DNA from: Anaerolineae bacterium | Lineage (GTDB): Bacteria > Chloroflexota > Anaerolineae > Caldilineales > Caldilineaceae | DNA: 64,000 nt | Reading direction: 5' to 3' | Assembly: GCA_030432295.1 (NCBI GenBank) | Contig: JAUIHI010000001.1 | Location: forward strand, 372,001-436,000 | Shown here: in pieces, positions 1-64,000 of the stretch | Layout: every line of letters begins with the position of its first letter | Position numbering within the stretch: position 1 is the first letter of the stretch | Made by a program: the position numbers and the translations under genes | The notes under the pieces: model-generated | Told to the model about the DNA's origin: nothing | The model's input: only the letters and a program-made list of their open reading frames with translations | Database searches by the model: none

Positions 1-454
1 TGATTAGACGCGCAGCCAAGACCAGCGGCCCGGAGGTGTCGGCAGCCAGAGCAGGTGCCTGGACAATCCAGCACTCTGCATCCTGTGGATACGTTTGCGC
101 GTAGTCAAGCGTAATCAGGCCGCCCATCGAGTGCCCAAAGACGGCAATCGGCTTTTCCGGCTGTTCGCTGTGCACAAGCCCATTCAGCCGGTGGACGTCT
201 TTGGCGTAGTCGTGGAAATGGTTGACGTGGCCCCGCTGCCCGCCGGAGCGGCCAAAGCCCTGGTGGTCGCCGGCATAGACCGCATAGCTCTCCGGCAGCA
301 GCCGATCCACCAGATGGCCGTAGCGCCCGCTGTGCTCCCCCAGTCCGTGGACAATCATCACCGCGCCGCGCACCGGGCCGTCGGGCAGCCACTTCTGGTA
401 GAAGATGGGGAGGTCGGCTACGCCTGTGAAAGTTTCTTCGCTGTGTTGGGTCAT
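1..454 (-). CDS. alpha/beta hydrolase, monoacylglycerol-lipase-like (3' end outside window)
   Basis: Likely a serine esterase or lipase of the Hydrolase_4 (monoacylglycerol lipase) group, acting on acylglycerols or similar esters in the cytoplasm. Reading on the minus strand from the ATG at 454 gives a protein starting MTQHSEETFTGVADLPIF. It continues with an oxyanion-hole-type segment (VMIVHGLGEHSGRY), the family motif AGDHQGFGRSGG, and the nucleophile elbow GHSMGG near residue 110. The catalytic Asp and His lie beyond the window edge, so only about 151 codons are visible. It starts 50 nt after the stop of the DnaE2-like gene on the same strand and may be co-transcribed with it. The substrate cannot be told from this fragment. 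Confidence 0.85.
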   Translation of the reverse strand, partial: MTQHSEETFTGVADLPIFYQKWLPDGPVRGAVMIVHGLGEHSGRYGHLVDRLLPESYAVYAGDHQGFGRSGGQRGHVNHFHDYAKDVHRLNGLVHSEQPEKPIAVFGHSMGGLITLDYAQTYPQDAECWIVQAPALAADTSGPLVLAARLI

Positions 455-503
455 TGTTGCCTCTACTATTTCCTGTGTGTCTGCTCAAAAAACATGCGTC
501 ATT

Positions 504-3500
504 TTACATCACTTCCGCTGACAACACACCCCCACCCCACGGATCCATCTGCCAACGGCCCCGCAGCGTAACCACCTGCCAGGGCTTCGGAGCGCCCGCC
601 CCGCGGTCCCCCTCCCCCTGCACAACCACAAAGCCCGTGCCGTCGTCCAGAAAGAAGCCTTTGCCGCCGGTCCAGCCCGGCAGACGGACGCCGACGACTG
701 TCACCAGCTTGCCCGGCTGAGACGGCAGATCGGCCAGGGCGACGCAACCGGGCGGGCGGGGGACCAGCGAAACCGGGTGTACGCTGATCGGCTGGCCAAG
801 TAGTTCCGTCTCCCAGGCCAGCCGCTCTGCCCCACTCTCTGCCGCCACATCGCCGCCCAGAAAGCCAAAGCCCATCTGCCCCGCGTGGCCGGAGCGCCGC
901 AAATCCTCGGCTTCCTGCAACAGCCCGGCCCGACTCGCGCCCAGCCCGTCCAGCCCGCCGCAGCGGATCAGATGATTCAACTCCTTCGGCTGGGGTTCCA
1001 CCCGCAGCAGAAAATCCCGCAGATCGGCAAAGGGCGCAGCAGCCCGCTCCGCCACAATCCGCTGGGCACAATTGCCCGTCAACTCCCGCACCTGCTCCAA
1101 TCCCATATACAAGACAGGAAAAGAAGGACACGGATTTAGAGGATCAGACGGATTTTCACGGATTTTACTCTGCGAAAATCTGCGTTCATCTGCGTTTATC
1201 TGCGTCCTATTTTCTTCTTCAATCCGTGAAAATCCGCTTTTCTCCGTGTCAATCCGTGTCCTTTTTTCCTCATACACCAGCGAAAAATGGCCGCCGCTGA
1301 AATTCACATGCGGCGGGCGCACGGCAATCCCCAGCCGCTGGGCTTCGGCGATATAGACCGCGGGGTGGTGGAAGCCGCCCCAATCCGCCAGTCGCGCGCA
1401 GAGAAACTCCGCGGGCCAGTGGGCCTTCACATAGGCCGAGCGGTAGGAGACCGCGGCGTAGGCCGTGGCATGGCCCTGGTTGAAGCCGTAACCTGCAAAG
1501 GGTTCCACCTGCTCCCAGAGCGTGCGCGCCTGCTGATCCGACAGCCCCGGCCCGCCCTCCCGCTGACAGCCCGCCACAAAGCGCGCCCGGATGTGCGCCA
1601 TCTCATCCGCCCGGAATTTGCTCATCCCCCGGCGCAGATGCTCTGCCTCTTCCCAACTCAGCCCCGCAATCTCCGTAGCCAGCCGCAAAATCTGCTCCTG
1701 AAAGAGCAGCACCCCCTGGGTGTCGCCAAGAATCGACTCCAACGCCGGGTGCAGAAAGCGCACTGGCTCTTCGCCCCGATAGCGGCGCACAAAGGCCGCA
1801 GCCATCCCGCCCGTGGCCGGTCCCGGTTTGAAGAAGGCGTTGGCCACCGCCAAATCCCGCTGATTGCCCGCCTTCAACTGGCGCAGAGTCCGCTGCGCGC
1901 CGGTGGACTCGCACTGGAAGACGCCGATTGTATCGCCCGTGCGCAGAATCTCCGCGGTCGCCGGGTCCCCGTCCGGGATCGTCTCCAGACGCAGTTCCGG
2001 AGCGAAGCGCGCCCGCACCAATTCCGCGGCGTCGGCCAGCACAGTCAGGGCGCGGATGCCCAGCGCATCCACCTTCACCAGCCCGATAGCCTCCGCGTCT
2101 TTGTGGTCGAATTGGGTGATGGCAAAGCCCTTCGGTGTCCACTGCAAGGGCGCAAAATCAGTGGTGGGGCCGGGCGTCGCCACCAGCCCGCCGGGATGGA
2201 CCGACAGGTGGCTGGGCTGACCGATCAGCCGCCAGGCCTGGCGCACAACCGTTTGCAGCCGGGGATCGTCCAGTTCGGCCAGCAGATCGTCTACAGTCTT
2301 GCGCTCCCGTCGCCGGGGATCCGGGTGCCACTCCCGGGGCAGCAGCTTCGAGAGCCGTTTGATCTCCGCCTCGTCCAGCCCATAGGCCTTGCCCGTCTCT
2401 CGCACCGCGGACTTGGCCCGAAAAGTGCTGACCGTTGCTACCAGCGCCACCCGGTCCGCGCCAAAACGTTCCCGCGCGTATTCCAGCACCTCATCTCGGC
2501 GGCGAGAGCAGAAGTCCAGGTCGATGTCGGGCAATTCCGTGCGGGCCGGGTTCAAAAAACGCTCAAAGAGCAGTTTATGCGCTACCGGGTCCACATCCGT
2601 AATCCCCACGCAATAGGCCACCAGACAGTTGGCCACACTGCCCCGGGTGCTCACCGGAATCTGCTTCGCACGGGCAAAATCCACCAAATCCGCCACCAGC
2701 AGAAAGAGGGGCGCAAAGCCGTGACGGGCAATCGCGGCCAACTCCCGTTCCAGCCGGGCCGGGATGGCCGGGTCTGCGGCCTCGCCGTAAATCCGCGTCA
2801 ATCCCGCTCCCGCCAGTTCTGCCAGCACTTCGTCGTGAGTTTGCTCGTCCAAAACCTGCCGGGACTCAGAAGACCCGGCAGGTTTGTGGATGACAGGCCA
2901 AATCGGTCGTCCGTCGGGCAGGCAGGGCTGGCAGCGGGCGGCGATCTTCGCGGTGGCGGCCAGCCCACTGGGAAAATCGGCGAATCTGGCCTCCATCGCA
3001 GCACCAGACAGCCAATGGGTTGTCACCTGCCCGTCGCCGCCGTGGGGCAGGTGACCGGGCGAAACATCCGCCAACCGGCAATTGTGTTCCATCGCGGCCA
3101 GGAGCGTCAGCAATTCCCGCTCCTCGGCTTCCAGTGTGTAGACCGGCTGCACGGCCAGCGACGCCAACCCAAAACGCGCCCCCAATCCGGCCACCTGCCG
3201 GGCAATCTCTGCGTCCTCCGCCCGGTGGATTTCCAGGGCCAGAAAGGCCCGTTCATCGAAAAGCCCGGCCAACTTGCCCACAAAACGGCCCGCAGCCCCC
3301 TCGTCGCCCGCCCGCAGACAGCTTTCCAGCCAACTGCGCCGCCCGCCCCCAATCGCCAGCAGCCCCTCCCGGTTTTCCCGCAGATCGTCCCAGGCCAGCC
3401 CCCGCCGTGCCCGTTCTTCCCGTTCTGGGTGGTTCTGGATGGCCGAAGAGAGACGGCAGAGGGAGCGATAGCCCGCCGGGTTCTGGGCCAGGAGCAGTAG

Positions 3501-3749
3501 CGGCTCCGGCGGGGGAGGCTCGGTTCTATCCGCGGGCAACTGTACCGTCAGCGCCATCCCAATCAGCGGTTGAATCCCCGCGTCCCCACAGCTTTTGGCG
3601 AAACGCACCGCGCCGTAGAGCGCGTTCGTATCGGTCAACGCCAGGGACGTTAACCCATCCGCCCCGGCCCGTTCGATCAGCCCGTCAATCGTCGGCGTCG
3701 CGGCCATCAGCGAGTATTGGGAATGGACGTGCAAATGGGTGTAGTTCAT
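504..3749 (-). CDS. dnaE2: DNA polymerase III alpha subunit, DnaE2/ImuC-like
   Basis: Catalytic subunit of a C-family DNA polymerase, 1081 aa. The size and a degraded PHP domain (TDTN where replicative DnaE has TDHG) suggest the error-prone DnaE2 branch, used for lesion bypass, rather than the replicative enzyme. Visible elements are an N-terminal PHP-type start (HLHVHSQYSLM), the catalytic Asp motif PDIDLDFC, HPGGLV, the fingers region GVLLFQEQ, helix-hairpin-helix repeats near residues 880-950, and a C-terminal OB-fold-like part. Two segments look foreign: residues about 288-300 (a CCTGCCGGG/CCCGGCAGG palindrome) and residues about 826-878 (a CACGGATT-type repeat), both in frame. A TACAAT box at 3757-3762 lies only a few bases before the ATG, so the mRNA may be leaderless. 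No imuA or imuB is adjacent. Paralogue DnaE1 is the alternative call. Confidence 0.85.
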   Translation of the reverse strand: MNYTHLHVHSQYSLMAATPTIDGLIERAGADGLTSLALTDTNALYGAVRFAKSCGDAGIQPLIGMALTVQLPADRTEPPPPEPLLLLAQNPAGYRSLCRLSSAIQNHPEREERARRGLAWDDLRENREGLLAIGGGRRSWLESCLRAGDEGAAGRFVGKLAGLFDERAFLALEIHRAEDAEIARQVAGLGARFGLASLAVQPVYTLEAEERELLTLLAAMEHNCRLADVSPGHLPHGGDGQVTTHWLSGAAMEARFADFPSGLAATAKIAARCQPCLPDGRPIWPVIHKPAGSSESRQVLDEQTHDEVLAELAGAGLTRIYGEAADPAIPARLERELAAIARHGFAPLFLLVADLVDFARAKQIPVSTRGSVANCLVAYCVGITDVDPVAHKLLFERFLNPARTELPDIDLDFCSRRRDEVLEYARERFGADRVALVATVSTFRAKSAVRETGKAYGLDEAEIKRLSKLLPREWHPDPRRRERKTVDDLLAELDDPRLQTVVRQAWRLIGQPSHLSVHPGGLVATPGPTTDFAPLQWTPKGFAITQFDHKDAEAIGLVKVDALGIRALTVLADAAELVRARFAPELRLETIPDGDPATAEILRTGDTIGVFQCESTGAQRTLRQLKAGNQRDLAVANAFFKPGPATGGMAAAFVRRYRGEEPVRFLHPALESILGDTQGVLLFQEQILRLATEIAGLSWEEAEHLRRGMSKFRADEMAHIRARFVAGCQREGGPGLSDQQARTLWEQVEPFAGYGFNQGHATAYAAVSYRSAYVKAHWPAEFLCARLADWGGFHHPAVYIAEAQRLGIAVRPPHVNFSGGHFSLVYEEKRTRIDTEKSGFSRIEEENRTQINADERRFSQSKIRENPSDPLNPCPSFPVLYMGLEQVRELTGNCAQRIVAERAAAPFADLRDFLLRVEPQPKELNHLIRCGGLDGLGASRAGLLQEAEDLRRSGHAGQMGFGFLGGDVAAESGAERLAWETELLGQPISVHPVSLVPRPPGCVALADLPSQPGKLVTVVGVRLPGWTGGKGFFLDDGTGFVVVQGEGDRGAGAPKPWQVVTLRGRWQMDPWGGGVLSAEVM

Positions 3750-3792
3750 ATGTTCGATTGTAGCGCAGATAGCGCCAACGGGAAAGTTGAGA

Positions 3793-3822
3793 TTGGATGG
3801 GCTAAGAGCTTTCGTCTACAAT
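3793..3822 (+). promoter_or_regulatory. candidate sigma-70-type promoter of the MFS gene
   Basis: TTGGAT (3793-3798), an 18-bp spacer and TACAAT (3817-3822) lie about 57 bp before the chosen ATG at 3880. The same TACAAT -10 form recurs before other genes in the window, including the tRNA. Confidence 0.45.
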
Positions 3823-3879
3823 GGGATACGGACACGAACGTATCCACTTTACCCATGCCCCAGCAGACGGATTGGACTG

Positions 3880-5094
3880 ATGCTCACCACAAAAACCGAT
3901 ACAAAGCCCTCCTTCGCCGAATTCGTCACCCTCGTCTCGATGATGATGGCCCTGACCGCCCTCTCCATCGACGCGATGCTGCCCGCCCTGTCACAGATCG
4001 CAACTGATTTGCAGGTGCAATCGGCCAACGATCGCCAGTTGGTCATTTCTGTGATCTTTCTGGGATTGGCCGCGGGCCAGCTCTTCTTCGGCCCCCTCTC
4101 GGACAGCGTCGGACGCAAACCGGCCATCTACGGGGGATTCGCCCTCTACATTGCCGGTTCCCTCCTGGCGATGACGGCAACCGCTTTTCCTGTGCTGTTG
4201 GCCGGACGGGTGTTGCAGGGGATCGGCGTCTCGGCGCCCCGGGCCGTCACCCTGGCCCTGGTGCGGGATCAATTTTCGGGCCGGGCTATGGCCCGGGTGA
4301 TGTCTTTTGTGATGACCGTCTTTATCTTTGTGCCGATGCTTGCCCCGGTGATGGGGCAGGCGGTGCTGCTCTTCACCGGATGGCGGGCGATTTTTGGCGT
4401 CTTCATCCTCCTTACACTGATTCTGTCGGTCTGGCTGGGCCTGCGCCAGCCGGAAACCCTGCCCGTGGAGCGGCGGGCGCCCTTCTCTCTACGGCGCATT
4501 ACAACTACCGTTTTGGAAATCGTCCGCAACCGGATCGCCCTGGGCTATACTGTCACGGCTGGGCTGGTCAGCGGTGCGTTCATCGGCTATCTGAACTCCG
4601 CACAACAGATTTTCCAGGAGCAGTACGCGCTGGGTGAACTCTTCCCCCTGATCTTCGCGGTGATTGCCTTTTCTTTGGGGCTGGCCTCCTTCTTGAACTC
4701 CCGGCTGGTCATGCGCTTCGGGATGCGCTTTCTCGTGCGCACAGCGCTGCTGGTGATTGTCTCCACGGCGGTGGTGGCCCTGGGGCTGGTTCAGTTGAGC
4801 GGTGTGCAGCCCTCTCTCCCGCTTTTCATGGCCTATCTGATGACTTCCTTCTTCTGCGTGGGCATTCTCTTTGGCAACCTGAACTCCCTGGCCATGGAGC
4901 CGCTGGGACACATCGCTGGCACGGGCGCGGCAGTGGTTGGCTCGCTTTCGACTTTTCTCTCCGCTTTTCTGGGCGCACTCATCGGCCAGAATTACAATGG
5001 CACTGTCATACCCCTCATCCTCGGCCTGGGCATTCTGGCCGCTCTGTCGCTGGCTGTGGTGCGCTGGGCAGAGTGGGGGTCAACCGGAGATTGA
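3880..5094 (+). CDS. MFS multidrug efflux transporter, Bcr/CflA type
   Basis: Inner-membrane drug/proton antiporter of the DHA1 Bcr/CflA subfamily, 404 aa with about 12 hydrophobic segments. Family marks are the N-terminal YLPAL-like motif (IDAMLPALSQIATDL), the loop motif GPLSDSVGRKPAIYGG between helices 2 and 3, and GRVLQGIGVSAPRAVTLALVRD. The open frame extends upstream to 3787, but that part overlaps the promoter; ATG 3880 gives the family-like start MLTTKTDTKPSFAEF. It is followed after 62 bp by the alcohol dehydrogenase on the same strand, so the two may share a transcript. The exported substrate is unknown. Confidence 0.88.
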   Translation: MLTTKTDTKPSFAEFVTLVSMMMALTALSIDAMLPALSQIATDLQVQSANDRQLVISVIFLGLAAGQLFFGPLSDSVGRKPAIYGGFALYIAGSLLAMTATAFPVLLAGRVLQGIGVSAPRAVTLALVRDQFSGRAMARVMSFVMTVFIFVPMLAPVMGQAVLLFTGWRAIFGVFILLTLILSVWLGLRQPETLPVERRAPFSLRRITTTVLEIVRNRIALGYTVTAGLVSGAFIGYLNSAQQIFQEQYALGELFPLIFAVIAFSLGLASFLNSRLVMRFGMRFLVRTALLVIVSTAVVALGLVQLSGVQPSLPLFMAYLMTSFFCVGILFGNLNSLAMEPLGHIAGTGAAVVGSLSTFLSAFLGALIGQNYNGTVIPLILGLGILAALSLAVVRWAEWGSTGD

Positions 5095-5123
5095 ATTTTC
5101 CCAGCGGGACAACAGAGAATCAC

Positions 5124-5150
5124 CCAATCAACCAATCAACCAATCCGGAG
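5124..5150. repeat. CCAATCAACCAATC-type short repeat in a 5' leader
   Basis: Tandem CCAATCAACC words directly before the GGAGG ribosome-binding site of the alcohol dehydrogenase gene. Related words occur at 14831-14852, 42117-42150 and 46560-46602, each at a gene boundary. Confidence 0.6.
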
Positions 5151-5156
5151 GCCCCA

Positions 5157-6212
5157 ATGAAAGCAGCCGTCTGGCACGCCCGCAACGACATCCGCGTCGA
5201 AACTGTCCCCGATCCTGGCCCGCCCGGCCCCGGCCAAGTGGTGATCCGGGTGGGCGCGTGCGGCATCTGCGGCACGGATTTGGAGGAGTATCGGGACGGC
5301 CCGCTCTTTATTCCAGTGGATGAACCCAACCCGCTGACCGGGCGCAAGGCCCCGCTGATTCTCGGCCACGAGTTCGCCGGGGAGGTGATGGCTGTGGGCA
5401 AAGGGGTGAAAAAGTTCCGGGTGGGGGACAGGCTGGCCCCGGATGTGCTCATCTATTGTGGCGAGTGCTACTGGTGTCAGCGCCACGAAGTTAGCCTGTG
5501 CGACAGCCTGGCCGCGCTGGGACTGATGGGCGACGGCGGGCTGGCCGAGTATTGCACACTGCCAGAATCGATGGCGATTGCCCTCCCCAACGGACTCTCC
5601 GACGATCACGCGGCCCTGGCGGAACCCCTTTCCGTGGCCGTGCGCGCCATCCGCAAAGGGCGGCTGCGGGTGGGTGAGCGGGTGGCGGTCTTTGGGGGCG
5701 GCACAATCGGCCAGTTTTGTGTCCAGTCGGCCCTGGCCGCGGGCGCGGGGGAGGTCTTTCTGGTGGAGCCGCTGGCGGCCCGCCGTCAACTGGCGCTGGA
5801 CTTCGGCGCGTCGGCTACCATCGACCCGATGACCGAAGATGTGACCGAATCTCTGCGCCGCCTCACCGGTGGTATCGGCCCGGATTTGGTGCTGGAGGCG
5901 TCGGGCAAAGCTGTGGCCCCGGCCATCCACGCCGCGCGCAAAGGTGGGCGGATTGTGCTGGTGGGGCTGCCGGTCAAGGCCACTTCCTTCAACTTCTTCG
6001 ATCTGGTCTCCACTGAAAAGGAAGTCATCGGCTCCCTCAGCCACATCTACGACGAGGACTACGCGGCTGCAGTGCGCTGGCTGGGGGACGGGCGGGTGCT
6101 GGCCGAGCCGCTCATCTCCGCCCGTCTGCCTCTGGACGCGCTGGTCAGCGAAGGGCTGCACCGGCTGGAGAATCAGCCTGGCGAGACACTGAAGGTGATC
6201 ATTCGGCCGTAG
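5157..6212 (+). CDS. zinc-dependent medium-chain alcohol dehydrogenase (butanediol/sorbitol/threonine dehydrogenase group)
   Basis: NAD(P)-dependent oxidation of a secondary alcohol or polyol, cytoplasmic, 351 aa. The catalytic zinc region GACGICGTDLEEY and GHEFAGEV are present, as is the four-Cys structural zinc loop (CGECYWCQRHEVSLC). The Rossmann motif reads VFGGGTIGQF near residue 180. The overall pattern most resembles (R,R)-butanediol dehydrogenase. ATG 5157 is chosen because GGAGG lies 5 bp upstream; the longer frame from 5073 would translate a repeat-filled leader and overlap the MFS stop. Exact substrate is uncertain. Confidence 0.9.
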   Translation: MKAAVWHARNDIRVETVPDPGPPGPGQVVIRVGACGICGTDLEEYRDGPLFIPVDEPNPLTGRKAPLILGHEFAGEVMAVGKGVKKFRVGDRLAPDVLIYCGECYWCQRHEVSLCDSLAALGLMGDGGLAEYCTLPESMAIALPNGLSDDHAALAEPLSVAVRAIRKGRLRVGERVAVFGGGTIGQFCVQSALAAGAGEVFLVEPLAARRQLALDFGASATIDPMTEDVTESLRRLTGGIGPDLVLEASGKAVAPAIHAARKGGRIVLVGLPVKATSFNFFDLVSTEKEVIGSLSHIYDEDYAAAVRWLGDGRVLAEPLISARLPLDALVSEGLHRLENQPGETLKVIIRP

Positions 6213-6244
6213 CAGTGAAATTTCTCAAATTGGGATGGGAAAGC

Positions 6245-6325
6245 AGATTTCGCCGAGGACGCAGATTTTCGCAGATTTTATCCGATGAATCGGTGCCCAT
6301 CCGCGTTTATCAGTGTTCATCAGTG
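6245..6325. repeat. CGCAGATTTTCGCAGATT / ATCCGCGTTTATCAG repeat
   Basis: A degenerate repeat made of short words (GATTTTCGCAGATTTTATCCG, CATCCGCGTTTATCAGTG) fills the space between the two convergent genes. The same family occurs inside dnaE2 (1117-1273), at 19353-19524, 48825-48858, 49837-49900 and 56391-56440. Confidence 0.6.
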
Positions 6326-6326
6326 G

Positions 6327-7568
6327 CTATTCGCCAGTCAAATGCTTGTCAGCGAAGTCCATAAAGCGTTCCCAGTCATAAGCTTTTACGTCGTGGCCGC
6401 CGGCCCGGATGTGATGGCCGATGCGGCTGGTGATGGGCTGGTGGATGGCGGACGAAACGTCCGCTGGCATTTCGTCCGTGGCCAGCCCGTCCGTCCCCAG
6501 AAGGCGATAGACCGGGCTGGCTCCCGCCGCGCCCAGAAACTCGCCCAGGGGATCGGCCCACAGGTCTTCCGCCGCGCTGGCCACGTACAACGGGCGGGGC
6601 GCAACCAGAGCCAGAAGCATATGCTGGTCCACGGGCAGGGCGTCTTCGTTGCCGTTGTAGCGCTGGTGGTTTGCGCAGAACCAGTGGGGAAAGGTGGTAT
6701 TGATGCGCTCGACTGTCTCGCCGAAGCGCCGCCGGGCCAGGGCCGCGCCGCCACAGCCCGAGTCGTTGGAGATGACCAGCCCAAACCGCTCGTCCTGCGC
6801 GCCAGCCCAGAGCGCGGCCTTGCCCAGCCGGGAGTGGCCCAGCACCGCCACCCGCCCCGCGTCCACAGCGTTATCCATCTCCAAATAGTCCAGCGCCCGG
6901 CTCAGTCCCCAGGCCCACGCGCCCAGTGCCCCCCATTCGTCCGCGGCCGGTCTGCTCTGCCCCGTCGCGTAAAAGAGCGGATGCACGCCGTTCTGGAAGC
7001 CGTCGTCGAAGTCCGGGTCCAGATCACCGCAGTAGGCGGTGGCCAGGCCGTAGCCCCGTTCCAGAATACGCTCCACGGACCAGCGGCTGGCGCTGCTGCC
7101 TCTGGACGCTTCTGTGGCCCGGTTGTCCACAATGCCAGCCTGCGGGTTGGGGCGCATCCACTCAGTGGAGATGGGAATGGCTGGGTCCGGGTGAATCGTA
7201 TGGTTGCCGGAGAAGTTCAGGCCCAGAAAGCAGGGCACTGGTCCGGTTGCGTTGGCGGGCAGATAGAGCAGCAGATGCATCGCCGGGCCATCCGCGGCGT
7301 CGCCGAAGTGGAGTGTCACCTGCTTGCGCACGGCCCGCCCGTCCAGCGCGCTGTCGGCGTGTTCGGTCTCCTCGTAGCGCACAGAGACGGTCTGCCGGGG
7401 CGTGCGTCCATAGACTTCTTCTTCAAAGAGGCGCAGAATTTCCGGGCGACGGCGTGCCCACCAGTCGGCCGCGTCGGTAACGGGCCTGCCATTCAGCCCC
7501 ACCAGCGGGTCGGGCAGGGTGTAGGCAGGGACGAGAGTTTCGTCGTAGATGATTTCTGTCTGTGTCAT
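6327..7568 (-). CDS. carbohydrate esterase family 15-like (glucuronoyl esterase) hydrolase
   Basis: 413-aa alpha/beta hydrolase. The nucleophile elbow reads [14 protein letters not shown] near residue 240, followed by [15 protein letters not shown] and FPHWFC, the combination seen in bacterial CE15 glucuronoyl methylesterases, which cleave ester links between lignin alcohols and glucuronoxylan. A late His ([11 protein letters not shown]) fits the catalytic triad. There is no obvious signal peptide, so the protein may be cytoplasmic or act on imported oligosaccharides. A 2-nt gap separates its ATG from the stop of an upstream in-frame remnant (7571-7717). Other uncharacterised acetyl xylan esterase-like hydrolases are the alternative. 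Confidence 0.8.
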
Positions 7569-7570
7569 TT

Positions 7571-7717
7571 TTACATCTCCCAGGTGGCGTCGCCGTGGAA
7601 GGCGCCGTGATCTTTTTGGATGAATGATTCGATGGCCGCCCGTTTCTTCTCAGGGGTCGACTTGACGGGTGGTGAGGGTGAGTGGAATTGGGATTCCTTT
7701 CGGGTGGGGTGTGGCTT
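7571..7717 (-). pseudogene. possible C-terminal remnant of an unidentified gene
   Basis: An open stretch on the minus strand, bounded upstream by TAG (7718-7720) and ending TAA 2 nt before the CE15 gene, reads [19 protein letters not shown] then DATWEM. The tail looks like a real protein C-terminus coupled to the next start codon, but there is no ATG, GTG or TTG in frame and the upstream part is repeat sequence. It is best read as the truncated end of a lost gene. The family is not recognised. Confidence 0.3.
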
Positions 7718-7859
7718 CTATTGAAACCAATTGAACCACAAAGACCCAAAGACACAAAGCAGCACTGATTCCTACCTGTTACTCAGGATTTCTTGGCGCT
7801 AACGATTGATTCGATGGGCGGTCTTGGCTGTACATCTGAGTAGCTGCGATAATGGAGCG

Positions 7860-9548
7860 ATGAGCAATCGAAGGGAATGGCTGAGAAGCAATCGTTTTGA
7901 AGTAGCCGCCGGCGCGCTGACCCTTCTGGCTGCTTTTCTGCGCCTGGCCCTCATCGGCGCAAAGAGCGTCTGGCTGGACGAAGCCTTTAGTATTTGGATT
8001 GCTCGCCACGACCTGTGGGAGATGTGGGGCTGGCTGGTACGCATCGACCAGCACCCGCCCCTCTATTATACACTGCTCCACTTTTGGATTCGCATTTTTG
8101 GGGATTTGCAGGGGGCGGTACGTATACTCTCTGCCCTGTGTAGTACGCTGGCTGTTCCGCTCTTCTACGCTGGCATTCGCCGTCTGATCGACAAACCGAC
8201 CGGGCTGATCGCCGCCTTCATTCTGGCGATCTCCCCCTTCCACATCCGCTATGCCCAGGAAGCGCGGATGTATGGTCTGCTGACTTTGGCCGTGGCGGTT
8301 GTGCTCTATTTTGTGGTGGTCATTCTCAACGCAGAGATGCAAAGAAGCAGAGACGCAGAGGGTGTTGCGATGCGCTACTGGTGGGGGCTGGCCGTCAGCC
8401 AGGCAGCGGTAATGCTGACCCACAACACCGCTGCTGTCTATTTTCCTGTGGCGCTGAATTTGGCGGTGGCGGTGATCTTTTTCAACGCAGAGATGCAGAG
8501 ACGGAGAGACGCAGAGACCACCGGTTTTATCCGCATTGATCTGCCCAATCCCTTCGACAGGCTCAGTACACCGCCGCGTCATCCGCGTTCTACTCTCCGC
8601 TCAGAATTTGCGCGTCGCTGGCTGATCTTTCAGGGGGTGGCTGTGCTGCTCTGGTCGCCCTGGGCCTGGCCTTTTGTCGTGCAATCGCTGGGCGTGGATC
8701 GTCAGTTCTGGCTGTTGCCGCCGACCGCGGGAATGGTGTGGGACGCTTTTCGCAATTTCAATTTCGCGTTTCTGCCCGAGGATCTGCCAGTTCAGGTTGG
8801 GTGGATGGTTCTTTATATAGGGCTGGCACTGTTTGGGGGCTGGCGGCTGCGCCGCTCGTCCGCGGCCTGGCTGTTGGGGAGTCTGCTGATTGTGCCCATC
8901 GCCATCGCACTCCTCGTCAGTCTGCGCCGCCCTATCTTCCGTGACAGCACACTGATTTGGATTACGCTGCCCTATTATGCGCTCATCGCCGCGGGGATTC
9001 GGTCGATTGGGGATTGGAGATTGGAGATTGGGGATTGGGGATATACGCTGTACTCTCGACTCTCCAATCTCTCAGCGTCGGGTGTGTCGCCTGGCCGGGC
9101 TGTCCAAACCGGCCTGCTGGCAACCATTTTATTTCTAAGCGGATTGTCGCTGAACGGCTACTATTGCTGGTTTGAGAAGGAAGGCTGGGATGAGGCCGCG
9201 GCCTATGTGGCCGAGAACGTCCAGCCGGACGATCTGATCGTCTTCCACGCGTCCTGGGTGCAGATCCCCTTCGAATATTACTACCGCCACTACAATTTGG
9301 ATACAGAAGTGCGGGGTCTGCCCGTGGACCTCTTCGACCGGGGAGTGCTGGAGCCACCGATGGAGCCGAGCGATATCCCCCATCTCAACGCACTGGTGGA
9401 CGGGAGACAGCGGGTGTGGCTGGTCTATTCTCACGATTGGTACACTGATCCCACGCAGATCATCCCCCGGGAGATTGGGCGCTTTCTGGGGGAAACCAGC
9501 CGCAGACATTTCACCGGCCTACAGGTGATCCGCTTCGAGGCCCGCTGA
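7860..9548 (+). CDS. GT39-type membrane glycosyltransferase (ArnT/Pmt-like)
   Basis: Polytopic glycosyltransferase, about 562 aa, likely transferring a sugar from a polyprenyl-phosphate donor to protein or lipid on the outer face of the membrane. GT-C marks are the loop-1 acidic pair SVWLDEAFSIW, DQHPPLYYTLLHFW, and RYAQEARMYGLLTLA. Three or four in-frame segments are not family sequence: NAEMQRSRDAE (DNA 8327-8360), NAEMQRRRDAE (8483-8516), a CCTTCGACAGGCTCAG-containing stretch (about 8521-8595), and GDWRLEIGDWG (about 9003-9046). All correspond to extragenic repeat families and sit in loops. ATG 7860 is chosen over 7806 because the longer form overlaps repeat-rich leader; GGAG is only 2 nt away, so the start is uncertain. 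The gene overlaps the convergent sensor gene by 30 bp. Confidence 0.85.
   Translation: MSNRREWLRSNRFEVAAGALTLLAAFLRLALIGAKSVWLDEAFSIWIARHDLWEMWGWLVRIDQHPPLYYTLLHFWIRIFGDLQGAVRILSALCSTLAVPLFYAGIRRLIDKPTGLIAAFILAISPFHIRYAQEARMYGLLTLAVAVVLYFVVVILNAEMQRSRDAEGVAMRYWWGLAVSQAAVMLTHNTAAVYFPVALNLAVAVIFFNAEMQRRRDAETTGFIRIDLPNPFDRLSTPPRHPRSTLRSEFARRWLIFQGVAVLLWSPWAWPFVVQSLGVDRQFWLLPPTAGMVWDAFRNFNFAFLPEDLPVQVGWMVLYIGLALFGGWRLRRSSAAWLLGSLLIVPIAIALLVSLRRPIFRDSTLIWITLPYYALIAAGIRSIGDWRLEIGDWGYTLYSRLSNLSASGVSPGRAVQTGLLATILFLSGLSLNGYYCWFEKEGWDEAAAYVAENVQPDDLIVFHASWVQIPFEYYYRHYNLDTEVRGLPVDLFDRGVLEPPMEPSDIPHLNALVDGRQRVWLVYSHDWYTDPTQIIPREIGRFLGETSRRHFTGLQVIRFEAR
8327..8360. repeat. 34-bp GCAGAGATGCAGAGA-type repeat, copy 1, inside the GT39 gene
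   Basis: CAACGCAGAGATGCAAAGAA and its continuation encode NAEMQRSRDAE in frame. Copy 2 at 8483-8516 differs at only a few positions. Confidence 0.75.
8483..8516. repeat. 34-bp GCAGAGATGCAGAGA-type repeat, copy 2, inside the GT39 gene
   Basis: Encodes NAEMQRRRDAE in frame, 156 bp after copy 1 and again at the end of a hydrophobic segment. Confidence 0.75.
9003..9046. repeat. GATTGGGGATTGGAG-type repeat inside the GT39 gene
   Basis: Tandem GATTGGRGATTGG words encode GDWRLEIGDWG in frame. Reverse-complement forms of the same family lie at 20701-20748, 51117-51150 and 52236-52277. Confidence 0.7.
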
Positions 9549-10640
9549 GGGTATGGGGAGGGAGACCGCTACCTGTGTGTGCTCTTCGGGCACGCTCTCA
9601 ATTGTCAGATGACCGCCATGAATTTCGGCGATGCGGCGAACGATCGCCAGCCCCATCCCCTGCCCCTGCTGCTCGTATTTGCTTCTCTCGAATTGGCGAT
9701 AGGCCCCCACCTGGCGGATCTGCTCCGGCGTCATCCCCCTGCCAAAATCCGTAATAGTGATATGGGCATAACTGTTGCCGACCAGCCGGGCATCCACAAC
9801 GACAGATTGGCCAGGGCTTGAAAACTTGAAGGCATTCTCCAGTATTTCGTCGAGCATATAGGTAAGATATTCCTCGCCGATGCGGACAGGTATCTCTTCA
9901 ATCTCCAAATGGAGATCAGCCAGCCGTTGCATAGACGCTGCTTTATGCTGGGCTATTCTGGCGAGAGCCTGGCTGGGATTCCATATTTCCACATTGCAGA
10001 GCGCGGCAACCCGCGCCGGGTCCCGGCTCGTCAGTTCCACATCCAAATACCAGAGAAATTTTTGAATCAGCCGCTGGAGCCGTTCTGCGCCGCTCTGGAT
10101 ATTGCTAAGCATCCCGCGCACTTCATCCGGGTCCAATGTGTCAAAACATTCGAGGAGCAGGGAAGAATAACCCACAATCGAGGTCAGGGGCGTACGCAGT
10201 TCGTGGGGCAACATATGGGCCATATTGTGGCGGAGACTTTCCATCTTGCCTTCGAACAGTTCGGCAGTGACGGCCCGTTTTTCCAGCCGGGTGGCAATGG
10301 ACTGTAGGAGATCGGCCCGGGTGAAGGGCTTGATCAGATAGTCATCCGCACCCAGGGCCATACCTCCCCGGATGTCACTCATTTCGGCACGGGCTGTCAA
10401 AAAAATGAATGGAATGGTGGCCGTCTCTGGCTTCTGTCGCAGTTCCTGCAAGACCCCGTGGCCGTCCAGTTCGGGCATAAGGATGTCGCACAGAATCAGG
10501 TCGGGGAGATGTGTGTGGGCCTGCTGGATGCCTTCTCGCCCATTGCGCCCAAAGAATACCTGGTGCTCCTCCGCCTCCAGCATATCTATCAGATTGGCCC
10601 GTACGTCGTCTGCGTCTTCGATTACAAGAATTGTCGCCAT
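9519..10640 (-). CDS. hybrid response regulator-histidine kinase (receiver first)
   Basis: Cytoplasmic two-component protein of 373 aa. Residues 1-120 form a receiver domain (ILVIEDADD; phospho-acceptor Asp in LILCDILMPELDG; conserved Lys in DDYLIKPF). Residues about 135-200 form a HisKA domain with the H-box HMLPHELRTPLTSIVGYSS. Residues 240-365 form the HATPase domain (N-box LDEILENAFKFS, G1 DFGRGM, G2 GQGMGLAIVRRI). It lies 32 bp downstream of the PAS/GAF kinase in the same orientation, so the pair probably forms a phosphorelay. AGGAGGA lies 4-5 nt before the ATG, the clearest ribosome-binding site in the window. No output domain other than the kinase is present. Confidence 0.92.
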   Translation of the reverse strand: MATILVIEDADDVRANLIDMLEAEEHQVFFGRNGREGIQQAHTHLPDLILCDILMPELDGHGVLQELRQKPETATIPFIFLTARAEMSDIRGGMALGADDYLIKPFTRADLLQSIATRLEKRAVTAELFEGKMESLRHNMAHMLPHELRTPLTSIVGYSSLLLECFDTLDPDEVRGMLSNIQSGAERLQRLIQKFLWYLDVELTSRDPARVAALCNVEIWNPSQALARIAQHKAASMQRLADLHLEIEEIPVRIGEEYLTYMLDEILENAFKFSSPGQSVVVDARLVGNSYAHITITDFGRGMTPEQIRQVGAYRQFERSKYEQQGQGMGLAIVRRIAEIHGGHLTIESVPEEHTQVAVSLPIPSAGLEADHL

Positions 10641-10672
10641 AGTTCCTCCTGGGGTAAGAGCATTGGCCGTTT

Positions 10673-12973
10673 TTATGGGGTTGCCGGACTTGTGGGAATT
10701 GTCACGTGAAATGTTGTGCCCTCGCCTGGAGTGCTCTCAAAGCTGATTGTCCCGCCGTGCAGATCAACCGAATGGCGCACGATATTCAAACCCAGGCCCG
10801 TGCCAGGGGTTGCGCCCACATTAGTAGCCCGGTGGAAGGCGTCAAAAATCAGGGCCTGGTCTTGGGGTGGGATGCCGATGCCCTTATCTGTCACAGAAAA
10901 GTGGATTTGCTCGCCGGTCAGGCACGCGGCCAGTTTCACTTGGCCGCCTTCCGCCGAATATTTGATTGCGTTCGAGAGCAGATTGGTAACGATAATACGC
11001 AGCAGACGCTCGTCCGCATTGATCCGATCCACCGCTCTGTTTTCCCCATTCATCAGTTCCAGAACGATCTGGTGTTGCATGCCCTGCCCCAATTGAAATT
11101 CTTCGACGATCTCCTCAAAGAAGGACGCGATGGCTACGGGTTGGGACTTAAACTTGAGCCTGCCAGCATCTGCCCGACTCACCAATAAAACGTCATCCAG
11201 CAGGGACATCATTCGCCGCACGGTTGCCTGGATTCGTTCAAAATGGGTCAAGCGCTTCTCGGCTGCCCAGCCATCTCCGTAATGTTGCAAAAGCTCGGCA
11301 GAGGAATAGATTGTGGTCAATGGGGTGCGAAATTCGTGGGAGGCTGTGGCGAGAAAGCGGCTTTTCAGCTCGCTCAGTTCTCGCTCTTTTTCCAATGCCT
11401 GGCTCACTTTTCCGTGGGCTTGGCGCAACTGTTCGTTGGCGGTTTGCAGCTCGGCTGTCCGCTTCTCCACACTGCCTTCCAGAGTGGTAGCATATGCCTG
11501 CAACTGGTGATGTAGCCCTGCGTTTTCCAGGGCCAGGGCCGCCTGACCTGCCAGCAGTTCTAAAAACTCAAACCAGCCCGGTGCTGGTTCGAGCACCGTC
11601 CGATGAAAGACCTCCAGCACACCTTTGACGTTGCCTTTGGCGATCAGCGGAACCCCCACATACGAGACGAATTCATCTTCGTCGAGCAGTGCAGTGCGCA
11701 CAAACTTAAGCGCACTATTTCTGATATCGGTCACATACAGACTTTTCTGGGCGGCGGCTACGCGTCCGGCAAATCCTTCTGTCAGATGCATCTGCTCACT
11801 TGTATTTTGGCCGCGAAAGCCCCGTCCCTCCAGAAACTGTAACGTTTGGGTCGATTCATTCAACAGGTATATCCCGGCTGCATCCACACCCAATTCAGCA
11901 GTCGTTTTTTCCAGCAGGACCCCGGCAGTGGTGTTTAAGTCCAGACTGTTGGCGATGGCCAGGTCAATTTCATGCAGGGCGTTCAAATGTTGAATCTGGC
12001 GTTTTATCTGCTCCTCGGCCTGTTTGCGTTCGGTGATGTCCCGATAGTTGGCAACGATAGCCGCTACAGTCGGGTCGGACAACATATTTTTCCCGATTGT
12101 CTCAATCCAGCGCCAGGAACCGTCCTTGTGTTGCACCCGGTATTGAACTGTCATATTCAGGGCGGGATCGCGCAGAATCGCCGCGAATGACTCTTTGGCG
12201 TGCTGCTGGTCCTGGCTATGAATTCTGGAAAATATATCTTCCTGGGCTGCCTCTGTGAATGGGTAGCCCAAAATGCGGGTCGCGGGAGGACTTTGATAGC
12301 GGAGTCCACCTCTGGCATCGATCAGCGCAATCGCATCCGAGCTGTTCTCGACCAGCGCGCGAAAACGTCGTCCACTCTGAACCAACTCCTGTGCCTGCCG
12401 GTTGATCTGGGCCAGATCAAACTGTGTCACAAAGGCCGCCACCACAAGCAGCCCCGATGTCATAACGATAAAAATAATCGGATTGGTCAGATGGGGCAAA
12501 AGAATCGCCAGGGCAATGAAGTGAAAGGCTGCCACAACCGCTGTGTCGCGCACGCGCAAAAGGATACTGCTGAGCAGTACGGATTCCAAAACAAATGCCA
12601 GGATAAATGGGTCTGTCGTTGGGGACTGATTGACCAGTGTGGCTCCCCAGGCCCCAACCGTCGCAATCAGCACCAGGAACCGGGCAGCCAATACATAACG
12701 ACCTGATAAGTTCAAGCTGTAGGCGATTGCAATGAAAGCCACCGCGGCTATGGCAATTGGTGTGGCTGGGTTGGCGAAGGGGCTTGCAACGGGGTTGGTA
12801 ATAGCGGCAATAAGAAAAGCGGAGGTGATCAAAAGGAGCAGGGTAAGCAGCAAAATGGAAAGCAAGCGCGCCCGACGCCGATCCGGTTCTGGCAGTGAGC
12901 CGGGGACTTTCAGCAGAAAATCCATAATTCTATACAAAGCACTCCACTTCTTCCGATTTCGAAGAGATGTCAT
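10673..12973 (-). CDS. membrane PAS-GAF sensor histidine kinase
   Basis: Sensor kinase of about 766 aa. Order: five or six membrane segments (residues about 25-200), a PAS domain with its PAC tail (about 205-320, ending ANYRDITERKQAEEQIK), a GAF domain (about 345-490), a coiled coil (KRTAELQTANEQLRQAHGK), HisKA with the H-box FLATASHEFRTPLTTIYSS, and HATPase (NLLSNAIKYS, DKGIGIP, GTGLGLNIV). ATG 12973 is preferred to 12988 because AAGGA lies 6 nt upstream of it. The signal sensed is unknown; the GAF/PAS arrangement would suit a small-molecule or redox cue. First gene of a two-gene operon with the receiver-kinase hybrid. Confidence 0.92.
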   Translation of the reverse strand: MTSLRNRKKWSALYRIMDFLLKVPGSLPEPDRRRARLLSILLLTLLLLITSAFLIAAITNPVASPFANPATPIAIAAVAFIAIAYSLNLSGRYVLAARFLVLIATVGAWGATLVNQSPTTDPFILAFVLESVLLSSILLRVRDTAVVAAFHFIALAILLPHLTNPIIFIVMTSGLLVVAAFVTQFDLAQINRQAQELVQSGRRFRALVENSSDAIALIDARGGLRYQSPPATRILGYPFTEAAQEDIFSRIHSQDQQHAKESFAAILRDPALNMTVQYRVQHKDGSWRWIETIGKNMLSDPTVAAIVANYRDITERKQAEEQIKRQIQHLNALHEIDLAIANSLDLNTTAGVLLEKTTAELGVDAAGIYLLNESTQTLQFLEGRGFRGQNTSEQMHLTEGFAGRVAAAQKSLYVTDIRNSALKFVRTALLDEDEFVSYVGVPLIAKGNVKGVLEVFHRTVLEPAPGWFEFLELLAGQAALALENAGLHHQLQAYATTLEGSVEKRTAELQTANEQLRQAHGKVSQALEKERELSELKSRFLATASHEFRTPLTTIYSSAELLQHYGDGWAAEKRLTHFERIQATVRRMMSLLDDVLLVSRADAGRLKFKSQPVAIASFFEEIVEEFQLGQGMQHQIVLELMNGENRAVDRINADERLLRIIVTNLLSNAIKYSAEGGQVKLAACLTGEQIHFSVTDKGIGIPPQDQALIFDAFHRATNVGATPGTGLGLNIVRHSVDLHGGTISFESTPGEGTTFHVTIPTSPATP

Positions 12974-13130
12974 CGTCGATCCTTCCATTGGGACATCGGC
13001 TTGGCCTATATACTATAACCGAATCTGCTCTATTCATCATCCGCACAAATAATGATATGGCAAATTGCCGGTCACGCGCCACCAGATCGCACATCTGATC
13101 CTCAACCCCACGCCTCTACTCTCCCCCGCC

Positions 13131-13145
13131 TCTCTGTGGTATGAT
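13131..13145 (+). promoter_or_regulatory. candidate extended -10 promoter upstream of rluB
   Basis: CTGTGGTATGAT ends at 13145, 62 bp before the ATG. The TGTGGTAT context is shared with the boxes before cmk (14050) and the mgtE leader (15945). No clear -35 was seen. Confidence 0.4.
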
Positions 13146-13206
13146 ACAGGACAACTCCTGACCGTATGTCGAAATAGATGCGGGAATCACTGAATAGAGA
13201 AGCAGA

Positions 13207-14040
13207 ATGAGCGAAGAACGGTTACAAAAAGTAATGGCTGCGGCTGGAATTGCCAGCCGACGCGCCAGCGAAAAACTGATCGAAGCGGGCCGGGTATCTG
13301 TCAACGGACGCATCGTCACCGAAATGGGCGTGAAGGTAGACTTGTCCAAAGATAAAGTGACGGTAGACGGCAAACCCCTGCGCACCAGCAAGCGCAACGT
13401 TTACATAAAAGTCTACAAACCCAAAGGGATGCTCAGCGACATCGGCGGCCAGACCGATGGCCGACCGACTGTGGCCGATCTGCTGCCACCGGGTGTGGGC
13501 CGGGTCTTTCCTGTGGGGCGATTGGACCTGAACAGCGAAGGGTTGGTGTTGCTCACCGACGACGGCGAGTTGGCCCATCGCCTCACCCATCCCCGCTACG
13601 AACATCCCAAGACCTATTACGTCCTTATCGACACCTTCCCCGGCGAAGAGGCCCTCAACCGCCTGCGCAACGGCATTGAACTGGAAGACGGACTCACCGC
13701 GCCGGCCAAAGTCGATATTGTGGATAGTCCGCCCGCCGGACTGATTCTGGACGAGGGCTACCGGCGGGGAACCTGGCTGCGTATTGTCCTGCGCGAGGGC
13801 AAAAAGCGCCAGATCCGCCATATGATTTCTGCCGTCGATCTCTTTCTGCACCGGCTGGTGCGCTGGTCGATCGGCCCGCTCACCATCGCCCAACTGCCGC
13901 CCCGAGAATCGGCCCATCTGGCCAAAGGGGAAGTGGCCGCCCTGCGCGATATGGCCGAGAGCAAGCGCCGCCGACCTGGTGCAGATCGCCCGCCCCGTCC
14001 ATCATCCAGCCGCCGCCCCTCGTCACCTCGCCGCGGCTGA
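13207..14040 (+). CDS. rluB: rRNA pseudouridine synthase, RluB/RsuA family
   Basis: Converts a uridine in rRNA to pseudouridine, 277 aa. An N-terminal S4 RNA-binding domain (residues 1-60, RLQKVMAAAGIASRRASEK) is followed by the catalytic domain with GRLDLNSEGLVLLTDDG, where the Asp is the nucleophile, and the family motif KKRQIRHM. The last 30 residues are an Arg/Pro/Ser-rich basic tail, common in this family. It is followed after 53 bp by cytidylate kinase, a conserved pairing (rluB-cmk). Family membership is clear; the 23S versus 16S target is inferred. Confidence 0.93.
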   Translation: MSEERLQKVMAAAGIASRRASEKLIEAGRVSVNGRIVTEMGVKVDLSKDKVTVDGKPLRTSKRNVYIKVYKPKGMLSDIGGQTDGRPTVADLLPPGVGRVFPVGRLDLNSEGLVLLTDDGELAHRLTHPRYEHPKTYYVLIDTFPGEEALNRLRNGIELEDGLTAPAKVDIVDSPPAGLILDEGYRRGTWLRIVLREGKKRQIRHMISAVDLFLHRLVRWSIGPLTIAQLPPRESAHLAKGEVAALRDMAESKRRRPGADRPPRPSSSRRPSSPRRG

Positions 14041-14049
14041 AAACTGTGG

Positions 14050-14055
14050 TATACT
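14050..14055 (+). promoter_or_regulatory. candidate -10 box upstream of cmk
   Basis: TATACT in the context CTGTGGTATACTCTG. If used, the ATG at 14046 cannot be the start, which supports the TTG at 14094. Confidence 0.4.
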
Positions 14056-14093
14056 CTGTAAATCCCAACTCACGCCACCCATTGGGAGCTGCT

Positions 14094-14852
14094 TTGAACC
14101 CTGCAACAACCACTGCGCCAATACCCAAATTGTCTATCGGGCCGGGTGTCATCGCCATCGATGGCCCGGCTGCCTCCGGCAAAAGTACGGTAGGTTTCGC
14201 CGTGGCCGGTCTGCTCAACTATCTCTTTTTTGACACCGGCGCGATGTATCGGGTGGTCACCTGGGCCGCGCTGGATCAGTCCGCAGATTTGGGAGACGCC
14301 GACGCGGTAGGCCAGTTGGCCGAAACCATCGAAATCTCGATTCTGCCCGTCGGCGATGCCCAGGACGGACGCCACCTGACGGTGCTGGTCGATGGCCGGG
14401 ACGTGACCTGGGCCGTGCGCAGCCCGGAGGTGGACCAGAACGTTTCGACGGTGGCAGCGATGCCCCGTGTCCGGGCCGCTCTCTCCCAACACCAGCGGCT
14501 GATCGGCAGCCAGTACGCCCACGGCCACGCGGGCATGGACGGCATTGTGATGGTCGGGCGGGATATCGGCACAGTCGTTCTGCCCGACGCACCCCTCAAA
14601 ATCTATCTGGACGCACCGGTTACTGAACGCGCCCAGCGCCGTTTTCTGGAGTTGCAGAAGCGGGGCAAAAGCACTACTTTTGAGCAAGTCTTGGCCGATA
14701 TGCAGGCCCGGGATCGCATCGACAGCCAGCGGGCCATCGCACCCCTGCGCGCCGCGGACGACGCCCTGATTATCAGCACCGCCGGTCTGGGCGTCCAGGA
14801 GATTGTGGCGCGGATCGTTGCGCTGGCGACGAATCAACCATTCAACCAATAA
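14094..14852 (+). CDS. cmk: cytidylate kinase
   Basis: Phosphorylates CMP and dCMP with ATP in pyrimidine nucleotide synthesis, cytoplasmic, about 252 aa. The P-loop reads IDGPAASGKST, followed by the substrate motifs LFFDTGAMYR and GRDIGTVVLPDAPLKIYLDA and the lid segment RDRIDSQRAIAPL. TTG 14094 is chosen because GGGAG lies 5 nt upstream and because the in-frame ATG at 14046 overlaps a promoter-like TATACT box. The last codons (ATNQPFNQ) are formed by a copy of the CAACCAATC repeat, so the C-terminus has been shaped by repeat sequence. Followed 12 bp later by the E1-alpha gene. Confidence 0.92.
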   Translation: MNPATTTAPIPKLSIGPGVIAIDGPAASGKSTVGFAVAGLLNYLFFDTGAMYRVVTWAALDQSADLGDADAVGQLAETIEISILPVGDAQDGRHLTVLVDGRDVTWAVRSPEVDQNVSTVAAMPRVRAALSQHQRLIGSQYAHGHAGMDGIVMVGRDIGTVVLPDAPLKIYLDAPVTERAQRRFLELQKRGKSTTFEQVLADMQARDRIDSQRAIAPLRAADDALIISTAGLGVQEIVARIVALATNQPFNQ

Positions 14853-14864
14853 ACCAGCAACCTC

Positions 14865-15836
14865 ATGAACGAAACTCTCTCTACCGAACAAAAACTGGAA
14901 ATCTACTATTGGATGACCCTGACCCGCACCTTTGACGAGCGAATGGTCAACCTCTACCGGCAGGGCCGGGGGCTGGGCGGCGCATTCAGCCAACGGGGCC
15001 ACGAAGCCATTTCGGTGGCTGTGGGCTATGCCCTGCAACCAGAGGATATTGTAGCCCCGATGCACCGGGACTTGGGCACATATATGCTGCGAGGGATGGC
15101 CCCCCGCCGGGTCTTCTCCAATCTGCTGGGCCGGGAGACGGGTATCACCCGTGGCCGGGATGCCAACCTCCACGGAGCGGGGGATATGAGCCTGGGCATC
15201 ATCGGCTTTATCAGCCATCTGCCCCTCTCTCTGCCTGTGGCCCTGGGCGCGGCTATGAGCTTCCGCTACCGGGGCGAAGCGCGGGCTGCCCTCACCTTTT
15301 GCGGGGACGGCTCGGCCAGTGCCGGTCTCTTCCACGAAACCCTGAATATGGCCGCACTCTATCAGGCTCCTTATGTGCTGATTTTGGAGAATAACCAGTA
15401 CGCCTACTCCACGCCCGTATCCGAGCAGACCCGTGTGACAGACCTGGCCGAACGGGCCACAGGTTACGGCATTCCCGCGGTGATTGTGGATGGCAACGAC
15501 GTGGAAGCGGTCTATGCCGAAGTGAAGATCGCCCTGGATCGGGCGCGCACGGGCGGCGGCCCCTCGATTATCGAAGCCAAGACTATGCGGATGCTGGGCC
15601 ACGCCATCCACGACGGCGCGGAATATGTGCCCCGGGAACTGCTGGCCGAGTGGGAAGCCAAAGACCCGGTCATGCGTTACGCCCAAAAACTGGTGGAGAG
15701 CGGCATCACCGACCGGGAGGAGCTGGACGAGATCGATCACCGGGCCGCGGCCGATATCGAAGACGCCATCGACTTCGCCGAGTCCAGCCCCTTCCCCGAC
15801 CCGGCCACTGTGGAAGAGGGTGTCTACGCGGAGTAA
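14865..15836 (+). CDS. pdhA: 2-oxoacid (pyruvate) dehydrogenase E1 component, alpha subunit
   Basis: Thiamine-diphosphate-dependent decarboxylase subunit, 323 aa. The ThDP/Mg motif starts GDGSASAGLFHE and ends near LILENNQYAYST. The phosphorylation-loop region and C-terminal DPVMRYAQKLVESG are typical. It works as an alpha2beta2 heterotetramer; the probable beta subunit is 20 kb away (35972-37003), not adjacent as is usual. No E2 or E3 gene is in the window. Pyruvate, branched-chain 2-oxoacid or acetoin specificity cannot be decided by eye. A long inverted repeat directly follows the stop and may terminate transcription. Confidence 0.9.
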   Translation: MNETLSTEQKLEIYYWMTLTRTFDERMVNLYRQGRGLGGAFSQRGHEAISVAVGYALQPEDIVAPMHRDLGTYMLRGMAPRRVFSNLLGRETGITRGRDANLHGAGDMSLGIIGFISHLPLSLPVALGAAMSFRYRGEARAALTFCGDGSASAGLFHETLNMAALYQAPYVLILENNQYAYSTPVSEQTRVTDLAERATGYGIPAVIVDGNDVEAVYAEVKIALDRARTGGGPSIIEAKTMRMLGHAIHDGAEYVPRELLAEWEAKDPVMRYAQKLVESGITDREELDEIDHRAAADIEDAIDFAESSPFPDPATVEEGVYAE

Positions 15837-15904
15837 ACCACAAAGGCACGAAGACACAAAGAAAGGCAAAGAAATCTTCTTCGTGCCTTTGTGTCTTTGT
15901 GGTT
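15837..15904. repeat. AACCACAAAGGCACGAAG inverted repeat, terminator-like
   Basis: The left arm AACCACAAAGGCACGAAG and the right arm ending CTTTGTGTCTTTGTGGTT can fold into a long, slightly imperfect hairpin just after the E1-alpha stop. The same element occurs at 21541-21602 and 42703-42770; half copies occur elsewhere (7735-7766). Confidence 0.75.
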
Positions 15905-15940
15905 ATTGATTCCGTCTCAGCCTGTGTTTTCTCTCTATTT

Positions 15941-15950
15941 GTGGTATACT
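15941..15950 (+). promoter_or_regulatory. candidate promoter of the mgtE leader
   Basis: TTGTGGTATACT ending at 15950 is the same extended -10 form seen before rluB and cmk. It would start transcription near 15957 and give a 5' leader of almost 490 nt before mgtE. Confidence 0.45.
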
Positions 15951-16037
15951 CCGTCTTGTCTGACAAATGGACTGATCGCCTGCTGAATCTTTGTTGATTC
16001 GGATGGCAAAAGAGGCCCGCAAGGGTATGACTGTATC

Positions 16038-16262
16038 GTGAATGTGTACCAAACTTTTCCGGCGGATTCTCAGCCGGAGCCTGACAGTACAAAGCCTCCC
16101 CCTGCTCAATTCGAGCAGGACGTGCCCGGTGTCGATTCCCTGGCGCGCAGTGGGAGGGGTCTGTTTGGCAACCCATCAATTGAAGAAGAAATGTCGAGCG
16201 GAGTGGCAAACCGGCGCTGGCTTGCGCAACGCAGACGGGAAGGAGCACTGACACCGGAGTAG
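16038..16262 (+). CDS. possible leader peptide in the mgtE 5' region
   Basis: A 74-codon frame starting GTG reads [20 protein letters not shown] and continues with PPPAQFEQD. The alternation of Pro with Asp/Glu near the N-terminus recalls the ribosome-destabilising MgtL-type leader peptides known upstream of Mg2+ transporter genes in enterobacteria. The ribosome-binding site is weak (AAGGG, 14 nt upstream), a second overlapping frame starts at ATG 16042, and no homologue is recognised. The frame could simply be open by chance in GC-rich structured RNA. Confidence 0.25.
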
Positions 16263-16318
16263 GGGGTCTCGGGGCTTTTCTTGCCCGCCTGTGCGCGGTT
16301 ACGCTGTGTGTCACAATG

Positions 16319-16344
16319 CCGACCAGAAATGGTCGGTTTTTTGT
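16319..16344 (+). terminator. Rho-independent terminator inside the mgtE leader
   Basis: CCGACCA / TGGTCGG stem with a GAAA-type loop, followed directly by six or more T residues. It lies upstream of mgtE, not downstream of a complete gene, which points to transcription attenuation. Confidence 0.8.
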
Positions 16345-16443
16345 TGCCCTGTGGAAAAGATATGGCAGGTTTTCCGAAGCCTGCCAGGTCTGATCGCCGC
16401 CGCTCCCCACCATACGCCGCCCGCTAGGGAAGGAGAAAGCCAA

Positions 16444-17796
16444 ATGGTCGATCCCATCGAAGTCCAGGACATTCTTACGCAGGTGGGCAACCTGTTGGAT
16501 GCAGGGGAAACCACCCAGGCCATCCACATTTTGGAAGAGTTGCACCCCGCGGACAGTTCCGAGATTCTCTACGAACTCTCCCCCGAATACCAGGCCATTG
16601 TCCTGCGCCAGATGGAGGACGAACAGGCCGCGGATATGTTGGAGGAGATGGACGAGGAGGAGATGGCCGAGGTGGTCCAGAACCTCTCCGTCGGCGAGTT
16701 GGCCGATATTCTGGACGAGATGGAACCGGACATGGCCGCCGACCTGCTCGGCGAGTTCAGCGACGAGCAGACCGCGGCCCTGCTGGAAGAGATGGAGGAA
16801 TCCGACGACGTCGCGCCCCTGCTGGCCTACCCGGAGGATACCGCCGGCGGCATCATGAACACCCCCCGCCATATGCTGCGCCGCCAGATGACCGCGGCCC
16901 AGGCCATGACCTTTCTGCGCGAACACTACGCCGACGAGCACGACCTCTACTATCTCTATGTCCTGGACCGTCACCGACGGCTGGTGGGTATCGTCAGTCT
17001 GCGTGCTTTGGTCCTGGCCCTGCCCGATCAGACCCTGGACGAAATTATGGATCGGGATGTGCTGACCGTGCGGGTCGAGGCGGATCAGGAGGAAGTGGCC
17101 CGGCTGCTGGCCCGCTACAATCTCCTGGCCCTGCCGGTGGTGGACGAGGAAGATCACCTGCTCGGTCTGGTTTCGGTGGACGATGTGGTGGATGTGCTGG
17201 AAGAGGAAGCCACCGAGGACATCTATCGCCTGGCCCAGGTGAGCGGCGACGCCGAGATTTTCAGCCCCATCCACCGGGCTGTGGGCAACCGGTTGCCCTG
17301 GCTGGTGGTGAATATGGGCACGGCCTTTCTGGCTTCCAGTGTGGTGGCCTTTTTTGAAGGAACGATTGCCCAGGCCGCGCTCCTGGCCGCCTTTATGCCG
17401 ATTGTGGCCGGGCAGGGGGGCAACGCAGGAACCCAGACGATGACAATTATGATTCGCTCCCTGGCCCTGGGCGAAATTGAACTGCGCGACACCTGGCGCG
17501 CGCTCCTTCACGAAGTCGCGGTGGGGCTGGTCCACGGGCTGGTGATTGGCCTGCTGGTAGGTCTGATTGCTTGGTTCTGGAAGGGCAATGCGATGCTGGG
17601 GATGGTGATTGGGGTGGCGATGCTGGGCAATCTGCTGGTGGCTTCCTTTGCCGGTGTGCTCATCCCAATGATTCTGCGCCGGTTGAATGTGGACCCGGCC
17701 CTGGCCTCCGGCGTATTTGTGACCACCGCCACGGATGTACTCGGCTTTGGCTTCTTTCTGGGGCTGGCGAGCTATTACATTGCCTGGCTGGTGTAG
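16444..17796 (+). CDS. mgtE: magnesium transporter MgtE
   Basis: Mg2+ channel in the cytoplasmic membrane, 450 aa. It has the superhelical MgtE_N domain (residues 1-135, with repeated LEEM and ADLL acidic helices), a CBS pair (about 136-255; [15 protein letters not shown] and [19 protein letters not shown]) that senses Mg2+ and closes the pore, and a C-terminal membrane domain with five helices. The pore motif ends [15 protein letters not shown] near residue 325. ATG 16444 has AAGGAG 8 nt upstream and gives the family length; the open frame extends to 16291 through the terminator and is not used. The preceding terminator suggests attenuation control in addition to CBS gating. Confidence 0.95.
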
Positions 17797-17864
17797 GGGA
17801 GACAGCGGACGACAGACCGCCGACCGCGGAAAACGGTGCTTCGGTCAAGAATTATGTGGAATCT

Positions 17865-17936
17865 GTAGGTGCGGTTTCTAACCGCACAATTGAGGGATGT
17901 CCCAAAATGTGCGGTTAGAAACCGCACCTACTTTTT
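17865..17936. terminator. GTAGGTGCGGTTTCTAACCGCAC palindrome, bidirectional terminator-like
   Basis: The left arm GTAGGTGCGGTTTCTAACCG and a matching right arm ending CGCACCTAC are about 20 bp each and are followed by TTTTT. They lie between the convergent mgtE and aminotransferase genes. The arms themselves contain a smaller GTGCGGTT/AACCGCAC palindrome. Confidence 0.7.
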
Positions 17937-18002
17937 GTCATTTCGTTGAACAGTTACGGGCCGCGGAAAATTGCCAGCCGTCCGCGGTCCGCGGTCCGCC
18001 GT

Positions 18003-19172
18003 CTATTGATCCAGCATCCGCGATAGTCGGGCGTGGGCCTCGCGCAGGGTCTCGATCCGTTTGGGGAAGGCGAAGCGCACCGAGCCGTCGCCGTAGCCGG
18101 GCACTGTGTAGAAGTTCGTGCCAGCCACCGCAGCCACCCGGATTTCCGTCGTCAGCCAGTGGGCGAAACGATCTGCGGGCCAGTCGGACTGGGGTGCGTC
18201 GATACTCGTGTAGTCAGCCAGGGTGTAGTAGGCGCCTTCGGGCCGCACAGCCTGAAAGCCTAGGGTGTATAGCACATCCATCATCACATCCCGCCGCTCG
18301 TGATAGTCGGCCAGATGCTTTGTGTAAAAAGACGGGGGCAGGGCCAGAGCTGCCACCGCCGCGGCCTGCAGGGGCGTGGGCGCGCAGATGGTCATATAGT
18401 CGTGGATGGGGCGGATGGCGTTGATCAGCGGCTCCGGCGCGATGATGTGGCCCAGCCGCCAGCCGGTCATGGCATAAGTCTTGCCCATCCCGCCGCAGGT
18501 CACAGTCCGATCTCGCACAGCCTCGTAGCTCCCCGGCGAAACGTGCACCCGCCCGTCGTAGAGAATCTGGTCGTAGATTTCGTCGGTGATCAGCACCAGA
18601 TCGTGGCGCAGGACCAGATCGATAATCCCCTGCACCTCTTCCGCATCAAAGACCCGGCCCGTGGGATTGTGAGGGGTATTGAAAAGGATGGCCCGGGTCT
18701 TGGGTGTAATGGCCCGCTCGATACGCGCCGGATCGATGCGATAGTCGGGCTTTTCCAGGGGCACAGAGACGGGCACGGCCTCGGCCAGCACAGCCGCGGG
18801 GCGGAAATTTTCGTGGGCAGGCTCGATGATAATTATCTCCTCGCCGGGGTCGAGCAGGGCCAGGAGGGTGGCTGTAATCGCTTCGGTCACACCGCAGACC
18901 ACTGCCACGTGAATGTCCGGGTCCACCTCCCAGCCCAGTTGCCGGGTATATTTCTCGGCTAGGGCTTTGCGTAAGGGTGGGTAGCCCCAGGTGACGGTGT
19001 ACTGGTTCACCCCATCCCGGATGGCCTTGACCGCGGCTTCGATCACCTCCTCCGGCGGGTTGAAGTCGGGGAAGCCCTGGCTGAGATTGATGGCGTCGTG
19101 CTTCATGGCCAGACGGGTCATCTCCCGGATCATCGATTCCTGAAAGCGGCTGGTGCGGGCGGCTACGTGCAT
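18003..19172 (-). CDS. class I/II pyridoxal-phosphate aminotransferase
   Basis: 389-aa fold-type I aminotransferase, cytoplasmic, close to aspartate, kynurenine or glutamine transaminases. Visible are NLSQGFPDFNPP near the N-terminus, the cofactor Asn and Asp/Tyr (FNTPHNPTGRVFDAEE; ITDEIYDQILYDG), the Schiff-base Lys in GGMGKTYAMTGWRLGH, and the carboxylate-binding Arg in GDGSVRFAFPKR. ATG 19172 is used because TTTGGAG lies 7 nt upstream; the longer frame to 19205 begins in a repeat. The substrate pair is not determined. Confidence 0.9.
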   Translation of the reverse strand: MHVAARTSRFQESMIREMTRLAMKHDAINLSQGFPDFNPPEEVIEAAVKAIRDGVNQYTVTWGYPPLRKALAEKYTRQLGWEVDPDIHVAVVCGVTEAITATLLALLDPGEEIIIIEPAHENFRPAAVLAEAVPVSVPLEKPDYRIDPARIERAITPKTRAILFNTPHNPTGRVFDAEEVQGIIDLVLRHDLVLITDEIYDQILYDGRVHVSPGSYEAVRDRTVTCGGMGKTYAMTGWRLGHIIAPEPLINAIRPIHDYMTICAPTPLQAAAVAALALPPSFYTKHLADYHERRDVMMDVLYTLGFQAVRPEGAYYTLADYTSIDAPQSDWPADRFAHWLTTEIRVAAVAGTNFYTVPGYGDGSVRFAFPKRIETLREAHARLSRMLDQ

Positions 19173-19290
19173 AGGATTCTCCAAATAAAGGGCGCGGATG
19201 GACACGGATAGGAGAGATTTTCACGGATTTGGTTTTTGGATTGTACTCGATTCGTGGGGGAAGGGAAAATCGGCAGACGGAGCCACTTTC

Positions 19291-19299
19291 TGCTATACT
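19291..19299 (+). promoter_or_regulatory. candidate -10 promoter for the DUF368 gene
   Basis: TGCTATACT, an extended -10 form, 255 bp before the start codon and ahead of a large palindrome that would be in the leader. Confidence 0.3.
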
Positions 19300-19352
19300 T
19301 TTCTGCTGATACTCAACCTGGCGCAGCCAGAACCAAAGAGAGATTTGTAAAC

Positions 19353-19524
19353 ACGGATGAAAAGAAACACGGAACGCTTTGCATTCTATAGTTTTTCAGA
19401 TAATCATTTGTAGGGGCGCTGCTTGCTGCGCCCGGCACACCAGAGGGGGGCGCAGCAAGCAGCGCCCCTACAGTGCAAATCTTTATCTGAAAAACGATAT
19501 CCGTGTTTCTTTTCATCCGTGTAT
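19353..19524. repeat. nested palindromes (three repeat families one inside another)
   Basis: Outer arms ACACGGATGAAAAGAAACAC and a match near 19500-19522 enclose middle arms GTTTTTCAGATAATCATTT / AAATCTTTATCTGAAAAAC, which enclose inner arms GTAGGGGCGCTGCTTGCTGC / GCAGCAAGCAGCGCCCCTAC. Apart from the -10 box at 19291-19299, nothing else was recognised in the 380-bp gap between the flanking genes. The inner palindrome recurs at 54602-54659. Confidence 0.8.
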
Positions 19525-19554
19525 ACAAAAGACTTCTCAGAATAGGCAAGGAAA

Positions 19555-20511
19555 ATGGCAAAGAGCAGCAGCAAAAATGAGGAAGTGATTTTGGGCCGAT
19601 CCCGCACGCCCGTTGAATATGCAGGGCTGGTGGCCCGGGGCTTTGTAATGGGTTCGGCGGATGTGGTCCCCGGCGTCTCCGGCGGCACAATGGCCTTTAT
19701 TCTGGGTATCTACGAAGAACTGATCAACAGCATCCGGGCCGCGGCACGCCCGCCCTTCTGGAAGGCGCTGATCGGACTGCGCATCGGTGAGGCCCTGAAG
19801 GCGGTCAACGCTGGCTTTCTCATCGCCCTCTTTGCCGGGATTCTCCTGGCCATTCTTTCCTTGGCAAAAGGGCTGGAATGGCTGCTGGAAAACCAGCCTG
19901 TCTATCTGTGGAGTTTCTTCTTCGGGCTGGTGTTGGCTTCCGTCTGGACAGTCAGCAAACGCATTCCCCGCTGGTCGCCGCTCCTGGCAAGTGCGTTACT
20001 GGTGGGCGCAGTGGGCGCGTATATCGTCGTCGGTCTCGTCCCGCTGCAGACGCCGGAAAGCGCCTGGTATCTCTTCCTCTCCGGCGCACTGGCCATCTGT
20101 GCGATGATTCTGCCCGGCATCTCCGGCTCGTTTATCCTCGTCCTGCTGGGCAAATACCAGTTTGTGCTGGGCGCGGTCAACCAGCGAGATTTTGTAACGA
20201 TCGCGATTGTCGGTGCAGGAGCGGTGATTGGGCTGGTCAGTTTTGCCCAGGTGCTGGGCTGGCTCTTCAAACGCTATCACGACCTGGCCGTGGCTCTGCT
20301 CACCGGGCTGATGGTGGGCAGCCTGCGCAAAATCTGGCCCTGGAAAGAGGTGCTCGCCACCATCACCGACCGTCACGGCGCTCTCATCCCCACAGTCGAG
20401 GCCAATGTACTGCCCGCCACTTTTGGCAGCGAAGTGCTCATCGCTCTGGGGCTGGCGGTTGTGGGCTTCGCGCTGGTGTTGCTCTTGGACAGACTCGCGA
20501 ACCAAAAATGA
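19555..20511 (+). CDS. popT: DUF368 membrane protein, polyprenyl-phosphate translocase (PopT) family
   Basis: 318-aa integral membrane protein with about 8-10 hydrophobic segments. The signature MGSADVVPGVSGGTMAFILG near residue 32 and the later repeat MILPGISGSFILVLLGKY define DUF368. Members of this family (PopT) have been shown to recycle undecaprenyl phosphate across the membrane for cell-wall and glycan synthesis. That fits the presence of a polyprenyl-phosphate-type glycosyltransferase (GT39) in the same window, although the genes are not linked. The GGAAA before the ATG is a modest ribosome-binding site. Function is by family, not direct evidence. Confidence 0.88.
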   Translation: MAKSSSKNEEVILGRSRTPVEYAGLVARGFVMGSADVVPGVSGGTMAFILGIYEELINSIRAAARPPFWKALIGLRIGEALKAVNAGFLIALFAGILLAILSLAKGLEWLLENQPVYLWSFFFGLVLASVWTVSKRIPRWSPLLASALLVGAVGAYIVVGLVPLQTPESAWYLFLSGALAICAMILPGISGSFILVLLGKYQFVLGAVNQRDFVTIAIVGAGAVIGLVSFAQVLGWLFKRYHDLAVALLTGLMVGSLRKIWPWKEVLATITDRHGALIPTVEANVLPATFGSEVLIALGLAVVGFALVLLLDRLANQK

Positions 20512-20518
20512 TAATAGG

Positions 20519-20653
20519 ATGCTGAGATGATGGGGAACGCAACGCCCCACCATCTCAGGGGTGACGATTAAATAAATGGGACAGCCTTCCGGGAAGCGGC
20601 CACAAAATCAAGGAGTGCGGAAGAAGATTTGGCCGCTTCCCGGAAGGTCGAAA
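20519..20653. repeat. two unrelated palindromes in the 513-bp gap before the SET gene
   Basis: The first (20519-20567) pairs GATGCTGAGATGATGGGG with CCCCACCATCTCAG. The second (20578-20653) pairs GACAGCCTTCCGGGAAGCGG with CCGCTTCCCGGAAGG. After them come CCCAATCCCCGATCCCC words (20701-20748). The rest of the gap holds the promoter candidate at 20765-20792. Confidence 0.65.
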
Positions 20654-20764
20654 TCGACCACTTATTTGATCGCCAATCCTCAGCATCCCAGCCCCCGTGG
20701 GCAATTCCCAATCCCCGATCCCCGATCCCCAATCCCCAATCCCTTCACAAATCCCTCTCCATAT

Positions 20765-20792
20765 TTGACTTGTGGGACAGCTATTCTACAAT
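20765..20792 (+). promoter_or_regulatory. candidate promoter upstream of the SET-domain gene
   Basis: TTGACT (20765-20770), a 16-bp spacer and TACAAT (20787-20792), the same -35/-10 words as the tRNA-Arg promoter. It lies 233 bp before the chosen GTG, so a leader or another unseen short gene may intervene. Confidence 0.45.
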
Positions 20793-21024
20793 GAATTGGC
20801 TTCTCTCCATCCGTACCAGATAGTACCGAGTAGAATCCGATAGCGTTACGTTTTAGGGTCGTCGAGAATCGTCCCATACCACCAACGGGACGTACCCTCC
20901 AGATCATTGACGTTTGATTGCAAACGAAGATGATACCGACGGCTACTGCAAAGATGGCGCGGGAGAAGCAAATGTGGGCGAGCCGTTCGTCCATTTCTTT
21001 GCACAAGACAACTGGAGACCGAAA

Positions 21025-21534
21025 GTGATTGGAATTGGGTATCATGACCTGAAGGGTCGCGTGGTGTTGGCGACGGAGTACATTCCGTCTGGGGTAGCCG
21101 TCTGTTCGTCGAAGATTCGGGGACTGGCCCCGGAGCGGGATATGTACAGCCTGCAAAAAGAGGAGGATGTCCATCTCTACATCGATGAGCCGGGCCAGAT
21201 TTTCTCCCACAGTTGTGATCCGAACCTGACCGTGCGGGACAACGAGTATGGCGCATTCGATTTTGTAACTGTGCGCCCGGTGGTAGAAGGGGAGGAGCTT
21301 TCTTTCCACTACGGGATGAGCGAGGCCGAGTCGGTGGCGGTGGCCGCCTGCTGCTGTGGATCGGCCAAATGCCAGGGCCGCTCCGTCGGCTTCTGGGAGT
21401 TGACCGATGAGCAGCAGGCCGAGTTGGTGCGCCTGGGCGTCTCTGACTTCCTGCGCCGCTGGTACGAGGGCACACCCCGGCCTGTGATGGCCCAGGGCTA
21501 CCAGCCCTACGCCGCGCTGCAAGCGCAGATGTAA
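21025..21534 (+). CDS. SET-domain protein
   Basis: About 169 aa, almost entirely a SET domain. The N-terminal strand KGRVVLATEYIPSGVAV corresponds to SET-N; the core carries FSHSCDPNLTVRD, the S-adenosylmethionine-binding/pseudoknot motif, then EGEELSFHYGMSE and a post-SET-like Cys cluster (CCCGSAKCQGR). SET proteins are usually protein-lysine methyltransferases; a bacterial one of this size might modify a ribosomal or DNA-associated protein, but no target is evident. GTG 21025 is chosen because GGAG lies 7 nt upstream and the domain starts at once; the open frame reaches back to 20914. Catalytic competence was not tested by alignment. Confidence 0.75.
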   Translation: MIGIGYHDLKGRVVLATEYIPSGVAVCSSKIRGLAPERDMYSLQKEEDVHLYIDEPGQIFSHSCDPNLTVRDNEYGAFDFVTVRPVVEGEELSFHYGMSEAESVAVAACCCGSAKCQGRSVGFWELTDEQQAELVRLGVSDFLRRWYEGTPRPVMAQGYQPYAALQAQM

Positions 21535-21540
21535 GTGGAA

Positions 21541-21602
21541 CGACCATAAAGGCACGAAGACACAAAAGATTTATTTCTTTGTGTCTTCGTGCCTTTGTGG
21601 TT
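21541..21602. repeat. AAAGGCACGAAGACAC inverted repeat between convergent genes
   Basis: CATAAAGGCACGAAGACACA and its complement form a hairpin that ends exactly at the exonuclease stop codon. Same family as 15837-15904 and 42703-42770; probably a bidirectional terminator for SET and the exonuclease. Confidence 0.75.
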
Positions 21603-22164
21603 ACGAAGCCCCGGCCATTGCCTCCAGGACAGCCCGTGCCAACAGAGCGTCGGCCCCGGCCCGGTGGCTGTTGGGTAGCTGTATCCGGCATTGGCGTGCT
21701 GCTTTTTCCAGGCTCTGCCACCTGAAATCCCCATAGCTGCCCTGCTCCCCGAAGAACTCCGCGTACAATTTCATAATGCAAAAGGCGTTGGAACCCGCCG
21801 CTCCGTTGGCCACTTTGTGTGCGGCGTGGGACTGGGCAATCATCCGCAGATCGAACTCAGCGTTGTAGATGCCCACCCGCCGCCCATTCAATAGCACCTG
21901 AATCTGGGGCCAGAGTTCGGCCCAGGTGGGCGCGTCGGCCACCATTGCGTCGCTGATGTGGTGGACCCGTGTGGCGTCCCAGGGGATGCGCCGGGTGGGT
22001 TTGACCAGACTGTCCAGCAGCACTGCGCCGTCGTGATCGATGAGGGCAACTTCCACAATTTCGGCCCGCTTGTCCAGACCGGTGGTCTCCGTGTCCAGAT
22101 AGAGGGGGCGGTCGGCCAGAATTGCCTGTGCCCGCTGTATAACTGCCATCTGTCTTGGGTTCAT
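21601..22164 (-). CDS. DEDDh 3'-5' exonuclease (DnaQ/epsilon-like)
   Basis: 187-aa exonuclease-fold protein. Exo I motif YLDTETTGL (Asp and Glu), Exo II in GIYNAEFDLRM (Asp), and Exo III HRAGADALLARAV (His and Asp) give a complete DEDDh set. It resembles stand-alone epsilon-like exonucleases used in proofreading, repair or RNA turnover. ATG 22164 is chosen because GAGGTG lies 5 nt upstream; the ATG five codons earlier overlaps that site. The gene's stop lies at the edge of a repeat hairpin. It is not adjacent to any polymerase gene. Confidence 0.88.
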   Translation of the reverse strand: MNPRQMAVIQRAQAILADRPLYLDTETTGLDKRAEIVEVALIDHDGAVLLDSLVKPTRRIPWDATRVHHISDAMVADAPTWAELWPQIQVLLNGRRVGIYNAEFDLRMIAQSHAAHKVANGAAGSNAFCIMKLYAEFFGEQGSYGDFRWQSLEKAARQCRIQLPNSHRAGADALLARAVLEAMAGAS

Positions 22165-22277
22165 CCAATCACCTCGCATATCTATTGGTAGACGTGTAGG
22201 CTATTCTACAGCATCTGGGACCATCTACGCCTATTCTAGGCTGTGCAATGTCAACACCCATCCCAAAGGAATCTCCA

Positions 22278-22937
22278 ATGGCGCAACGTAAGAAAATGAG
22301 CCAAACCCAGCGTGCAGCCAGCCAACCCCAGGGGAAACGCAGCAGGCGTCTAGTCGGTGTTCTGGTGGGCGTGGCACTCTTCGCTGGCTTCGTCTTTCTC
22401 CTCTGGCAGCAGACAACCGGTGGCCCCACCCTCTCTGCCGAGGATGTGCCCGATCCCGCGTTAGGGCCAGCAAACGCGCCGATTGAGATTGTCGAATACA
22501 GTGATTTTGGTTGTCCAGCCTGCAAGGGCTGGCACAGCGCGGGGATTGCAGCCCAATTGCAGGAAACCTACGGGGACAAAATACGTTTCGTCTGGAAGGA
22601 TTTCCCTGTGGTCACCCCCTATTCGCCCAAAGCTGCCGAGGCGGGCCATTGCGCGGCACAGCAGGGCAAGTTCTGGGAGTATCACAACTATCTCTTCGAA
22701 TCCACCACAAACCTGCGCGACGACGGGCTGAAAGCCGCCGCGGCCAGCCTTGGATTGGACCAGTCTGCCTTCGACACCTGTCTGGATTCGGGCCAGATGG
22801 CCGGGAAGGTGCAGGCCAACGACAACGCGGCCCGGCGTTTAGGGATGCGGGGTACGCCGGGTTTCACCTTCAACGGCCAGGTGCTGCCCGCGCCGCCCTC
22901 CTTCGCCCAGTTGGCCCAGATGATTGACAGCCAGTAG
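22278..22937 (+). CDS. membrane-anchored DsbA-like thiol oxidoreductase
   Basis: 219 aa. A basic N-terminus (residues 1-33) is followed by one hydrophobic segment (VGVLVGVALFAGFVFLLW), so the protein is probably anchored with its domain outside. The thioredoxin-fold domain has the redox motif CPAC in EYSDFGCPACKGW, a helical insertion typical of DsbA/BdbD proteins, and the cis-Pro segment GMRGTPGFTFNGQ. Likely introduces disulfides into exported proteins. ATG 22278 has AAGGA 7 nt upstream, better than the ATG at 22248. It is divergently oriented from the exonuclease and ends before a strong terminator. Confidence 0.9.
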   Translation: MAQRKKMSQTQRAASQPQGKRSRRLVGVLVGVALFAGFVFLLWQQTTGGPTLSAEDVPDPALGPANAPIEIVEYSDFGCPACKGWHSAGIAAQLQETYGDKIRFVWKDFPVVTPYSPKAAEAGHCAAQQGKFWEYHNYLFESTTNLRDDGLKAAAASLGLDQSAFDTCLDSGQMAGKVQANDNAARRLGMRGTPGFTFNGQVLPAPPSFAQLAQMIDSQ

Positions 22938-22980
22938 CATCGAAGCCGCGTTTGCCACCGATTCCCACATAAGCTGAGAC

Positions 22981-23015
22981 GTGAAAGGTGAGATCGAATT
23001 TCGATCTCACCTTTC
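22981..23015. terminator. perfect hairpin terminator between convergent genes
   Basis: GAAAGGTGAGATCG and CGATCTCACCTTTC are perfectly complementary with an AATT loop, followed by ATTTTAT. It serves the DsbA-like gene and possibly the giant gene on the other strand. Confidence 0.85.
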
Positions 23016-24642
23016 ATTTTATCCGTTCCAATTATCACTGCCTACGCAATACGTGGCACTCAGCACACAGCGTTCACTACACTCTCCCCTACCGCCCCAC
23101 CATCGGCAGGAAGAGGTTTCGCTCCGGCAGACCCGCTGTCACCGAATCCACCTCCACCGGTCCATAGAGATTGAGATTGCCGTCGCTCTCGATCTCTTGC
23201 AGCCAGTACCAGTCACCCTTCTGGCCATCCGGGTCAAAGAAGCTGTACGATGCCCCGTTGCCATTGCGCCCCGCGGCGGGGATTACCCCCGGTGTCACCC
23301 GTACGCCGTCGCTCCAAAGATTGTTGGGTGTACGCCAGAGGTGGAAGCCCCAGGCGTTGACCTCCGCGCCTGTGAGCCACTGCAACTGCACCCCGGCTGG
23401 CTGGCTGCGGGCCGTGAAGCGCAGCAGCGTCACCGCGGTCGGGTCCAGGGGGTTGGCCGTCTGACTGGTGTTGGCATTGTCACCGGTCTGGTCGCTACGC
23501 ACAACACCGCGCAGGATAATCACCGGTACTTGCAGGTCCCCATTCACCACCACCCGCAACTGGCGGGTATCGACGCCGCCCCGGGGCAGTGTGCCCAACG
23601 CCCATTGAACCGGCGGTGTTTGGGCCTGGGGGCCGGGCAGTCGGGCCTGGGAGTTGTCCGGACAGCTCTCCACAACTGTGGTACCGTCCGATGGCTCCGC
23701 TGTTAAAGTCGTGCGGGTCAGGTCCATCCCGCCTGTGTTGGTCGTGATCAGATCGTAGACAATGCAGTCGCCTGGACGCACATTCGAGGAGGGCTGCGGG
23801 ACGCTTTCGATGGTCAAGTCCACCGCGGCTACCGCTATTTCCACCTGGGCCTGCCCAGTCACCAGCGCTGCTGGATCGCCGTTTTCGTCCAGTGCAAACA
23901 GGAGTTGCAGCGTATTCATCACCGGTGATTGAGCGGTTGTCACTGTAAAGCCGATTGTGTATTCCAGCGTATTGCCGGGCAACAGATCGCCCAGCGCATC
24001 CGTCACATCGGCCCATTCTGCGCGCCCGGGGCTGTTCTGGTCGGGCGTGATTTGGGCGTTGCGGAAAGCCAGTTCGTTGTCACTGTAGACATCTGCCGCT
24101 CGTATCAGGTCCAGCCGGGTGTCGCCTGTATTGGCGATGCGCAGGGTGAAGGTGATGGGCACATTCTGCACGGCAAAGGGGTTGCTGCCTGCCAGGGATT
24201 TGCTCACGGCCAGAGAAGGGGCGGTGATTCGCACAGCCGCGCTGGCCTGCGTTTCTTGGGCCGGATGACCGCCGCTGTCGGTGGCACCAGCCACCCGGGC
24301 ATTCTGGACAGTGGCCTTGTTCGCCAGCAGGTCAGTGCTCGCCAGTGCCCGGTAGCGGATCGACACTTGGAGAATCCCGCCCACAGCCAGCGGAGTGTCC
24401 TGGGCCAGATTCGTCCAGACAAGCTGACCGCCGTTGCTGCTGGTCGGCGCAGGCTGTGCATCCAGGAAGGTGAGATAGCCAGCGTCGAAGGTCTCAGTCA
24501 GGGGAAGGGTCGCCAGCACAGAATCACCTGTGTTGGTGATGCGAACTGTAAAAGTGACTTCCTGGCCGACAGTGACAATCCCGTCCTGGGCCATACTGTT
24601 CCGTACAAGTTCCAGCCCCAGGGCCAGCGCGGGGGAGGGACT

Positions 24643-25857
24643 TGTAGCTGTAGCAGTAGCAGTAGCTGTAGCAGTAGCAGTAGCAGTGGCAGTTGTGCTG
24701 CTGGTCGGCGTCGGGGTGTGGCTGGCGGTCGCTGTCGGCGTAGCTGTGCCGGTCGCTGTCGGCGTGGCTGTTCCGGTCGCTGTTGGTGTAGCTGTGCCGG
24801 TCGCTGTCGGCGTGGCTGTGCTGGTTGCTGTCGGTGTAGCTGTGCCGGTCGCCGTGGCAGTGGCTGTGCCCGTCGCTGTTGGCGTAGCAGTGCCCGTCGC
24901 CGTGGCGGTAGCAGTGCCGGTCGCTGTTGGCGTAGCAGTGCCGGTCGCTGTTGGCGTGGCTGTGCCCGTGGCCGTGGCGGTAGCTGTGCCCGTGGCTGTC
25001 GGCGTGGCAGTGCCGGTCGCTGTTGGCGTGGCAGTGCCGGTCGCTGTTGGCGTAGCAGTGCCGGTCGCTGTTGGCGTAGCAGTGCCGGTCGCTGTCGGCG
25101 TGGCTGTGCCCGTTGCCGTGGCGGTAGCAGTGCCGGTCGGCGTGGGAGTGGCTGTGCCCGTCGCTGTTGGCGTGGTTGTGCCGGTCGCTGTGGCGGTAGC
25201 AGTGCCGGTCGCTGTGGCGGTAGCTGTGCCGGTCGCTGTGGCGGTAGCTGTGCCGGTCGGCGTGGGAGTGGCTGTGCCCGTCGCTGTTGGCGTGGCTGTG
25301 CCCGTCGGCGTAGCTGTGCCGGTCGCTGTGGCGGTAGCTGTGCCGGTCGCTGTGGCGGTAGCTGTGGCGGTAGCTGTGCCGGTCGCTGTGGCGGTAGCTG
25401 TGCCGGTCGCTGTTGGTGTAGCTGTGCCCGTCGCTGTTGGTGTAGCTGTGCCGGTCGCTGTTGGTGTAGCTGTTCCAGTCGCTGTTGGTGTAGCTGTTCC
25501 AGTCGCTGTCGGCGTGGCTGTGCCGGTCGCTGTCGGCGTGGCTGTGCCGGTCGGCGTGGCTGTAGCAGTGCCCGTCGCTGTTGGTGTAGCTGTTCCAGTC
25601 GCTGTCGGCGTGGCTGTTCCGGTCGCTGTTGGCGTGGCTGTGCCGGTCGCCGTGGCAGTGGCTGTGCCCGTCGCTGTTGGTGTAGCTGTTCCAGTCGCTG
25701 TCGGCGTAGCTGTGCCGGTCGCTGTTGGCGTGGCTGTTCCAGTCGCTGTCGGCGTGGCTGTGCCGGTCGCTGTTGGCGTGGCTGTTCCAGTCGCTGTCGG
25801 CGTGGCTGTGCCGGTCGCCGTGGCGGTAGCTGTGCCGGTCGCTGTCGGCGTGGCGGT
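24643..25857 (-). repeat. 24-bp tandem repeat tract encoding (GTATPTAT)n
   Basis: About 1.2 kb of imperfect 24-bp units (plus strand GTCGCTGTCGGCGTGGCTGT and variants), roughly 45-50 copies, encoding a Thr/Pro/Ala linker. Similar Thr-Pro tracts in Chloroflexota surface proteins are taken to be extended, glycosylated wall-spanning stalks. The unit length is a multiple of three, so copy-number change keeps the frame, and other frames also remain open. Confidence 0.9.
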
Positions 25858-25890
25858 GGGGGCATTGACCAGAATCGTCGTTGTATAGTC

Positions 25891-26740
25891 GTTGAAGCCG
25901 CCGTCTTTGTCCGCAATGCGCGCCCCCACTGTGCGGCTGGTCACGCCGGTCAGATAGCTGGCGGGAACTGTGGCCGTGGCCGCGGTCGTACCCGTAATCT
26001 CGAAGGTTCCGTCCAAATCGAAGTCGTAGCTGTAGAGGAAGCCCGCGCTGGTATCGCTGGTGGACGGATCGCTCTGGCCGCTGAAGGAGACGACAGCTGT
26101 ACCGCCGTCGTTGGCCGGGCCGTCATTGCCCAGGCTGGCCGTTGGCGCCACATTGTTCACACCTACGCTGACGCTGCTGGAGACCAGACTGGTCTGGCTG
26201 CTGGTGACAGTGGCCGTGTTGACAACCGTCAACGGGCCGTCGTCCTGGAGCAGGCTATAGGTGTAGGTGACGCTCTCGCCTGCGCTCAGGGAGAAGCCGC
26301 TGCCCAGCGTGCCGGTGAGGCTGTCGGCAACCCTTACGTCACTAGCAAAGCCCGTGCCTGTGTTGCGCACCGTTACGGTGAAGACGACGGTCCCGCCTTC
26401 GTCCACGGCAGTGGCGCTGGCCGTCTTGCTGATGTTCAGAAGAGGCGCGTTGACGGCAATCACAGTTGTGTAGTCGTTGAAGCCGCCGTCTTTGTCCGCA
26501 ATGCGCGCCCCCACTGTGCGGCTGGTCACGCCAGTCAGATAGCTGGCGGGGACGGTGGCCGTGGCCGCGGTCGTACCCGTAATCTCGAAGGTTCCGTCCA
26601 AATCGAAGTCGTAGCTGTAGAGGAAGCCACCGATTGTATCGCTGGTGGACGGGTCGCTCTGGCCGCTGAAGGAGACGACAGCCGTACCGCCGTCGTTGGC
26701 CGGACCGTCGTTGCCCAGGCTGGCCGTGGGCGAGACATTC
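25891..26740 (-). repeat. near-identical tandem duplication of a PKD-like/DUF11 module
   Basis: The segment starting at 25891 is repeated from 26476, an offset of 585 bp (195 codons). About 250 bp are almost identical, both encoding the sequence beginning TASLGNDGPANDGGTAVVSF. Confidence 0.85.
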
Positions 26741-28518
26741 TGCCACTGGACAGTTGTGCTGTCAGAAACCGGGCTGGTCTGGCTGCTGGTGACGGTCGCT
26801 GTGTTGATGACCGTCCGCGGCCCGTCATCCTGGCTGATGGGATAGGTGAAGGTCATCGCTTGGCCCGCGGCCAGGGAGGAGGCCGACGCCAGCGCGCCCG
26901 CGATTGTGTCGTGCACATCTACACCCGTAGCCGTCGAGCCGCCGGTGTTAAAGACGACGACTGTATAGGTGATTGTGCCGCTTTCGTCCGGAGACGAATT
27001 GTCCACGCGCTTGTGGATGGCGAGCACTGGCGCGCCCACCACATCAAAAACTGCGTCCGCACTGTTGTTCGTTGTCGTGTATTCGTTGCTGGCGCTGATA
27101 TATGCCGTGTTGGTAATGGTCGTCCCAAACAGACTGTTGTCCGTGCCCAGGCTGGCCGTGACGGTAATTGTCCCGCCTGCGCCGGGGAGCAGGTCGGCTG
27201 TCTGCCAGGTATACGGAGCCGTGCTGGTCTGGGTGATGACGACGCCCCGGCTGATGACGCCGGTTGCGTTGACGCCGCTGGGCAGAGCATCGGTCAGGAA
27301 GACGCCTGTGGCAATGCCGCTACCGGTGTTGGTGAAGCGAAGGGTATAGGTCAGGGGACTGCCTAACTCCAGCATACCGGGCCAGACCGCTTTGCTGACT
27401 GTCACATCGGCCCAGTCGTCGTTGCGGATTGTGCCGATGCCCTGACCGTCTGTAAGAAAGACGTTCTCTCCGCTGGCAGAGATTCCAGTCAGGTTGAGAT
27501 AGAAAATTTCATCCGCCTCGACGAAGAGATCGCCGTTGACGGTGACTGTCACCGTCTGAGAACCGGCCACATTCGCTGGGAACTCCACGCCAGGACCGCT
27601 GAGGATTTCCACGTAGTCGTTGTCGCTGACTAGCGCTGTGCTATTTGCGGTTTCGTAGGGCACAAAGACTTCGCTGTCCACCGCGTTGGTCAGTGTTACA
27701 GTAAAGACAAAATCGGTCGCGCCGCTCTGCCCCTCGTAAGCGGTCGCATCGCTGATAGTGACGCCTACGCTGTCGTTGTCGGTGATGACACCCGTGGCGC
27801 TGGGGGGGCTGCCCACTGCGTAGCCGCTGCCCGCGGTAAGTGTCAGAATGACTGTCTCGTCCAGCTCCGCTAGATTGTCGGGAGTCGGCTCTACAGTCAC
27901 AGTGACGGTGGCCTGACCCGCCGGAATTGTCACGTCCCCGCCCAGCGCGCTGTAGTCGCTGCCGCTGGTGGCTGTGCCGCCCACATCGAAATTGACAATC
28001 AACGGGCTGGTTGTCGAATGGCTGCGGGTGAAGGTGTAGGTCAGGCCAATGCCTCCGTCTTCCACCACAGAGACAGGCGCGACGCCAATCGTCACGGATG
28101 GCGGATCGAGTACGCTGAAGTTGGCGCTGGCCGAGCCGTCCCCGCTGGTATGGCTGTAGAGCGCTGTATTGGTGATGCTTTCGCTGTGGTCGCCTGTGTG
28201 GGTGATGGCGAAGGTAAATGTGATGGCTGTGCTGGCGGTGAGGGTTGCCGTCCAGGCGATTTCGCTGTTGCTTTCCAGCGCGCCTGTGGGCGGGATATCC
28301 CAACCGGCGAAGGTGACGCTGACGGGCAGGGTGTCGGTCAGAACAACCCCATAGGCATTGGCCCCTGTATTCGAGAGTACCAGTGTATAGGTGACGACGC
28401 CGCCCTTGTCGATTGCTGCCGTCGGTGTCACCGTTTTGGTCAGCGTCAGGGCGGCGGCAAAGCTTGACTCATACGCGCCGCTGTCACAGACCACATTTTG
28501 CGGGCGGGCAAAGCCCCG

Positions 28519-28521
28519 CTA
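28519..28521 (-). other. in-frame amber stop splitting the giant gene
   Basis: The codon is TAG (followed by C) where the parallel domain earlier in the same protein has Gln in SEDQRGYARP; here the reading is LSDD-stop-RGFARP. A single C-to-T change of CAG explains it. Confidence 0.85.
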
Positions 28522-31500
28522 GTCGTCGCTGAGTGGCGTGCCCACCCCATCGACACAGCCCGCCGGGTTGCCCCCGTCGATGGCGGGCGAACCGGCCAGG
28601 AGTGCGTGGGTGTGGAGCTGATAGCCGACCAGCGCGTCGTTGTCGTCCAGAACGTCAAGCAGCAGGGAAACGTCCACCTGATCGCCGGTGGCCATGAAGC
28701 CGCTGCTGCCCGCGCTCTCTTCGAGCAGATTGTAGCCTGCGGATGTGAATGTGCCGAAGGCGTCCGGCCCACTGCCCCCCGCGCTGTTGTCGGCGCTCAG
28801 GCTGTTGCGTAGGGCAAAGGCGGTGCTGGCTCCGGCATAGAGACCGCCGCCGTCCCCCCCAGTGCTGTTGTCGGCCACTGTCACATTGAAGAGGGCGACT
28901 GATCCTCCGTCGTCAACACCGATGCCGCCGCCGTTGCCGGTGGTCGATTGGTTGCCGCTGATAGTAGTGTTGACCAGTGTAATGGGGGCTGTGGATGTGA
29001 CAAAGACGCCGCCACCGTGAAGACCAGTGCTATTGTCGGCAATCAGTGAATGGGTAATCGTCATCGGCGCTTCGGCGTGGATGCCGCCGCCGCTGTAACC
29101 GCTCCCGCTGCTGTTGCCCCACACCTGGCTGCGTTCAATCGTCAGGAAATCGTCCGCGTCGATACCGCCCCCATCTTCGCCCGCACGATTGTAGTTCAGT
29201 GTACTGCTGATTATTCGGGTGATGCTGCCGCTGTCGCTGTCCAACCCGCCGCCGTCACCGTCAGCCAGATTGTAGTCGATGGCGCTGTTGACAATTGTTA
29301 GCAGACCGTCGCTGGCTGTGAGACCGCCGCCGTCGTCGTGCGCGGTGTTGCTGATGATGCGTGTGGCTGTGATAGTGGTTGTGCCACCTGCCAGCGCAAG
29401 GCCGCCGCCGTCGTCGTTAGCCCCATTCCAATGGATTTCGGCGCTCTGGAGCACAAGCGTACCGTCGGAATGGTTGATGCCACCGCCATCTTCCTCCGCA
29501 GTGTTGCTGAATATCTGAGTCGCTGAAATCGTCACGTTGCCATCAGCGATGTCTATACCACCGCCGGTGTCGAGGGCTGTGTTGCTGATCACGCGGCTAC
29601 CCCAAATCGTTACTGTGCCTCCCGCCACAGCCATCCCACCGCCAAAGACGGCTTCATTGGTCAGAATCTGTGTATTGGTGATGGTGACTTGGAAGTCGGG
29701 TGCGATGAAAATACCACCGCCCACAAAGTCCGAGTAATTCAGTATCATCAAAGAATCTTCGATGGTGGCATCGCCAGCGTCCTGGTGGATACCACCGCCG
29801 CCCAGAGAAGATCCGCCGAGCGCATAGGCGCTGTTAGATTCGATGCGACTGATGCGAACAGTCAGCGGGCCGTCGGAGTCGATGCCCCCCCCGTCTTCGT
29901 CAGCCTCGTTGTAGCGGATTGTACTATCGAAGATCCGTATACTGTTGCCGTTGCTGTCGATACCGCCGCCGTCTTCTTCGCTGTAGTTGTATTCCAACAG
30001 AGAGTTTGTGATGGTCAGCCAACTTGTGCTGGCGATGCCGCCGCCGTCCCCTTCTGCGTAGTTGTCAGACACATCGCTGTCGATCACTTCCAGTGGGCCA
30101 TAGCTGCGGATACCACTGCCATTTCCCTCCGCATAATTGGAGTAGACGTGGGTGTTGCTGATGATCAGCGTGCCCTCGTTGCGAATGCCGGCGCCGCTGT
30201 CTGATGTTTCCCCGTCGGTGATGCGCAGATTCTCGATCAGCACATCTACGCCTAATGCGATGGATATCACCCGGCCCAGGGCCAGCGCGTCAATTGTTGT
30301 TGGATTGGCGTTGGCGTCCGGGCTGCCCGTCAGCCGATCTGTGACGGTATAACCGCCGCGCAGGGTCAGGCTTTTGTCGATGGCTGTGGACTGGACGCCG
30401 CCGCCGTAGCTCTCTACCCCAGCGCAGTAGCCGGCCACCCGCACCTCACCGCCACTGGAAGACGCGTTTACCGCCTGCTGCACAGCGTGCGCGTCCAGAC
30501 TGCTGTAGACCGTCGTTCCGCTGTCCGGTGTGGCAAAGCAGAGGCCGACCGAATGGCTGACCGACGCGGAATGGTTTGCGGTCGTACTCACCAGACTGCT
30601 GGTGGTGATGAGGGCTGTGTTGTCGATGGTTGTCCCCAGCAAATCAACGCTGTTGCTCAGCACGCCGGTAATCGTCAGATAGCCGCTGCTGTTGGCTGCC
30701 ATATCCGCTACCTGCCAGACGTAGGGTAAGGAGGAAGGGCTGGTCTGGGTGATAGGGATTCCGCTGCTGATTACTGATGATACACTGATGCTGATTGGTA
30801 TGGCGTCGGTGATGACGATCCCTTCGGCTGTGGTCGTGGGGCTGGTGTTGGAGAAGAGAAGGGTATACGTCACTGTGTCGCCCGGCGCGGCCACTGTCGG
30901 GGTCACGGCTTTGCTGATGGCGATCTGCGCAACCTGCACTTCAAACGCGCCGATGTCGCTGGCGTCGTTGATATTGGCGATACCCAGAAGGTCTACCGGG
31001 CGGGCATAGCCGCGCTGATCCTCGCTGGTGGTGGTGCCGCTGTCACCGCCATCTTTGCCGGTGTCGATGGCGGGTGAGCCAGGCAAAAGCCCGTGGGTTT
31101 GGGTAGAATCGCCGTTGTCCTGCAGGGGGCCGAGCAGGGGATCGATGGGTGAGACATTGCTACCCACCTGATTGCCGTCGTAGCCGTCGCTGAGGCCGGA
31201 ACCTCCAGTGGCGTCGCCAATCAGATTGTAGTTGCCGCTGCTGAAAGCTCCCGATATATCGGGATGCGTGGTGCTGCCAGGTCCAGAGGAACCATCCTGG
31301 TTCCCCGCCACCAGTGTATTGTAAAGGTTTGTACTGCCGCCGCTGCGGGCCAGACCGCCGCCGTCGCCGGTGTTGTTGGCGTCGGCGTCCGCAGTGTTGT
31401 CGGTGACGGTCACATTGTAGAGGTCAACCGTGCCCGATTCAGCATAGAGTCCGCCGCCGTCGCCATTGGTGCGATTGCCGCTAAAAGTTGTGTTGGTAAA

Positions 31501-34149
31501 GATGAGCGTCTGGGTTCCATCGCCGCTCAGACTGACCCCACCGCCCGCGACCCGGTTAAAGTTTTCCGCCACGAGAGAGCGATTCAGCGAGCCGTAAATC
31601 GTGCCAGAACCACTGGCGTGGCTGTTCATACCGCCGCCGGTATCGTCAGCCAGACTGGCATCCGTATTGCTGATGATTTGGGTATCTACGATAGCAAACG
31701 AGATGACCCCATCCGATCCGGCCACCAGTTGCATTCCGCCACCACCCCCATCAAAGCTGATATTGCGGCTGATTGCGGCGCTTTCGATAGTCATTGTGAT
31801 CTGGCTGCTGCTGCTTGCGTCGGCGAAAATGCCGCCACCGCCGAAATCATTGCCGCCCGCGCTATTGCTGATCACCTGGCTGTTTTGCAGCGTAAATAGG
31901 ATATTACCACCCTCTGCTGCTAAGTAAATACCTCCACCGCTATCATCGACGCTGTTGCTGATCACCTGGCTGTTTTGCAGGGTCAGGTTAATATTTTCGT
32001 CAAAGGCTGCCATAAAAATAGCGCCGCCGTTATAGTTGGCACTGTTGTTGTAGACCGAAGCATTGATAATTGTGAGATTCCCATAGCTATAAATGCCACC
32101 GCCATTGTTGCCACCGATTGAGGCAGCCACCCCATTGCTGACAGTGGCGTGGGTCAGGGTCAACGCCGCGCTGGGGGCCACAAAAAACATACGGAACTCC
32201 GTAGCCGTGTCGCGCTGGATCACCGCGTCGTTGCCGATAATTGTGATGGGTTTCAGGATAGCCAGGGCTGAATCCCCATCGTAGGGGAAGCCAATACTGG
32301 TCAGCGAGACTGTGCTGACCGTCGGGTCAATCGTAATCGTCCCGCCAGGGCAAATAAAGTCAATGGCTTCGCGTAAAGTATCAGGTCCGCTGCCTCCCCC
32401 ACTGTCTCCTCCGTCGGTGACGGTGATGGCGTCGCTGCAGGCCGTCAGCACTACATCGTTGAAATCGCTGCCGCCGAAATAGTCGATGTACGTTGTCCGC
32501 CCGCTGATTGTAAAGAGGCTGTTCTGGGGCAGGCCGTTGAACATGCCCGTGACTGCACTATCCGACGCCACTGCATCAATGATCACAAACTGATCGCCCA
32601 CACTGGGCGTGATGGTGGGTGCGAGCGAAAGCGTGGCTCCGCCCAGCGTAATCGTGCGTCCTGCCCCCGTCACCTGTAGCTGGTCGTAGCCGCTGCCCGC
32701 AGATGTGCCGTCGATCTCTACTTCAAAGGTATCTGCCGCCGTCAATGTGACATTGCCGTTGACCGTCACTATACCCGGCGACGCGCCCGGCACGAGCGTG
32801 CCGTCAATCGAGACATTGCCCGTAACATCCGGGTTGTTGGACTGGCTGTTCTTGACCGTCCCGGTTAGGCTGACGGAATTGCTGCCCGCGTCCAGGTGAC
32901 CGGCGATGTCAATTGTGCCGGTGGTGCTGAGGCTGACGGAACTGATGAGCGCAATGCCCCGCCGCGCAACGATCACCCCGTTGACCCGCAGTTCCAGCAG
33001 GTCTCCGTTGCGCGTCACTGTGATGTTCTCTCCGTTCATTTCTTCGTAGTTGAATGGCCCAGCCACTACCGATAGGGCGGCATTGCTGCTGTTGTTGGTG
33101 GCAGTGATGTCGTTGCTGGCGGTGATCGTGACCGTATTCTCTATCGTTGTGGCGGTGAGGAAGGTATCAGTCAGTATGCCGGTGAGGGTAATGTACCCCC
33201 CCGCGCCGACGGCTAGATCGCTCACATCCCAGGCGAAGTCGGGGGTTCCAGATGTTTGGGAAATGGATGCGCCGCCGATTGTGCTGTTGGTGACACCGCG
33301 AAAAGTGATGCTGACTGGTACGCTGTCACTGATGATGACGCCATGGGCTGAGTAGAGACCACCGTTTGTAAAGCTAAGCGTGTAGGTTACTGCGCTGCCG
33401 GGTATAGCCGTGGACGGAGAGACACTTTTTGCTATCTTCAGATCTGTGAAATTAACGAGCACGTCATCAATGCCAAACTCATCACGGGATCCGCTGCCGC
33501 CGACATCATTGCTCTGCCACTGTAAGTAAAGGTAATTACCATCCTGGATCGTCACGCCAGAAAGGATGACCTGTCGCTCTACCATCTGCCAGGCAGGGGA
33601 TACGGTAGCTGTCTGAGTGGTAGTAAAGTCCAGATTCACTACAGGCGTATAAGTGATATCGTCGCCAGAGTAAAAAAAGTTTAGAAAGCTGGACCGTCCC
33701 TGGTCGTTGTAAGACCATATCTTATAGGAAACTGTGGGATCGATGACCGGGGCGCCGGTGTTATTCTGCACTCGTAGGGTGATTGTGCCGGGCGTAAAGT
33801 CAGCACCACTCGGCTGAACCCCTAGAATTGTATTGTCACCCCCCGTATCAAACGCGTATATGCCTCCGTTTGTAGCACCACCGTAAGAGGTACCCCGTGT
33901 AAAATCATTGAGTGTATGGGTGCCGTTGAATCTGCCGTCCTCATCGCTCAAGCCCGTAACTCGCCATTCGTCGGAATCAAGCTGGCCTGATGCCGGATTG
34001 GGCGCGAAGCCAACTCCGGTGAAACCTGTAAAATCAAAAAATGTAGGCAAGGGAGCTTGGGCTTGCAGACGTTCAAAGGGGAAGAAGAGGCCAGCACAGA
34101 GGATCGAGACGAAGAGCAGGGGAAGGGCGATTATGTGGAGTCGTCTCAC
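28519..34149 (-). CDS. giant surface protein, N-terminal part (beta-helix/DUF11), 1876 aa before the TAG
   Basis: Secreted or surface-anchored protein. A GTG start (34147-34149) gives a signal peptide (MRRLHIIALPLLFVSILCAG, then LFFPFERLQAQA). An N-terminal all-beta domain (residues about 35-210) precedes DUF11 (about 215-345), a long linker, a first right-handed beta-helix with PMP-like GGGIY / NNSA turns (about 600-1010), a DUF11, and a second beta-helix (about 1150-1850) made of short units such as NTAEEDGGGI. Each beta-helix ends in SPAIDTG/SPAIDGG followed by the RGYARP-type motif. Such proteins are thought to mediate adhesion or cell-surface structure. No convincing ribosome-binding site is seen, and an IS200-type element lies only about 20-30 bp upstream, so native expression signals may have been displaced. 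Confidence 0.85.
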   Translation of the reverse strand: MRRLHIIALPLLFVSILCAGLFFPFERLQAQAPLPTFFDFTGFTGVGFAPNPASGQLDSDEWRVTGLSDEDGRFNGTHTLNDFTRGTSYGGATNGGIYAFDTGGDNTILGVQPSGADFTPGTITLRVQNNTGAPVIDPTVSYKIWSYNDQGRSSFLNFFYSGDDITYTPVVNLDFTTTQTATVSPAWQMVERQVILSGVTIQDGNYLYLQWQSNDVGGSGSRDEFGIDDVLVNFTDLKIAKSVSPSTAIPGSAVTYTLSFTNGGLYSAHGVIISDSVPVSITFRGVTNSTIGGASISQTSGTPDFAWDVSDLAVGAGGYITLTGILTDTFLTATTIENTVTITASNDITATNNSSNAALSVVAGPFNYEEMNGENITVTRNGDLLELRVNGVIVARRGIALISSVSLSTTGTIDIAGHLDAGSNSVSLTGTVKNSQSNNPDVTGNVSIDGTLVPGASPGIVTVNGNVTLTAADTFEVEIDGTSAGSGYDQLQVTGAGRTITLGGATLSLAPTITPSVGDQFVIIDAVASDSAVTGMFNGLPQNSLFTISGRTTYIDYFGGSDFNDVVLTACSDAITVTDGGDSGGGSGPDTLREAIDFICPGGTITIDPTVSTVSLTSIGFPYDGDSALAILKPITIIGNDAVIQRDTATEFRMFFVAPSAALTLTHATVSNGVAASIGGNNGGGIYSYGNLTIINASVYNNSANYNGGAIFMAAFDENINLTLQNSQVISNSVDDSGGGIYLAAEGGNILFTLQNSQVISNSAGGNDFGGGGIFADASSSSQITMTIESAAISRNISFDGGGGGMQLVAGSDGVISFAIVDTQIISNTDASLADDTGGGMNSHASGSGTIYGSLNRSLVAENFNRVAGGGVSLSGDGTQTLIFTNTTFSGNRTNGDGGGLYAESGTVDLYNVTVTDNTADADANNTGDGGGLARSGGSTNLYNTLVAGNQDGSSGPGSTTHPDISGAFSSGNYNLIGDATGGSGLSDGYDGNQVGSNVSPIDPLLGPLQDNGDSTQTHGLLPGSPAIDTGKDGGDSGTTTSEDQRGYARPVDLLGIANINDASDIGAFEVQVAQIAISKAVTPTVAAPGDTVTYTLLFSNTSPTTTAEGIVITDAIPISISVSSVISSGIPITQTSPSSLPYVWQVADMAANSSGYLTITGVLSNSVDLLGTTIDNTALITTSSLVSTTANHSASVSHSVGLCFATPDSGTTVYSSLDAHAVQQAVNASSSGGEVRVAGYCAGVESYGGGVQSTAIDKSLTLRGGYTVTDRLTGSPDANANPTTIDALALGRVISIALGVDVLIENLRITDGETSDSGAGIRNEGTLIISNTHVYSNYAEGNGSGIRSYGPLEVIDSDVSDNYAEGDGGGIASTSWLTITNSLLEYNYSEEDGGGIDSNGNSIRIFDSTIRYNEADEDGGGIDSDGPLTVRISRIESNSAYALGGSSLGGGGIHQDAGDATIEDSLMILNYSDFVGGGIFIAPDFQVTITNTQILTNEAVFGGGMAVAGGTVTIWGSRVISNTALDTGGGIDIADGNVTISATQIFSNTAEEDGGGINHSDGTLVLQSAEIHWNGANDDGGGLALAGGTTTITATRIISNTAHDDGGGLTASDGLLTIVNSAIDYNLADGDGGGLDSDSGSITRIISSTLNYNRAGEDGGGIDADDFLTIERSQVWGNSSGSGYSGGGIHAEAPMTITHSLIADNSTGLHGGGVFVTSTAPITLVNTTISGNQSTTGNGGGIGVDDGGSVALFNVTVADNSTGGDGGGLYAGASTAFALRNSLSADNSAGGSGPDAFGTFTSAGYNLLEESAGSSGFMATGDQVDVSLLLDVLDDNDALVGYQLHTHALLAGSPAIDGGNPAGCVDGVGTPLSDD

Positions 34150-34373
34150 AGGAAATTTCTTTCATTCACCTCGAAACCACTACCTCTGGTAGTGGTGCAG
34201 GAAGCCGGTTCTACCGGTTGAGTGGGTTATGATGTATCTCCCTAGAAGGTGCCCACCAGCTAAGGAGATACATCATGAGCGAGAGATTTAGGAAACTCTC
34301 CCACTCAATCTATGAGTGTAAGTACCACATCGTGTTTTGTCCAAAATACCGCTACCGGATATTCACGGATGAG

Positions 34374-35286
34374 AGCGTGTTTAGAAATTAAGTAGTAGGT
34401 TTGATGCGTTTGAGCATAGTGGCGATGGAAGCGACATAAATGACACCTTCGCTACTTCTGGTGCAGCGCTCAAAGTCTTTACTGAGACGGCGAAAGCGAC
34501 CAAGCCAAGCCAAGGTACGTTCGACGATCCAGCGGACAGGAACGACGACGAAGCCTTTGGCATTGGGTGGACGATTGGTGATTTCAAGGGAAGCTCCCAC
34601 AGTTTTCTCTAACCATTCCTGGAAATCAGGACCGCGGTAACTACCATCAGCCCAGATTTTTTTGAGCGAAGCCCGAGTTTCTGATGGAAGTTTAGCGAAA
34701 ACCAGTTTAGCACCATCGCGATCTTGACCATTGGCAGCGTTGACGACCACATCGAGTAGGTTACCACACGTGTCAACCAAGTCATGACGTTTGCGTCCTT
34801 TGATGTTCTTGCCGCCGTCATAGCCAGATTCGCCGCCCGCTTCAGTGGTTTTGACAGTCTGGCTATCGATGATCCCACCGCTCGGTTCAGGTGTGCGGCC
34901 CTGTTCGATTCGTTCCCGTTGCCTCACGGCAGTGTTGAGCTTTTACCAAGTCCCGTCCGGACACCACTTACGGAAGTGATAATAAATTGTGCTCCACTTC
35001 GGAAAGTCGTGTGGTAAAGCACGCCATTGACAACCTGTGCGTACCATATACATGATCGCATTCACGATCTGGCGTAAATCGTACTTGAGTGGCCGCCCTG
35101 CTCCTGTCTTCTCACCGAGAAGCGATTCTAAGACCTTCCATCGCTCGTCGGTCAAATCGCTCGGATAGCCCTTTGTTTGCTCTTCCATTCTCTTCTCCTT
35201 GGATTGTTATGGCTTTCATACCATTTTATTCCATGAAGGAGTTTTCGTATAGCAAGAGAAGAGCCTGTTTAAATATTACTGGCTCT
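34374..35286 (-). mobile_element. IS5-family insertion sequence nested in the IS200-type tnpA
   Basis: About 913 bp, flanked by GAG on both sides (34371-34373 and 35287-35289). Removing the element and one GAG restores the tnpA frame exactly, which fixes the boundaries. The left end begins AGCGTGTTTAGAAATT, a sequence common at IS5-group ends; the right end matches it poorly as an inverted repeat. Confidence 0.85.
34388..35188 (-). pseudogene. IS5-family DDE transposase with one in-frame TAA
   Basis: The frame runs from ATG 35188 (MEEQTKGYPSDLTDERWKVL) through the family segment CQWRALPHDFPKW, hits TAA at 34943-34945 after KWCPDGTW, and continues in the same frame as KLNTAVRQRERIEQGRT. The remainder carries the DDE-region motifs IIDSQTVKTTEAGG, DGGKNIKGRKRH and RWIVERTLAWLGRFR. 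In relatives Glu follows GTW, so one GAA-to-TAA change explains the stop. About 265 codons in total, normal for the family. Without suppression this transposase is dead. Confidence 0.85.
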
Positions 35287-35705
35287 GAGATAGGAACATA
35301 CACGAGCCAGCAAATCTACCAGTTACTTCATCAGAAGGAAGATGTAGAAGTGCTGGAGTTGAAGGTGCGGCCAGACCATATCCATTTAGTGGTGTCGATA
35401 GCGCCGAAGTATGCCATCTCATCGATCATGGGATATTTGAAAGGCAAGCTGGCAATCCGACTGTTCGAGCGGTACGAACGGTTGGGACGGAAATACTGGG
35501 GCCGGCATCTGTGGTCTCGCGGCTACTGTGTAAGTACAGTCGGAATCGATGAAGAGAAGATTCGTAAGTACGTGCAGTGGCAGGAGAAGAAGGAACGCGA
35601 AATAGAGCAGCAACAGGGCAAGCTCCTCGGCTAACACCGAACGTAACGGGCACCTTTTAGGGCCGCCGCTTATTCAAGCCACCACCTTTGGTGGTGGTAG
35701 TTGAC

Positions 35706-35924
35706 TGATAGCTGGAAGTTTACAGCTACATTATCGCAGTCGGAATCTTTCTATTATGTCTTTATCGTAAAGCCGCCTACTACAGAGTAGATCTTGTGCG
35801 ACAGGTAGTATACAGTCCGGCTAACCGGGACGCAAATAACTTGGAGACCAGGGATCGATGGCGGCTAATGGGTTCGCGCCTCCAACCCAAAAGCGTCGAC
35901 GCCTCACTCAAACCAGACCTGTGA
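35706..35924. other. spacer without recognised features
   Basis: Between the right end of the IS200-type element and the E1-beta promoter. No ORF, repeat family or hairpin stands out. Confidence 0.5.
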
Positions 35925-35930
35925 TATAAT
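35925..35930 (+). promoter_or_regulatory. -10 box of the E1-beta gene
   Basis: TATAAT in the context CTGTGATATAATC, 41 bp before the ATG at 35972; no clear -35. It excludes the longer reading frame that begins at 35933. Confidence 0.5.
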
Positions 35931-35971
35931 CTTTGCCAGCGGCTACACCTAATCCCCACACGGACAGAACG

Positions 35972-37003
35972 ATGAGCGAAACATCCATCAATTTTGGCTT
36001 CAACGAAGCAGACCGCACCGACAATTATTCCGAAATGACATACATAGCGGCCATCAGCGACGCCCTGCAAGTGGAGATGCGCCGGGACCCCAACGTCCTG
36101 ATTATGGGCGAGGATGTGGGTGGAAGCTTTGGCGGCGCCTTCAAAGTGACCAAAGGCTTCGAGGAGGAGTTCGGTCGTCTGCGGGTGATGAACACCCCAA
36201 TGGCCGAGAACGGCTTTGTGGGCATGGCCACCGGCATGGCCCTGATGGGTCTGCGCCCGGTCATCGAAGTCCAGTTCGCCGATTTTATCACTTCGGCCTT
36301 CGACAGTATTGTCCAGTATGCGGCCACCAACCACTACCGCTGGAACGCGGCCGTACACTGGGTCATCCGTGCGCCCAGCGATGGCGGCATCCGCTCCGGT
36401 CCCTTCCACAGCCAGAACCCGGAGGCCTGGTTCACCCACACCCCCGGTCTGAAAGTCGTGGCCCCGGCCACCCCTGCCGACGCCAAAGGGCTGCTCATCG
36501 CCGCCATCCGGGACAACAATCCGGTCATCTTTTTCGAGAGCAAACCCCTCTACCGTTCGCTCAAAGGGCCTGTGCCCCCCGGCGAATATGTGGTGCCCAT
36601 CGGCAAAGCCAACCTGGCCCGCACGGGCAAGGATTTGTCGATCATCACCTACGGCGCACAGGTGCAGGAAGCACTGCAAGCCGCCGAAATCCTGGCCGCC
36701 GAAGGCATCGACGCCGAAGTCCTCGACCTGCGCACCCTCAAACCCCTGGACACGGACGCCATTCTGGAAACGGCTCGTAAGACCGGCAAAGTGCTGATCG
36801 TCCACTCGGCCACCGGCAACACCGGCCTGGGCGGAGAGATCGCTGCGCAGATCAGCCAGGAAGCCTTCGAGTGGCTGGACGCGCCCATCCAGCGCCTGAC
36901 CGGGCTGGACATTCCTGTGCCCTTCAGCCCACTTCTGGAAGACGCCTACCGGCCCAGCGCAGCGAAGATTGTAGAGCGTGCGCGTGCGCTGGCCGCGTTT
37001 TAA
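35972..37003 (+). CDS. pdhB: 2-oxoacid (pyruvate) dehydrogenase E1 component, beta subunit
   Basis: 343 aa. Beta subunit of the ThDP-dependent E1 heterotetramer; partner of the alpha subunit at 14865-15836. Family motifs: LIMGEDVGGSFGGAFKVTKG, NTPMAENGFVGMATGMAL, VEVQFADF-like EVQFADFITSAFD, the transketolase central segment RAPSDGGIRSGPFHSQ, and the C-terminal domain with SIITYGAQVQEAL and EVLDLRTLKPLD. No E2, E3 or alpha gene flanks it. Just upstream is the IS200-type element, so a rearrangement could have separated the subunits. The next gene (NUDIX) follows after a repeat-filled 82-bp gap. Confidence 0.92.
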   Translation: MSETSINFGFNEADRTDNYSEMTYIAAISDALQVEMRRDPNVLIMGEDVGGSFGGAFKVTKGFEEEFGRLRVMNTPMAENGFVGMATGMALMGLRPVIEVQFADFITSAFDSIVQYAATNHYRWNAAVHWVIRAPSDGGIRSGPFHSQNPEAWFTHTPGLKVVAPATPADAKGLLIAAIRDNNPVIFFESKPLYRSLKGPVPPGEYVVPIGKANLARTGKDLSIITYGAQVQEALQAAEILAAEGIDAEVLDLRTLKPLDTDAILETARKTGKVLIVHSATGNTGLGGEIAAQISQEAFEWLDAPIQRLTGLDIPVPFSPLLEDAYRPSAAKIVERARALAAF

Positions 37004-37085
37004 AGGCAAAAGGCAAAAGGGGAAGGCAAAAGTGTCGCCTCACTCGCAACTCGCAATTCGCAATTCGCAACCCGCAACTCGTCCA
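37004..37085. repeat. GGCAAAAGGCAAAAGG and GCAATTCGCAATTCGC repeats forming the NUDIX leader
   Basis: Two word-like families sit back to back: AGGCAAAAGGCAAAAGGGG (37004-37030) and CGCAACTCGCAATTCGCAAT (about 37040-37080). The first recurs at 46498-46525, the second at 56343-56385. Confidence 0.7.
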
Positions 37086-37757
37086 ATGAAACTCGCCACT
37101 CTCTGCTACGTCCAAAAGCCCGGCCACACACTGATGTTGCATCGGGTGAAAAAAGAAAACGATATGCACCAGGGCAAATGGAACGGGCTGGGCGGTAAAG
37201 TAGAGGCCGGGGAATCGCCTGAGGAGTGCGCCATCCGGGAGGTGTGGGAAGAGAGCGGTCTAGCCTGTCGCAATCCCCGGCTGCGTGGATTTATCACCTT
37301 CCCCGCCTTTGACGACATCGACGACTGGTACACATTTCTCTTTACGTTTGATGATTTTGAGGGGGAACTGATCGACTCGCCCGAGGGCAATCTGGCCTGG
37401 ATCGAAAACGAGCGGCTGCTGGAACTGAACCTGTGGCCGGGGGATCGGGTCTTTGTGCCCTGGGTCTTCCAGGACCGGTTATTTTCGGCCAAGTTCGTCT
37501 ACGAAAAAGGGGAATTCATCCACCACGAAGTCACCTTCTACGGCGCAGATGGGGATATCTCCTATGAGTCAGCCACGCACGAAAAAGACCTGCCGGGTTT
37601 TCCGAAACCCGGCAGGTCTGATCCCCAGGGCTTTCAGCCCATCTATACCCCCGCCGACGACACCTATTGTTGGCTGTGCAATGGCCCGGTGGTCAAGCGC
37701 CACTGTAAGATCGTCTGCGAGCAGTGCGGCTTTGTGCGGGATTGCAGCGATCCGTAA
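37086..37757 (+). CDS. NUDIX hydrolase (MutT-like) with C-terminal Cys cluster
   Basis: 223 aa. The Nudix box begins GGKVEAGESPEECAIREVWE and ends ESGL, complete with the metal-binding Glu residues. GKWNGLGGK before it resembles 8-oxo-dGTPases of the MutT group, which remove oxidised nucleotides. The C-terminal 60 residues carry Cys pairs (CWLCNG ... CKIVCEQCG) that could form a zinc ribbon. Residues about 167-179 (LPGFPKPGRSDP) are encoded by a CCTGCCGGG/CCCGGCAGG palindrome found also in dnaE2. ATG 37086 is chosen because the longer frame translates the repeat leader. The true substrate is unknown. Confidence 0.88.
   Translation: MKLATLCYVQKPGHTLMLHRVKKENDMHQGKWNGLGGKVEAGESPEECAIREVWEESGLACRNPRLRGFITFPAFDDIDDWYTFLFTFDDFEGELIDSPEGNLAWIENERLLELNLWPGDRVFVPWVFQDRLFSAKFVYEKGEFIHHEVTFYGADGDISYESATHEKDLPGFPKPGRSDPQGFQPIYTPADDTYCWLCNGPVVKRHCKIVCEQCGFVRDCSDP
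37586..37622. repeat. CCTGCCGGG/CCCGGCAGG palindrome inside the NUDIX gene
   Basis: ACCTGCCGGGTTTTCCGAAA with the complementary right arm CCCGGCAGGT. Related copies lie at 2853-2886 (inside dnaE2, in frame) and 16363-16395 (mgtE leader). Confidence 0.75.
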
Positions 37758-37789
37758 GGGGCTCTGTAGAGGAAGAAGGAAGTGTCGCA

Positions 37790-39127
37790 TTGAAACGGTT
37801 TTTTGCGCAGATAGATGGCTGGTTTAGCAGCAATAGCTGGTTGTGGTTTGGTGGATTGTGCGGGGTGGTGATTCTGCACTTTGGTACAGCTATTTTGCGG
37901 CTGAATAGCTTTTTCCCATCCATCCAAGCGCTCGATTTTTCGACCTACTATGCGGCGGCTTGGGCATTACGTCTGCATCAATCTCCGTATACCTGGTCGA
38001 AGGAGTTGTTCGAGTTTCTGGCGGAAACACAGGGCCTGCCGAGACTACAGATCCAACTTAGTCCACCACTTTGGCCTCTTTTACTACAACCCTTAACCCT
38101 CTTTTCGTTCCCTACATCTGCTATCCTCTGGCTGTTGATTTTGCTTCTAATTGTCCTATATTGCCACCTCCTCATGGTACGAATGGCTGGGTATACAGGC
38201 TGGAAGATTTATGCCGTAACATTGCCATTTACACTTACATTTGGCCCGCTCTTCCTAAATCTTACACTGGGGCAAAACGGGGTTTTTCTTTTGCTGGGTG
38301 TATTGCTTTTAGGAGAGTCAGTGAAGCGTGCGAAGCCCTCACTCCATTTTGATCTGCTTGTAGTTGTAATGTGGGCAGTTGCATTCAGTGCAAAGATTTA
38401 CCCAATCCTATGGATGGGGGCTTTGCTCTTGCTAGGGCGATGGCGTATGCTCGTCGGGGCGGGATTGGTCGGTGTGCTAATGTTTGGGGGTAGCATATTG
38501 CTTGCGCCCCAGGCATCTGCGGAGTATTGGCTGGATTTTCTGCCTAACCAAACCAGGAGTCACTCGACGCAAGTCAGCATTGAGGACCAATCCCTGGGCG
38601 GATTCTTAAGTAGGGTGGGGCGCGGCGATCAGTATGTATTTCCGGGCTTGAGTGTTTCAGATAGACTTGAGGTTTCTTGGAGTTTTCCGTGGGAGTTTTC
38701 CGTTCCAGGCATTCAGGCATTTTCGCTGGTTTTGTTGCTTCTACTTGGCGTATGGCTCACCTTTGCCTGGATACGGAGCAATGGCGAAGACCAAGGGTCC
38801 ATTGTTTACGCACTGGCTCTGTTTAGCCTGTTGCCTTTCCCCCATATGGATCGCTACAATCACATTTTGGCTTTGCCTGCGATAGCGTGGCTGTGGGAGC
38901 GCGGGGGGCGCTACCGTCATATGGCAGTTGTGGGGTATGGGCTGTTTGGCCTCTCCCGGCTCAATCACTTCTGGGCTGCCTATCTGCCTTCTCCTCTGGG
39001 GCCGATTGCTACGGGATTTGGGCTTTTTGGCGTTCTGCTTTTGCTGGTGGGAATTGCTCAAGCCATAGGTGATACTAACTCCACGCCCCGCTCTCCTCAA
39101 TGGGGCGCAGACCGGCCAGGGGAGTGA
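37790..39127 (+). CDS. GT87/DUF2029-type membrane mannosyltransferase-like protein
   Basis: About 445 aa with 9-11 hydrophobic segments. Pattern FSTYYAAAWALRLHQSPYT after the first helix, PPLWPLLLQPLTLF, and LGQNGVFLLLGVLLLGE resemble the GT87 (DUF2029) polyprenyl-phosphate sugar transferases that elongate surface glycans. A TTG start at 37790 is used because AAGGA lies 9 nt upstream; no ATG fits. The coding sequence has many T-rich codons (TTT, TTG, CTT, ATT) and is visibly lower in GC than its neighbours, suggesting acquisition by transfer. The 3' end overlaps the convergent BTAD regulator by 53 bp. Substrate unknown. Confidence 0.8.
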   Translation: MKRFFAQIDGWFSSNSWLWFGGLCGVVILHFGTAILRLNSFFPSIQALDFSTYYAAAWALRLHQSPYTWSKELFEFLAETQGLPRLQIQLSPPLWPLLLQPLTLFSFPTSAILWLLILLLIVLYCHLLMVRMAGYTGWKIYAVTLPFTLTFGPLFLNLTLGQNGVFLLLGVLLLGESVKRAKPSLHFDLLVVVMWAVAFSAKIYPILWMGALLLLGRWRMLVGAGLVGVLMFGGSILLAPQASAEYWLDFLPNQTRSHSTQVSIEDQSLGGFLSRVGRGDQYVFPGLSVSDRLEVSWSFPWEFSVPGIQAFSLVLLLLLGVWLTFAWIRSNGEDQGSIVYALALFSLLPFPHMDRYNHILALPAIAWLWERGGRYRHMAVVGYGLFGLSRLNHFWAAYLPSPLGPIATGFGLFGVLLLLVGIAQAIGDTNSTPRSPQWGADRPGE

Positions 39128-41171
39128 TAGTTTCCTGGCCCGGTGGGGTTGTCTTGACTGCCTCCACCCGTTCGATCAGCCGTTCTCGCTGCAACTGGGC
39201 CAGCTCTTCCAGCACCACCTGCCAGAGAAAGCCGTGGCTGAAGCGATAGAGATGACGGGCCGCTCCAGTGCCTGCCCCATTATTTGCCCCATTCTGCATC
39301 GGCAACTCAACCACCAGCCCCCGGTTCATCCAATTGCTCAGGCAGATTTCCACCCACTCGTCCGGCTCGGCAGAGACCCGGGAAAGCAGGGACAACTCGA
39401 ATTCCCGGCCCAGGACTGCCGCCACCTGCAAAAGCCGCCGGGCACGGGGATTGAGCCGGGCCAGCCGGTTCTCCATCACCGCGGCTACGCCCGTGGGCAC
39501 AGGCACGCCGCTTTCCATCAGTTCGCTCAGTCGCCCACTCTCCAGGTGCCACTGCCCCTGCTCTTCATTCAAAATTTGCCGGTTGCGCAGGTCCAGCACC
39601 AGTTCTTCCAGCACATACGGGTTGCCCTCGCAGCGGTCGATGGCATAGCGGCCCAGTTGCCCCAACTGGGGACCGGTCAGGCCCTGATAGCGGCGCAGGA
39701 TATGCAACAGACTCTCGTTGCTCAGCGGTTCCAGATGGCGAGCGGCCAGATGGCCCTCCCGGATCAGCACATTGCGCCAGATGACCAGCGGATGGTTGGG
39801 CGTTGTCTCCTCCCGGCGATAGGCGCAGACAAACCAGATGGGCTTGAATTGCAGCCGGTGGAAGAGGTAGCGGAGCAGGTCCAGGGTGGCCTGATCCGCG
39901 TCGTGGAGATCGTCCAGAAATAGAACCATCTGCCGTTCCTGGGCGATGGCCACCTCCAGAAAGTGGGCTATCGCTTCAAAGAGCCGGTGGCGAGCCGTAG
40001 TGTCTTCGTCCAGCGCAGGCAAGACCGCTTTGCCCTGGCCCTGCACCTCTGGCCACAGCCGGGAAAGCTCCACAAGCCAGCTTTCGGTCAAGGCAATTCG
40101 CCCGCCCCCCCGCCCGGCTCCCCGTCCGGCTACTTCTCCCATTACCCCTTCTTTGGGGTGGAAGAGCGGGCGCAGCGCTTCAACCAGTGGCTCGTAGACC
40201 AATCCGGTGCGGTAGTGGTAGCAATGGCTGCGCAGAGTTCGTGCGCCCAGACCGTTGGTGTAGGCCAAGACATCCTCCAACAGCGCGCTCTTGCCCACCC
40301 CCGCTGGTCCTTCCAGAAGGGTCAACTTGCCCACACCCCGGCGGGCTGCTTCCCATTGCTGTACTAGCCAGGTGTGTTCCTCGCCCCGTTCCAGCAGGGG
40401 CAGACGGGACTGGACAGGCCGCACACTGCTGGTCAGCGCGTCGTTGAGTTCTTCGATCTGCTGGCGCAGGGCCTCGGTCTCTGGGCTGGGGTCCACGCCC
40501 AACTGTTCGGCCAGCACCCGGCGGCTGCGCTCGTAGTGGGCCAGGGCTGCGCTGCGTTGGCCGCTCAAATGGAGCAGGAGCATCTTCTGGCGGTGGGCCT
40601 CTTCCTGCCAGGGTTCCAGGGCCAACAGCCGGTTGATGTGGCGCAGGGATGTCTCGTATTCGCCCCGGACTGTGTGGTGTTCGATGAGGGTGTGGTAGAT
40701 TTGGCCGACCCGCCGCCGCCATTCTTCCCGCTCGGTGGTCAGCCAGACATCGAATTCCGGGCAGTCGTCCAGCCCCAAATCCTCCAGAAAGTCGCCGCGA
40801 AAGAGTTCAGTGGCCGCGGCCAGGGAGTGGAGTTGGTCCGAGCGGGCCAGTCGCTCCATCTGCACAGTATCTATCCACAGCCGTTCGTCACCCCGAAAGC
40901 GGACTGTGCGCCGGTCCGCTTCCAGGCTGTTGGGTAGCTGTTGGCCGATGTTGTGCAGCACCCGGCTCAGATTGCCCCGGCCCCGGCTTTCCGGCTTGTC
41001 CCCCCAAAAGAGCGCGGCCAATTCCTGGCGGGCCACAGGTTTGGCCTGGCTGCACAGATAGCAGAGCAGCCCCAGGGCTTTGCGCGACTCTAAATTGCCA
41101 ATAGGCTGGCCGTTGCGTTCGATCTGAATGGGGCCGAGGAGGCGGATGTGGATGTGGTCGAGTTCGGGCAT
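39075..41171 (-). CDS. BTAD/SARP-like transcriptional regulator with AAA ATPase domain
   Basis: 698 aa. Residues 1-95 form a winged-helix DNA-binding domain (HIRLLGPIQIERNGQPIG; RKALGLLCYLC). Residues about 100-250 form the bacterial transcriptional activation domain with TPR-like helices (LLALEPWQEEAHRQKMLLLH). An AAA/NB-ARC-like ATPase follows, with Walker A GPAGVGKSALL and Walker B MVLFLDDLHDAD. The C-terminal TPR array usual in larger members is missing; the protein ends soon after the winged-helix/arm part. ATG 41171 is preferred; TACAAT at 41184-41189 leaves a leader of only a few nt. Target genes unknown; likely activated by ATP-dependent oligomerisation as in relatives. Confidence 0.85.
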   Translation of the reverse strand: MPELDHIHIRLLGPIQIERNGQPIGNLESRKALGLLCYLCSQAKPVARQELAALFWGDKPESRGRGNLSRVLHNIGQQLPNSLEADRRTVRFRGDERLWIDTVQMERLARSDQLHSLAAATELFRGDFLEDLGLDDCPEFDVWLTTEREEWRRRVGQIYHTLIEHHTVRGEYETSLRHINRLLALEPWQEEAHRQKMLLLHLSGQRSAALAHYERSRRVLAEQLGVDPSPETEALRQQIEELNDALTSSVRPVQSRLPLLERGEEHTWLVQQWEAARRGVGKLTLLEGPAGVGKSALLEDVLAYTNGLGARTLRSHCYHYRTGLVYEPLVEALRPLFHPKEGVMGEVAGRGAGRGGGRIALTESWLVELSRLWPEVQGQGKAVLPALDEDTTARHRLFEAIAHFLEVAIAQERQMVLFLDDLHDADQATLDLLRYLFHRLQFKPIWFVCAYRREETTPNHPLVIWRNVLIREGHLAARHLEPLSNESLLHILRRYQGLTGPQLGQLGRYAIDRCEGNPYVLEELVLDLRNRQILNEEQGQWHLESGRLSELMESGVPVPTGVAAVMENRLARLNPRARRLLQVAAVLGREFELSLLSRVSAEPDEWVEICLSNWMNRGLVVELPMQNGANNGAGTGAARHLYRFSHGFLWQVVLEELAQLQRERLIERVEAVKTTPPGQETITPLAGLRPIEESGAWS

Positions 41172-41202
41172 AGGCGTAGAATCATTGTAGTGGGTGGGCG
41201 AA

Positions 41203-41631
41203 CTAGGCCAGGAGTGGGTGAACGCCTGCCCGTACCAACACGGCACGCAGATTGACAAGGCCGGGACGATTTAGCTGCAAGGCTTGAATCGTTGCCCGTC
41301 CGATGGCCGTCAAGCCAATCATCTGCGTAAAGTCACTGCTCCAGGTAAAATGTCTCTGCCACGCGTGAAGGCGGGGGTGAAAGAGTGCTATCTCCTGCCC
41401 ACTGTCCGGATCGACTCCCGTTGTGCGAATGCCTTTCTTACGATTACATCCGCCGTAGGCGTGGGCCAGGTTTGACAATGAAGGTTCACCGCCGCGGGCC
41501 AGAGGGAGTATGTGGTCGCACTCAAACGATTGCAGGCTGTATTTTGCCGGGGTACGGCAATACTCACACACCCCAGCGGATCTTTCCTCGATCGTCCTTC
41601 GTTGCGCGACAGTTGGTGTGCTGCTCCTCAT
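41203..41631 (-). CDS. HNH endonuclease
   Basis: 142 aa. The HNH core reads CEYCRTP (first Cys pair), FECDHILPLARGGE, LSNLAHAYGGCNRKKG, giving the metal-binding His, the catalytic region and the second Cys. Such proteins are nicking or cutting DNases. ATG 41631 overlaps the end of the preceding gene by 68 bp, so translation is probably coupled. The pairing with the small upstream gene is recurrent in my memory of cyanobacterial and Chloroflexota genomes. Role (defence, mobile, or housekeeping) is not known. Confidence 0.85.
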   Translation of the reverse strand: MRSSTPTVAQRRTIEERSAGVCEYCRTPAKYSLQSFECDHILPLARGGEPSLSNLAHAYGGCNRKKGIRTTGVDPDSGQEIALFHPRLHAWQRHFTWSSDFTQMIGLTAIGRATIQALQLNRPGLVNLRAVLVRAGVHPLLA

Positions 41632-41920
41632 AGGAGAAGGGGGCAACTTCGAGAACGTCCATCAATTCATCCAGCGTTGTCTGACGCAGTTCCGCGAGAT
41701 CGACCAGATAACTCACTCTTTGAGCGTTTTTGATCTCGATTTCGTCGACAATCGTGGATAGCTCTTCCTCTTCATTTTCGTCCAGAAGGCCAGCGCTCTG
41801 TTTGCGTGACAATTCGGCGCAGCGACGGCGCAGGGCAAGGGGAATGACACCCGCACTGATTTTGGCAAGCAGCACACTTTCAGCCTCTGGATTCTGGGCG
41901 ATTTTCCGTTGTGATCGCAA
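41564..41920 (-). CDS. uncharacterised HNH-partner protein, C-terminal part
   Basis: 118 aa from a TTG at 41920. Charged and helical, with the segment VSYLVDLAELRQTTLDELMD, typical of a family found next to HNH nucleases. The TTG directly follows the TGA of the upstream 35-codon ORF, and both are in the same frame. In relatives as I remember them the two parts form one protein of about 150 aa, with the junction in a QVIALRxxR segment. Either a TTG restart, stop readthrough, or a pseudogene. No enzymatic motif is visible. Confidence 0.6.
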   Translation of the reverse strand: MRSQRKIAQNPEAESVLLAKISAGVIPLALRRRCAELSRKQSAGLLDENEEEELSTIVDEIEIKNAQRVSYLVDLAELRQTTLDELMDVLEVAPFSYEEQHTNCRATKDDRGKIRWGV

Positions 41921-42028
41921 TCAGATCACCTGATCTGCCAGTAAGTCCAATTCGTCCAAACCCAACTGGGGCAGGCTGTCCAGAAGAACGCTGAATGGGA
42001 CTTCGGTCTGAATGTGAAGAGTAGTCAT
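41921..42028 (-). CDS. small ORF, N-terminal part of the HNH-partner protein
   Basis: 35 aa (MTTLHIQTEVPFSVLLDSLP and QLGLDELDLLADQVI), ending TGA at 41921-41923. The sequence resembles the first 35 residues of the HNH-partner family (a LxELxxLxxQVIALR pattern). Its stop is in frame with and immediately adjacent to the following ORF. Confidence 0.55.
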   Translation of the reverse strand: MTTLHIQTEVPFSVLLDSLPQLGLDELDLLADQVI

Positions 42029-42151
42029 AGCTCTATTCTACCTTCCGTGCTCTATGTAAGGTAGCGAAATCGCAGTCGAATAGTTCATTGGTTGACTGGT
42101 AGGGGACCACACCTCCCGAATCACCCAATGAACCACTCACCCAATCATCTG

Positions 42152-42661
42152 TCAAGAAAGCTGGGGAACCCGTGGCCCGGAAGGAATCCGGTCCCCGGAG
42201 TCGTCGATACGTTGCCAGGGGTAGTAGACCCAATCGTCGGTGATGGCTGCGTAGTAGTCTGGCTCGTCTTCTTTGAAGAGACTGCGGTTCTGTTTCCAGT
42301 GGAGCACCGCCGTCTCCGGGTAGCCCCCGGCCGATTTGATGCGGCTGGCAACGGTGACAATCGTCCGCCCCCGATCCCACATATTGTCCACCACCAGAAT
42401 CTTTTTGCCTGCCAGCAACACATCCGTGGGGAACTGCTGGAAACGGGGCCAGCTCATCTCGGCGCGCACTGACGAGTCTTGCCCAAAGATGACCGACGCG
42501 GTGAGTACATCTTTCATCTTCAACGCCTCGGCAATCATCCCGCCGGGGATAATCCCGCCCCGGGTGATAACCAATAGGCTGTCATACGGCGTGTTGAGTT
42601 GCATCACCACTTTGCTGATCAACTCTTCCAAATCTTGCCAACTCAAATATACATTTGCCAT
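42152..42661 (-). CDS. phosphoribosyltransferase (type I PRT fold)
   Basis: 169 aa. The N-terminal strand/loop SLLVITRGGIIPGGMIAEAL and the PRPP-binding loop KKILVVDNMWDRGRTI mark a type I phosphoribosyltransferase; the usual second Asp of the loop (DD) is DN here. Size and pattern resemble xanthine/hypoxanthine phosphoribosyltransferases for purine salvage. ATG 42661 has GGAG 9 nt upstream. The C-terminal WVYYPWQRIDDSGD resembles the gpt-like hood region. Base specificity is not decided. Confidence 0.82.
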   Translation of the reverse strand: MANVYLSWQDLEELISKVVMQLNTPYDSLLVITRGGIIPGGMIAEALKMKDVLTASVIFGQDSSVRAEMSWPRFQQFPTDVLLAGKKILVVDNMWDRGRTIVTVASRIKSAGGYPETAVLHWKQNRSLFKEDEPDYYAAITDDWVYYPWQRIDDSGDRIPSGPRVPQLS

Positions 42662-42702
42662 CGATCGATCTCCACAACTGAACGAAACCACCCACTCATT
42701 TT

Positions 42703-42770
42703 TACCACGAAGGCACAAAGACACGAAGAAAAATATCCTCTTTGTGTCTTCGTGTCTTTGTGGTTTTCTT
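42703..42770. repeat. AACCACAAAGACACGAAG inverted repeat
   Basis: Left arm ACCACGAAGGCACAAAGAC, right arm ending GTGTCTTTGTGGTT; third full copy of the family, just after the secreted nuclease stop and before the phosphoribosyltransferase. Confidence 0.75.
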
Positions 42771-42771
42771 C

Positions 42772-45414
42772 CTACTTTCCATTAGTCAGAGCCAGGAATC
42801 CGCCCGCCATTGCGGCCTGTACGCCCCAATCTGCCACCCGCTGGGAAACCTGGGGACGGAAGTATAATCCGCTTCCCGCGGGCACGTCAAAGAGGGCGTC
42901 GCTCTTCTCGACTGTCGTTCCTTCCGGTGGAAGGTAGTCCAGCTTGTAGCGTCCCGGCACAATCCCCCACAGACGGAACTTGCCCAGCGCGTCGCTGACT
43001 GTTTGGGCCACCAGCGCGCCCGCTTCGTCCACCAGTTCCACACCCACCCCGGCCAAAAGCACATCCCCGCCAACCCAGCCCGCGCCCTCGGGCCGCAGGG
43101 TCAGAACCACCGGGTCGTGGTCCGCGGCGTGATAGATTGTTGTGGTGTCCATCTCTGCGTAGAATGGAAAATCCGCGTCGATGTGCAGCGGGTCGATGCC
43201 CGCAAAGGCCGTCTGCATCCCCCGGCTGTAGAGGATGTGGTCCAGGGCCTGGCTGCCCCCGTTAAAAATAAAAGTGTAGCGGTCCGCGGGGGAAAGGATG
43301 TCAAAGCTGTGCAGCAGACTGGGCGATGTTTGCTCCTGCAAAATCTCCACAGGTGGACTTTCGTAATAGTCGTTGAGATCGCCCAGGACGACGATGTGGG
43401 CCTCCGGGTCCGCATCCAGCCGGGCCTGCACCAGGCCGGCCACGTGCTCGGCCTGATAGGTGCGCCGGATGATATTGACACTCTCGTCGCCCCCTTTGCT
43501 CTTCCAGTGATTGACGATAACCGTCAGCGGGTAGGGGTCACCCCACGGCCCGGACACTTCCAAATCCACCACCAGCGGCGGGCGGTTGAAGAAGGCAAAC
43601 TGACGGGGCGGGCAGGTTCCGGGGATAAAGCGCAGGCCAAAGGTGAACCGGGAGCAGCCCTGCATGGATTCCGCGGCGACAACCGTCGCCCGATCCGTGC
43701 GCACAAGCAGACTGTTGGTGAGGGGGAATTCCCGGTCGCTGCTGTTTGGCCCTTCGATGGCAACCGCCGCGTAGGGCAGGTCGAACTCGTCGGTCAACAG
43801 GTGGGCCAGATTGGCCGCGTCCTCCGGCGTGCCCGTCTCTTGCAGACCGATAATTGTACAGCCGTCCAGCCCTTCGGCAATCGCAACGGCCCGTTTGTAG
43901 ATTTGCTGCGTGTAGTCGTCTTCATTCGGGTGCTGATCCCGCCCCTGGCCCAGACCGTAAACATTGAAAGTGCAGACGGTAAAGGCATCTTCCGGGGTGG
44001 GGGGCAGGCTGTCCACCACTGCGTTTTCAGATTCTGCCGTCACTTCCGCACCGGGCAGGAGCATTAGCTGATATTTGCCGAAGTTGTAATCCAGAATTGC
44101 CAGCACTGGCCCCTCTTCCGCGCTAACTGTCACCAGATCTCCCCAGGCGGCGTCGGGCAATTCCACGCCCAATGCCCCGCTCAGGAAGATCAGCCCGTCC
44201 ATATCCCCGGCCTGTGACTGGTAGACCCGGCCTGCGGGCAGATAGGCTTCCAGCCCTTCCACCACCAGCGCCATCTCCACATCTCCACTGTCGAAGCGTT
44301 TGGTTGGCCCCTGCACAGTGCCGGTCAGCGTGTCCAGCGAGACGAGCATTCCTTCCAGCGGCTCAAAAATATCCCCGGGGGATTGATTGCGTCGGGCCAG
44401 GGGCGCGGGGCTGGGCTGAAGTTCAGTGGGCCCACAGCCCTCTACCGCGGCAATGCTGCGGGCTTCGGTCAGCTCGGTCTTTTCGTAATACTCGCTGGCC
44501 GCGGCCTGGCGCACCAGCACACAATCGCCCACGGCCACCGCGGGCCGCCGGGCCATATAGACGTATACGCCGTCGCTGGTGGACGGGTTGTCATCGCCCA
44601 CCGGGTCTTGCAGATAGAAGCCGTAGGGATTGATGCCGGTGACAATTCCCAGCACATTCAAATCCTTGCCAGCCAGGGGTGTTTCCGGCCCGTCGCCCTG
44701 AATTTCGTAGATGGGCGTCAGTTCCACACCCCCACCCCAGCCCTCCCCCGTGCCAGGGGAGGGAGCAGACGCGTCGATGTCGGCCAGAGTGCGGGGGATC
44801 AGCCGATAGGAGCCGAAGGCGTGATCTACAATGGCGGTGATGCCGTCGATTGCCTGGCCGGGCTGGGCGTCGTAGGCCACCGCTTTGTCGTCCACCAGCA
44901 GGCCGCCGCTGTCGTCCTTCACCCGCCATTCGCCGTGGCTGTTAGGCCCGACGGTCACAGTCAGCCCGCTCAGGTGCACCAGCACGCCTTCCCACGCTTC
45001 GCTGGCAGCGTCTTTGGCGGTCAATTCTGCGGGCACAGGCAGGGGATTGTCCGAGGAAAGAATTTCGACGGAAGTTGGCTCGATCTGCGTCAGGTCGTAA
45101 TACTCGGCGACGACGCCCGTCACCTGCACCGCGTCGCCTTCCGACACTCGATGGCCTCTTTGGAAGACGGCAATCCCGCTCCACGGCCCGCCTGTTTCCT
45201 CCTGCACAAAGAAAAGACTGCCGTAGATGCCCGTGACGATTCCCTGCACAGTGACCGACTGGTCCACAAAGGCCGAGTCGTCGCCGCTGCTCAAAGTGCT
45301 CTGGATGTCGGCGATAGGGGTAATGGCTGTCTGGGCAGAGAGCGCAGTCGGAACCAGCAGCACCAGCGCGGCGAGGAGCAAAAATATAGGGAGAGAGAGA
45401 TTCAATCGGCGCAT
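42772..45414 (-). CDS. secreted endonuclease/exonuclease/phosphatase-family protein (ExeM/NucH-like)
   Basis: 880 aa. A signal peptide (MRRLNLSLPIFLLLAALVLL) precedes two or three YhcR/OB-fold nuclease-associated domains (residues about 35-200, 230-340, 350-440). The EEP catalytic domain covers about 470-790: VCTFNVYGLGQGRDQ, GLQETGTPEDAANL, VNHWKSKGGDE, VVLGDLNDYYES, LDHILYSRGM and ADHDPVVLTL. A C-terminal SdrD/Cna-B-like repeat (LGKFRLWGIVPGRYKLDY) follows. It probably degrades extracellular DNA. Residues about 216-230 (PSPGTGEGWGGG) are encoded by a CCCTCCCCCGTGCCAGGGGA repeat, also seen at 54475-54501. There is no membrane anchor at the C-terminus. Confidence 0.88.
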   Translation of the reverse strand: MRRLNLSLPIFLLLAALVLLVPTALSAQTAITPIADIQSTLSSGDDSAFVDQSVTVQGIVTGIYGSLFFVQEETGGPWSGIAVFQRGHRVSEGDAVQVTGVVAEYYDLTQIEPTSVEILSSDNPLPVPAELTAKDAASEAWEGVLVHLSGLTVTVGPNSHGEWRVKDDSGGLLVDDKAVAYDAQPGQAIDGITAIVDHAFGSYRLIPRTLADIDASAPSPGTGEGWGGGVELTPIYEIQGDGPETPLAGKDLNVLGIVTGINPYGFYLQDPVGDDNPSTSDGVYVYMARRPAVAVGDCVLVRQAAASEYYEKTELTEARSIAAVEGCGPTELQPSPAPLARRNQSPGDIFEPLEGMLVSLDTLTGTVQGPTKRFDSGDVEMALVVEGLEAYLPAGRVYQSQAGDMDGLIFLSGALGVELPDAAWGDLVTVSAEEGPVLAILDYNFGKYQLMLLPGAEVTAESENAVVDSLPPTPEDAFTVCTFNVYGLGQGRDQHPNEDDYTQQIYKRAVAIAEGLDGCTIIGLQETGTPEDAANLAHLLTDEFDLPYAAVAIEGPNSSDREFPLTNSLLVRTDRATVVAAESMQGCSRFTFGLRFIPGTCPPRQFAFFNRPPLVVDLEVSGPWGDPYPLTVIVNHWKSKGGDESVNIIRRTYQAEHVAGLVQARLDADPEAHIVVLGDLNDYYESPPVEILQEQTSPSLLHSFDILSPADRYTFIFNGGSQALDHILYSRGMQTAFAGIDPLHIDADFPFYAEMDTTTIYHAADHDPVVLTLRPEGAGWVGGDVLLAGVGVELVDEAGALVAQTVSDALGKFRLWGIVPGRYKLDYLPPEGTTVEKSDALFDVPAGSGLYFRPQVSQRVADWGVQAAMAGGFLALTNGK

Positions 45415-45442
45415 CAGCGTTTGTTTCCTGCAGAGCGAAAGA

Positions 45443-45545
45443 CTAGCGCCGGTTGAGTAAGAGTCGCATCAGAATGCGGGGTACTTTTTCCAGGCGTATC
45501 GAAACCAAGCGGGTTTGAACGAAATATCCGTCCGCCGACGCTAGT
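45443..45545. repeat. CGGTTGAGTA / GGCGTATCGAAACCAAGCGGG repeat element
   Basis: Bounded by ACTAGCG and CGCTAGT. Contains the words CGCCGGTTGAGTA and CGTATCGAAACCAAGCGGGT, which recur as larger inverted repeats at 56450-56592 and 58121-58342. Confidence 0.7.
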
Positions 45546-45590
45546 AAGATTTGCCGCTATTCTAGCACATCCATTCCCCATCCGCCCACT

Positions 45591-45620
45591 TTGCCAGCGC
45601 CCAACGGGGCGAAGTATAAT
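45591..45620 (+). promoter_or_regulatory. promoter of the P-loop protein gene
   Basis: TTGCCA (45591-45596), 18-bp spacer, TATAAT (45615-45620). The apparent start codon at 45619 lies within the -10 box and cannot be used. Confidence 0.6.
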
Positions 45621-45684
45621 GGCACGGGCAATGACCACAGACGACAGACTACGGACCGCTGACCGCAGAGGTATGGGAGTATCG

Positions 45685-46497
45685 ATGGATTCAATGAATA
45701 GAACGACGGCCCAGGTTGCTCCCGGCATTGCCTGGGAGCCTATTGCTGTGGACTGGCTCTCTCTGGCCGATCTGCCTCTGCTTATCCTCGTCGGTGTGAC
45801 CGGTGTGGGCAAGAGCACGACGCTGGCATTGCTGGAAGCGGCGGATCCGCCCGTGCGCCAGTTGCCGGATCGCCGCAGTCTGGCCGATCAGCTTATCGCA
45901 AAGGTGCAGATGGATGCAGGCGAGTCGGTGCGCGCCGTGACCGATCGGGCCGAGCGCTTTGACTACACACGCCGCTACCGGGAACAGAATCCCGGCGGGC
46001 TGGCCCAGGCCCTCTCTCAACTCTGGATCGATCCAGCCGTCTGGCCCCAGCCCCTCTGCTTCGACGGGTTGCGCGGCGTGGACGAAGTGAGCTACGCGGC
46101 CGAGCATCTGCCCCACGCCCGTTTCGCGGTGTTGGATGCGCCGGATGTAGTGCGGGTGGAACGGCTGCTGGGCCGAGGGGATCGCTTCGACCGGCTCTCG
46201 TCGGTGGCAGCCGCGGGCGATGGCAGCGCACTGCCCGGTCTGGACGTGCCCGGCGTGGACGCGCTTTTCACGCCGTCAGAACAGGCCCGGCTCTCGGCAC
46301 TGGTCACAGGGGGCAGCGTCAGCGCCGACGATCTGCGGGCCAAAGTCGCGATTGTCGTGGCCGAGCGCCGTAACTACGACCCGTCCGCGGCCATCGCGGC
46401 CCTGCAACGGCTTGTGTCCGCGCGAACTGTCGTCGTCGATACCACCCGGAACAGCCCAGAAGAAGCGGCCCGGCTGATTCTGGCACGGATGCAGTAG
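45685..46497 (+). CDS. P-loop NTPase/kinase-like protein, function unknown
   Basis: 270 aa. A Walker A motif (LVGVTGVGKSTTLALLEAAD) sits near residue 40, as in nucleotide or small-molecule kinases and adenylate-kinase-like folds. Later segments include FAVLDAPDVVRVERLLGRGDRFDR, which could contact the nucleotide or a phosphorylated substrate, and VVAERRNYDPSAAI. I do not recognise the family. ATG 45685 has GGGAG 5 nt upstream and follows a strong promoter. The leader holds a GACAGACTACGGACCGCTGA-type repeat. An enolase-superfamily gene follows 107 bp later, but a shared role is not evident. Confidence 0.7.
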   Translation: MDSMNRTTAQVAPGIAWEPIAVDWLSLADLPLLILVGVTGVGKSTTLALLEAADPPVRQLPDRRSLADQLIAKVQMDAGESVRAVTDRAERFDYTRRYREQNPGGLAQALSQLWIDPAVWPQPLCFDGLRGVDEVSYAAEHLPHARFAVLDAPDVVRVERLLGRGDRFDRLSSVAAAGDGSALPGLDVPGVDALFTPSEQARLSALVTGGSVSADDLRAKVAIVVAERRNYDPSAAIAALQRLVSARTVVVDTTRNSPEEAARLILARMQ

Positions 46498-46604
46498 AAG
46501 GCAAAAGGCAAAAAGAGAAGGCAAAAGTCGAATTCGATTCTCTTGTCCGCAACTGAATGATCCACCCAGTCACCCAATCAACTACTCAACCAATCAGCCA
46601 ACCT
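46498..46604. repeat. GGCAAAAGGCAAAAAG and CACCCAATCAACTACTCAACC repeats
   Basis: The gap before the enolase-superfamily gene is made of two families: AAGGCAAAAGGCAAAAAGAG (46498-46525) and CACCCAATCAACTACTCAAC (46568-46600). The last copy ends 5 nt before the ATG. Confidence 0.7.
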
Positions 46605-47699
46605 ATGCCCCTAACCATCACCCACATCCACATCCTTCCCTACCGCCTGCCCCTGCACGAGCCATTGGCCTGGGGCAAGGCCAGTGTACTCAACGACGCC
46701 CATCACGTGCTGGTGCGGGTCACACTCAGCGATGGCGCAGAGGGCTGGGCCGAAGCGCCCCCCCGCCCCACAATCTACGGCGAGACCGTCGAGAGCATCT
46801 GCGCGATTGTGGCCCAGGAACTGGCCCCCCGGCTGCTGGGGGAAGCGCTGGACGACGAGGCCTTGCCCAAACTCGCTGCGCGCATGGCCCAGATCGCCAA
46901 CAACCAGACCGCACGAGGGGCTGTGGACATCGCGCTCCACGACGCTCTGGCGGTGAGCCGTGGGATTTCTTTAGCCGAGCATCTGGGCGCGGTGCAACCA
47001 CATTTGCGGGTCAGTTATATTTTGGGCATCGGCGAGGAAGAGGCTGTGCTGGCAGAGGCCGCGCGTGTGGTCGGCCAGGGGGTGCGGGTGCTGAAGGTGA
47101 AGGTGGGCCGGGAATGGGACGCGGACGTGGCCCGGCTCCTGCGCCTGCGCGAAAGTCTCGGCCCAGATGTGGACCTCTACGCCGACGCCAACGAATGTTT
47201 TACGCCGGAAAACGGGCAGCGCCGTTTGGAGTCACTGGCCGAGATGGGGTTGCTCTATTGCGAAGAACCCCTGCCCGTGGAACTGGTGCGGGAGCGGGCC
47301 AGTCTGCGCGCTACCGACGCCCTACCCGTCATCGCCGACGACAGCACCTTCAGTCTGCGCGACCTGCGCCGGGAACTGGCCCTGGACACCTTCCACATTC
47401 TCAATATCAAAACCCCGCGCACAGGCTACACCGAATCCAGCGCGATGCTGACCCTGGCGCTGGCCGCGGGCAAAGGGGTGATGATCGGCTCCCAGGCCAG
47501 TACCGGGCTGGGAACTGTGCGGGCTGCGCTCTTTGCCGCCAAAGCCGGTATCGACCACCCATCCGAACTGAGCTTCTTTCTCAAGTTGCAGACCGACCTG
47601 CTGGACCGGCCACTCGTCCTCCACGACGGCTATCTGCATCTGTCCGAGATTGCCGACGCCCGCATCGACTCGGACAAATTGAGGGACGCGGCAGTTTGA
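46605..47699 (+). CDS. enolase-superfamily enzyme, MLE/dipeptide-epimerase subgroup
   Basis: 364 aa. Capping domain in residues 1-120, then a barrel with the KxK pair (VLKVKVG, catalytic Lys), metal ligands in LYADANECF (Asp), LYCEEPLP (Glu) and VIADDS (Asp), and the second catalytic Lys in LNIKTPRTG. This set is that of muconate-lactonizing-type enzymes, including Ala-Glu dipeptide epimerases and o-succinylbenzoate synthase. The order and spacing fit epimerases best, but the reaction cannot be fixed from sequence alone. ATG 46605 is chosen because the extended frame is repeat sequence. Confidence 0.87.
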   Translation: MPLTITHIHILPYRLPLHEPLAWGKASVLNDAHHVLVRVTLSDGAEGWAEAPPRPTIYGETVESICAIVAQELAPRLLGEALDDEALPKLAARMAQIANNQTARGAVDIALHDALAVSRGISLAEHLGAVQPHLRVSYILGIGEEEAVLAEAARVVGQGVRVLKVKVGREWDADVARLLRLRESLGPDVDLYADANECFTPENGQRRLESLAEMGLLYCEEPLPVELVRERASLRATDALPVIADDSTFSLRDLRRELALDTFHILNIKTPRTGYTESSAMLTLALAAGKGVMIGSQASTGLGTVRAALFAAKAGIDHPSELSFFLKLQTDLLDRPLVLHDGYLHLSEIADARIDSDKLRDAAV

Positions 47700-47711
47700 T
47701 AGCAGACGACG

Positions 47712-47757
47712 GACGGCAGACCGCGGACCGCCACACGCCGTCTGCGGTCTGCCGTCA
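47712..47757. repeat. ACGGCAGACCGCGGAC palindrome
   Basis: ACGGCAGACCGCGGAC pairs with GTCTGCGGTCTGCCGT. Relatives: 17800-17830, 17978-18002, 45634-45665, 56600-56635. Confidence 0.65.
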
Positions 47758-47789
47758 AACCTATTCCCAAGCCACACAAGGATCACCCG

Positions 47790-48836
47790 ATGACCGCCTT
47801 CCCCATCTCCGGCCCGCTCTCTCTGGGCGATCTGCTCGACCGGACCTTTCGCCTCTATCGGGCGCGCTTTGGCCTTTTTGTGCGTACAGCCGCCCTCTTT
47901 CTTGTGCCACTGCTCGTCGCCTCCGGGCTGCTGACTGGCGCATCCACCGCCGATTCCTGGGTGCTGCTGGCCGGAATGATGACCGGGGAAATGTCAGCCC
48001 AGCCGACGGGTAGTGGAGATGCTACCGGCTGGGTATTTCTGCTAAGTATCCTCTCGATTGTGGTCAACGGTCTCGTCGTGCTTGTGCTCACCCGCCAGAG
48101 CATCGACGCCTTGCACAGTGAAGACCAGCCTATGGGCCAGAGCATCGCCACAGGCTGGAAGCGGCTCTGGACTTATGTGCGTATGAGCATCTGGCAGTGG
48201 CTGGTCTATGTCGCCGTGACATTGGGTGTCCTGATAGTGCTGGGCATTCTCTTTTTTTTCGTTATCGCCGTGGCCGGTGTCGTCGGTCTCAATGCAGACC
48301 TGGACTCACTCTCGAACTTTGACAACCCTGCGGGTATTGTGGCCGCTATCGGCGCGGGCATCTTTCTGTTTTGTGGCTACATTTTGGCTGTGATCCTCGT
48401 TATGATCCCCACAATCTACTACGCGGCCCGCTGGATTGTGGCTGTGCCTGTACTGCTGGATGGGGAATGGCGGGCGCGGGAGGCCCTGCGCCGCAGTTGG
48501 GCGTTGACTCAGGGCCATGTCTGGCGGGCGGTGGGCTATTCGGTGCTGCTCTTGCTGCTCAATTTTCTGGTCGTCTCCCTGCCTGTTATGGTTGCCCAGA
48601 TGGCAACGACGGCTCTGTTTATGGCGGAGCAGATATTCCTGGCGGTGGCTCTCTCTACAGCAGTCAGCGCGCTCTTTTCTATCCTTTGGGTTCCCTTCAA
48701 TTCCAGCGCGCTGGTCCTACTCTACTACGATCTGCGGGTGCGCAAAGAGAGCTATGACCTGGACCTGCGCATCGAACAGATGGCCGCGGCGGTGGAGGAA
48801 GAGGGCGAAGAGACGGACACGGAATGGCACGGATAG
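47790..48836 (+). CDS. multi-pass membrane protein, glycerophosphodiesterase-membrane-domain-like
   Basis: 348 aa with six or seven hydrophobic segments. It begins FPISGPLSLGDLLDRTFRLY, the usual start of the family found in MoxR/DUF4129 operons, and carries RSWALTQGHVWRAVGY and a charged tail. The tail (EEEGEETDTEWHG) is encoded by a CACGGAATGGCACGGATAGG repeat, so the original C-terminus may have been extended. First gene of an operon with the DUF4129 and DUF4350 genes. Biochemical function unknown; in such operons these proteins accompany membrane-associated MoxR ATPases. Confidence 0.75.
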   Translation: MTAFPISGPLSLGDLLDRTFRLYRARFGLFVRTAALFLVPLLVASGLLTGASTADSWVLLAGMMTGEMSAQPTGSGDATGWVFLLSILSIVVNGLVVLVLTRQSIDALHSEDQPMGQSIATGWKRLWTYVRMSIWQWLVYVAVTLGVLIVLGILFFFVIAVAGVVGLNADLDSLSNFDNPAGIVAAIGAGIFLFCGYILAVILVMIPTIYYAARWIVAVPVLLDGEWRAREALRRSWALTQGHVWRAVGYSVLLLLLNFLVVSLPVMVAQMATTALFMAEQIFLAVALSTAVSALFSILWVPFNSSALVLLYYDLRVRKESYDLDLRIEQMAAAVEEEGEETDTEWHG

Positions 48837-48860
48837 GACGGATTGACACGGATTTTTGAA

Positions 48861-49823
48861 ATGGAAAGCGGATTGCGCCGAGTCAACAGAATCAGATCAA
48901 TCTTAAAATATATTCTGGCCGCGCTGTTTATCGCTGGGGTCTCTTTTGTCGCGGCCCAGGCCCAGGGGAATGGAATCTCTCTGGCCGACTACCGGGCGGG
49001 GCTTGCCCAGGCATTGATCGATCTGAACAGCGGTGGCGATCCCGGCCTGGCCCTTTCTCCCATCCCGCCGGTTGTTCTGCCCTCGGGCGAAAGCGTGCAG
49101 CCTGCGCCCCTCTTTCCCGCCGAGATCGAGCCGGGCGCGGCCAGCGCCCGGCTCGTCATCGCCATTGAACAGCTTGACCTGAGCGCCAACGACGACAGCG
49201 CGGCCCGTCTTGCCCAGTTGGATCGGGTGGCCGAGCGGCTGGACCTGTTGCAGCCCAGCCTGTGGGAAGGTTTTCTGCGCTGGCTGCGGGGGTGGATCGA
49301 CCGGCTGCTGCCCGACGTCAGCCCTGTGGCCGGCGCCGGGATAGGCCGGGGCGTGACAACACTCGTCGGCTGGCTGGTAATCGGTGGGGGCGGACTGCTG
49401 CTCGTTCTTCTCCTGGGCTATTGGCTGCGCCATCTGCTGGGTGGGCTGTTGAGGGGGCAGTACAGCAGCGAGGCAAGCGTCGGAGAGGACGGTCTGCCTG
49501 CCACCGCGGCCCAGGCCCGTCAGCAGGCCAGCCAGATGGCCGAGAGCGGCAACTACCGGGAGGCCGTGCGCCGTCTCTATCTGGCCGCGCTTCTGCGCCT
49601 GCGCGAAAGGGAGATCATCCGCTTTGACAGCAGCCTGACCAACCAGGAGGTCCTGGCCCGGATGCAGTCCAACGCACCAGCCCGCGCCCATCTGGAGCCA
49701 GTGGTGGATACCTTCGACCGGGTCTGGTATGGGGAGCAGGAGCCAGACGCCCAGACTTTTGAACGCTACAGCCGAGAGATCGACGCGCTCTTGCAGGAGC
49801 GGGCGGGGGTGAGCCGTGGCTAA
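48861..49823 (+). CDS. DUF4129-domain membrane protein
   Basis: 320 aa. A hydrophobic N-terminal segment (ILKYILAALFIAGVSFVAAQ), a central transmembrane helix (VTTLVGWLVIGGGGLLLVLL), and the C-terminal DUF4129 signature (NYREAVRRLYLAALLRLRER ... LTNQEVLARM ... VVDTFDRVWYGEQEPD). DUF4129 proteins often accompany transglutaminase or MoxR systems at the cell envelope. ATG 48861 is used since the frame from 48843 begins in a repeat. The stop lies in GCCGTGGCTAAG, a sequence that reappears at the start of the next gene. Confidence 0.82.
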   Translation: MESGLRRVNRIRSILKYILAALFIAGVSFVAAQAQGNGISLADYRAGLAQALIDLNSGGDPGLALSPIPPVVLPSGESVQPAPLFPAEIEPGAASARLVIAIEQLDLSANDDSAARLAQLDRVAERLDLLQPSLWEGFLRWLRGWIDRLLPDVSPVAGAGIGRGVTTLVGWLVIGGGGLLLVLLLGYWLRHLLGGLLRGQYSSEASVGEDGLPATAAQARQQASQMAESGNYREAVRRLYLAALLRLREREIIRFDSSLTNQEVLARMQSNAPARAHLEPVVDTFDRVWYGEQEPDAQTFERYSREIDALLQERAGVSRG

Positions 49824-49957
49824 GGGACTTGTATACACGGATAACAAAGAACACCGATCAGTTGAAAATCCGTGTTCATTTTTATCCGTGTATACAGAAT
49901 TTTTATCTGCCGTGGCTATAGGCATTGGAAGTTATGCAGGGGTGGGCCGTGGCTAAG
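49806..49957. repeat. palindromic repeat insertion flanked by a 19-20-bp direct repeat
   Basis: GGGGTGAGCCGTGGCTAAG (from 49807) and GGGGTGGGCCGTGGCTAAG (from 49939) flank about 110 bp that holds the palindrome GTATACACGGATAA / TTATCCGTGTATAC (49838-49900) and a further GCCGTGGCTA at 49909. Removing it would restore overlapping stop and start codons of the two flanking genes. Confidence 0.75.
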
Positions 49958-51109
49958 ATCGGTCGCCCGCTGGGGCTTTCTCTCCTCTTCCTTCTGCTGC
50001 TGGTCGTTGGCCTGCTGGTCCAGCCGCCCGCTGCCTATCCGGTCTATGACCCGGACAGCAACGGGCCGGACGGTCTGCTCCTCCTGACTGAGTGGCTGGG
50101 CGAGATGGGGTATGCGGTGGACACGACGGGAACGGGGAACTTTGCTTTCGAGCAGGCCGATCTGCTCTTTGTCTATCCCGGCGCGGGACGCTTTAGCCGG
50201 GCTGAGGGCGAGAGGCTGGTGGATTGGGTGGAAGAGGGTGGCACGCTTGTGCTGGTGGATACCCATGACGCCGAACTGCTGGATATCTTCGATTTCTCTA
50301 TGACCGGGGGCCGCAGCACCCCGCGCTTGACCCAACTTCAACCCCTCTTGCCCGAAGCATCCGCGGCCATCACCGGCACAAACTTTGCCCGCCGCCTGCG
50401 CCTGCCCGACGATTCCCGCTTTGTGGCTCTCTTGGCCGAAGACGCGGCCCAGGCCCGAACAGCCGCGGCGGTGCGGGGCCAGGGGTTGGGCTGGGTCTGG
50501 CTGCTCTCGGAAGACTTCACTCTGACCAACCAGCGGCTGACCGAAAGCCGATCCAGCGCGCAGATTGTCCCGGCCCTGCTGCGGGATGTGCCAGATGGCG
50601 GCCAGATTCGTTTTGACACCTATCACCTGCGGGAATCCACTGCTGCCGAGCCGGGGCAAATCGGCTCGCTGCAGGAGTGGGCCTACACCACCCCCACCGG
50701 CTGGGCGGCCCTCTTTCTCTTTGGCCTGGGCGCGCTCTTTCTGCTCCTTCAGGGGCGTCGTTTGGGGCCGCCTATCCAGACGGTGACCCAGGGCCGTCGG
50801 CGGGAGGCCGCGGAATTTGTGGTGGCGATGGCCGGGTTGCAGCGGCGGGCACGGGTGCGGGAGAGTGTGGCCCGTCACCACATCCAGCGTCTGAAGGAGC
50901 GGCTGGGCCGTCCCTGGCAGATTCCCGCGGATTTGCCCGACAGCCTCTTCCTGGCCCGCCTGGCCGAGGCCAACCCGGAAATGAACGACGATCGCATGGC
51001 CTCTCTCCGCGGCCTTCTGGCCGAACTCTCCGCCGCGCCCGACGAAGCTCGGCTGGTGGCTTTGGTCCAAAAGGCGGTGGAGGTGGCAGGTGAAAAGCGG
51101 CAGGTGTGA
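49949..51109 (+). CDS. DUF4350-domain membrane protein
   Basis: 386 aa from GTG 49949 (ATG 49934 is the alternative). An N-terminal helix (RPLGLSLLFLLLLVVGLLVQ) precedes the DUF4350 globular domain (SNGPDGLLLLTEWLGEMGY, FVYPGAGRFSRAEGERLVDWV, GGTLVLVD) and a second helix near residue 255 (AALFLFGLGALFLLLQGRRLG). A conserved C-terminal helical tail follows. In other genomes DUF4350 genes lie between DUF4129 and MoxR/DUF58 genes; here neither MoxR nor DUF58 follows. Probably a membrane-bound component of an envelope-associated ATPase system. Confidence 0.82.
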   Translation: MAKIGRPLGLSLLFLLLLVVGLLVQPPAAYPVYDPDSNGPDGLLLLTEWLGEMGYAVDTTGTGNFAFEQADLLFVYPGAGRFSRAEGERLVDWVEEGGTLVLVDTHDAELLDIFDFSMTGGRSTPRLTQLQPLLPEASAAITGTNFARRLRLPDDSRFVALLAEDAAQARTAAAVRGQGLGWVWLLSEDFTLTNQRLTESRSSAQIVPALLRDVPDGGQIRFDTYHLRESTAAEPGQIGSLQEWAYTTPTGWAALFLFGLGALFLLLQGRRLGPPIQTVTQGRRREAAEFVVAMAGLQRRARVRESVARHHIQRLKERLGRPWQIPADLPDSLFLARLAEANPEMNDDRMASLRGLLAELSAAPDEARLVALVQKAVEVAGEKRQV

Positions 51110-51116
51110 ATCCGAC

Positions 51117-51150
51117 TCCCCAGTCTCCAGTTCCCAACCCCCAATCCCTA
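51117..51150. repeat. CCCAATCCC-type repeat
   Basis: CCCAGTCTCCAGTTCCCAAC and following CCCCAATCCC words, reverse complement of the GGGATTGGGGATTGG family; another copy lies at 52236-52277. Confidence 0.6.
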
Positions 51151-51249
51151 ATTTTGACTTGACATAATAATTCCCCCCTTGACATCCCGGCCCCCAGGCG
51201 TTAACCTGTCTGGGCAGTTTGTGACGGCACAAGTGGGGAGCTTATTCGC

Positions 51250-52209
51250 ATGGCAACAAGACGGAGACCAGCAGTGAAAATCGGCGTGACAGGCTTGGGT
51301 GAGCGCAAGGAAATTGCGCCAGGGGTCTTTATCAATATCGCCTACAGGGGGTGTACGCCCGGCTTTGTCAGCACGGAAGAGGGGGTGATCCTGGTGGACA
51401 CGCCGCTGATTCCAGAGCAGGCGATCGACTGGCGGGGGCAGATCGAGGAAGAGTGCCCGGATCAGCCTATTCTATATGTATTCAACACAGACCACCACCG
51501 GGGGCACGCGTTGGGCAACCAATACTTTATGCCCAGCACTGTGATTGCCCACGAACGGGCGCACAAAGAGATGTCTGGCTATACGGAAAACTTCAAGGAG
51601 CGGGTTTTCAATAGCTTCAAACGGGAACCGGACATCCAGAAACAGATGACGAATATTGAGATAATTCCGCCACATCTGACCTTCACCGATCGCACAAAGT
51701 TGCTCTATGGCGGGCGGGAGGTGGACCTGATCTACGTGGGCGGCCATACCCCGGCTACCAGCATTGCCTGGCTGCCCGAAGAGAAAATCTGCTTTGTGGG
51801 CGATGTGCTCTGGGTGGACCAGCACCCCTATATGGCCCAGGCCAACTCGAAGGAGTGGCTGGAGGGGCTGGCGCTGATCCGGGAACTGGGCGCAGAGATG
51901 CTCATTCCCGGCCACGGCCCCACCTGCACCGCCGAGGCCACCCACAAAGTGGAAGAGTATATTATCTTTATGCGGGGCCGGGTGCGGGATTATTATCTGG
52001 AAGGCAAGAACAAGAACGAGGCCAAAAGTGGATTGGTGGGCGAGATGCTGGCCTGGTTCCCGGTTCCGCCGGATCGCAAGGCCAAAATCGAGAGCCAGAT
52101 TAAGTCCGGGATCAACCGGGTCTTCCGGGAGATTCAACGGGAAGAGGAGATCGCCAACGGTGGCGTGAACGCCTCTTCCGACGACGACGACGACAGCGAC
52201 AGCGACTGA
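51250..52209 (+). CDS. metallo-beta-lactamase-fold hydrolase with altered metal motif
   Basis: 319 aa. The fold is clear: strand pairs around FVSTEEGVILVDTPLIPEQA, VGGHTPATSIAW (His), FVGDVLWVDQ (Asp) and LIPGHGPTC (His). The usual HxHxDH is replaced by NTDHHRGHALGN, so the first His reads Asp and the motif Asp reads Gly; only one zinc site may remain. It resembles MBL enzymes described next to quinoprotein or cyclase genes, but substrate is unknown. The C-terminus is strongly acidic (SSDDDDDSDSD). GGGGAG lies 9 nt before the ATG. Two TTGACA words occur at 51159 and 51179. Confidence 0.8.
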   Translation: MATRRRPAVKIGVTGLGERKEIAPGVFINIAYRGCTPGFVSTEEGVILVDTPLIPEQAIDWRGQIEEECPDQPILYVFNTDHHRGHALGNQYFMPSTVIAHERAHKEMSGYTENFKERVFNSFKREPDIQKQMTNIEIIPPHLTFTDRTKLLYGGREVDLIYVGGHTPATSIAWLPEEKICFVGDVLWVDQHPYMAQANSKEWLEGLALIRELGAEMLIPGHGPTCTAEATHKVEEYIIFMRGRVRDYYLEGKNKNEAKSGLVGEMLAWFPVPPDRKAKIESQIKSGINRVFREIQREEEIANGGVNASSDDDDDSDSD

Positions 52210-52308
52210 GACGGGGATGACGGGAGGGCAAGATGAGTAATCCCCAATCCCCAGTCGCCAATCCCAAGTCCCGCTAATTTTTCGACACCAATCAGGAGTT
52301 TCCTTTTC

Positions 52309-53283
52309 ATGGCCCATTCTGTACGGGATCATCGGGACAGCCCGGCCAATCAGTTGCGCGCCGCATTGGACGATGCGGAAGTAGCTGTCGGGCAGCTGCG
52401 CCCAGACCGGGTAGAGAGCTTCTTGCGCCAGCTAGACCAGTTGGAGAACCAGTTTCAGACGCTGGAAGCTGGCGGGCTGAATCTGCTGGGCGAACGCACC
52501 CGGCAGGCGAGTCTGATCAGCCGTCTTGACAGTCAGCCCCAACTGGTCACCAAACCCGCGGCCCAGGTCGGCGGGTTGGCTGCCCTGCGCAAGAAAAACC
52601 TCCCGGCCAGTGGCGAGTGGTGGCATCTGGACGCGGTGGAGGCCGAGCAGCGGCGGCGGCTGATGCGCCGTCTCTTCACCAGCCTGGGCGTGATTGTGGG
52701 GGTGATTCTGGCTGTCTACGTCGCCCTGACCTACATCTTCCCGCCGGACCCCAATGCGGTGCTTTCTTCCGGAGCCAGCGGTCAGTTGCCCGATCTGGTG
52801 GCCCGGGGCGAATGGGAGGCTGCGGACAGGCTGATTATCGACACTCTGGACCAGATGACGGTGGATGACTTGGAACTGCTCATCTGGCAATCGGTGGTGG
52901 CTGCCCATTTGGGCCGTCAGCGAGAGGCCGACGACGCCTTTGCCCAGGCCCAGGTCCTTGCCCCGGCAGATCGCCAGGCCGTCTTTTGGTCCACAGTGGG
53001 CAATGTGCGTCTGGCTGCGGGGGATTTGGCAGGGGCCACCGACGCGGCCAACCGCGCCCTGGCCATCGATCCCAACGAAGGGCAGGCGTATTTTGTGTTG
53101 GCCAGTGTGGCCGAGGCCAATGGCCGAATAGCGGAGGCTATTGCGGCTTTTGAAAAAGCATTCGATTTGACCGCGGAGAGCAATCCCCAACTGGCCGTCA
53201 TTGCCCGGGTGCGTATGGGGATGCTGATGCAAAGCGGGCCGCCGATGGATGTGGTGACCTCGACCGCCCCCGCGGGGCCGTAG
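52309..53283 (+). CDS. TPR-containing membrane-anchored protein
   Basis: 324 aa. A cytoplasmic N-terminal part with helical segments (residues 1-120), one transmembrane helix (SLGVIVGVILAVYVALTYIF near 130-150), then a soluble C-terminal region with three or four TPR-like units (LGRQREADDAFAQAQVLAPA; AGDLAGATDAANRALAIDPN; NGRIAEAIAAFEKAFDLT). Probably a scaffold at the membrane. Its family is not identified. It follows the MBL gene by 99 bp that include a GATTGGGG-type repeat. Confidence 0.75.
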   Translation: MAHSVRDHRDSPANQLRAALDDAEVAVGQLRPDRVESFLRQLDQLENQFQTLEAGGLNLLGERTRQASLISRLDSQPQLVTKPAAQVGGLAALRKKNLPASGEWWHLDAVEAEQRRRLMRRLFTSLGVIVGVILAVYVALTYIFPPDPNAVLSSGASGQLPDLVARGEWEAADRLIIDTLDQMTVDDLELLIWQSVVAAHLGRQREADDAFAQAQVLAPADRQAVFWSTVGNVRLAAGDLAGATDAANRALAIDPNEGQAYFVLASVAEANGRIAEAIAAFEKAFDLTAESNPQLAVIARVRMGMLMQSGPPMDVVTSTAPAGP

Positions 53284-53291
53284 GCAGAAGT

Positions 53292-53375
53292 TAGTAACTG
53301 TCCGTTTATAACTTAGCGGTTTCATTGCTACGATTCCGGGAATCAGGTCCCCAAGTTGTTTGCGGACAGTTACTT
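53292..53375. repeat. AGTAACTGTCCG / CGGACAGTTACT inverted repeat
   Basis: A 12-bp stem around a loop of nearly 60 nt, 8 bp after the TPR gene stop. No gene is seen between it and the tRNA. Confidence 0.5.
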
Positions 53376-53452
53376 AGCAGTGACCAGTTATCGGCGGCTG
53401 GGCGCGTCAGAGAGTTTACTGGTCACGGCGGACTGATGACTGCTCACTCGCT

Positions 53453-53481
53453 TTGACTTCCCTCGCCCGGCTGAGTACAAT
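53453..53481 (+). promoter_or_regulatory. tRNA-Arg promoter
   Basis: TTGACT (53453-53458), a 17-bp spacer and TACAAT (53476-53481), 10 nt before the tRNA 5' end. The best-placed promoter in the window and a guide to the local consensus. Confidence 0.8.
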
Positions 53482-53491
53482 ATCCACACAC

Positions 53492-53564
53492 GCCCCCTTA
53501 GCTCAGGGGATAGAGCAACGGTCTTCTAAACCGTTTGTCGCAGGTTCGAATCCTGCAGGGGGTG
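53492..53564 (+). tRNA. tRNA-Arg (anticodon TCT)
   Basis: 73 nt without encoded CCA. Acceptor GCCCCCT pairs with AGGGGGT (G1-U72 wobble), the D arm is GCTC/GAGC, the anticodon arm is ACGGT-CTTCTAA-ACCGT with TCT at positions 34-36, and the T arm is GCAGG-TTCGAAT-CCTGC. Reads AGA and AGG codons. Confidence 0.93.
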
Positions 53565-53577
53565 CTGGAAGATTGAG

Positions 53578-53630
53578 CGAGGATAGAGAAAAGCCCCGGC
53601 GATTTCGCCGGGGCTTTTCTCTATCCTCGC
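53578..53630. terminator. perfect 25-bp palindrome, bidirectional terminator
   Basis: Arms beginning CGAGGATAGAGAAAAGCCCC are perfectly complementary with a 2-nt loop. It lies between the tRNA and the convergent membrane-protein gene; the GAAAAGCC/GGCTTTTC part provides A and T tracts on both strands. Confidence 0.85.
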
Positions 53631-53649
53631 CGGGCCATAGCAGGCTTCT

Positions 53650-54342
53650 CTATTGCACTTTCCCCTGGACAAGCCACAGACCAATCCAGATGGACCAGAG
53701 GGGGCCGAGCAGAATATTGGCGGTAAGCCCCACCAGGCTGAGGGCTTCGATAGCGAAGATGTTGCCCAGGGTATTGAGAACCAGAAAGATACCGATGGCG
53801 ACAGCAAAGAGTCCCAGTCCGCTGCGTTTGGGGCGCAGCAGGGTTCCCATGCCCAGAAACCAGATCGCACCGGCGGCGTTTTGCAGAACCCCGTGCAGCC
53901 CTTCCTCTGCAATGGCATTGACAATCTGAAAGGCAAGGATCAGAAACGACTGTTGGGCTGCGGGGGCAGTGGCGTATTGTTCGATCAGAAAGGGCCAGGC
54001 CGCGGCCAGAATGGCGGAACCCATTGCCCCCAGGCCAAGATAGAGCAGCCCGCTGGCAGTAAAGAGCAGGGAGTAGGAGCGACTGGTCGATTGTAGCCAC
54101 TGATGCAGCAGCAGAGCCAGGGGGACGAGAAGCAGGTAGTTCCCCAGCATATTCATCCAGTAGCTCCAGCGGATGAAAGAGGCCGCGGCGGAACCAGCCG
54201 CCACCAGGGACGAAGTATCGGAAAAGACCTCGAAATCATAGCTGACGCCCGCCAGACCGACCACCAGACTGAGCAAAGCCAGCAGACCCGCTAGAATGGC
54301 AAGAATGCCGGTCGTGCGCTGAAATGAGTTGTCAGTAAGCAT
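53650..54342 (-). CDS. six-helix membrane protein, DUF4386-like
   Basis: 230 aa with six hydrophobic segments (for example GILAILAGLLALLSLVVG, LLFTASGLLYLGLGAMG, GLGLFAVAIGIFLVLNTLG). The pattern with a late SLVGLTANILLGPLWSIWIG recalls DUF4386 proteins, whose function is unknown. AAGGAG lies 5 nt before ATG 54342, excluding the longer frame that runs to 54645. It stands alone between the tRNA terminator and the hsd locus. Confidence 0.72.
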   Translation of the reverse strand: MLTDNSFQRTTGILAILAGLLALLSLVVGLAGVSYDFEVFSDTSSLVAAGSAAASFIRWSYWMNMLGNYLLLVPLALLLHQWLQSTSRSYSLLFTASGLLYLGLGAMGSAILAAAWPFLIEQYATAPAAQQSFLILAFQIVNAIAEEGLHGVLQNAAGAIWFLGMGTLLRPKRSGLGLFAVAIGIFLVLNTLGNIFAIEALSLVGLTANILLGPLWSIWIGLWLVQGKVQ

Positions 54343-54681
54343 CTCTACTCCTTCAAAGCGTGCGGGAATGTATGCTGGGAACCTGCAATAGACTACCACT
54401 TGCGGCGAACTTTGGCGAATAGAAATTACACAGCCGCCAGCAGAGCCGCCACCGAGCGCGTCGTGCACCCCCACCCGGCCTCCCCCGCTGCGGGGGAGGA
54501 GCCGATCTCTCGTCGAGCTTCCCACTGTACACCCATCGCCGCCCGTCCCGCCGACTGCCCCCTGCCCAGATTGGACATTAAAAAATTGATCGGGTAATGA
54601 CGTAGGGGCGCTGCTTGCTGCGCCCGACACCTGCGGGCGCAGCAAGCAGCGCCCCTACAGTTGCCCGGTTATTTTCTTAAT
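54343..54681. other. 339-bp gap with repeats and no gene
   Basis: Holds a CACCCGGCCTCCCCCGCTGC / GGGGGAGGAG hairpin (54475-54501) related to the in-frame repeat in the secreted nuclease, and the GTAGGGGCGCTGCTTGCTGC palindrome (54602-54659) shared with 19411-19474. No coding potential is convincing. Confidence 0.6.
54602..54659. repeat. GTAGGGGCGCTGCTTGCTGC palindrome
   Basis: Perfect arms of about 20 bp around a short loop; identical arms form the core of the nested palindrome at 19411-19474. Confidence 0.8.
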
Positions 54682-56334
54682 TCACAAAATGGGGAGGGGG
54701 CACACCCCCGCCAGGACAGCCGCCACCCAGCGTTCCCGCGTCTCCTCCGCCCCGGCCAACTCGGCGGCCAGGCCATCGCAGCGCGCGAAGAGTGCCTCCA
54801 CCCGTTCCACAATGCGCTGCTGCTCGGCCAGGGGCGGGAGGGGAACAGGAATTTTGGACAATTCCGTTTGATTGATTTTGGGCATAGCAACGCGCGTGTC
54901 TTGCCGAGTTGCCATATCAACAAAAACACCGGAAAGCATAAAGTACAGCAGATATTTGCGGTCAATGAAACAGTCGATTGGGTACATATCGGCACTGCAT
55001 AAACCTTCAAAATCTACCAGAACTGCTTTTGCCAAATTTGGCCGGATTTTTGAGTAAAGCAACTGACCAGCAAAAAACCGATGTTTGATACTTCTTACGC
55101 CATCTTCCCCGACTGTCGAATATTCCAGTAACTTACCGGTTCCCTTTTCGATATTGTTTGGAGCGACGTGAGGCAAATCGAGAAAGTCATCAGGACTTGT
55201 CGAATTCGTTGCAATGTACGCGACAGAATCAAACCGACACCACACCCACCCCACCGGCAACGGAAACGGCATCTCCTCCGCCTTCACCTTCGCCAACGGC
55301 TTCGACTTGCGAATTTCCCCTGCTGCTTCCAGCCGCGCCTTCTCGGCCCGGATGCGGGCCAGCAGTTCCGCCGCCGGTTCGTCGTCCGGCTCCTGAGCGA
55401 CGAGCTTGCCCTGGACCGCCAGTTGCAGGATCGTCTGTTTCAGCCCGGCCACACTCTCGGTTGTGTCGATGAGCGCGGCGAAGTTCTCCCGGATCAGCGC
55501 CCAGGCCGCGGTGGATTGGGCCGGGTCGGCTGCGTTTTCCAGCCGGTGCAGGGCCGCCGCAGTGAGGGTTTCCCGTTCCGCTGCGGCCCCGGCCAGGGAT
55601 TCCTTCAGCGCCGCCGTGGCTGCCAGCAGACTGTCCACCCGTTCCACAATGCGCTGCTGCTCGGCCAGGGGTGGGAGGGGAACGGGTATCTTTGACAATT
55701 CCGTCTGATTGATTTTGGGCATAGCAACCCGCGTGTCCTGCTTCGTTGCCATTGCAATAAAAACACCTGAGAGCATAAAGTACAGTAGAAATTTGCGGTC
55801 AATGAAACTGTCAATTGGGTACATATCGGCACTACATAAACCCTCAAAATCCACCAGAACTGCTTTCGCCAAATTGGGCCGGATTTTTGAATAGAGTAAC
55901 TGACCAGCAAAGAACCGATGTTTGACACTTCGTACGCCATCTTCTCCTACTGTCGAATACTCCAATAGTTTACCGCTTCCCTTTTCAATATTGTTGGGAG
56001 CGACGTGAGGTAAATCCAGAAAATCATCGGGATTTGTCGAATTAGTCGCAATGTACGCGACAGAATCAAATCGTGCCCACACCCACCCCTCCGGTAACGC
56101 AAACGGCATCTCCTCCGCCTTCACCTTCGCCAGGGGCTTGGACTTGCGAATCTCCCCCGCTGTTTCCAGTCGCGCCTTCTCGGCCCGGATGCGTGCCAGC
56201 AGTGCAGACGCGGGTTCGTCCGCGGGGTCCTGGGCCACCAGCCGCCCGCGCACGGCCAACTCCAGAATGGCCTCGTTGAGCCGCTCCACATCCGCCGGGG
56301 TCTGCACCAGCTTTTCAAATTCGGCCAGAATCAT
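54682..56334 (-). CDS. hsdS: type I restriction-modification specificity subunit with duplicated recognition domains
   Basis: 550 aa, DNA-recognition subunit of the HsdR2M2S complex. It has two TRD halves (about residues 68-236 and 342-510), each preceded by a conserved helix region (DEPASALLARIRAEKARLE and a near copy) and ending PLPPLAEQQRIVERV. Over 169 aligned residues the halves differ at only 11 positions, so both should read the same half-site. At the DNA level (54840-55270 and 55670-56110) the copies differ more, largely at silent sites. ATG 56334 has AAAGG 8 nt upstream; the longer frame translates GCAACTCGC repeats. The gene follows hsdM on the same strand. Confidence 0.92.
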   Translation of the reverse strand: MILAEFEKLVQTPADVERLNEAILELAVRGRLVAQDPADEPASALLARIRAEKARLETAGEIRKSKPLAKVKAEEMPFALPEGWVWARFDSVAYIATNSTNPDDFLDLPHVAPNNIEKGSGKLLEYSTVGEDGVRSVKHRFFAGQLLYSKIRPNLAKAVLVDFEGLCSADMYPIDSFIDRKFLLYFMLSGVFIAMATKQDTRVAMPKINQTELSKIPVPLPPLAEQQRIVERVDSLLAATAALKESLAGAAAERETLTAAALHRLENAADPAQSTAAWALIRENFAALIDTTESVAGLKQTILQLAVQGKLVAQEPDDEPAAELLARIRAEKARLEAAGEIRKSKPLAKVKAEEMPFPLPVGWVWCRFDSVAYIATNSTSPDDFLDLPHVAPNNIEKGTGKLLEYSTVGEDGVRSIKHRFFAGQLLYSKIRPNLAKAVLVDFEGLCSADMYPIDCFIDRKYLLYFMLSGVFVDMATRQDTRVAMPKINQTELSKIPVPLPPLAEQQRIVERVEALFARCDGLAAELAGAEETRERWVAAVLAGVCPLPIL

Positions 56335-56342
56335 AGGAATGC

Positions 56343-56440
56343 CTTTGCGAATTGCGAGTTGCGAGTTTCGAGTTGCGAGTTGCGTATAGCCACGGATGAA
56401 CACGGATGAACACGGATGAACACGGATAAACGCGGATGGG
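56343..56440. repeat. GCGAGTTGCGAGTT and CACGGATGAACACGGATGAA repeats upstream of hsdS
   Basis: Tandem TTGCGAGTT words (56343-56385) followed by four CACGGATRAA words (56391-56430). Confidence 0.7.
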
Positions 56441-56449
56441 ATTGGATTA

Positions 56450-56592
56450 GCGACGCCGGTTGAGTAGCCGCCACGGGATCAACCGGCCTTCCAGTCGCTT
56501 GGCGGCGGCGTATCGAAACCCAGGAGCGGGTCTACAGTTTACCCGCTTGGTTTCGATACGCCTCGAAGACTCGGCTACTCAACCGGCGCTGG
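56450..56592. repeat. large inverted repeat CGGTTGAGTAGCC ... GGCTACTCAACCG
   Basis: Outer arms GCGACGCCGGTTGAGTAGCC / GGCTACTCAACCGGCGCTGG enclose GGCGTATCGAAACCCAG and CGCTTGGTTTCGATACGCC. Lies between hsdM and hsdS. Related to 45443-45545 and 58121-58342. Confidence 0.8.
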
Positions 56593-56612
56593 TCTGGTCT
56601 TACCGTCCGCCG

Positions 56613-58061
56613 TCAGCGGTCAGCCGTCCGCGCCAACGCCCCGGCCAGTTCATCAGCCAGGGCCGTGCGCTGGGCGTCGATGGCGGCCAGGCGCTGGCGA
56701 TAGGCGGCCAGCAGCTTGACCGGGTCGCCGTGGCTGGGGTCTTCTGTGTTGGGGTTTTTGATGTCCAGATTGTAGTTGCGCGCGCGGATGTCGTCGATGC
56801 TCACCCGCCAGGCCCGCTCGCTCTCCTGGCGGTCGTGCCACCACGCCTTCTCCACGTCAAACTCGCCGATGGCGATGGGCCGGGTCTTGCTGTACTGCTT
56901 GCGGTCGCCGGGCATAGGGTGTTCGTAGTACCAGATTTCCTTCGTCGGCTCGCCTTTGGTCAGAAAGAGCAGATTGGTGTTGATGCCCGTGTAGGGGGCA
57001 AAGACGCCGTTGGGCAGGCGCACAATTGTGTGCAGATTGCAGCGCTCCAGCAGCCGCTCTTTGATGCGGGTCTTCACCCCTTCGCCAAAGAGCGAGCCGT
57101 CGGGCAGCACCAGCGCGGCCCTCCCGCCCTCCTTCAGCAGTTGCATCAGCAGCACCAGAAAGAGGTCCGCAGTCTCCTTCGTCTGAAACTCCGCGGGGAA
57201 GTTGCTCTCCACCCCCGGCTCCTCCGTGCCGCCAAAGGGGGGATTGGTCAGGATCACATCCACCCGCTGGCGGTCGCTGATGCTGCGATAGGGGGTGCGG
57301 GTCAGGGCATTGTCGTGGGCGATCTCCGGCACCTCCACCCCGTGCAGAATCAGATTTGTCATCGCCAGCAGATGGGGCAGGGGCTTCTTCTCCACGCCTC
57401 GGATCGAACGCTGCAACTGCTCTTGCGCCGCCACTGTCGTGGCCTCGCCGCGTAGATTTTCCAGGGCGCAGACCAGAAAGCCGCCGGTCCCGCAGGCCGG
57501 GTCCAGCACCACATCCCCCAGCTTCAGCCCCACCATATCCGCCATAAATTGGGTCACGGCCCGGGGCGTGTAATACTCCCCCGCATTGCCCGCGCTCTGC
57601 AAATCCCGCAGAATCTTCTCGTAGATGTCGTTGAAGAGGTGGCGCTGCTGGCTGCTGTGGAAGTCGATCTGGTTGATGCGGTTGATCACCTGGCGCATGA
57701 GGGTGCCGGATTTCATATAATTGTAGGAGTCGGTGAAGACCTCCCGCACAATCCCGCCCCGGGGGTCGCTGCCCGGTCCGCTGGGCAGCTCCTTCAGTTG
57801 GGGAAAGAGCCGGTTGTTGACAAAGTCGAGCAGTTCGTCGCCGGTGATGCCCTCGTCGTCCGCGGCCCACTCCCGCCAGCGCAGCCCCGCCGGGATGGGC
57901 GAACGGTAGCCCGCCTCCCATTCGTACTCCTCTTCTTTGGCGTCGAAGATGCGCAGAAAGAGCAGCCAGACCAGTTGCGAGATGCGCTGGGCGTCGCCGT
58001 CTACCCCCGCGTCCTGGCGCATAACGTCCTGGATGGATTTGATGGTTGTGGAGATGGACAT
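56613..58061 (-). CDS. hsdM: type I restriction-modification DNA methyltransferase (N6-adenine)
   Basis: 482 aa. Modification subunit; transfers methyl from S-adenosylmethionine to adenine in the HsdS-chosen site. The N-terminal HsdM helical domain (residues 1-135: LVWLLFLRIFDAKEEEYEWE) is followed by the methylase core with motif I VLDPACGTGGFLV and motif IV DVILTNPPFGG. The C-terminus ends in a helix used for contact with HsdS. The start at 58061 gives the usual length. Palindromic repeats flank both ends, leaving gaps of 278 bp to hsdS and 343 bp to hsdR rather than an overlapping operon. Confidence 0.95.
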   Translation of the reverse strand: MSISTTIKSIQDVMRQDAGVDGDAQRISQLVWLLFLRIFDAKEEEYEWEAGYRSPIPAGLRWREWAADDEGITGDELLDFVNNRLFPQLKELPSGPGSDPRGGIVREVFTDSYNYMKSGTLMRQVINRINQIDFHSSQQRHLFNDIYEKILRDLQSAGNAGEYYTPRAVTQFMADMVGLKLGDVVLDPACGTGGFLVCALENLRGEATTVAAQEQLQRSIRGVEKKPLPHLLAMTNLILHGVEVPEIAHDNALTRTPYRSISDRQRVDVILTNPPFGGTEEPGVESNFPAEFQTKETADLFLVLLMQLLKEGGRAALVLPDGSLFGEGVKTRIKERLLERCNLHTIVRLPNGVFAPYTGINTNLLFLTKGEPTKEIWYYEHPMPGDRKQYSKTRPIAIGEFDVEKAWWHDRQESERAWRVSIDDIRARNYNLDIKNPNTEDPSHGDPVKLLAAYRQRLAAIDAQRTALADELAGALARTADR

Positions 58062-58081
58062 ACATTTTCCTGTTGGGTGAT

Positions 58082-58114
58082 AGAAGTTCGACTTTTCCGA
58101 AAAGTCGAACTTCT
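58082..58114. repeat. 33-bp palindrome AGAAGTTCGACTTTTC, copy 1
   Basis: 16-bp arms (AGAAGTTCGACTTTTC / GAAAAGTCGAACTTCT) around one base. Upstream of hsdM. Confidence 0.85.
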
Positions 58115-58120
58115 GGTGGT

Positions 58121-58342
58121 TTAGCCGTCGCCGGTTGAGTAGCCGCCAGAGACGATCCCCGGCCTTCGCTTCTGGTTGTGGGGGCGTATCGCTGGTACTG
58201 AGTAGCGAAGCGTATCGAAGTGAAACCCAGACGGCGGGTCGGCGTGAAAATTTGTCGTGTCAGTATAACCCGCTTGGTTTCGATACGCCCTCCGCAGACG
58301 CAGAATCCGACAGATTCTGACGGCTACTCAACCGGCGCTGGT
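58121..58342. repeat. large inverted repeat CGGTTGAGTAGCC family, hsdR-hsdM gap
   Basis: Outer arms CCGTCGCCGGTTGAGTAGCC and GGCTACTCAACCGGCGCTGG; inside lie GGGGCGTATCG, GCGTATCGAAGTGAAACCCA and CGCTTGGTTTCGATACGCCC. With the two 33-34-bp palindromes it fills the whole 343-bp gap between hsdR and hsdM; no gene is seen there. Confidence 0.8.
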
Positions 58343-58355
58343 CTTGGCGCGCGAC

Positions 58356-58389
58356 AGAAGTTCGACTTTTTCTAAAAAGTCGAACTTCT
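58356..58389. repeat. 34-bp palindrome AGAAGTTCGACTTTTT, copy 2
   Basis: Arms AGAAGTTCGACTTTTT / AAAAAGTCGAACTTCT. Just downstream of the hsdR stop. Confidence 0.85.
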
Positions 58390-58404
58390 TCCTTCCGCCG
58401 GCCC

Positions 58405-60753
58405 CTACGCCGCCCGATAAATCTCTTCCTCCAAAGCCCGCACCGCGGCCATCAGCTGTTGTGGGCCGCCAAAGGCACGGGCAATCTCCACCGGCGTGCC
58501 CAGCCGGTCGAAGGGGGGCAGTTGCAGAAGGGTACGCAGGCTGCCCCCATCCAGGGCCTCCTCCACCGGCTCGATGCCCCGCGCTGCGTACTTTTCCAAC
58601 AGCCCTTCCAGCACCTGGCGGGCTGTGCCGCTGAATGCGCCGAAGTAATTGCGCTTCACCACATTCTGCGCCCGTTCCTGGCGGGTTAGGGGCGGCTGGT
58701 CGAAGGCGATGTGGCAGATCAGATCGAAGGGGTCCAGCTCCACGCCGGAGGCTTCCATCAGTTCGTCCAGCAGCACCCCCTGCTCCAGCAGTTCGGCCAG
58801 AATCGCCTCTTTGCGCTCGGCTTCGTTCCAGCGGCGCAGAAAGCTGTCCAGGGATCCGTAGGCCTGGCGCAGATTGTGGCGGCTGAAAACTTCAAAGGAT
58901 TCGGTGACCAGCCGCCCATCCCCGGCCCGGTATTGCACCCGCTCGCGCAGCACCTCCACGGGCTGGCCGTCCACATAATACTTGCGCACGGGCGTCGAGC
59001 CGTCCTCCTCCCAGCCGGGCGGCAGTTCGCCGTCGCCCGGGTTGTAGCCCCCCGCGGGCGGGTCCCGCAGCACCAGCGGCTCGTCCGCGCCGAACTCCTC
59101 CACCTGCACCGGATCGCCGTCAAAGTCGGCGTCCTCAAAGAGCCGGGTGGCGTCCCGGAAGTCCAGAATTGTGAAATAGCGTTTGCCGAAATCCTCCCGC
59201 AGCCGGGTTCCCCGTCCGATAATCTGCTTGAATTCGGTCATCGAATTGATGATCGTATCCAACACAATCAGGTGACAGGTCTGGGCGTCCACGCCGGTGG
59301 TCATCAGTTTGGAGGTGGTGGCGATGACTGGGTAGCGCTCCTCCGGGTGGATGAAATTGTCCAGTTCCCGCTTACCTTCCGGGCTGTCGCCAGTGATGCG
59401 CATCACATATTTGTAGTTCTCCGCCACCAGTGCCGGGTTCTCATTGACCAGCGCCATCCGCATCCGCTCCGCGTGGTCGATGTCCACACAGAAGACAATT
59501 GTTTTGTGATAGGGGCTGGTCTGGGCCAGATATTCAGTGATGCGCCGGGCCACAGCCTCTGTGCGTGTGTCGATGACCAGTTTACGGTCAAAGTCAGTGA
59601 TGCCAAAGGCCACGTCGGGCAACGCCTGGCCGTAGCGATCCCGCTCGCCTGCCTCCGGGGCGTAGCCGCTGGCGTCGATGTCCAGCCGCACCCGCATCAC
59701 TTTGTAGGGGGCCAGGAAGCCGTCTTCAATGCCCTGCTTCAGGGAATAGGTGTAGAGGGGTTCGCCGAAATAGTCGATGTTGGAGACGTCCTTCGTCTCT
59801 TTAGGTGTGGCGGTCAGGCCGATCTGGGCCGCCGCGCCAAAATACTCCAGAATGCGCCGCCAGGCCGAGTCCGCGGCCGCGCTGCCCCGGTGACACTCGT
59901 CCACCACAATCAGATCGAAGAAGTCCGGCGAGAAGTGCTTGTAGATATTCTGCTCCTCCTCCGTCCCAGTCAGCCCCTGATAGAGGGCCATATAGACTTC
60001 GTAGGATTTGTCCACTTCCCGGTGGGTGACTTTCGTCATCACCTCCTGCAAGTGGCGAAAGTCGTTGGTCATCGTCTGGTCGATCAGAATGTTGCGGTCG
60101 GCCAGATAGAGGATGCGCTTCTTCTGCCCCGACTTCCACAGCCGGTAGACGATCTGAAAGGCGGTGTACGTCTTGCCCGTACCCGTCGCCATCACCAGCA
60201 GCACCCGCTTCTGGCCGCGAGCAATCGCCTCAAGCGTGCGGTTGATCGCCACCTCCTGATAATAGCGGGGCTGGCGGCCCTCCCGCTCGTAGTGGTAGCC
60301 GGTCAGGACCGCCTGCTCTTCGACCGGCGTGTACTTCTTCCAGCGCTGATAGCGTTGCCAGAGTTGGGCGGGGGTGGGGAATTCGTTCAGGGCCAGATGG
60401 CGTTCCACCGGGCCGGCGGTCACTGTGCGGTCGTGCTCCACAAAACCCTGGCCGTTGCTGCTGTAGACAAAAGGGATGTCCAGGGCTGCGGCGTATTCCA
60501 GGGCCTGCTGCATCCCCGCGCCCACGCCCAGGGAATTCTTCTTGGCCTCTACAATCGCCAGGGGCAGGTTGGCGCTGTGATAGAGCAGAAAGTCGGCGTA
60601 CTTGCGCTGGCCCCGCACAGCCATCTGGCCGCGTACAATCATCCGTCCGTCGGTGAAGTAGACTTCCTCGCGAATCTGGCGGTCTTCCCAGCGTGCGGCC
60701 ACAAGCGCGGGGCGGATGTGGCGGGAGCGGACTTCGGTTTCGGAGAGTTCCAT
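58405..60753 (-). CDS. hsdR: type I restriction endonuclease, motor/nuclease subunit
   Basis: 782 aa, the size of the EcoEI-like group. N-terminal PD-(D/E)xK nuclease with KYADFLLYHSANLPLAIVEA then KK; SF2 helicase motor with Walker A VMATGTGKTYTAFQI, motif II VVDECHRGS (DECH box) and motif III GLTATP; a second RecA domain (IGRGTRLREDFGK); and a C-terminal helical domain for contact with HsdM. ATP-driven translocation leads to cutting far from the unmethylated site. First gene of the locus in transcription order (R, M, S). The frame is intact and appears functional. Confidence 0.95.
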   Translation of the reverse strand: MELSETEVRSRHIRPALVAARWEDRQIREEVYFTDGRMIVRGQMAVRGQRKYADFLLYHSANLPLAIVEAKKNSLGVGAGMQQALEYAAALDIPFVYSSNGQGFVEHDRTVTAGPVERHLALNEFPTPAQLWQRYQRWKKYTPVEEQAVLTGYHYEREGRQPRYYQEVAINRTLEAIARGQKRVLLVMATGTGKTYTAFQIVYRLWKSGQKKRILYLADRNILIDQTMTNDFRHLQEVMTKVTHREVDKSYEVYMALYQGLTGTEEEQNIYKHFSPDFFDLIVVDECHRGSAAADSAWRRILEYFGAAAQIGLTATPKETKDVSNIDYFGEPLYTYSLKQGIEDGFLAPYKVMRVRLDIDASGYAPEAGERDRYGQALPDVAFGITDFDRKLVIDTRTEAVARRITEYLAQTSPYHKTIVFCVDIDHAERMRMALVNENPALVAENYKYVMRITGDSPEGKRELDNFIHPEERYPVIATTSKLMTTGVDAQTCHLIVLDTIINSMTEFKQIIGRGTRLREDFGKRYFTILDFRDATRLFEDADFDGDPVQVEEFGADEPLVLRDPPAGGYNPGDGELPPGWEEDGSTPVRKYYVDGQPVEVLRERVQYRAGDGRLVTESFEVFSRHNLRQAYGSLDSFLRRWNEAERKEAILAELLEQGVLLDELMEASGVELDPFDLICHIAFDQPPLTRQERAQNVVKRNYFGAFSGTARQVLEGLLEKYAARGIEPVEEALDGGSLRTLLQLPPFDRLGTPVEIARAFGGPQQLMAAVRALEEEIYRAA

Positions 60754-60770
60754 TGGGGATCACCTGCTGT

Positions 60771-60804
60771 AGAAGTTCGACTTTTCAGAAAAAGTCGAAC
60801 TTCT
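60771..60804. repeat. 34-bp palindrome AGAAGTTCGACTTTTC, copy 3
   Basis: Arms as in copies 1 and 2, placed 17 bp upstream of the hsdR start codon. All three copies lie around the hsd genes; none was seen elsewhere in the window. Confidence 0.85.
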
Positions 60805-60899
60805 ATTGTGACTTTTTCCTAGCGTAAGTTTAGCACAGGGCGTTTGGGTACACAACTGGCTTTACACCTGCCAGGTGTGGTCCGTTACCCGAAAATCAC

Positions 60900-62090
60900 T
60901 CATCCCCGCTGCGCATCCCAGGGCATGGACATAATCCGCTCCATCCCTGCCTCGTCCAGTTCGATGCCCAGCCCTGGCCCCTGGGGAACAGCCACGCAGC
61001 CATCCCCGTCCAGCACAAACGGTTCTGCGAAATAGCCTTTGCCGAAGAGTGTGCGTCCATTTTCCCGGTAGTCGTTGACTTCGTTGTGCTCCTGCACCAG
61101 AAAGTTGGGAAGGGTCGCGTCCAGTTGGATGGACGCGGCCAGGGCCAGGGGGCTGAGGGGGCAGTGCAGGGCCATTTTGGCGTAGGCAGCCTCGCCCATC
61201 GCGCCGATCTTCTTGCATTCGGTGATGCCCCCCGCGTGGCAGATGTCCGGTTGCAGCACAGACAACGCGCCCCGGGCCAGGGCATCGAAGAATATCCACT
61301 TGCCCATCCAGCGTTCACCCGCTGCGATGGGCACAGACGTACGGCTGGCAACCTGCACCAGCGCGTCCACCCGCTCCACCGGCATAGGCTCTTCCACAAA
61401 GAGGGGGCGACAGGGTGCAAGCGCGTCGATAAGCTGGCCCGCAATCGCCGGGTGGGGGTTGTGGATGTCCACGGCCACGTCCACATCAGGACCGGCCCCC
61501 TCCCGCACCGCAGCGAAGCGCTCGGCAAAGCGGTCCACCTGGGAGGTCACTTCCAGCCCCTCCCCCGGCCCAAAATGGACTTTCAGACAGCGAAAGCCCC
61601 ACTCTTCGGTCAGGATGCGGGCGGCTTCAGCGTAGGTGCGGGGATCGTCCGGCGACAGCGTAGGCTTCTCTGGCCGACCGGCCCGGTAGGGCTGGCCCGG
61701 TTCGACCGTCCAGGGCAGGGCGCCGCCGGTGGCCCGGTACATACGGATGCGATCCCGGCAGGCTCCGCCCAGCAGTTTGTGGATGGGCAGCCCCGCGGCC
61801 TTGCCCGCCAGGTCCCAGAGGGCGATGTCGATGCCGCTGATCGCGCTCATCTTCACCGGCCCGCCCACATAGCCTGACCCGCCAGCGTACATCGTCTGCC
61901 ACAACTCCTCGATGCGGGTGGGGTCTTTGCCGATGAGGAAGGGTTCCAGGCGGCGCACCTCCGCGATCACCACCTCCGGGTGGTTCTCCAGATAGGGTTC
62001 GCCCAGACCGGTCAGTTCCGTGTCCGTGTGGATACGCACCCAGACCCAACTGGGGGGTACGCGCAGGATTTCGAGGCTGGTGATTTTCAT
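60900..62090 (-). CDS. enolase-superfamily sugar-acid dehydratase (galactonate-dehydratase-like)
   Basis: 396 aa. Capping domain (VWVRIHTDTELTGLGEPYLE), then the barrel: KVHFGPGEG, metal ligands in VDIHNPHP (Asp), FVEEPMPVE (Glu) and AAGERWMGKW (Glu), and late HCPLSPLALAAS with the catalytic His. The set matches the mandelate racemase/D-galactonate dehydratase subgroup, which dehydrates aldonic acids to 2-keto-3-deoxy acids. ATG 62090 has AGGAG 6 nt upstream, excluding the frame that runs to 62633. Substrate (galactonate, gluconate, fuconate or mannonate) is undetermined; no linked sugar genes. Confidence 0.88.
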   Translation of the reverse strand: MKITSLEILRVPPSWVWVRIHTDTELTGLGEPYLENHPEVVIAEVRRLEPFLIGKDPTRIEELWQTMYAGGSGYVGGPVKMSAISGIDIALWDLAGKAAGLPIHKLLGGACRDRIRMYRATGGALPWTVEPGQPYRAGRPEKPTLSPDDPRTYAEAARILTEEWGFRCLKVHFGPGEGLEVTSQVDRFAERFAAVREGAGPDVDVAVDIHNPHPAIAGQLIDALAPCRPLFVEEPMPVERVDALVQVASRTSVPIAAGERWMGKWIFFDALARGALSVLQPDICHAGGITECKKIGAMGEAAYAKMALHCPLSPLALAASIQLDATLPNFLVQEHNEVNDYRENGRTLFGKGYFAEPFVLDGDGCVAVPQGPGLGIELDEAGMERIMSMPWDAQRG

Positions 62091-62427
62091 TGTTTGCTCC
62101 TGAAAGAGTGATTCACTGCTGAATAGCCGACGGAAAATATAGTGCTGTCTACGACACAGCGTGGAATTGTGCCTGACCGATGATATGCTTCGTAGCGCTT
62201 TCATCCCAAAATTGTGATTGCCAGCCCCAGGCTTGCTTTCGGTGGTGAAAGATATGTAGTGAAAGAGAGGGTGTGAACTATTCAGACGCCAGGATATTGT
62301 ACACGCGAACGAGAAGGAAAGTACAAAGTCCCGCATTTCGCCCTCCGCATTCCGCATTCCACTTGCCCCCCTTCCCCCGCCGGTGATATAGTGTGGGCAG
62401 CGAAACCATTCCTCTGATAAACCGCCG
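62091..62427. other. divergent intergenic region
   Basis: Between the dehydratase (minus) and the edge surface-protein gene (plus). It contains CGCATTTCGCCCTCCGCATT words (62333-62360) and the plus-strand promoter at 62363-62392. No convincing promoter for the minus gene was found. Confidence 0.5.
62363..62392 (+). promoter_or_regulatory. promoter of the edge surface-protein gene
   Basis: TTGCCC (62363-62368), 18-bp spacer, TATAGT (62387-62392), 35 bp before the ATG. Nearly the same layout as the promoter at 45591-45620. Confidence 0.55.
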
Positions 62428-64000
62428 ATGACCACCAGCAGCGCTGAATCCAATCCCATTCGTCGTCTGGCCCGCAGCCAGTCTCCCCTGACTGTCGTTG
62501 TGGAGATTCTCTTTGCCCTGCTGATTGTGGCCGCCTTCTGGTATTCGGCAAACCCCGGTTTTTTTGCCAGGCCATTGCCCGACGCGCCGATTATCGAATC
62601 ACCGATTGCCGAATCAATGCCTGTGCAATCCAATCTGGCTGCACCAGCCCCGCCGTCGCTGGCCCGGCTGGTGGGCTTTGACCCCGCGGGTCAGTCCTGC
62701 CGCCAGTTGATCGCCAATGGTAGCTTTGAAAACCCCGGCCAATGGCAGCTTCCCCTAAGCCCCCGCCCCGCTGCCTATACCGACGAGCAGGCCAGCGACG
62801 GCAGCCGCAGCCTGCGTCTGGGCATTGGACCAAACGACCAGCCAGTCTACAGCGACAGCCGGGCCTCTCAGATTGCCGATCTACCTTCGGATGCGGAGTC
62901 GCTGGTCTTGCTGGCCGACATCCAGCGCACAGCCACCAGCAGTGGCGCAGATCGCCAGTATGCCCAGGTGCGGGTCGGCGAGGAGCACTACACACTCTAC
63001 GACGATTCTCTCAACCTGCCCGAATGGCAAGCGGTGGCCTACGATTTGACACTGCTGGCGGGCAGCCGGGCTGAGCTGATCTTTGGCACCCTCAACAGCG
63101 GCGGACCGGGCCGGGCCGGGATGTATGTGGACAATGTGCGCCTCTATGCCTGCCAGGGGCCGTCGGTGGCATCCCAGGCCAATGCCCCCGAGAAGAGGGG
63201 CGAGGCGACGGAAGAGAAGGCAAGCGGACCGCTCTCTCTGCTGCTGCCGCTGATTTCGCTGGGGCAAGATGTCGATGAACCTGTGCCCACTGCAGCGCCA
63301 ACGCTGACCTCAATTCCGTCCGACACTCCATCCAACACGCCCGCGGCCCCGGCTGCCTGCACCGAACTGGTCGCCAACGGCGGCTTTGAATCGAGCAGCG
63401 GCTGGAATATACCCAATACACCCCGGCCTGGACGCTTTGTCTCCGAGCCGGTTCTCTCTGGCAGCCGCAGCCTGGGGCTGGGCATCTCGCCTGGCCTGGC
63501 CAATGCCTACAGCGACAGCACTGCATACCAGTGGATCACTCTCCCCCGAGACGCGGCCCAGATTATCCTGCGCGTTTCTCTCTGGCGGGCGGGCAGCGAC
63601 CGGGGGGATTTTCACTATTTGTGGGTGGCTGCCGAAGGCAAAACAACCCGCATTGTACAGGGCTTGGACGATTCCCGGCGCTGGCAGACTGTCAACTTTG
63701 ACCTGACACCCGTGGCCGGTAAGCGTCTCTTTCTGCTCCTGGGCACATTCAACGACGGGCTGGGCGAAGTTGCGTCGATGTTTGCGGATGGGGTCTCGAT
63801 TCAGGCGTGTGATGAGCCAGTGACGCCGCTCCCGGCGACGGCTACACCCACAGCTACTGTCATCCCGACCCCAACGGCCACGTCCAGCCACGCGCCCCCA
63901 GCCGCTATGACCAGCCCGGATTTTGGGGCCAACTCCTTTCTCTGGTGGCGGCCAGAAATAGCGGATCGGGATTTGCAATTGATGGAGCAGGCGGGTTTCC
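62428..64000 (+). CDS. large membrane-anchored surface protein with paired CBM-like domains (3' end outside window)
   Basis: More than 524 codons. A short basic N-terminus and one hydrophobic helix ([20 protein letters not shown]) would anchor it with the bulk outside. Two similar beta-sandwich, carbohydrate-binding-like domains follow: residues about 90-235 ([17 protein letters not shown] ... RSLRLGI ... [11 protein letters not shown]) and about 310-455 ([17 protein letters not shown] ... RSLGLGI). After a Pro-Thr linker ([16 protein letters not shown]) comes [20 protein letters not shown], which looks like the beginning of a glycoside-hydrolase-type barrel. The enzymatic part lies beyond the window. 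The frame runs to the edge. Confidence 0.75.

Follow-up and report, generated by a model that had tools for sequence, protein, structure and literature searches.

A conserved mgtE leader in Caldilineaceae (Chloroflexota) with the features of a putative Mg2+-responsive leader-peptide attenuator

The 6.7-Mb genome of an Anaerolineae bacterium (Chloroflexota), for which Caldilineaceae bacteria and Litorilinea were the closest named relatives identified, carries one CorA gene and a sole gene with an MgtE domain, which encodes a Mg2+ channel of 450 amino acids. This mgtE lies in the 64,000-nucleotide stretch of DNA analysed here (the window; contig JAUIHI010000001.1, positions 372,001 to 436,000) and is preceded by a leader of about 490 nt, in which an extended -10 promoter is followed by an open reading frame (ORF) with a GTG start, an intrinsic terminator and then the gene (Table 1). 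A preliminary description of this DNA had singled out the word TATACT as a promoter; the word (15945-15950) forms part of TGGTATACT (15942-15950), within an extended -10 element conserved in seven genus members, and a TGnTAnnnT match stands 5' of the ORF in 19 of the 22 leaders checked. Transcription is expected to start near 15957. A generic sigma-70 scan did not report a promoter at 15940-15950.

Two inverted repeats flank this unit. A long imperfect one (15837-15907) lies between a dehydrogenase E1 gene and the mgtE promoter; the Rfam matches at 15837-15905, at gathering and permissive thresholds, are sub-threshold miRNA-family noise, and one further permissive-threshold match, to a lncRNA, is put down to chance. 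On the 3' side of mgtE, inverted repeats around GTGCGGTT...AACCGCAC (17868-17930) were spotted by eye, and the terminator scan reports part of them as terminator-like.

Table 1. Features of the mgtE leader (window coordinates unless a locus is named) and their basis.
Feature	Position	Strand	Basis
Extended -10 promoter TGTGGTATACT	15940..15950	+	kept in 7 genus members; TGnTAnnnT in 19/22 leaders
Leader ORF, GTG start, 74 codons, stop TAG; proposed leader-peptide gene	16038..16262	+	codon selection, kept length
Codons 1-23, protein-constrained part	16038..16106	+	pN/pS 0.28 vs 1.06 for remainder
Hairpin I, overlaps codons 8-14	16059..16077 (16059-16065 with 16071-16077)	+	covariation
Motif CARYCNGANSCNGAYAGT, Q-[PS]-[DE]-[PA]-D-S	16071..16088	+	common to family leaders
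P1 helix, 5' strand GCCTGACAG, the E-P-D-S codons	16079..16087	+	RNAalifold; duplex test
Three-way junction inside P1	16095..16157 (16095-16100/16152-16157, 16101-16107/16113-16119, 16121-16126/16142-16147)	+	genus pairing
P1 helix, 3' strand CTGTTTGGC	16161..16169	+	RNAalifold; duplex test
Candidate antiterminator, 5' strand, within ORF	16193..16208	+	89/91 cells paired, zero compensatory
Candidate antiterminator, 3' strand, overlaps terminator 5' arm	16309..16323	+	89/91 cells paired
Intrinsic terminator, stem 16318-16337, U tract to 16342	16318..16342	+	terminator scan
mgtE, Mg2+ channel, 450 aa; gene proposed as controlled	16444..17796	+	domains MgtE_N, CBS, MgtE
Hairpin II element (other loci)	L109:2631-2678, L110:1091-1138, L117:1142-1189, L105:969-1016, L125:2174-2221, L170:1394-1441, L108:2117-2164		covarying stem

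A known Mg2+ sensor in front of mgtE genes is the M-box (ykoK leader, RF00380), from which the window leader differs in having a conserved ORF and no covariance match. The preliminary description had seen no M-box words, and covariance search agrees: RF00380 finds nothing at the gathering score in the window (nor down to an E-value of 5 in 15830-16460), in 20 related loci or elsewhere in the bacterium's own genome, and the window leader matches neither a known riboswitch class nor an Rfam family of any other kind. An M-box does occur in the same family (L187:141-313, 153.9 bits), about 900 nt 5' of the second, divergent mgtE copy of genome G022, and it is the only one found in 46 family genomes. 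The first mgtE copy of G022 has the peptide leader described below; the second is without it. With an M-box in front of the second copy, control of an mgtE gene by Mg2+ through a known sensor seems possible in this family.

Conservation of the leader in relatives, on which the preliminary description had staked its reading, is found at two depths. By BLAST, leader DNA is present in all seven genus genomes, the bacterium's own included (the other six are 71-82% identical), and gives no match in 39 other family genomes. A search for MgtE at E ≤ 1e-80 in the 46 family genomes yields 31 copies in 30 genomes, all from one bacterial family and many in fragmented assemblies, and 23 of these 31, from 13 genera, carry the leader unit on their 5' side. 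The 23 comprise the seven genus members, 13 found by the peptide motif, L169 and L170 found by covariance model R2, which was not trained on either (E 3e-6 and 2.8e-5), and L104, recognised by eye, with the longer variant QPDPEPGSS. The eight copies without a counted leader are five of genus g3, directly behind a dehydrogenase E1 gene, the second copy in G022, L103, with just 275 nt of upstream sequence, and L122. About 450-210 nt 5' of the L122 mgtE lies a 78-codon ORF with a Pro/acidic-rich N-terminus (MDSFLAAPEASTSTPETDGQPPS) and promoter-like sequence before it; it has no motif and was not counted, and it is perhaps a diverged form of the peptide leader.

Among motif matches with a locus in the same 46 genomes, there is no convincing copy ahead of genes other than mgtE; the remaining matches lie in other coding frames or come without a leader-like start and hairpin. 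Outside the family, model R2 finds no convincing copy among 396 genomes of the class and 400 of the phylum, under stricter filters that lose weak matches. The weak covariance matches L171-L185 (L182 within the family, the others outside) have no motif with a leader-like start, and a match in G490 stands in a different coding context. Nor is an acidic, Pro-rich ORF a general feature of mgtE: in 80 other mgtE upstream regions, seven have such short ORFs against 6.3 expected from base shuffles, and the idea was dropped for want of an excess.

The ORF bears the marks of a coding sequence over a short part of its length. In the seven genus members, whose relatedness means that codon and pair counts are not independent events, pN/pS is 0.28 in codons 1-23 (pS 0.325, pN 0.092) and 1.06 in the remaining ORF. 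Codons 2-7 lie outside the RNA helices discussed below and yet have a pN/pS of 0.21 (pS 0.649), so the coding signal is no by-product of RNA pairing. Where the genus has a GTG start codon, most other genera have ATG at the corresponding place. Length is kept as well. In 22 leaders the frame stays open for 56-93 codons past the motif (mean 69.3, sd 8.0), a range set, like similar ranges here, after the data had been seen; in L104 it is open for 52, counted from its AGT codon. Among 13 representatives the standard deviation of open length is 8.2, against a mean of 31.2 in base-shuffled sequences, and none of 300 shuffles is as low. The window's stop codon lies 55 nt 5' of the terminator, and of the 16 leaders measured, 12 keep a distance of 44-65 nt, three have 88-103 nt and one has 9 nt. 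Since ORF length is kept but the sequence past codon 23 is not protein-constrained in the genus, the selected property would be the distance that the ribosome travels. A long open frame past the motif in all members would also be expected of a small stable protein acting on MgtE or elsewhere, with the terminator an ordinary one. Such a protein is very improbable, given a pN/pS near 1 past codon 23, an ORF product without a Pfam match and, beyond the motif region, no sequence common to the ORFs of different genera.

The motif itself reads CARYCNGANSCNGAYAGT in 20 distinct leaders, L121 differing in the first two codons, and its peptide forms are QPEPDS, QPDPDS, QSDPDS and QPEADS. The third bases of motif codons 2 to 4 are free, and the Ser codon (16086-16088 in the window) is AGT in every member, a codon that serves for 15% of Ser in seven window genes. 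Two acidic residues one apart occur at residues 12-23 in all 23 members, at 14-16 in the window, with Pro between them in 18, Ala in four and Ser in one.

How close does this bring the leader to MgtL, the leader peptide of mgtA in Escherichia coli and Salmonella? The MgtL ORF has 17 codons and an EPDP at residues 2-5, a form that the window leader, with 74 codons and its motif at residues 14-17, does not match. MgtL controls MgtA and its target is a Rho site; the window leader precedes MgtE and has an intrinsic terminator, though it may have a Rho site too, and there is no evident sequence homology between enterobacterial MgtL and this leader of a different phylum. Given these differences in the ORF, the place of the motif, the transporter and the terminator, and without any homology detected, the leader is not classed as a member of the MgtL type; in working principle it probably belongs beside MgtL. 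In E. coli, low Mg2+ is reported to make ribosomes drop off at EPDP, upon which the leader RNA changes and mgtA is transcribed (PMC11282234). Both systems have a leader ORF before a Mg2+ uptake gene and an acidic-Pro-acidic stretch near the N-terminus (EPDP in MgtL, EPDS in the window), and in both, as proposed for the mgtE leader, the ORF overlaps the RNA structure that decides transcription of the transporter (PMC11282234). That the ORF is a genuine one before a Mg2+ transporter gene is suggested, from comparison of sequences, by codon selection, the start codon swap, the kept length and its constant place before mgtE. Translation is reported to become dependent on the rescuing factor EttA where acidic residues are neighbours or stand one apart among the first 30 residues (PMC11282234). 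Such a pair, with one residue between, is present in all 23 leaders, and the residue between is Pro in 18.

The Salmonella mgtCBRU operon offers further parallels in mgtQ, mgtM and mgtP, where short ORFs containing acidic or Pro codons, together with alternative stem-loops, control a Mg2+ transporter (PMC8092293). The acidic residues of mgtQ are reported to affect translation of mgtB in a similar manner (PMC8092293); mgtQ differs in having 8 codons, lying in an intergenic region and controlling translation. Proline-responsive control of the mgtCBRU leader has been described (PMC8092293); for mgtM and mgtP the reported signals are ATP and charged tRNA-Pro, and measurement of charged tRNA has been proposed for Salmonella leader ORFs. 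Could the ribosome be held on the mgtE leader, by EF-P-dependent stalling at a PPP after DST, or could the leader sense charged tRNA for Pro, Asp or Glu? STxPPP is present in all seven genus members and, with the proline-responsive Salmonella leader (PMC8092293), favours one or the other. PPP is limited to the genus, however; elsewhere the peptides read TVPIP, SPVPI or SLPEA or have no Pro, and the core common to members is acidic-X-acidic, which makes stalling or tRNA sensing improbable.

The motif codons also take part in RNA structure. Hairpin I, with 7 bp and a 5-nt loop, is paired in 80.7% of 140 cells; both sides have changed in 11 cells, where column shuffles give 3.7, the covariation score is 0.242 against 0.114 (none of 500 shuffles as high), and pairing drops to 21-44% in slid registers. 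The window's copy has one G-A mismatch. A second short helix in covariance model R1, paired in 27.5% of cells, was poorly supported and omitted from R2. On the genus alignment, RNAalifold pairs the E-P-D-S codons, GCCUGACAG, with CUGUnUGGC about 80 nt further 3', forming helix P1. In a duplex test of 23 leaders, the best partner of the motif segment pairs more stably than in shuffles (mean z -1.31), modestly so outside the genus (mean z -0.81); control segments in all leaders give 0.09, 0.09, -0.90 and -0.23, the -0.90 segment covering a junction stem in the genus. Because the partner was picked as the best duplex, P1 pair counts are biased. The partner ends right before an A-rich linker in many leaders, and in L116, where alone GAT replaces GAC, the opposite strand has CTATC in place of CTGTC; the window's P1 has a U-U mismatch. 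Pairing in P1 accounts only in part for the fixation of AGT.

Inside P1, the possible branched structure of the preliminary description (16095-16157) turns out to be a three-way junction, paired in 94.0% of 133 cells in the genus, with compensatory changes in 4 of 19 pairs. No sequence between the P1 strands is common to different genera. Seven leaders outside the genus have hairpin II within the leader ORF, a 6-bp stem with an 8-nt loop between ACAAACA-like sequence and UCAU; pairing is complete (42 of 42 cells) and four of the six pairs show compensatory changes (L116, in another register, is excluded). As a whole the leader folds only a little better than shuffles (z -1.96).

Since the peptide motif overlaps RNA helices, its conservation is partly at the RNA level. 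Could the conserved unit then sense chiefly through its RNA, as a new fold of the riboswitch type made up of hairpin I, P1, the junction and, elsewhere, hairpin II, with the frame secondary? The covariation in hairpin I and the three-way junction and the compensated pairs of hairpin II fit this, as do GACAGT, nearly fixed as nucleotides, with its invariant AGT, and the L108 leader, whose hairpin II stands in a different frame. Against it, codons 2-7 are constrained outside these helices, the start alternates between GTG and ATG, ORF length is kept, hairpin I is absent from L121 and L125, and the domain between the P1 strands has no sequence common to genera. A mainly RNA-based sensor is unlikely, though less so than stalling or a stable protein.

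Between the ORF and mgtE, where a classical attenuator has its terminator, the strong Rho-independent terminator placed by the preliminary description about 100 nt before the gene is borne out by a stem and U tract (Table 1). The scan finds one at the corresponding place in 16 of 20 leaders and none in L109, L110, L116 and L125; by eye, L169 and L170 have one as well. A strong terminator might simply end an unrelated small transcript containing the ORF, with mgtE transcribed from below it in an ordinary leader. Transcription starting past 16344 is what the preliminary description had named as fatal to its reading, and a shared promoter there is unlikely because the DNA from the terminator to mgtE shows little conservation (columns 16355-16390 and 16407 rank with the least conserved of the leader) and is partly dispersed repeat. 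As the unit moreover stays with mgtE in 13 genera, and in the genus does so behind differing upstream sequences, an ordinary leader is the least credible of the alternatives. The dispersed repeat (16363-16399) matches 17 more places in the genome at 82-94% identity.

A structure competing with the terminator is harder to pin down. A candidate antiterminator would pair a strand within the ORF with one that overlaps the terminator 5' arm; no other continuous helix between the two regions is as well supported as its 6-bp core. In the genus 89 of 91 cells are paired, with zero compensatory changes, and column shuffles pair equally well. Native strands of L107 and L124 reach -18.3 and -16.1 kcal/mol, against -14.5 and -15.5 when swapped. 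Once RNA polymerase is placed at the terminator loop, the mean probability that the 5' arm pairs with the ORF is 0.65 in 17 leaders against 0.46 for shuffled ORFs (in the window alone, 0.41 against 0.39). At equilibrium the terminator has a probability of 0.72-1.00 in 15 of 16 leaders whichever part of the RNA is free, the sixteenth, L106, being mis-measured, and in 17 leaders it is ahead of the best terminator-less fold by 11-26 kcal/mol. The attempt at a thermodynamic proof of the antiterminator thus failed. As the terminator wins at equilibrium in these models, an antiterminator, if any, would have to arise kinetically to be plausible.

Together, a motif of the MgtL kind that lies suitably deep in a peptide encoded before a Mg2+ channel gene, RNA structure beyond the motif and a terminator beyond the ORF lead us to propose that the leader is a cis-acting transcription attenuator of mgtE that reads the progress of ribosomes on its leader peptide, through ribosome abortion as in MgtL; we put this at roughly 58%. 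Comparison of sequences supports the constrained peptide, its motif, the ORF length, the helices over the motif, the terminator and the restriction to mgtE; translation itself, the Mg2+ signal, abortion as opposed to stalling, the direction of the switch and the antiterminator are what we infer from these. With ample Mg2+, ribosomes would pass the destabilising Glu-Pro-Asp-Ser codons (residues 14-17), and translation to the stop codon would keep the downstream RNA unfolded, so that the terminator forms and mgtE is off. When Mg2+ is short, ribosomes would abort at the acidic-Pro-acidic stretch, codons 14-17, as reported for EPDP in MgtL (PMC11282234). The freed RNA could then refold into hairpin I, P1 closing the three-way junction and the helix from the ORF to the 5' flank of the terminator, and RNA polymerase would read through into mgtE.

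The preliminary description had proposed a Mg2+ attenuator, possibly combining peptide and RNA sensing. Of its components, the comparison supports a leader that is conserved together with mgtE, a peptide with Pro and acidic residues, branching of the RNA and a terminator, with Mg2+ as the signal still conjectural; the overlap of peptide codons with RNA helices fits a combination of peptide and RNA, with sensing by the RNA itself and regulation at the terminator equally conjectural. New here are the acidic-X-acidic motif at residues 14-16, the coding constraint confined to some 23 codons and the motif codons as helix strands. The last raises a tentative idea, to which we give somewhat less than even odds, that the GANSCNGACAGT codons serve twice, encoding the destabilising acidic-X-acidic peptide and forming the closing strand of P1. 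The site at which a Mg2+-starved ribosome is released would then set at once which RNA fold prevails.

Mg2+ sensing through destabilisation of ribosomes on acidic or Pro-containing nascent peptides has been described for enterobacterial leaders (PMC11282234, PMC8092293), and among the papers listed by searches of the open literature no title or abstract opening describes an mgtE leader-peptide attenuator of such a kind. The Chloroflexota leader perhaps evolved independently of enterobacterial MgtL, by convergence. If the proposal is true, this little-studied group of bacteria would have an independently evolved MgtL-like Mg2+ sensor that acts on MgtE through an intrinsic terminator, with its 23 divergent peptides a natural set for testing the requirements of a destabilising motif. 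A seemingly unrelated case in a distant phylum, on another transporter, would suggest that the weakness of ribosomes at low Mg2+ has been tapped by evolution repeatedly.

Follow-up and report, generated by a model that had tools for sequence, protein, structure and literature searches.

Within the 64,000-nucleotide window of the Anaerolineae genome analysed here (the source genome), a reading frame of 11,061 bases and 3,686 codons is broken once, by a TAG at minus-strand 28521–28519 (AGC GAC GAC TAG CGG GGC TTT GCC CGC CCG). The question raised by this locus is whether the amber codon is a nonsense mutation in a giant secreted or surface protein gene, an error of the consensus or a minor strain variant, a stop that is read through, or the boundary between two genes. 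A recent nonsense mutation, private to this genome and falling within one ancestral gene, is the probable answer.

The interrupted frame

The frames on either side of the TAG are in register and are separated by that codon only, as the preliminary description had it (Table 1). In-register pairs are common per se, with 255 in which each frame spans at least 150 codons in the 0.83 Mb (contigs C16 and C24) used for ORF statistics, but homology across the TAG and an absent start site set the pair at 28519 apart from these commonplace cases. A same-frame scan for interrupted genes placed it fifth of 667, the four pairs ranked above it having a start codon 1–4 codons past the stop; four further candidates viewed resembled adjacent genes or antisense shadow frames, and no second clear interrupted gene emerged among the pairs inspected.

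Table 1. Positions of the interrupted gene, its parts and its neighbours in the window
Feature	Position	Strand	Remarks
In-frame amber codon TAG	28519..28521	-	C16:400519-400521; inside second choice-of-anchor-Q domain; Gln (CAA) in G020 homologue
Upstream half, 1,876 codons from GTG, stop-free	28522..34149	-	In register with downstream half
Downstream half, 1,809 codons and own stop	23089..28518	-	In register with upstream half
First choice-of-anchor-Q domain, SEDQRGYARP, intact	30934..31143	-	C16:402934-403143
Second choice-of-anchor-Q domain, TAG-interrupted	28465..28620	-	C16:400465-400620; 1 TAG
First possible restart codon GTG	28492..28494	-	8 codons past stop; no Shine-Dalgarno-like sequence ahead
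Stalk of 24/48-bp tandem repeats	24718..25858	-	Tandem repeats
Inverted repeat, 23-nt arms	34229..34276	.	80 bp upstream of GTG start
DDE_Tnp_1 transposase ORF, 179 aa	34388..34927	-	Directly upstream; parts repeated elsewhere in genome
IS200-like Y1 transposase ORF	35089..35634	+	Between surface gene and E1-beta-like gene
Transketolase-type, E1-beta-like flanking gene	35933..37003	+	90% identical in G005; synteny anchor
DsbA/thioredoxin-like flanking gene	22248..22937	+	79% identical in G005; synteny anchor

Domain architecture

The upstream half comprises an apparent signal peptide (recognised by eye), an N-terminal module, DUF11 and two beta-helix modules, the second of which is cut within its final domain; the downstream half comprises DUF11/DUF7507, two Calx-beta domains, a Thr/Pro/Ala/Gly stalk and a C-terminal region ending LFLPMVGR. 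Of the modules originally listed for this protein, Pfam recovers DUF11 and Calx-beta, and also finds DUF7507; the PKD-like modules named alongside them have no match at E 0.01; the two beta-helices are assigned from choice_anch_Q together with a sub-threshold Beta_helix match. A single-sequence AlphaFold prediction of the part flanking the stop gave no usable model (pLDDT 39), and no match to a solved structure was found.

Against the choice_anch_Q profile (NF041518), the upstream half scores 91 bits, over the cut-off. The interrupted domain reaches 58.2 bits across profile positions 13–57 when the TAG is read as a residue (55.3 bits in the search of 41 genomes), and its upstream fragment 28.6 bits across positions 13–38; the stop thus lies mid-domain. 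The site is the near-invariant Gln position of the choice-of-anchor-Q domain, and the first helix module of the same protein, ending SEDQRGYARP, provides an intact internal parallel, which bears out the earlier comparison of Gln at one domain end with a stop at the other.

Homologues and the distribution of the stop

The best homologue, on G020:C107 from another genus of the same family, is 63% identical across the site (302 columns) and reads LSDDQRGFTRP there, with the Gln codon CAA opposite the stop; it is a single uninterrupted frame of 5,882 codons with a similar C-terminal ending. Within the same genus, the positional homologue on G005:C30 is one frame of 3,090 codons; both genomes share the neighbouring transketolase-type and Nudix genes to one side of it and the DsbA-like gene to the other. 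A third related frame, on G001:C376, contains no stop. Relatives in which the halves form separate genes, the case named at the outset as one that would speak against a split gene, were looked for and not found, the homologues being one frame. With continuous homologues and Gln at the site in G020, the two halves are, as judged by sequence comparison, one ancestral gene.

The second beta-helix module (28522–30579) is present here and in G020 and absent from G005:C30 (locus L030), so that the G005 homologue has no codon equivalent to the stop; whole modules are gained and lost in this surface-protein family. Searched against the genome collection, the downstream half yields distant matches only. 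Fourfold-degenerate sites in the downstream parts differ from the closest homologue at 43–61%, a distance too great for a codon-position comparison to have power on relaxed selection past the stop, and reveal no difference attributable to it.

Choice-of-anchor-Q members were found in 35 of the 41 related genomes searched, with 230 matches in total, and among the best ~150 of these 230 exactly one copy bears a stop, that at 28519. Parallel motifs in the fetched sequence comprise 17 with Gln (15 CAG, 2 CAA) and one with TAG. The base change is therefore, on this evidence, private to the source genome among the matches listed. Internal stops occur elsewhere in family members on G003:C102 and G016:C406. 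Since CAG is mainly used for Gln in the source genome (8,172 CAG versus 2,841 CAA codons in its long ORFs), a single transition from this presumed ancestral codon is enough to give TAG.

Age, setting and predicted consequence

A recent nonsense change, one of the origins proposed in the preliminary description, is well supported by the continuous homologues and by Gln at the site. A Gln codon would have become TAG, in one transition if the ancestor was CAG, and translation would most likely stop at residue 1,876. The protein predicted on this basis is the N-terminal half, exported, with a final domain missing the conserved C-terminal portion (RGxxRP...CDxGAYE). Calx-beta modules, stalk and C-terminal region would all be lost with the downstream half, which probably yields no stable protein. 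The single frame, its lone stop and Gln in relatives are observed; that the mutation is recent, that function is lost and what becomes of the shortened protein are inferred.

The downstream frame offers 246 single-base routes to a stop, none of them taken, and the neutral bound on divergence since the stop arose is ~3.7% counting nonsense changes only, or ~0.8% if indels are assumed to amount to 5% of substitutions. An otherwise perfect frame of this length suggests either that the stop is young or that the frame is still in use; in the latter case the intact downstream frame would be a point against a plain nonsense allele, as something may preserve it.

At the place of the upstream inverted repeat and transposase genes (Table 1), G005 has a different, surface-protein-like ORF, and this departure from the relative fits a decaying locus. 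Insertion of an element so close to the start codon may have changed how the gene is expressed and rendered it dispensable.

Assembly error or strain variant

The foremost rival, although an unlikely one, is that the assembled TAG reflects a mistake in the consensus or a strain in the minority, the gene being uninterrupted in the population. The difference is a single base, and the source genome, in 61 contigs, was most likely assembled from a metagenome; however, none of its 124 ABC_tran domains contains a stop, and its other listed choice_anch_Q copies are clean. Copies of the neighbouring transposon at contig ends overlap by ~127 nt, suggesting a short-read k=127 graph assembly, in which substitution errors are rare in unique sequence. 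A general assembly-error problem is unlikely; a local error, such as the sequencing error initially entertained, or a strain mixture is retained as a rival, less likely than a nonsense change.

Readthrough of the amber codon

Less likely again, and improbable in our estimation, is translation through the TAG at a useful rate, for example by near-cognate Gln decoding, which would give mainly the half-length protein and a smaller amount of the full-length one. The perfectly preserved downstream frame is consistent with it, as are E. coli observations in the passages of PMC11126739 drawn on here, where Tyr, Gln or Lys can be inserted at TAG, and leakage is favoured when the sequence after the stop is rich in G. 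In reporter data from the same passages, T after the stop aids termination, G weakens it, and TGA is leakier than TAG; basal leakage would be expected on these data, and programmed readthrough is not indicated. The earlier suggestion that TAG followed by C is a leaky context is not strong, as the passages drawn on do not single out C for bacteria.

Against readthrough, RF1 is present and complete in the genome, PylS has no match there, and TAG is an ordinary terminator, closing 174 of the 486 long ORFs in the 0.83 Mb used for ORF statistics. The glutamine suppressor tRNA with a CTA anticodon that had been envisaged was searched for among 45 tRNA matches (ARAGORN on the loci), which include no such anticodon; the Gln tRNAs identified are Gln(CTG) and Gln(TTG). 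The stop is not conserved among homologues, no other listed domain copy having one and G020 reading CAA, and the predicted RNA fold from the stop onward is slightly better than shuffles (z -1.5) but not exceptional. Programmed readthrough, also proposed initially, is accordingly unsupported.

A narrower form of this rival concerns tRNA-Gln(TTG), at C55:44130-44200 of the source genome, whose anticodon stem is topped by a C-U mismatch (27:43). With this pair unpinned, tRNA-Trp is reported to decode UGA more readily (PMC13092985), and the unpinned tRNA-Gln(UUG) of the genus could insert Gln at UAG at a low though useful rate, leaving a partly functional allele with short and long forms; this we regard as very improbable. 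The cited effect is on UGA, not UAG, and the tRNA has the same sequence in six of the seven genus genomes searched (the seventh, G004, would form G-U), whereas the stop is private among the matches listed, so the mismatch singles out neither the interrupted gene nor the source genome.

Several tandem tRNA-like units were observed on the minus strand of the source genome at G000:C52:145700-146500 (loci L074 and L154). One of them, 124 nt long, matches the tRNA family at 46 bits; its D-arm is separated from an anticodon-like arm by ~50 extra nt, and G006:C56 has a full-length copy with 90% identity. As a candidate suppressor this unit was rejected, its putative anticodon loop CUAUAAA giving AUA, not CUA. 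Among the tRNAs found in the source assembly there is no tRNA-Ile(GAT), whose gene may sit in an rRNA operon missing from the assembly.

Restart of the downstream half

Separate translation of the downstream half as a second gene, by restart or coupling, has a negligible likelihood: a GTG does lie 8 codons past the stop, but it is preceded by no Shine-Dalgarno sequence, would start translation inside a conserved domain and is followed by no signal peptide at the start of the half, and both parts are one frame in homologues. The sole promoter-like match, a weak one at 28757–28729, 200 bp upstream, was set aside as no more than a match to the consensus.

Relation to known systems and implications

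Programmed readthrough and pyrrolysine or suppressor-tRNA decoding likewise involve a UAG in frame with a long coding stretch after it; in the present case, by contrast, the stop is not conserved and no decoding apparatus was found, and the locus would bear on stop-codon decoding only if readthrough were shown. With bacterial pseudogenes and truncated alleles of large surface proteins this gene shares a single stop that relatives lack in an otherwise intact frame, and a modular, exported, fast-evolving product encoded beside transposase genes; it differs from them in the unusual length of both halves and in a downstream frame without further lesion. Its domain content is that of choice-of-anchor-Q/DUF11/Calx-beta modular surface proteins, here with the stop in the second choice-of-anchor-Q domain.

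The interrupted gene thus looks like an ordinary nonsense allele, with no sign of a new reading of the genetic code. For annotation, the two predicted genes belong on record as one disrupted gene, and the case illustrates how giant modular surface proteins turn over within this lineage.
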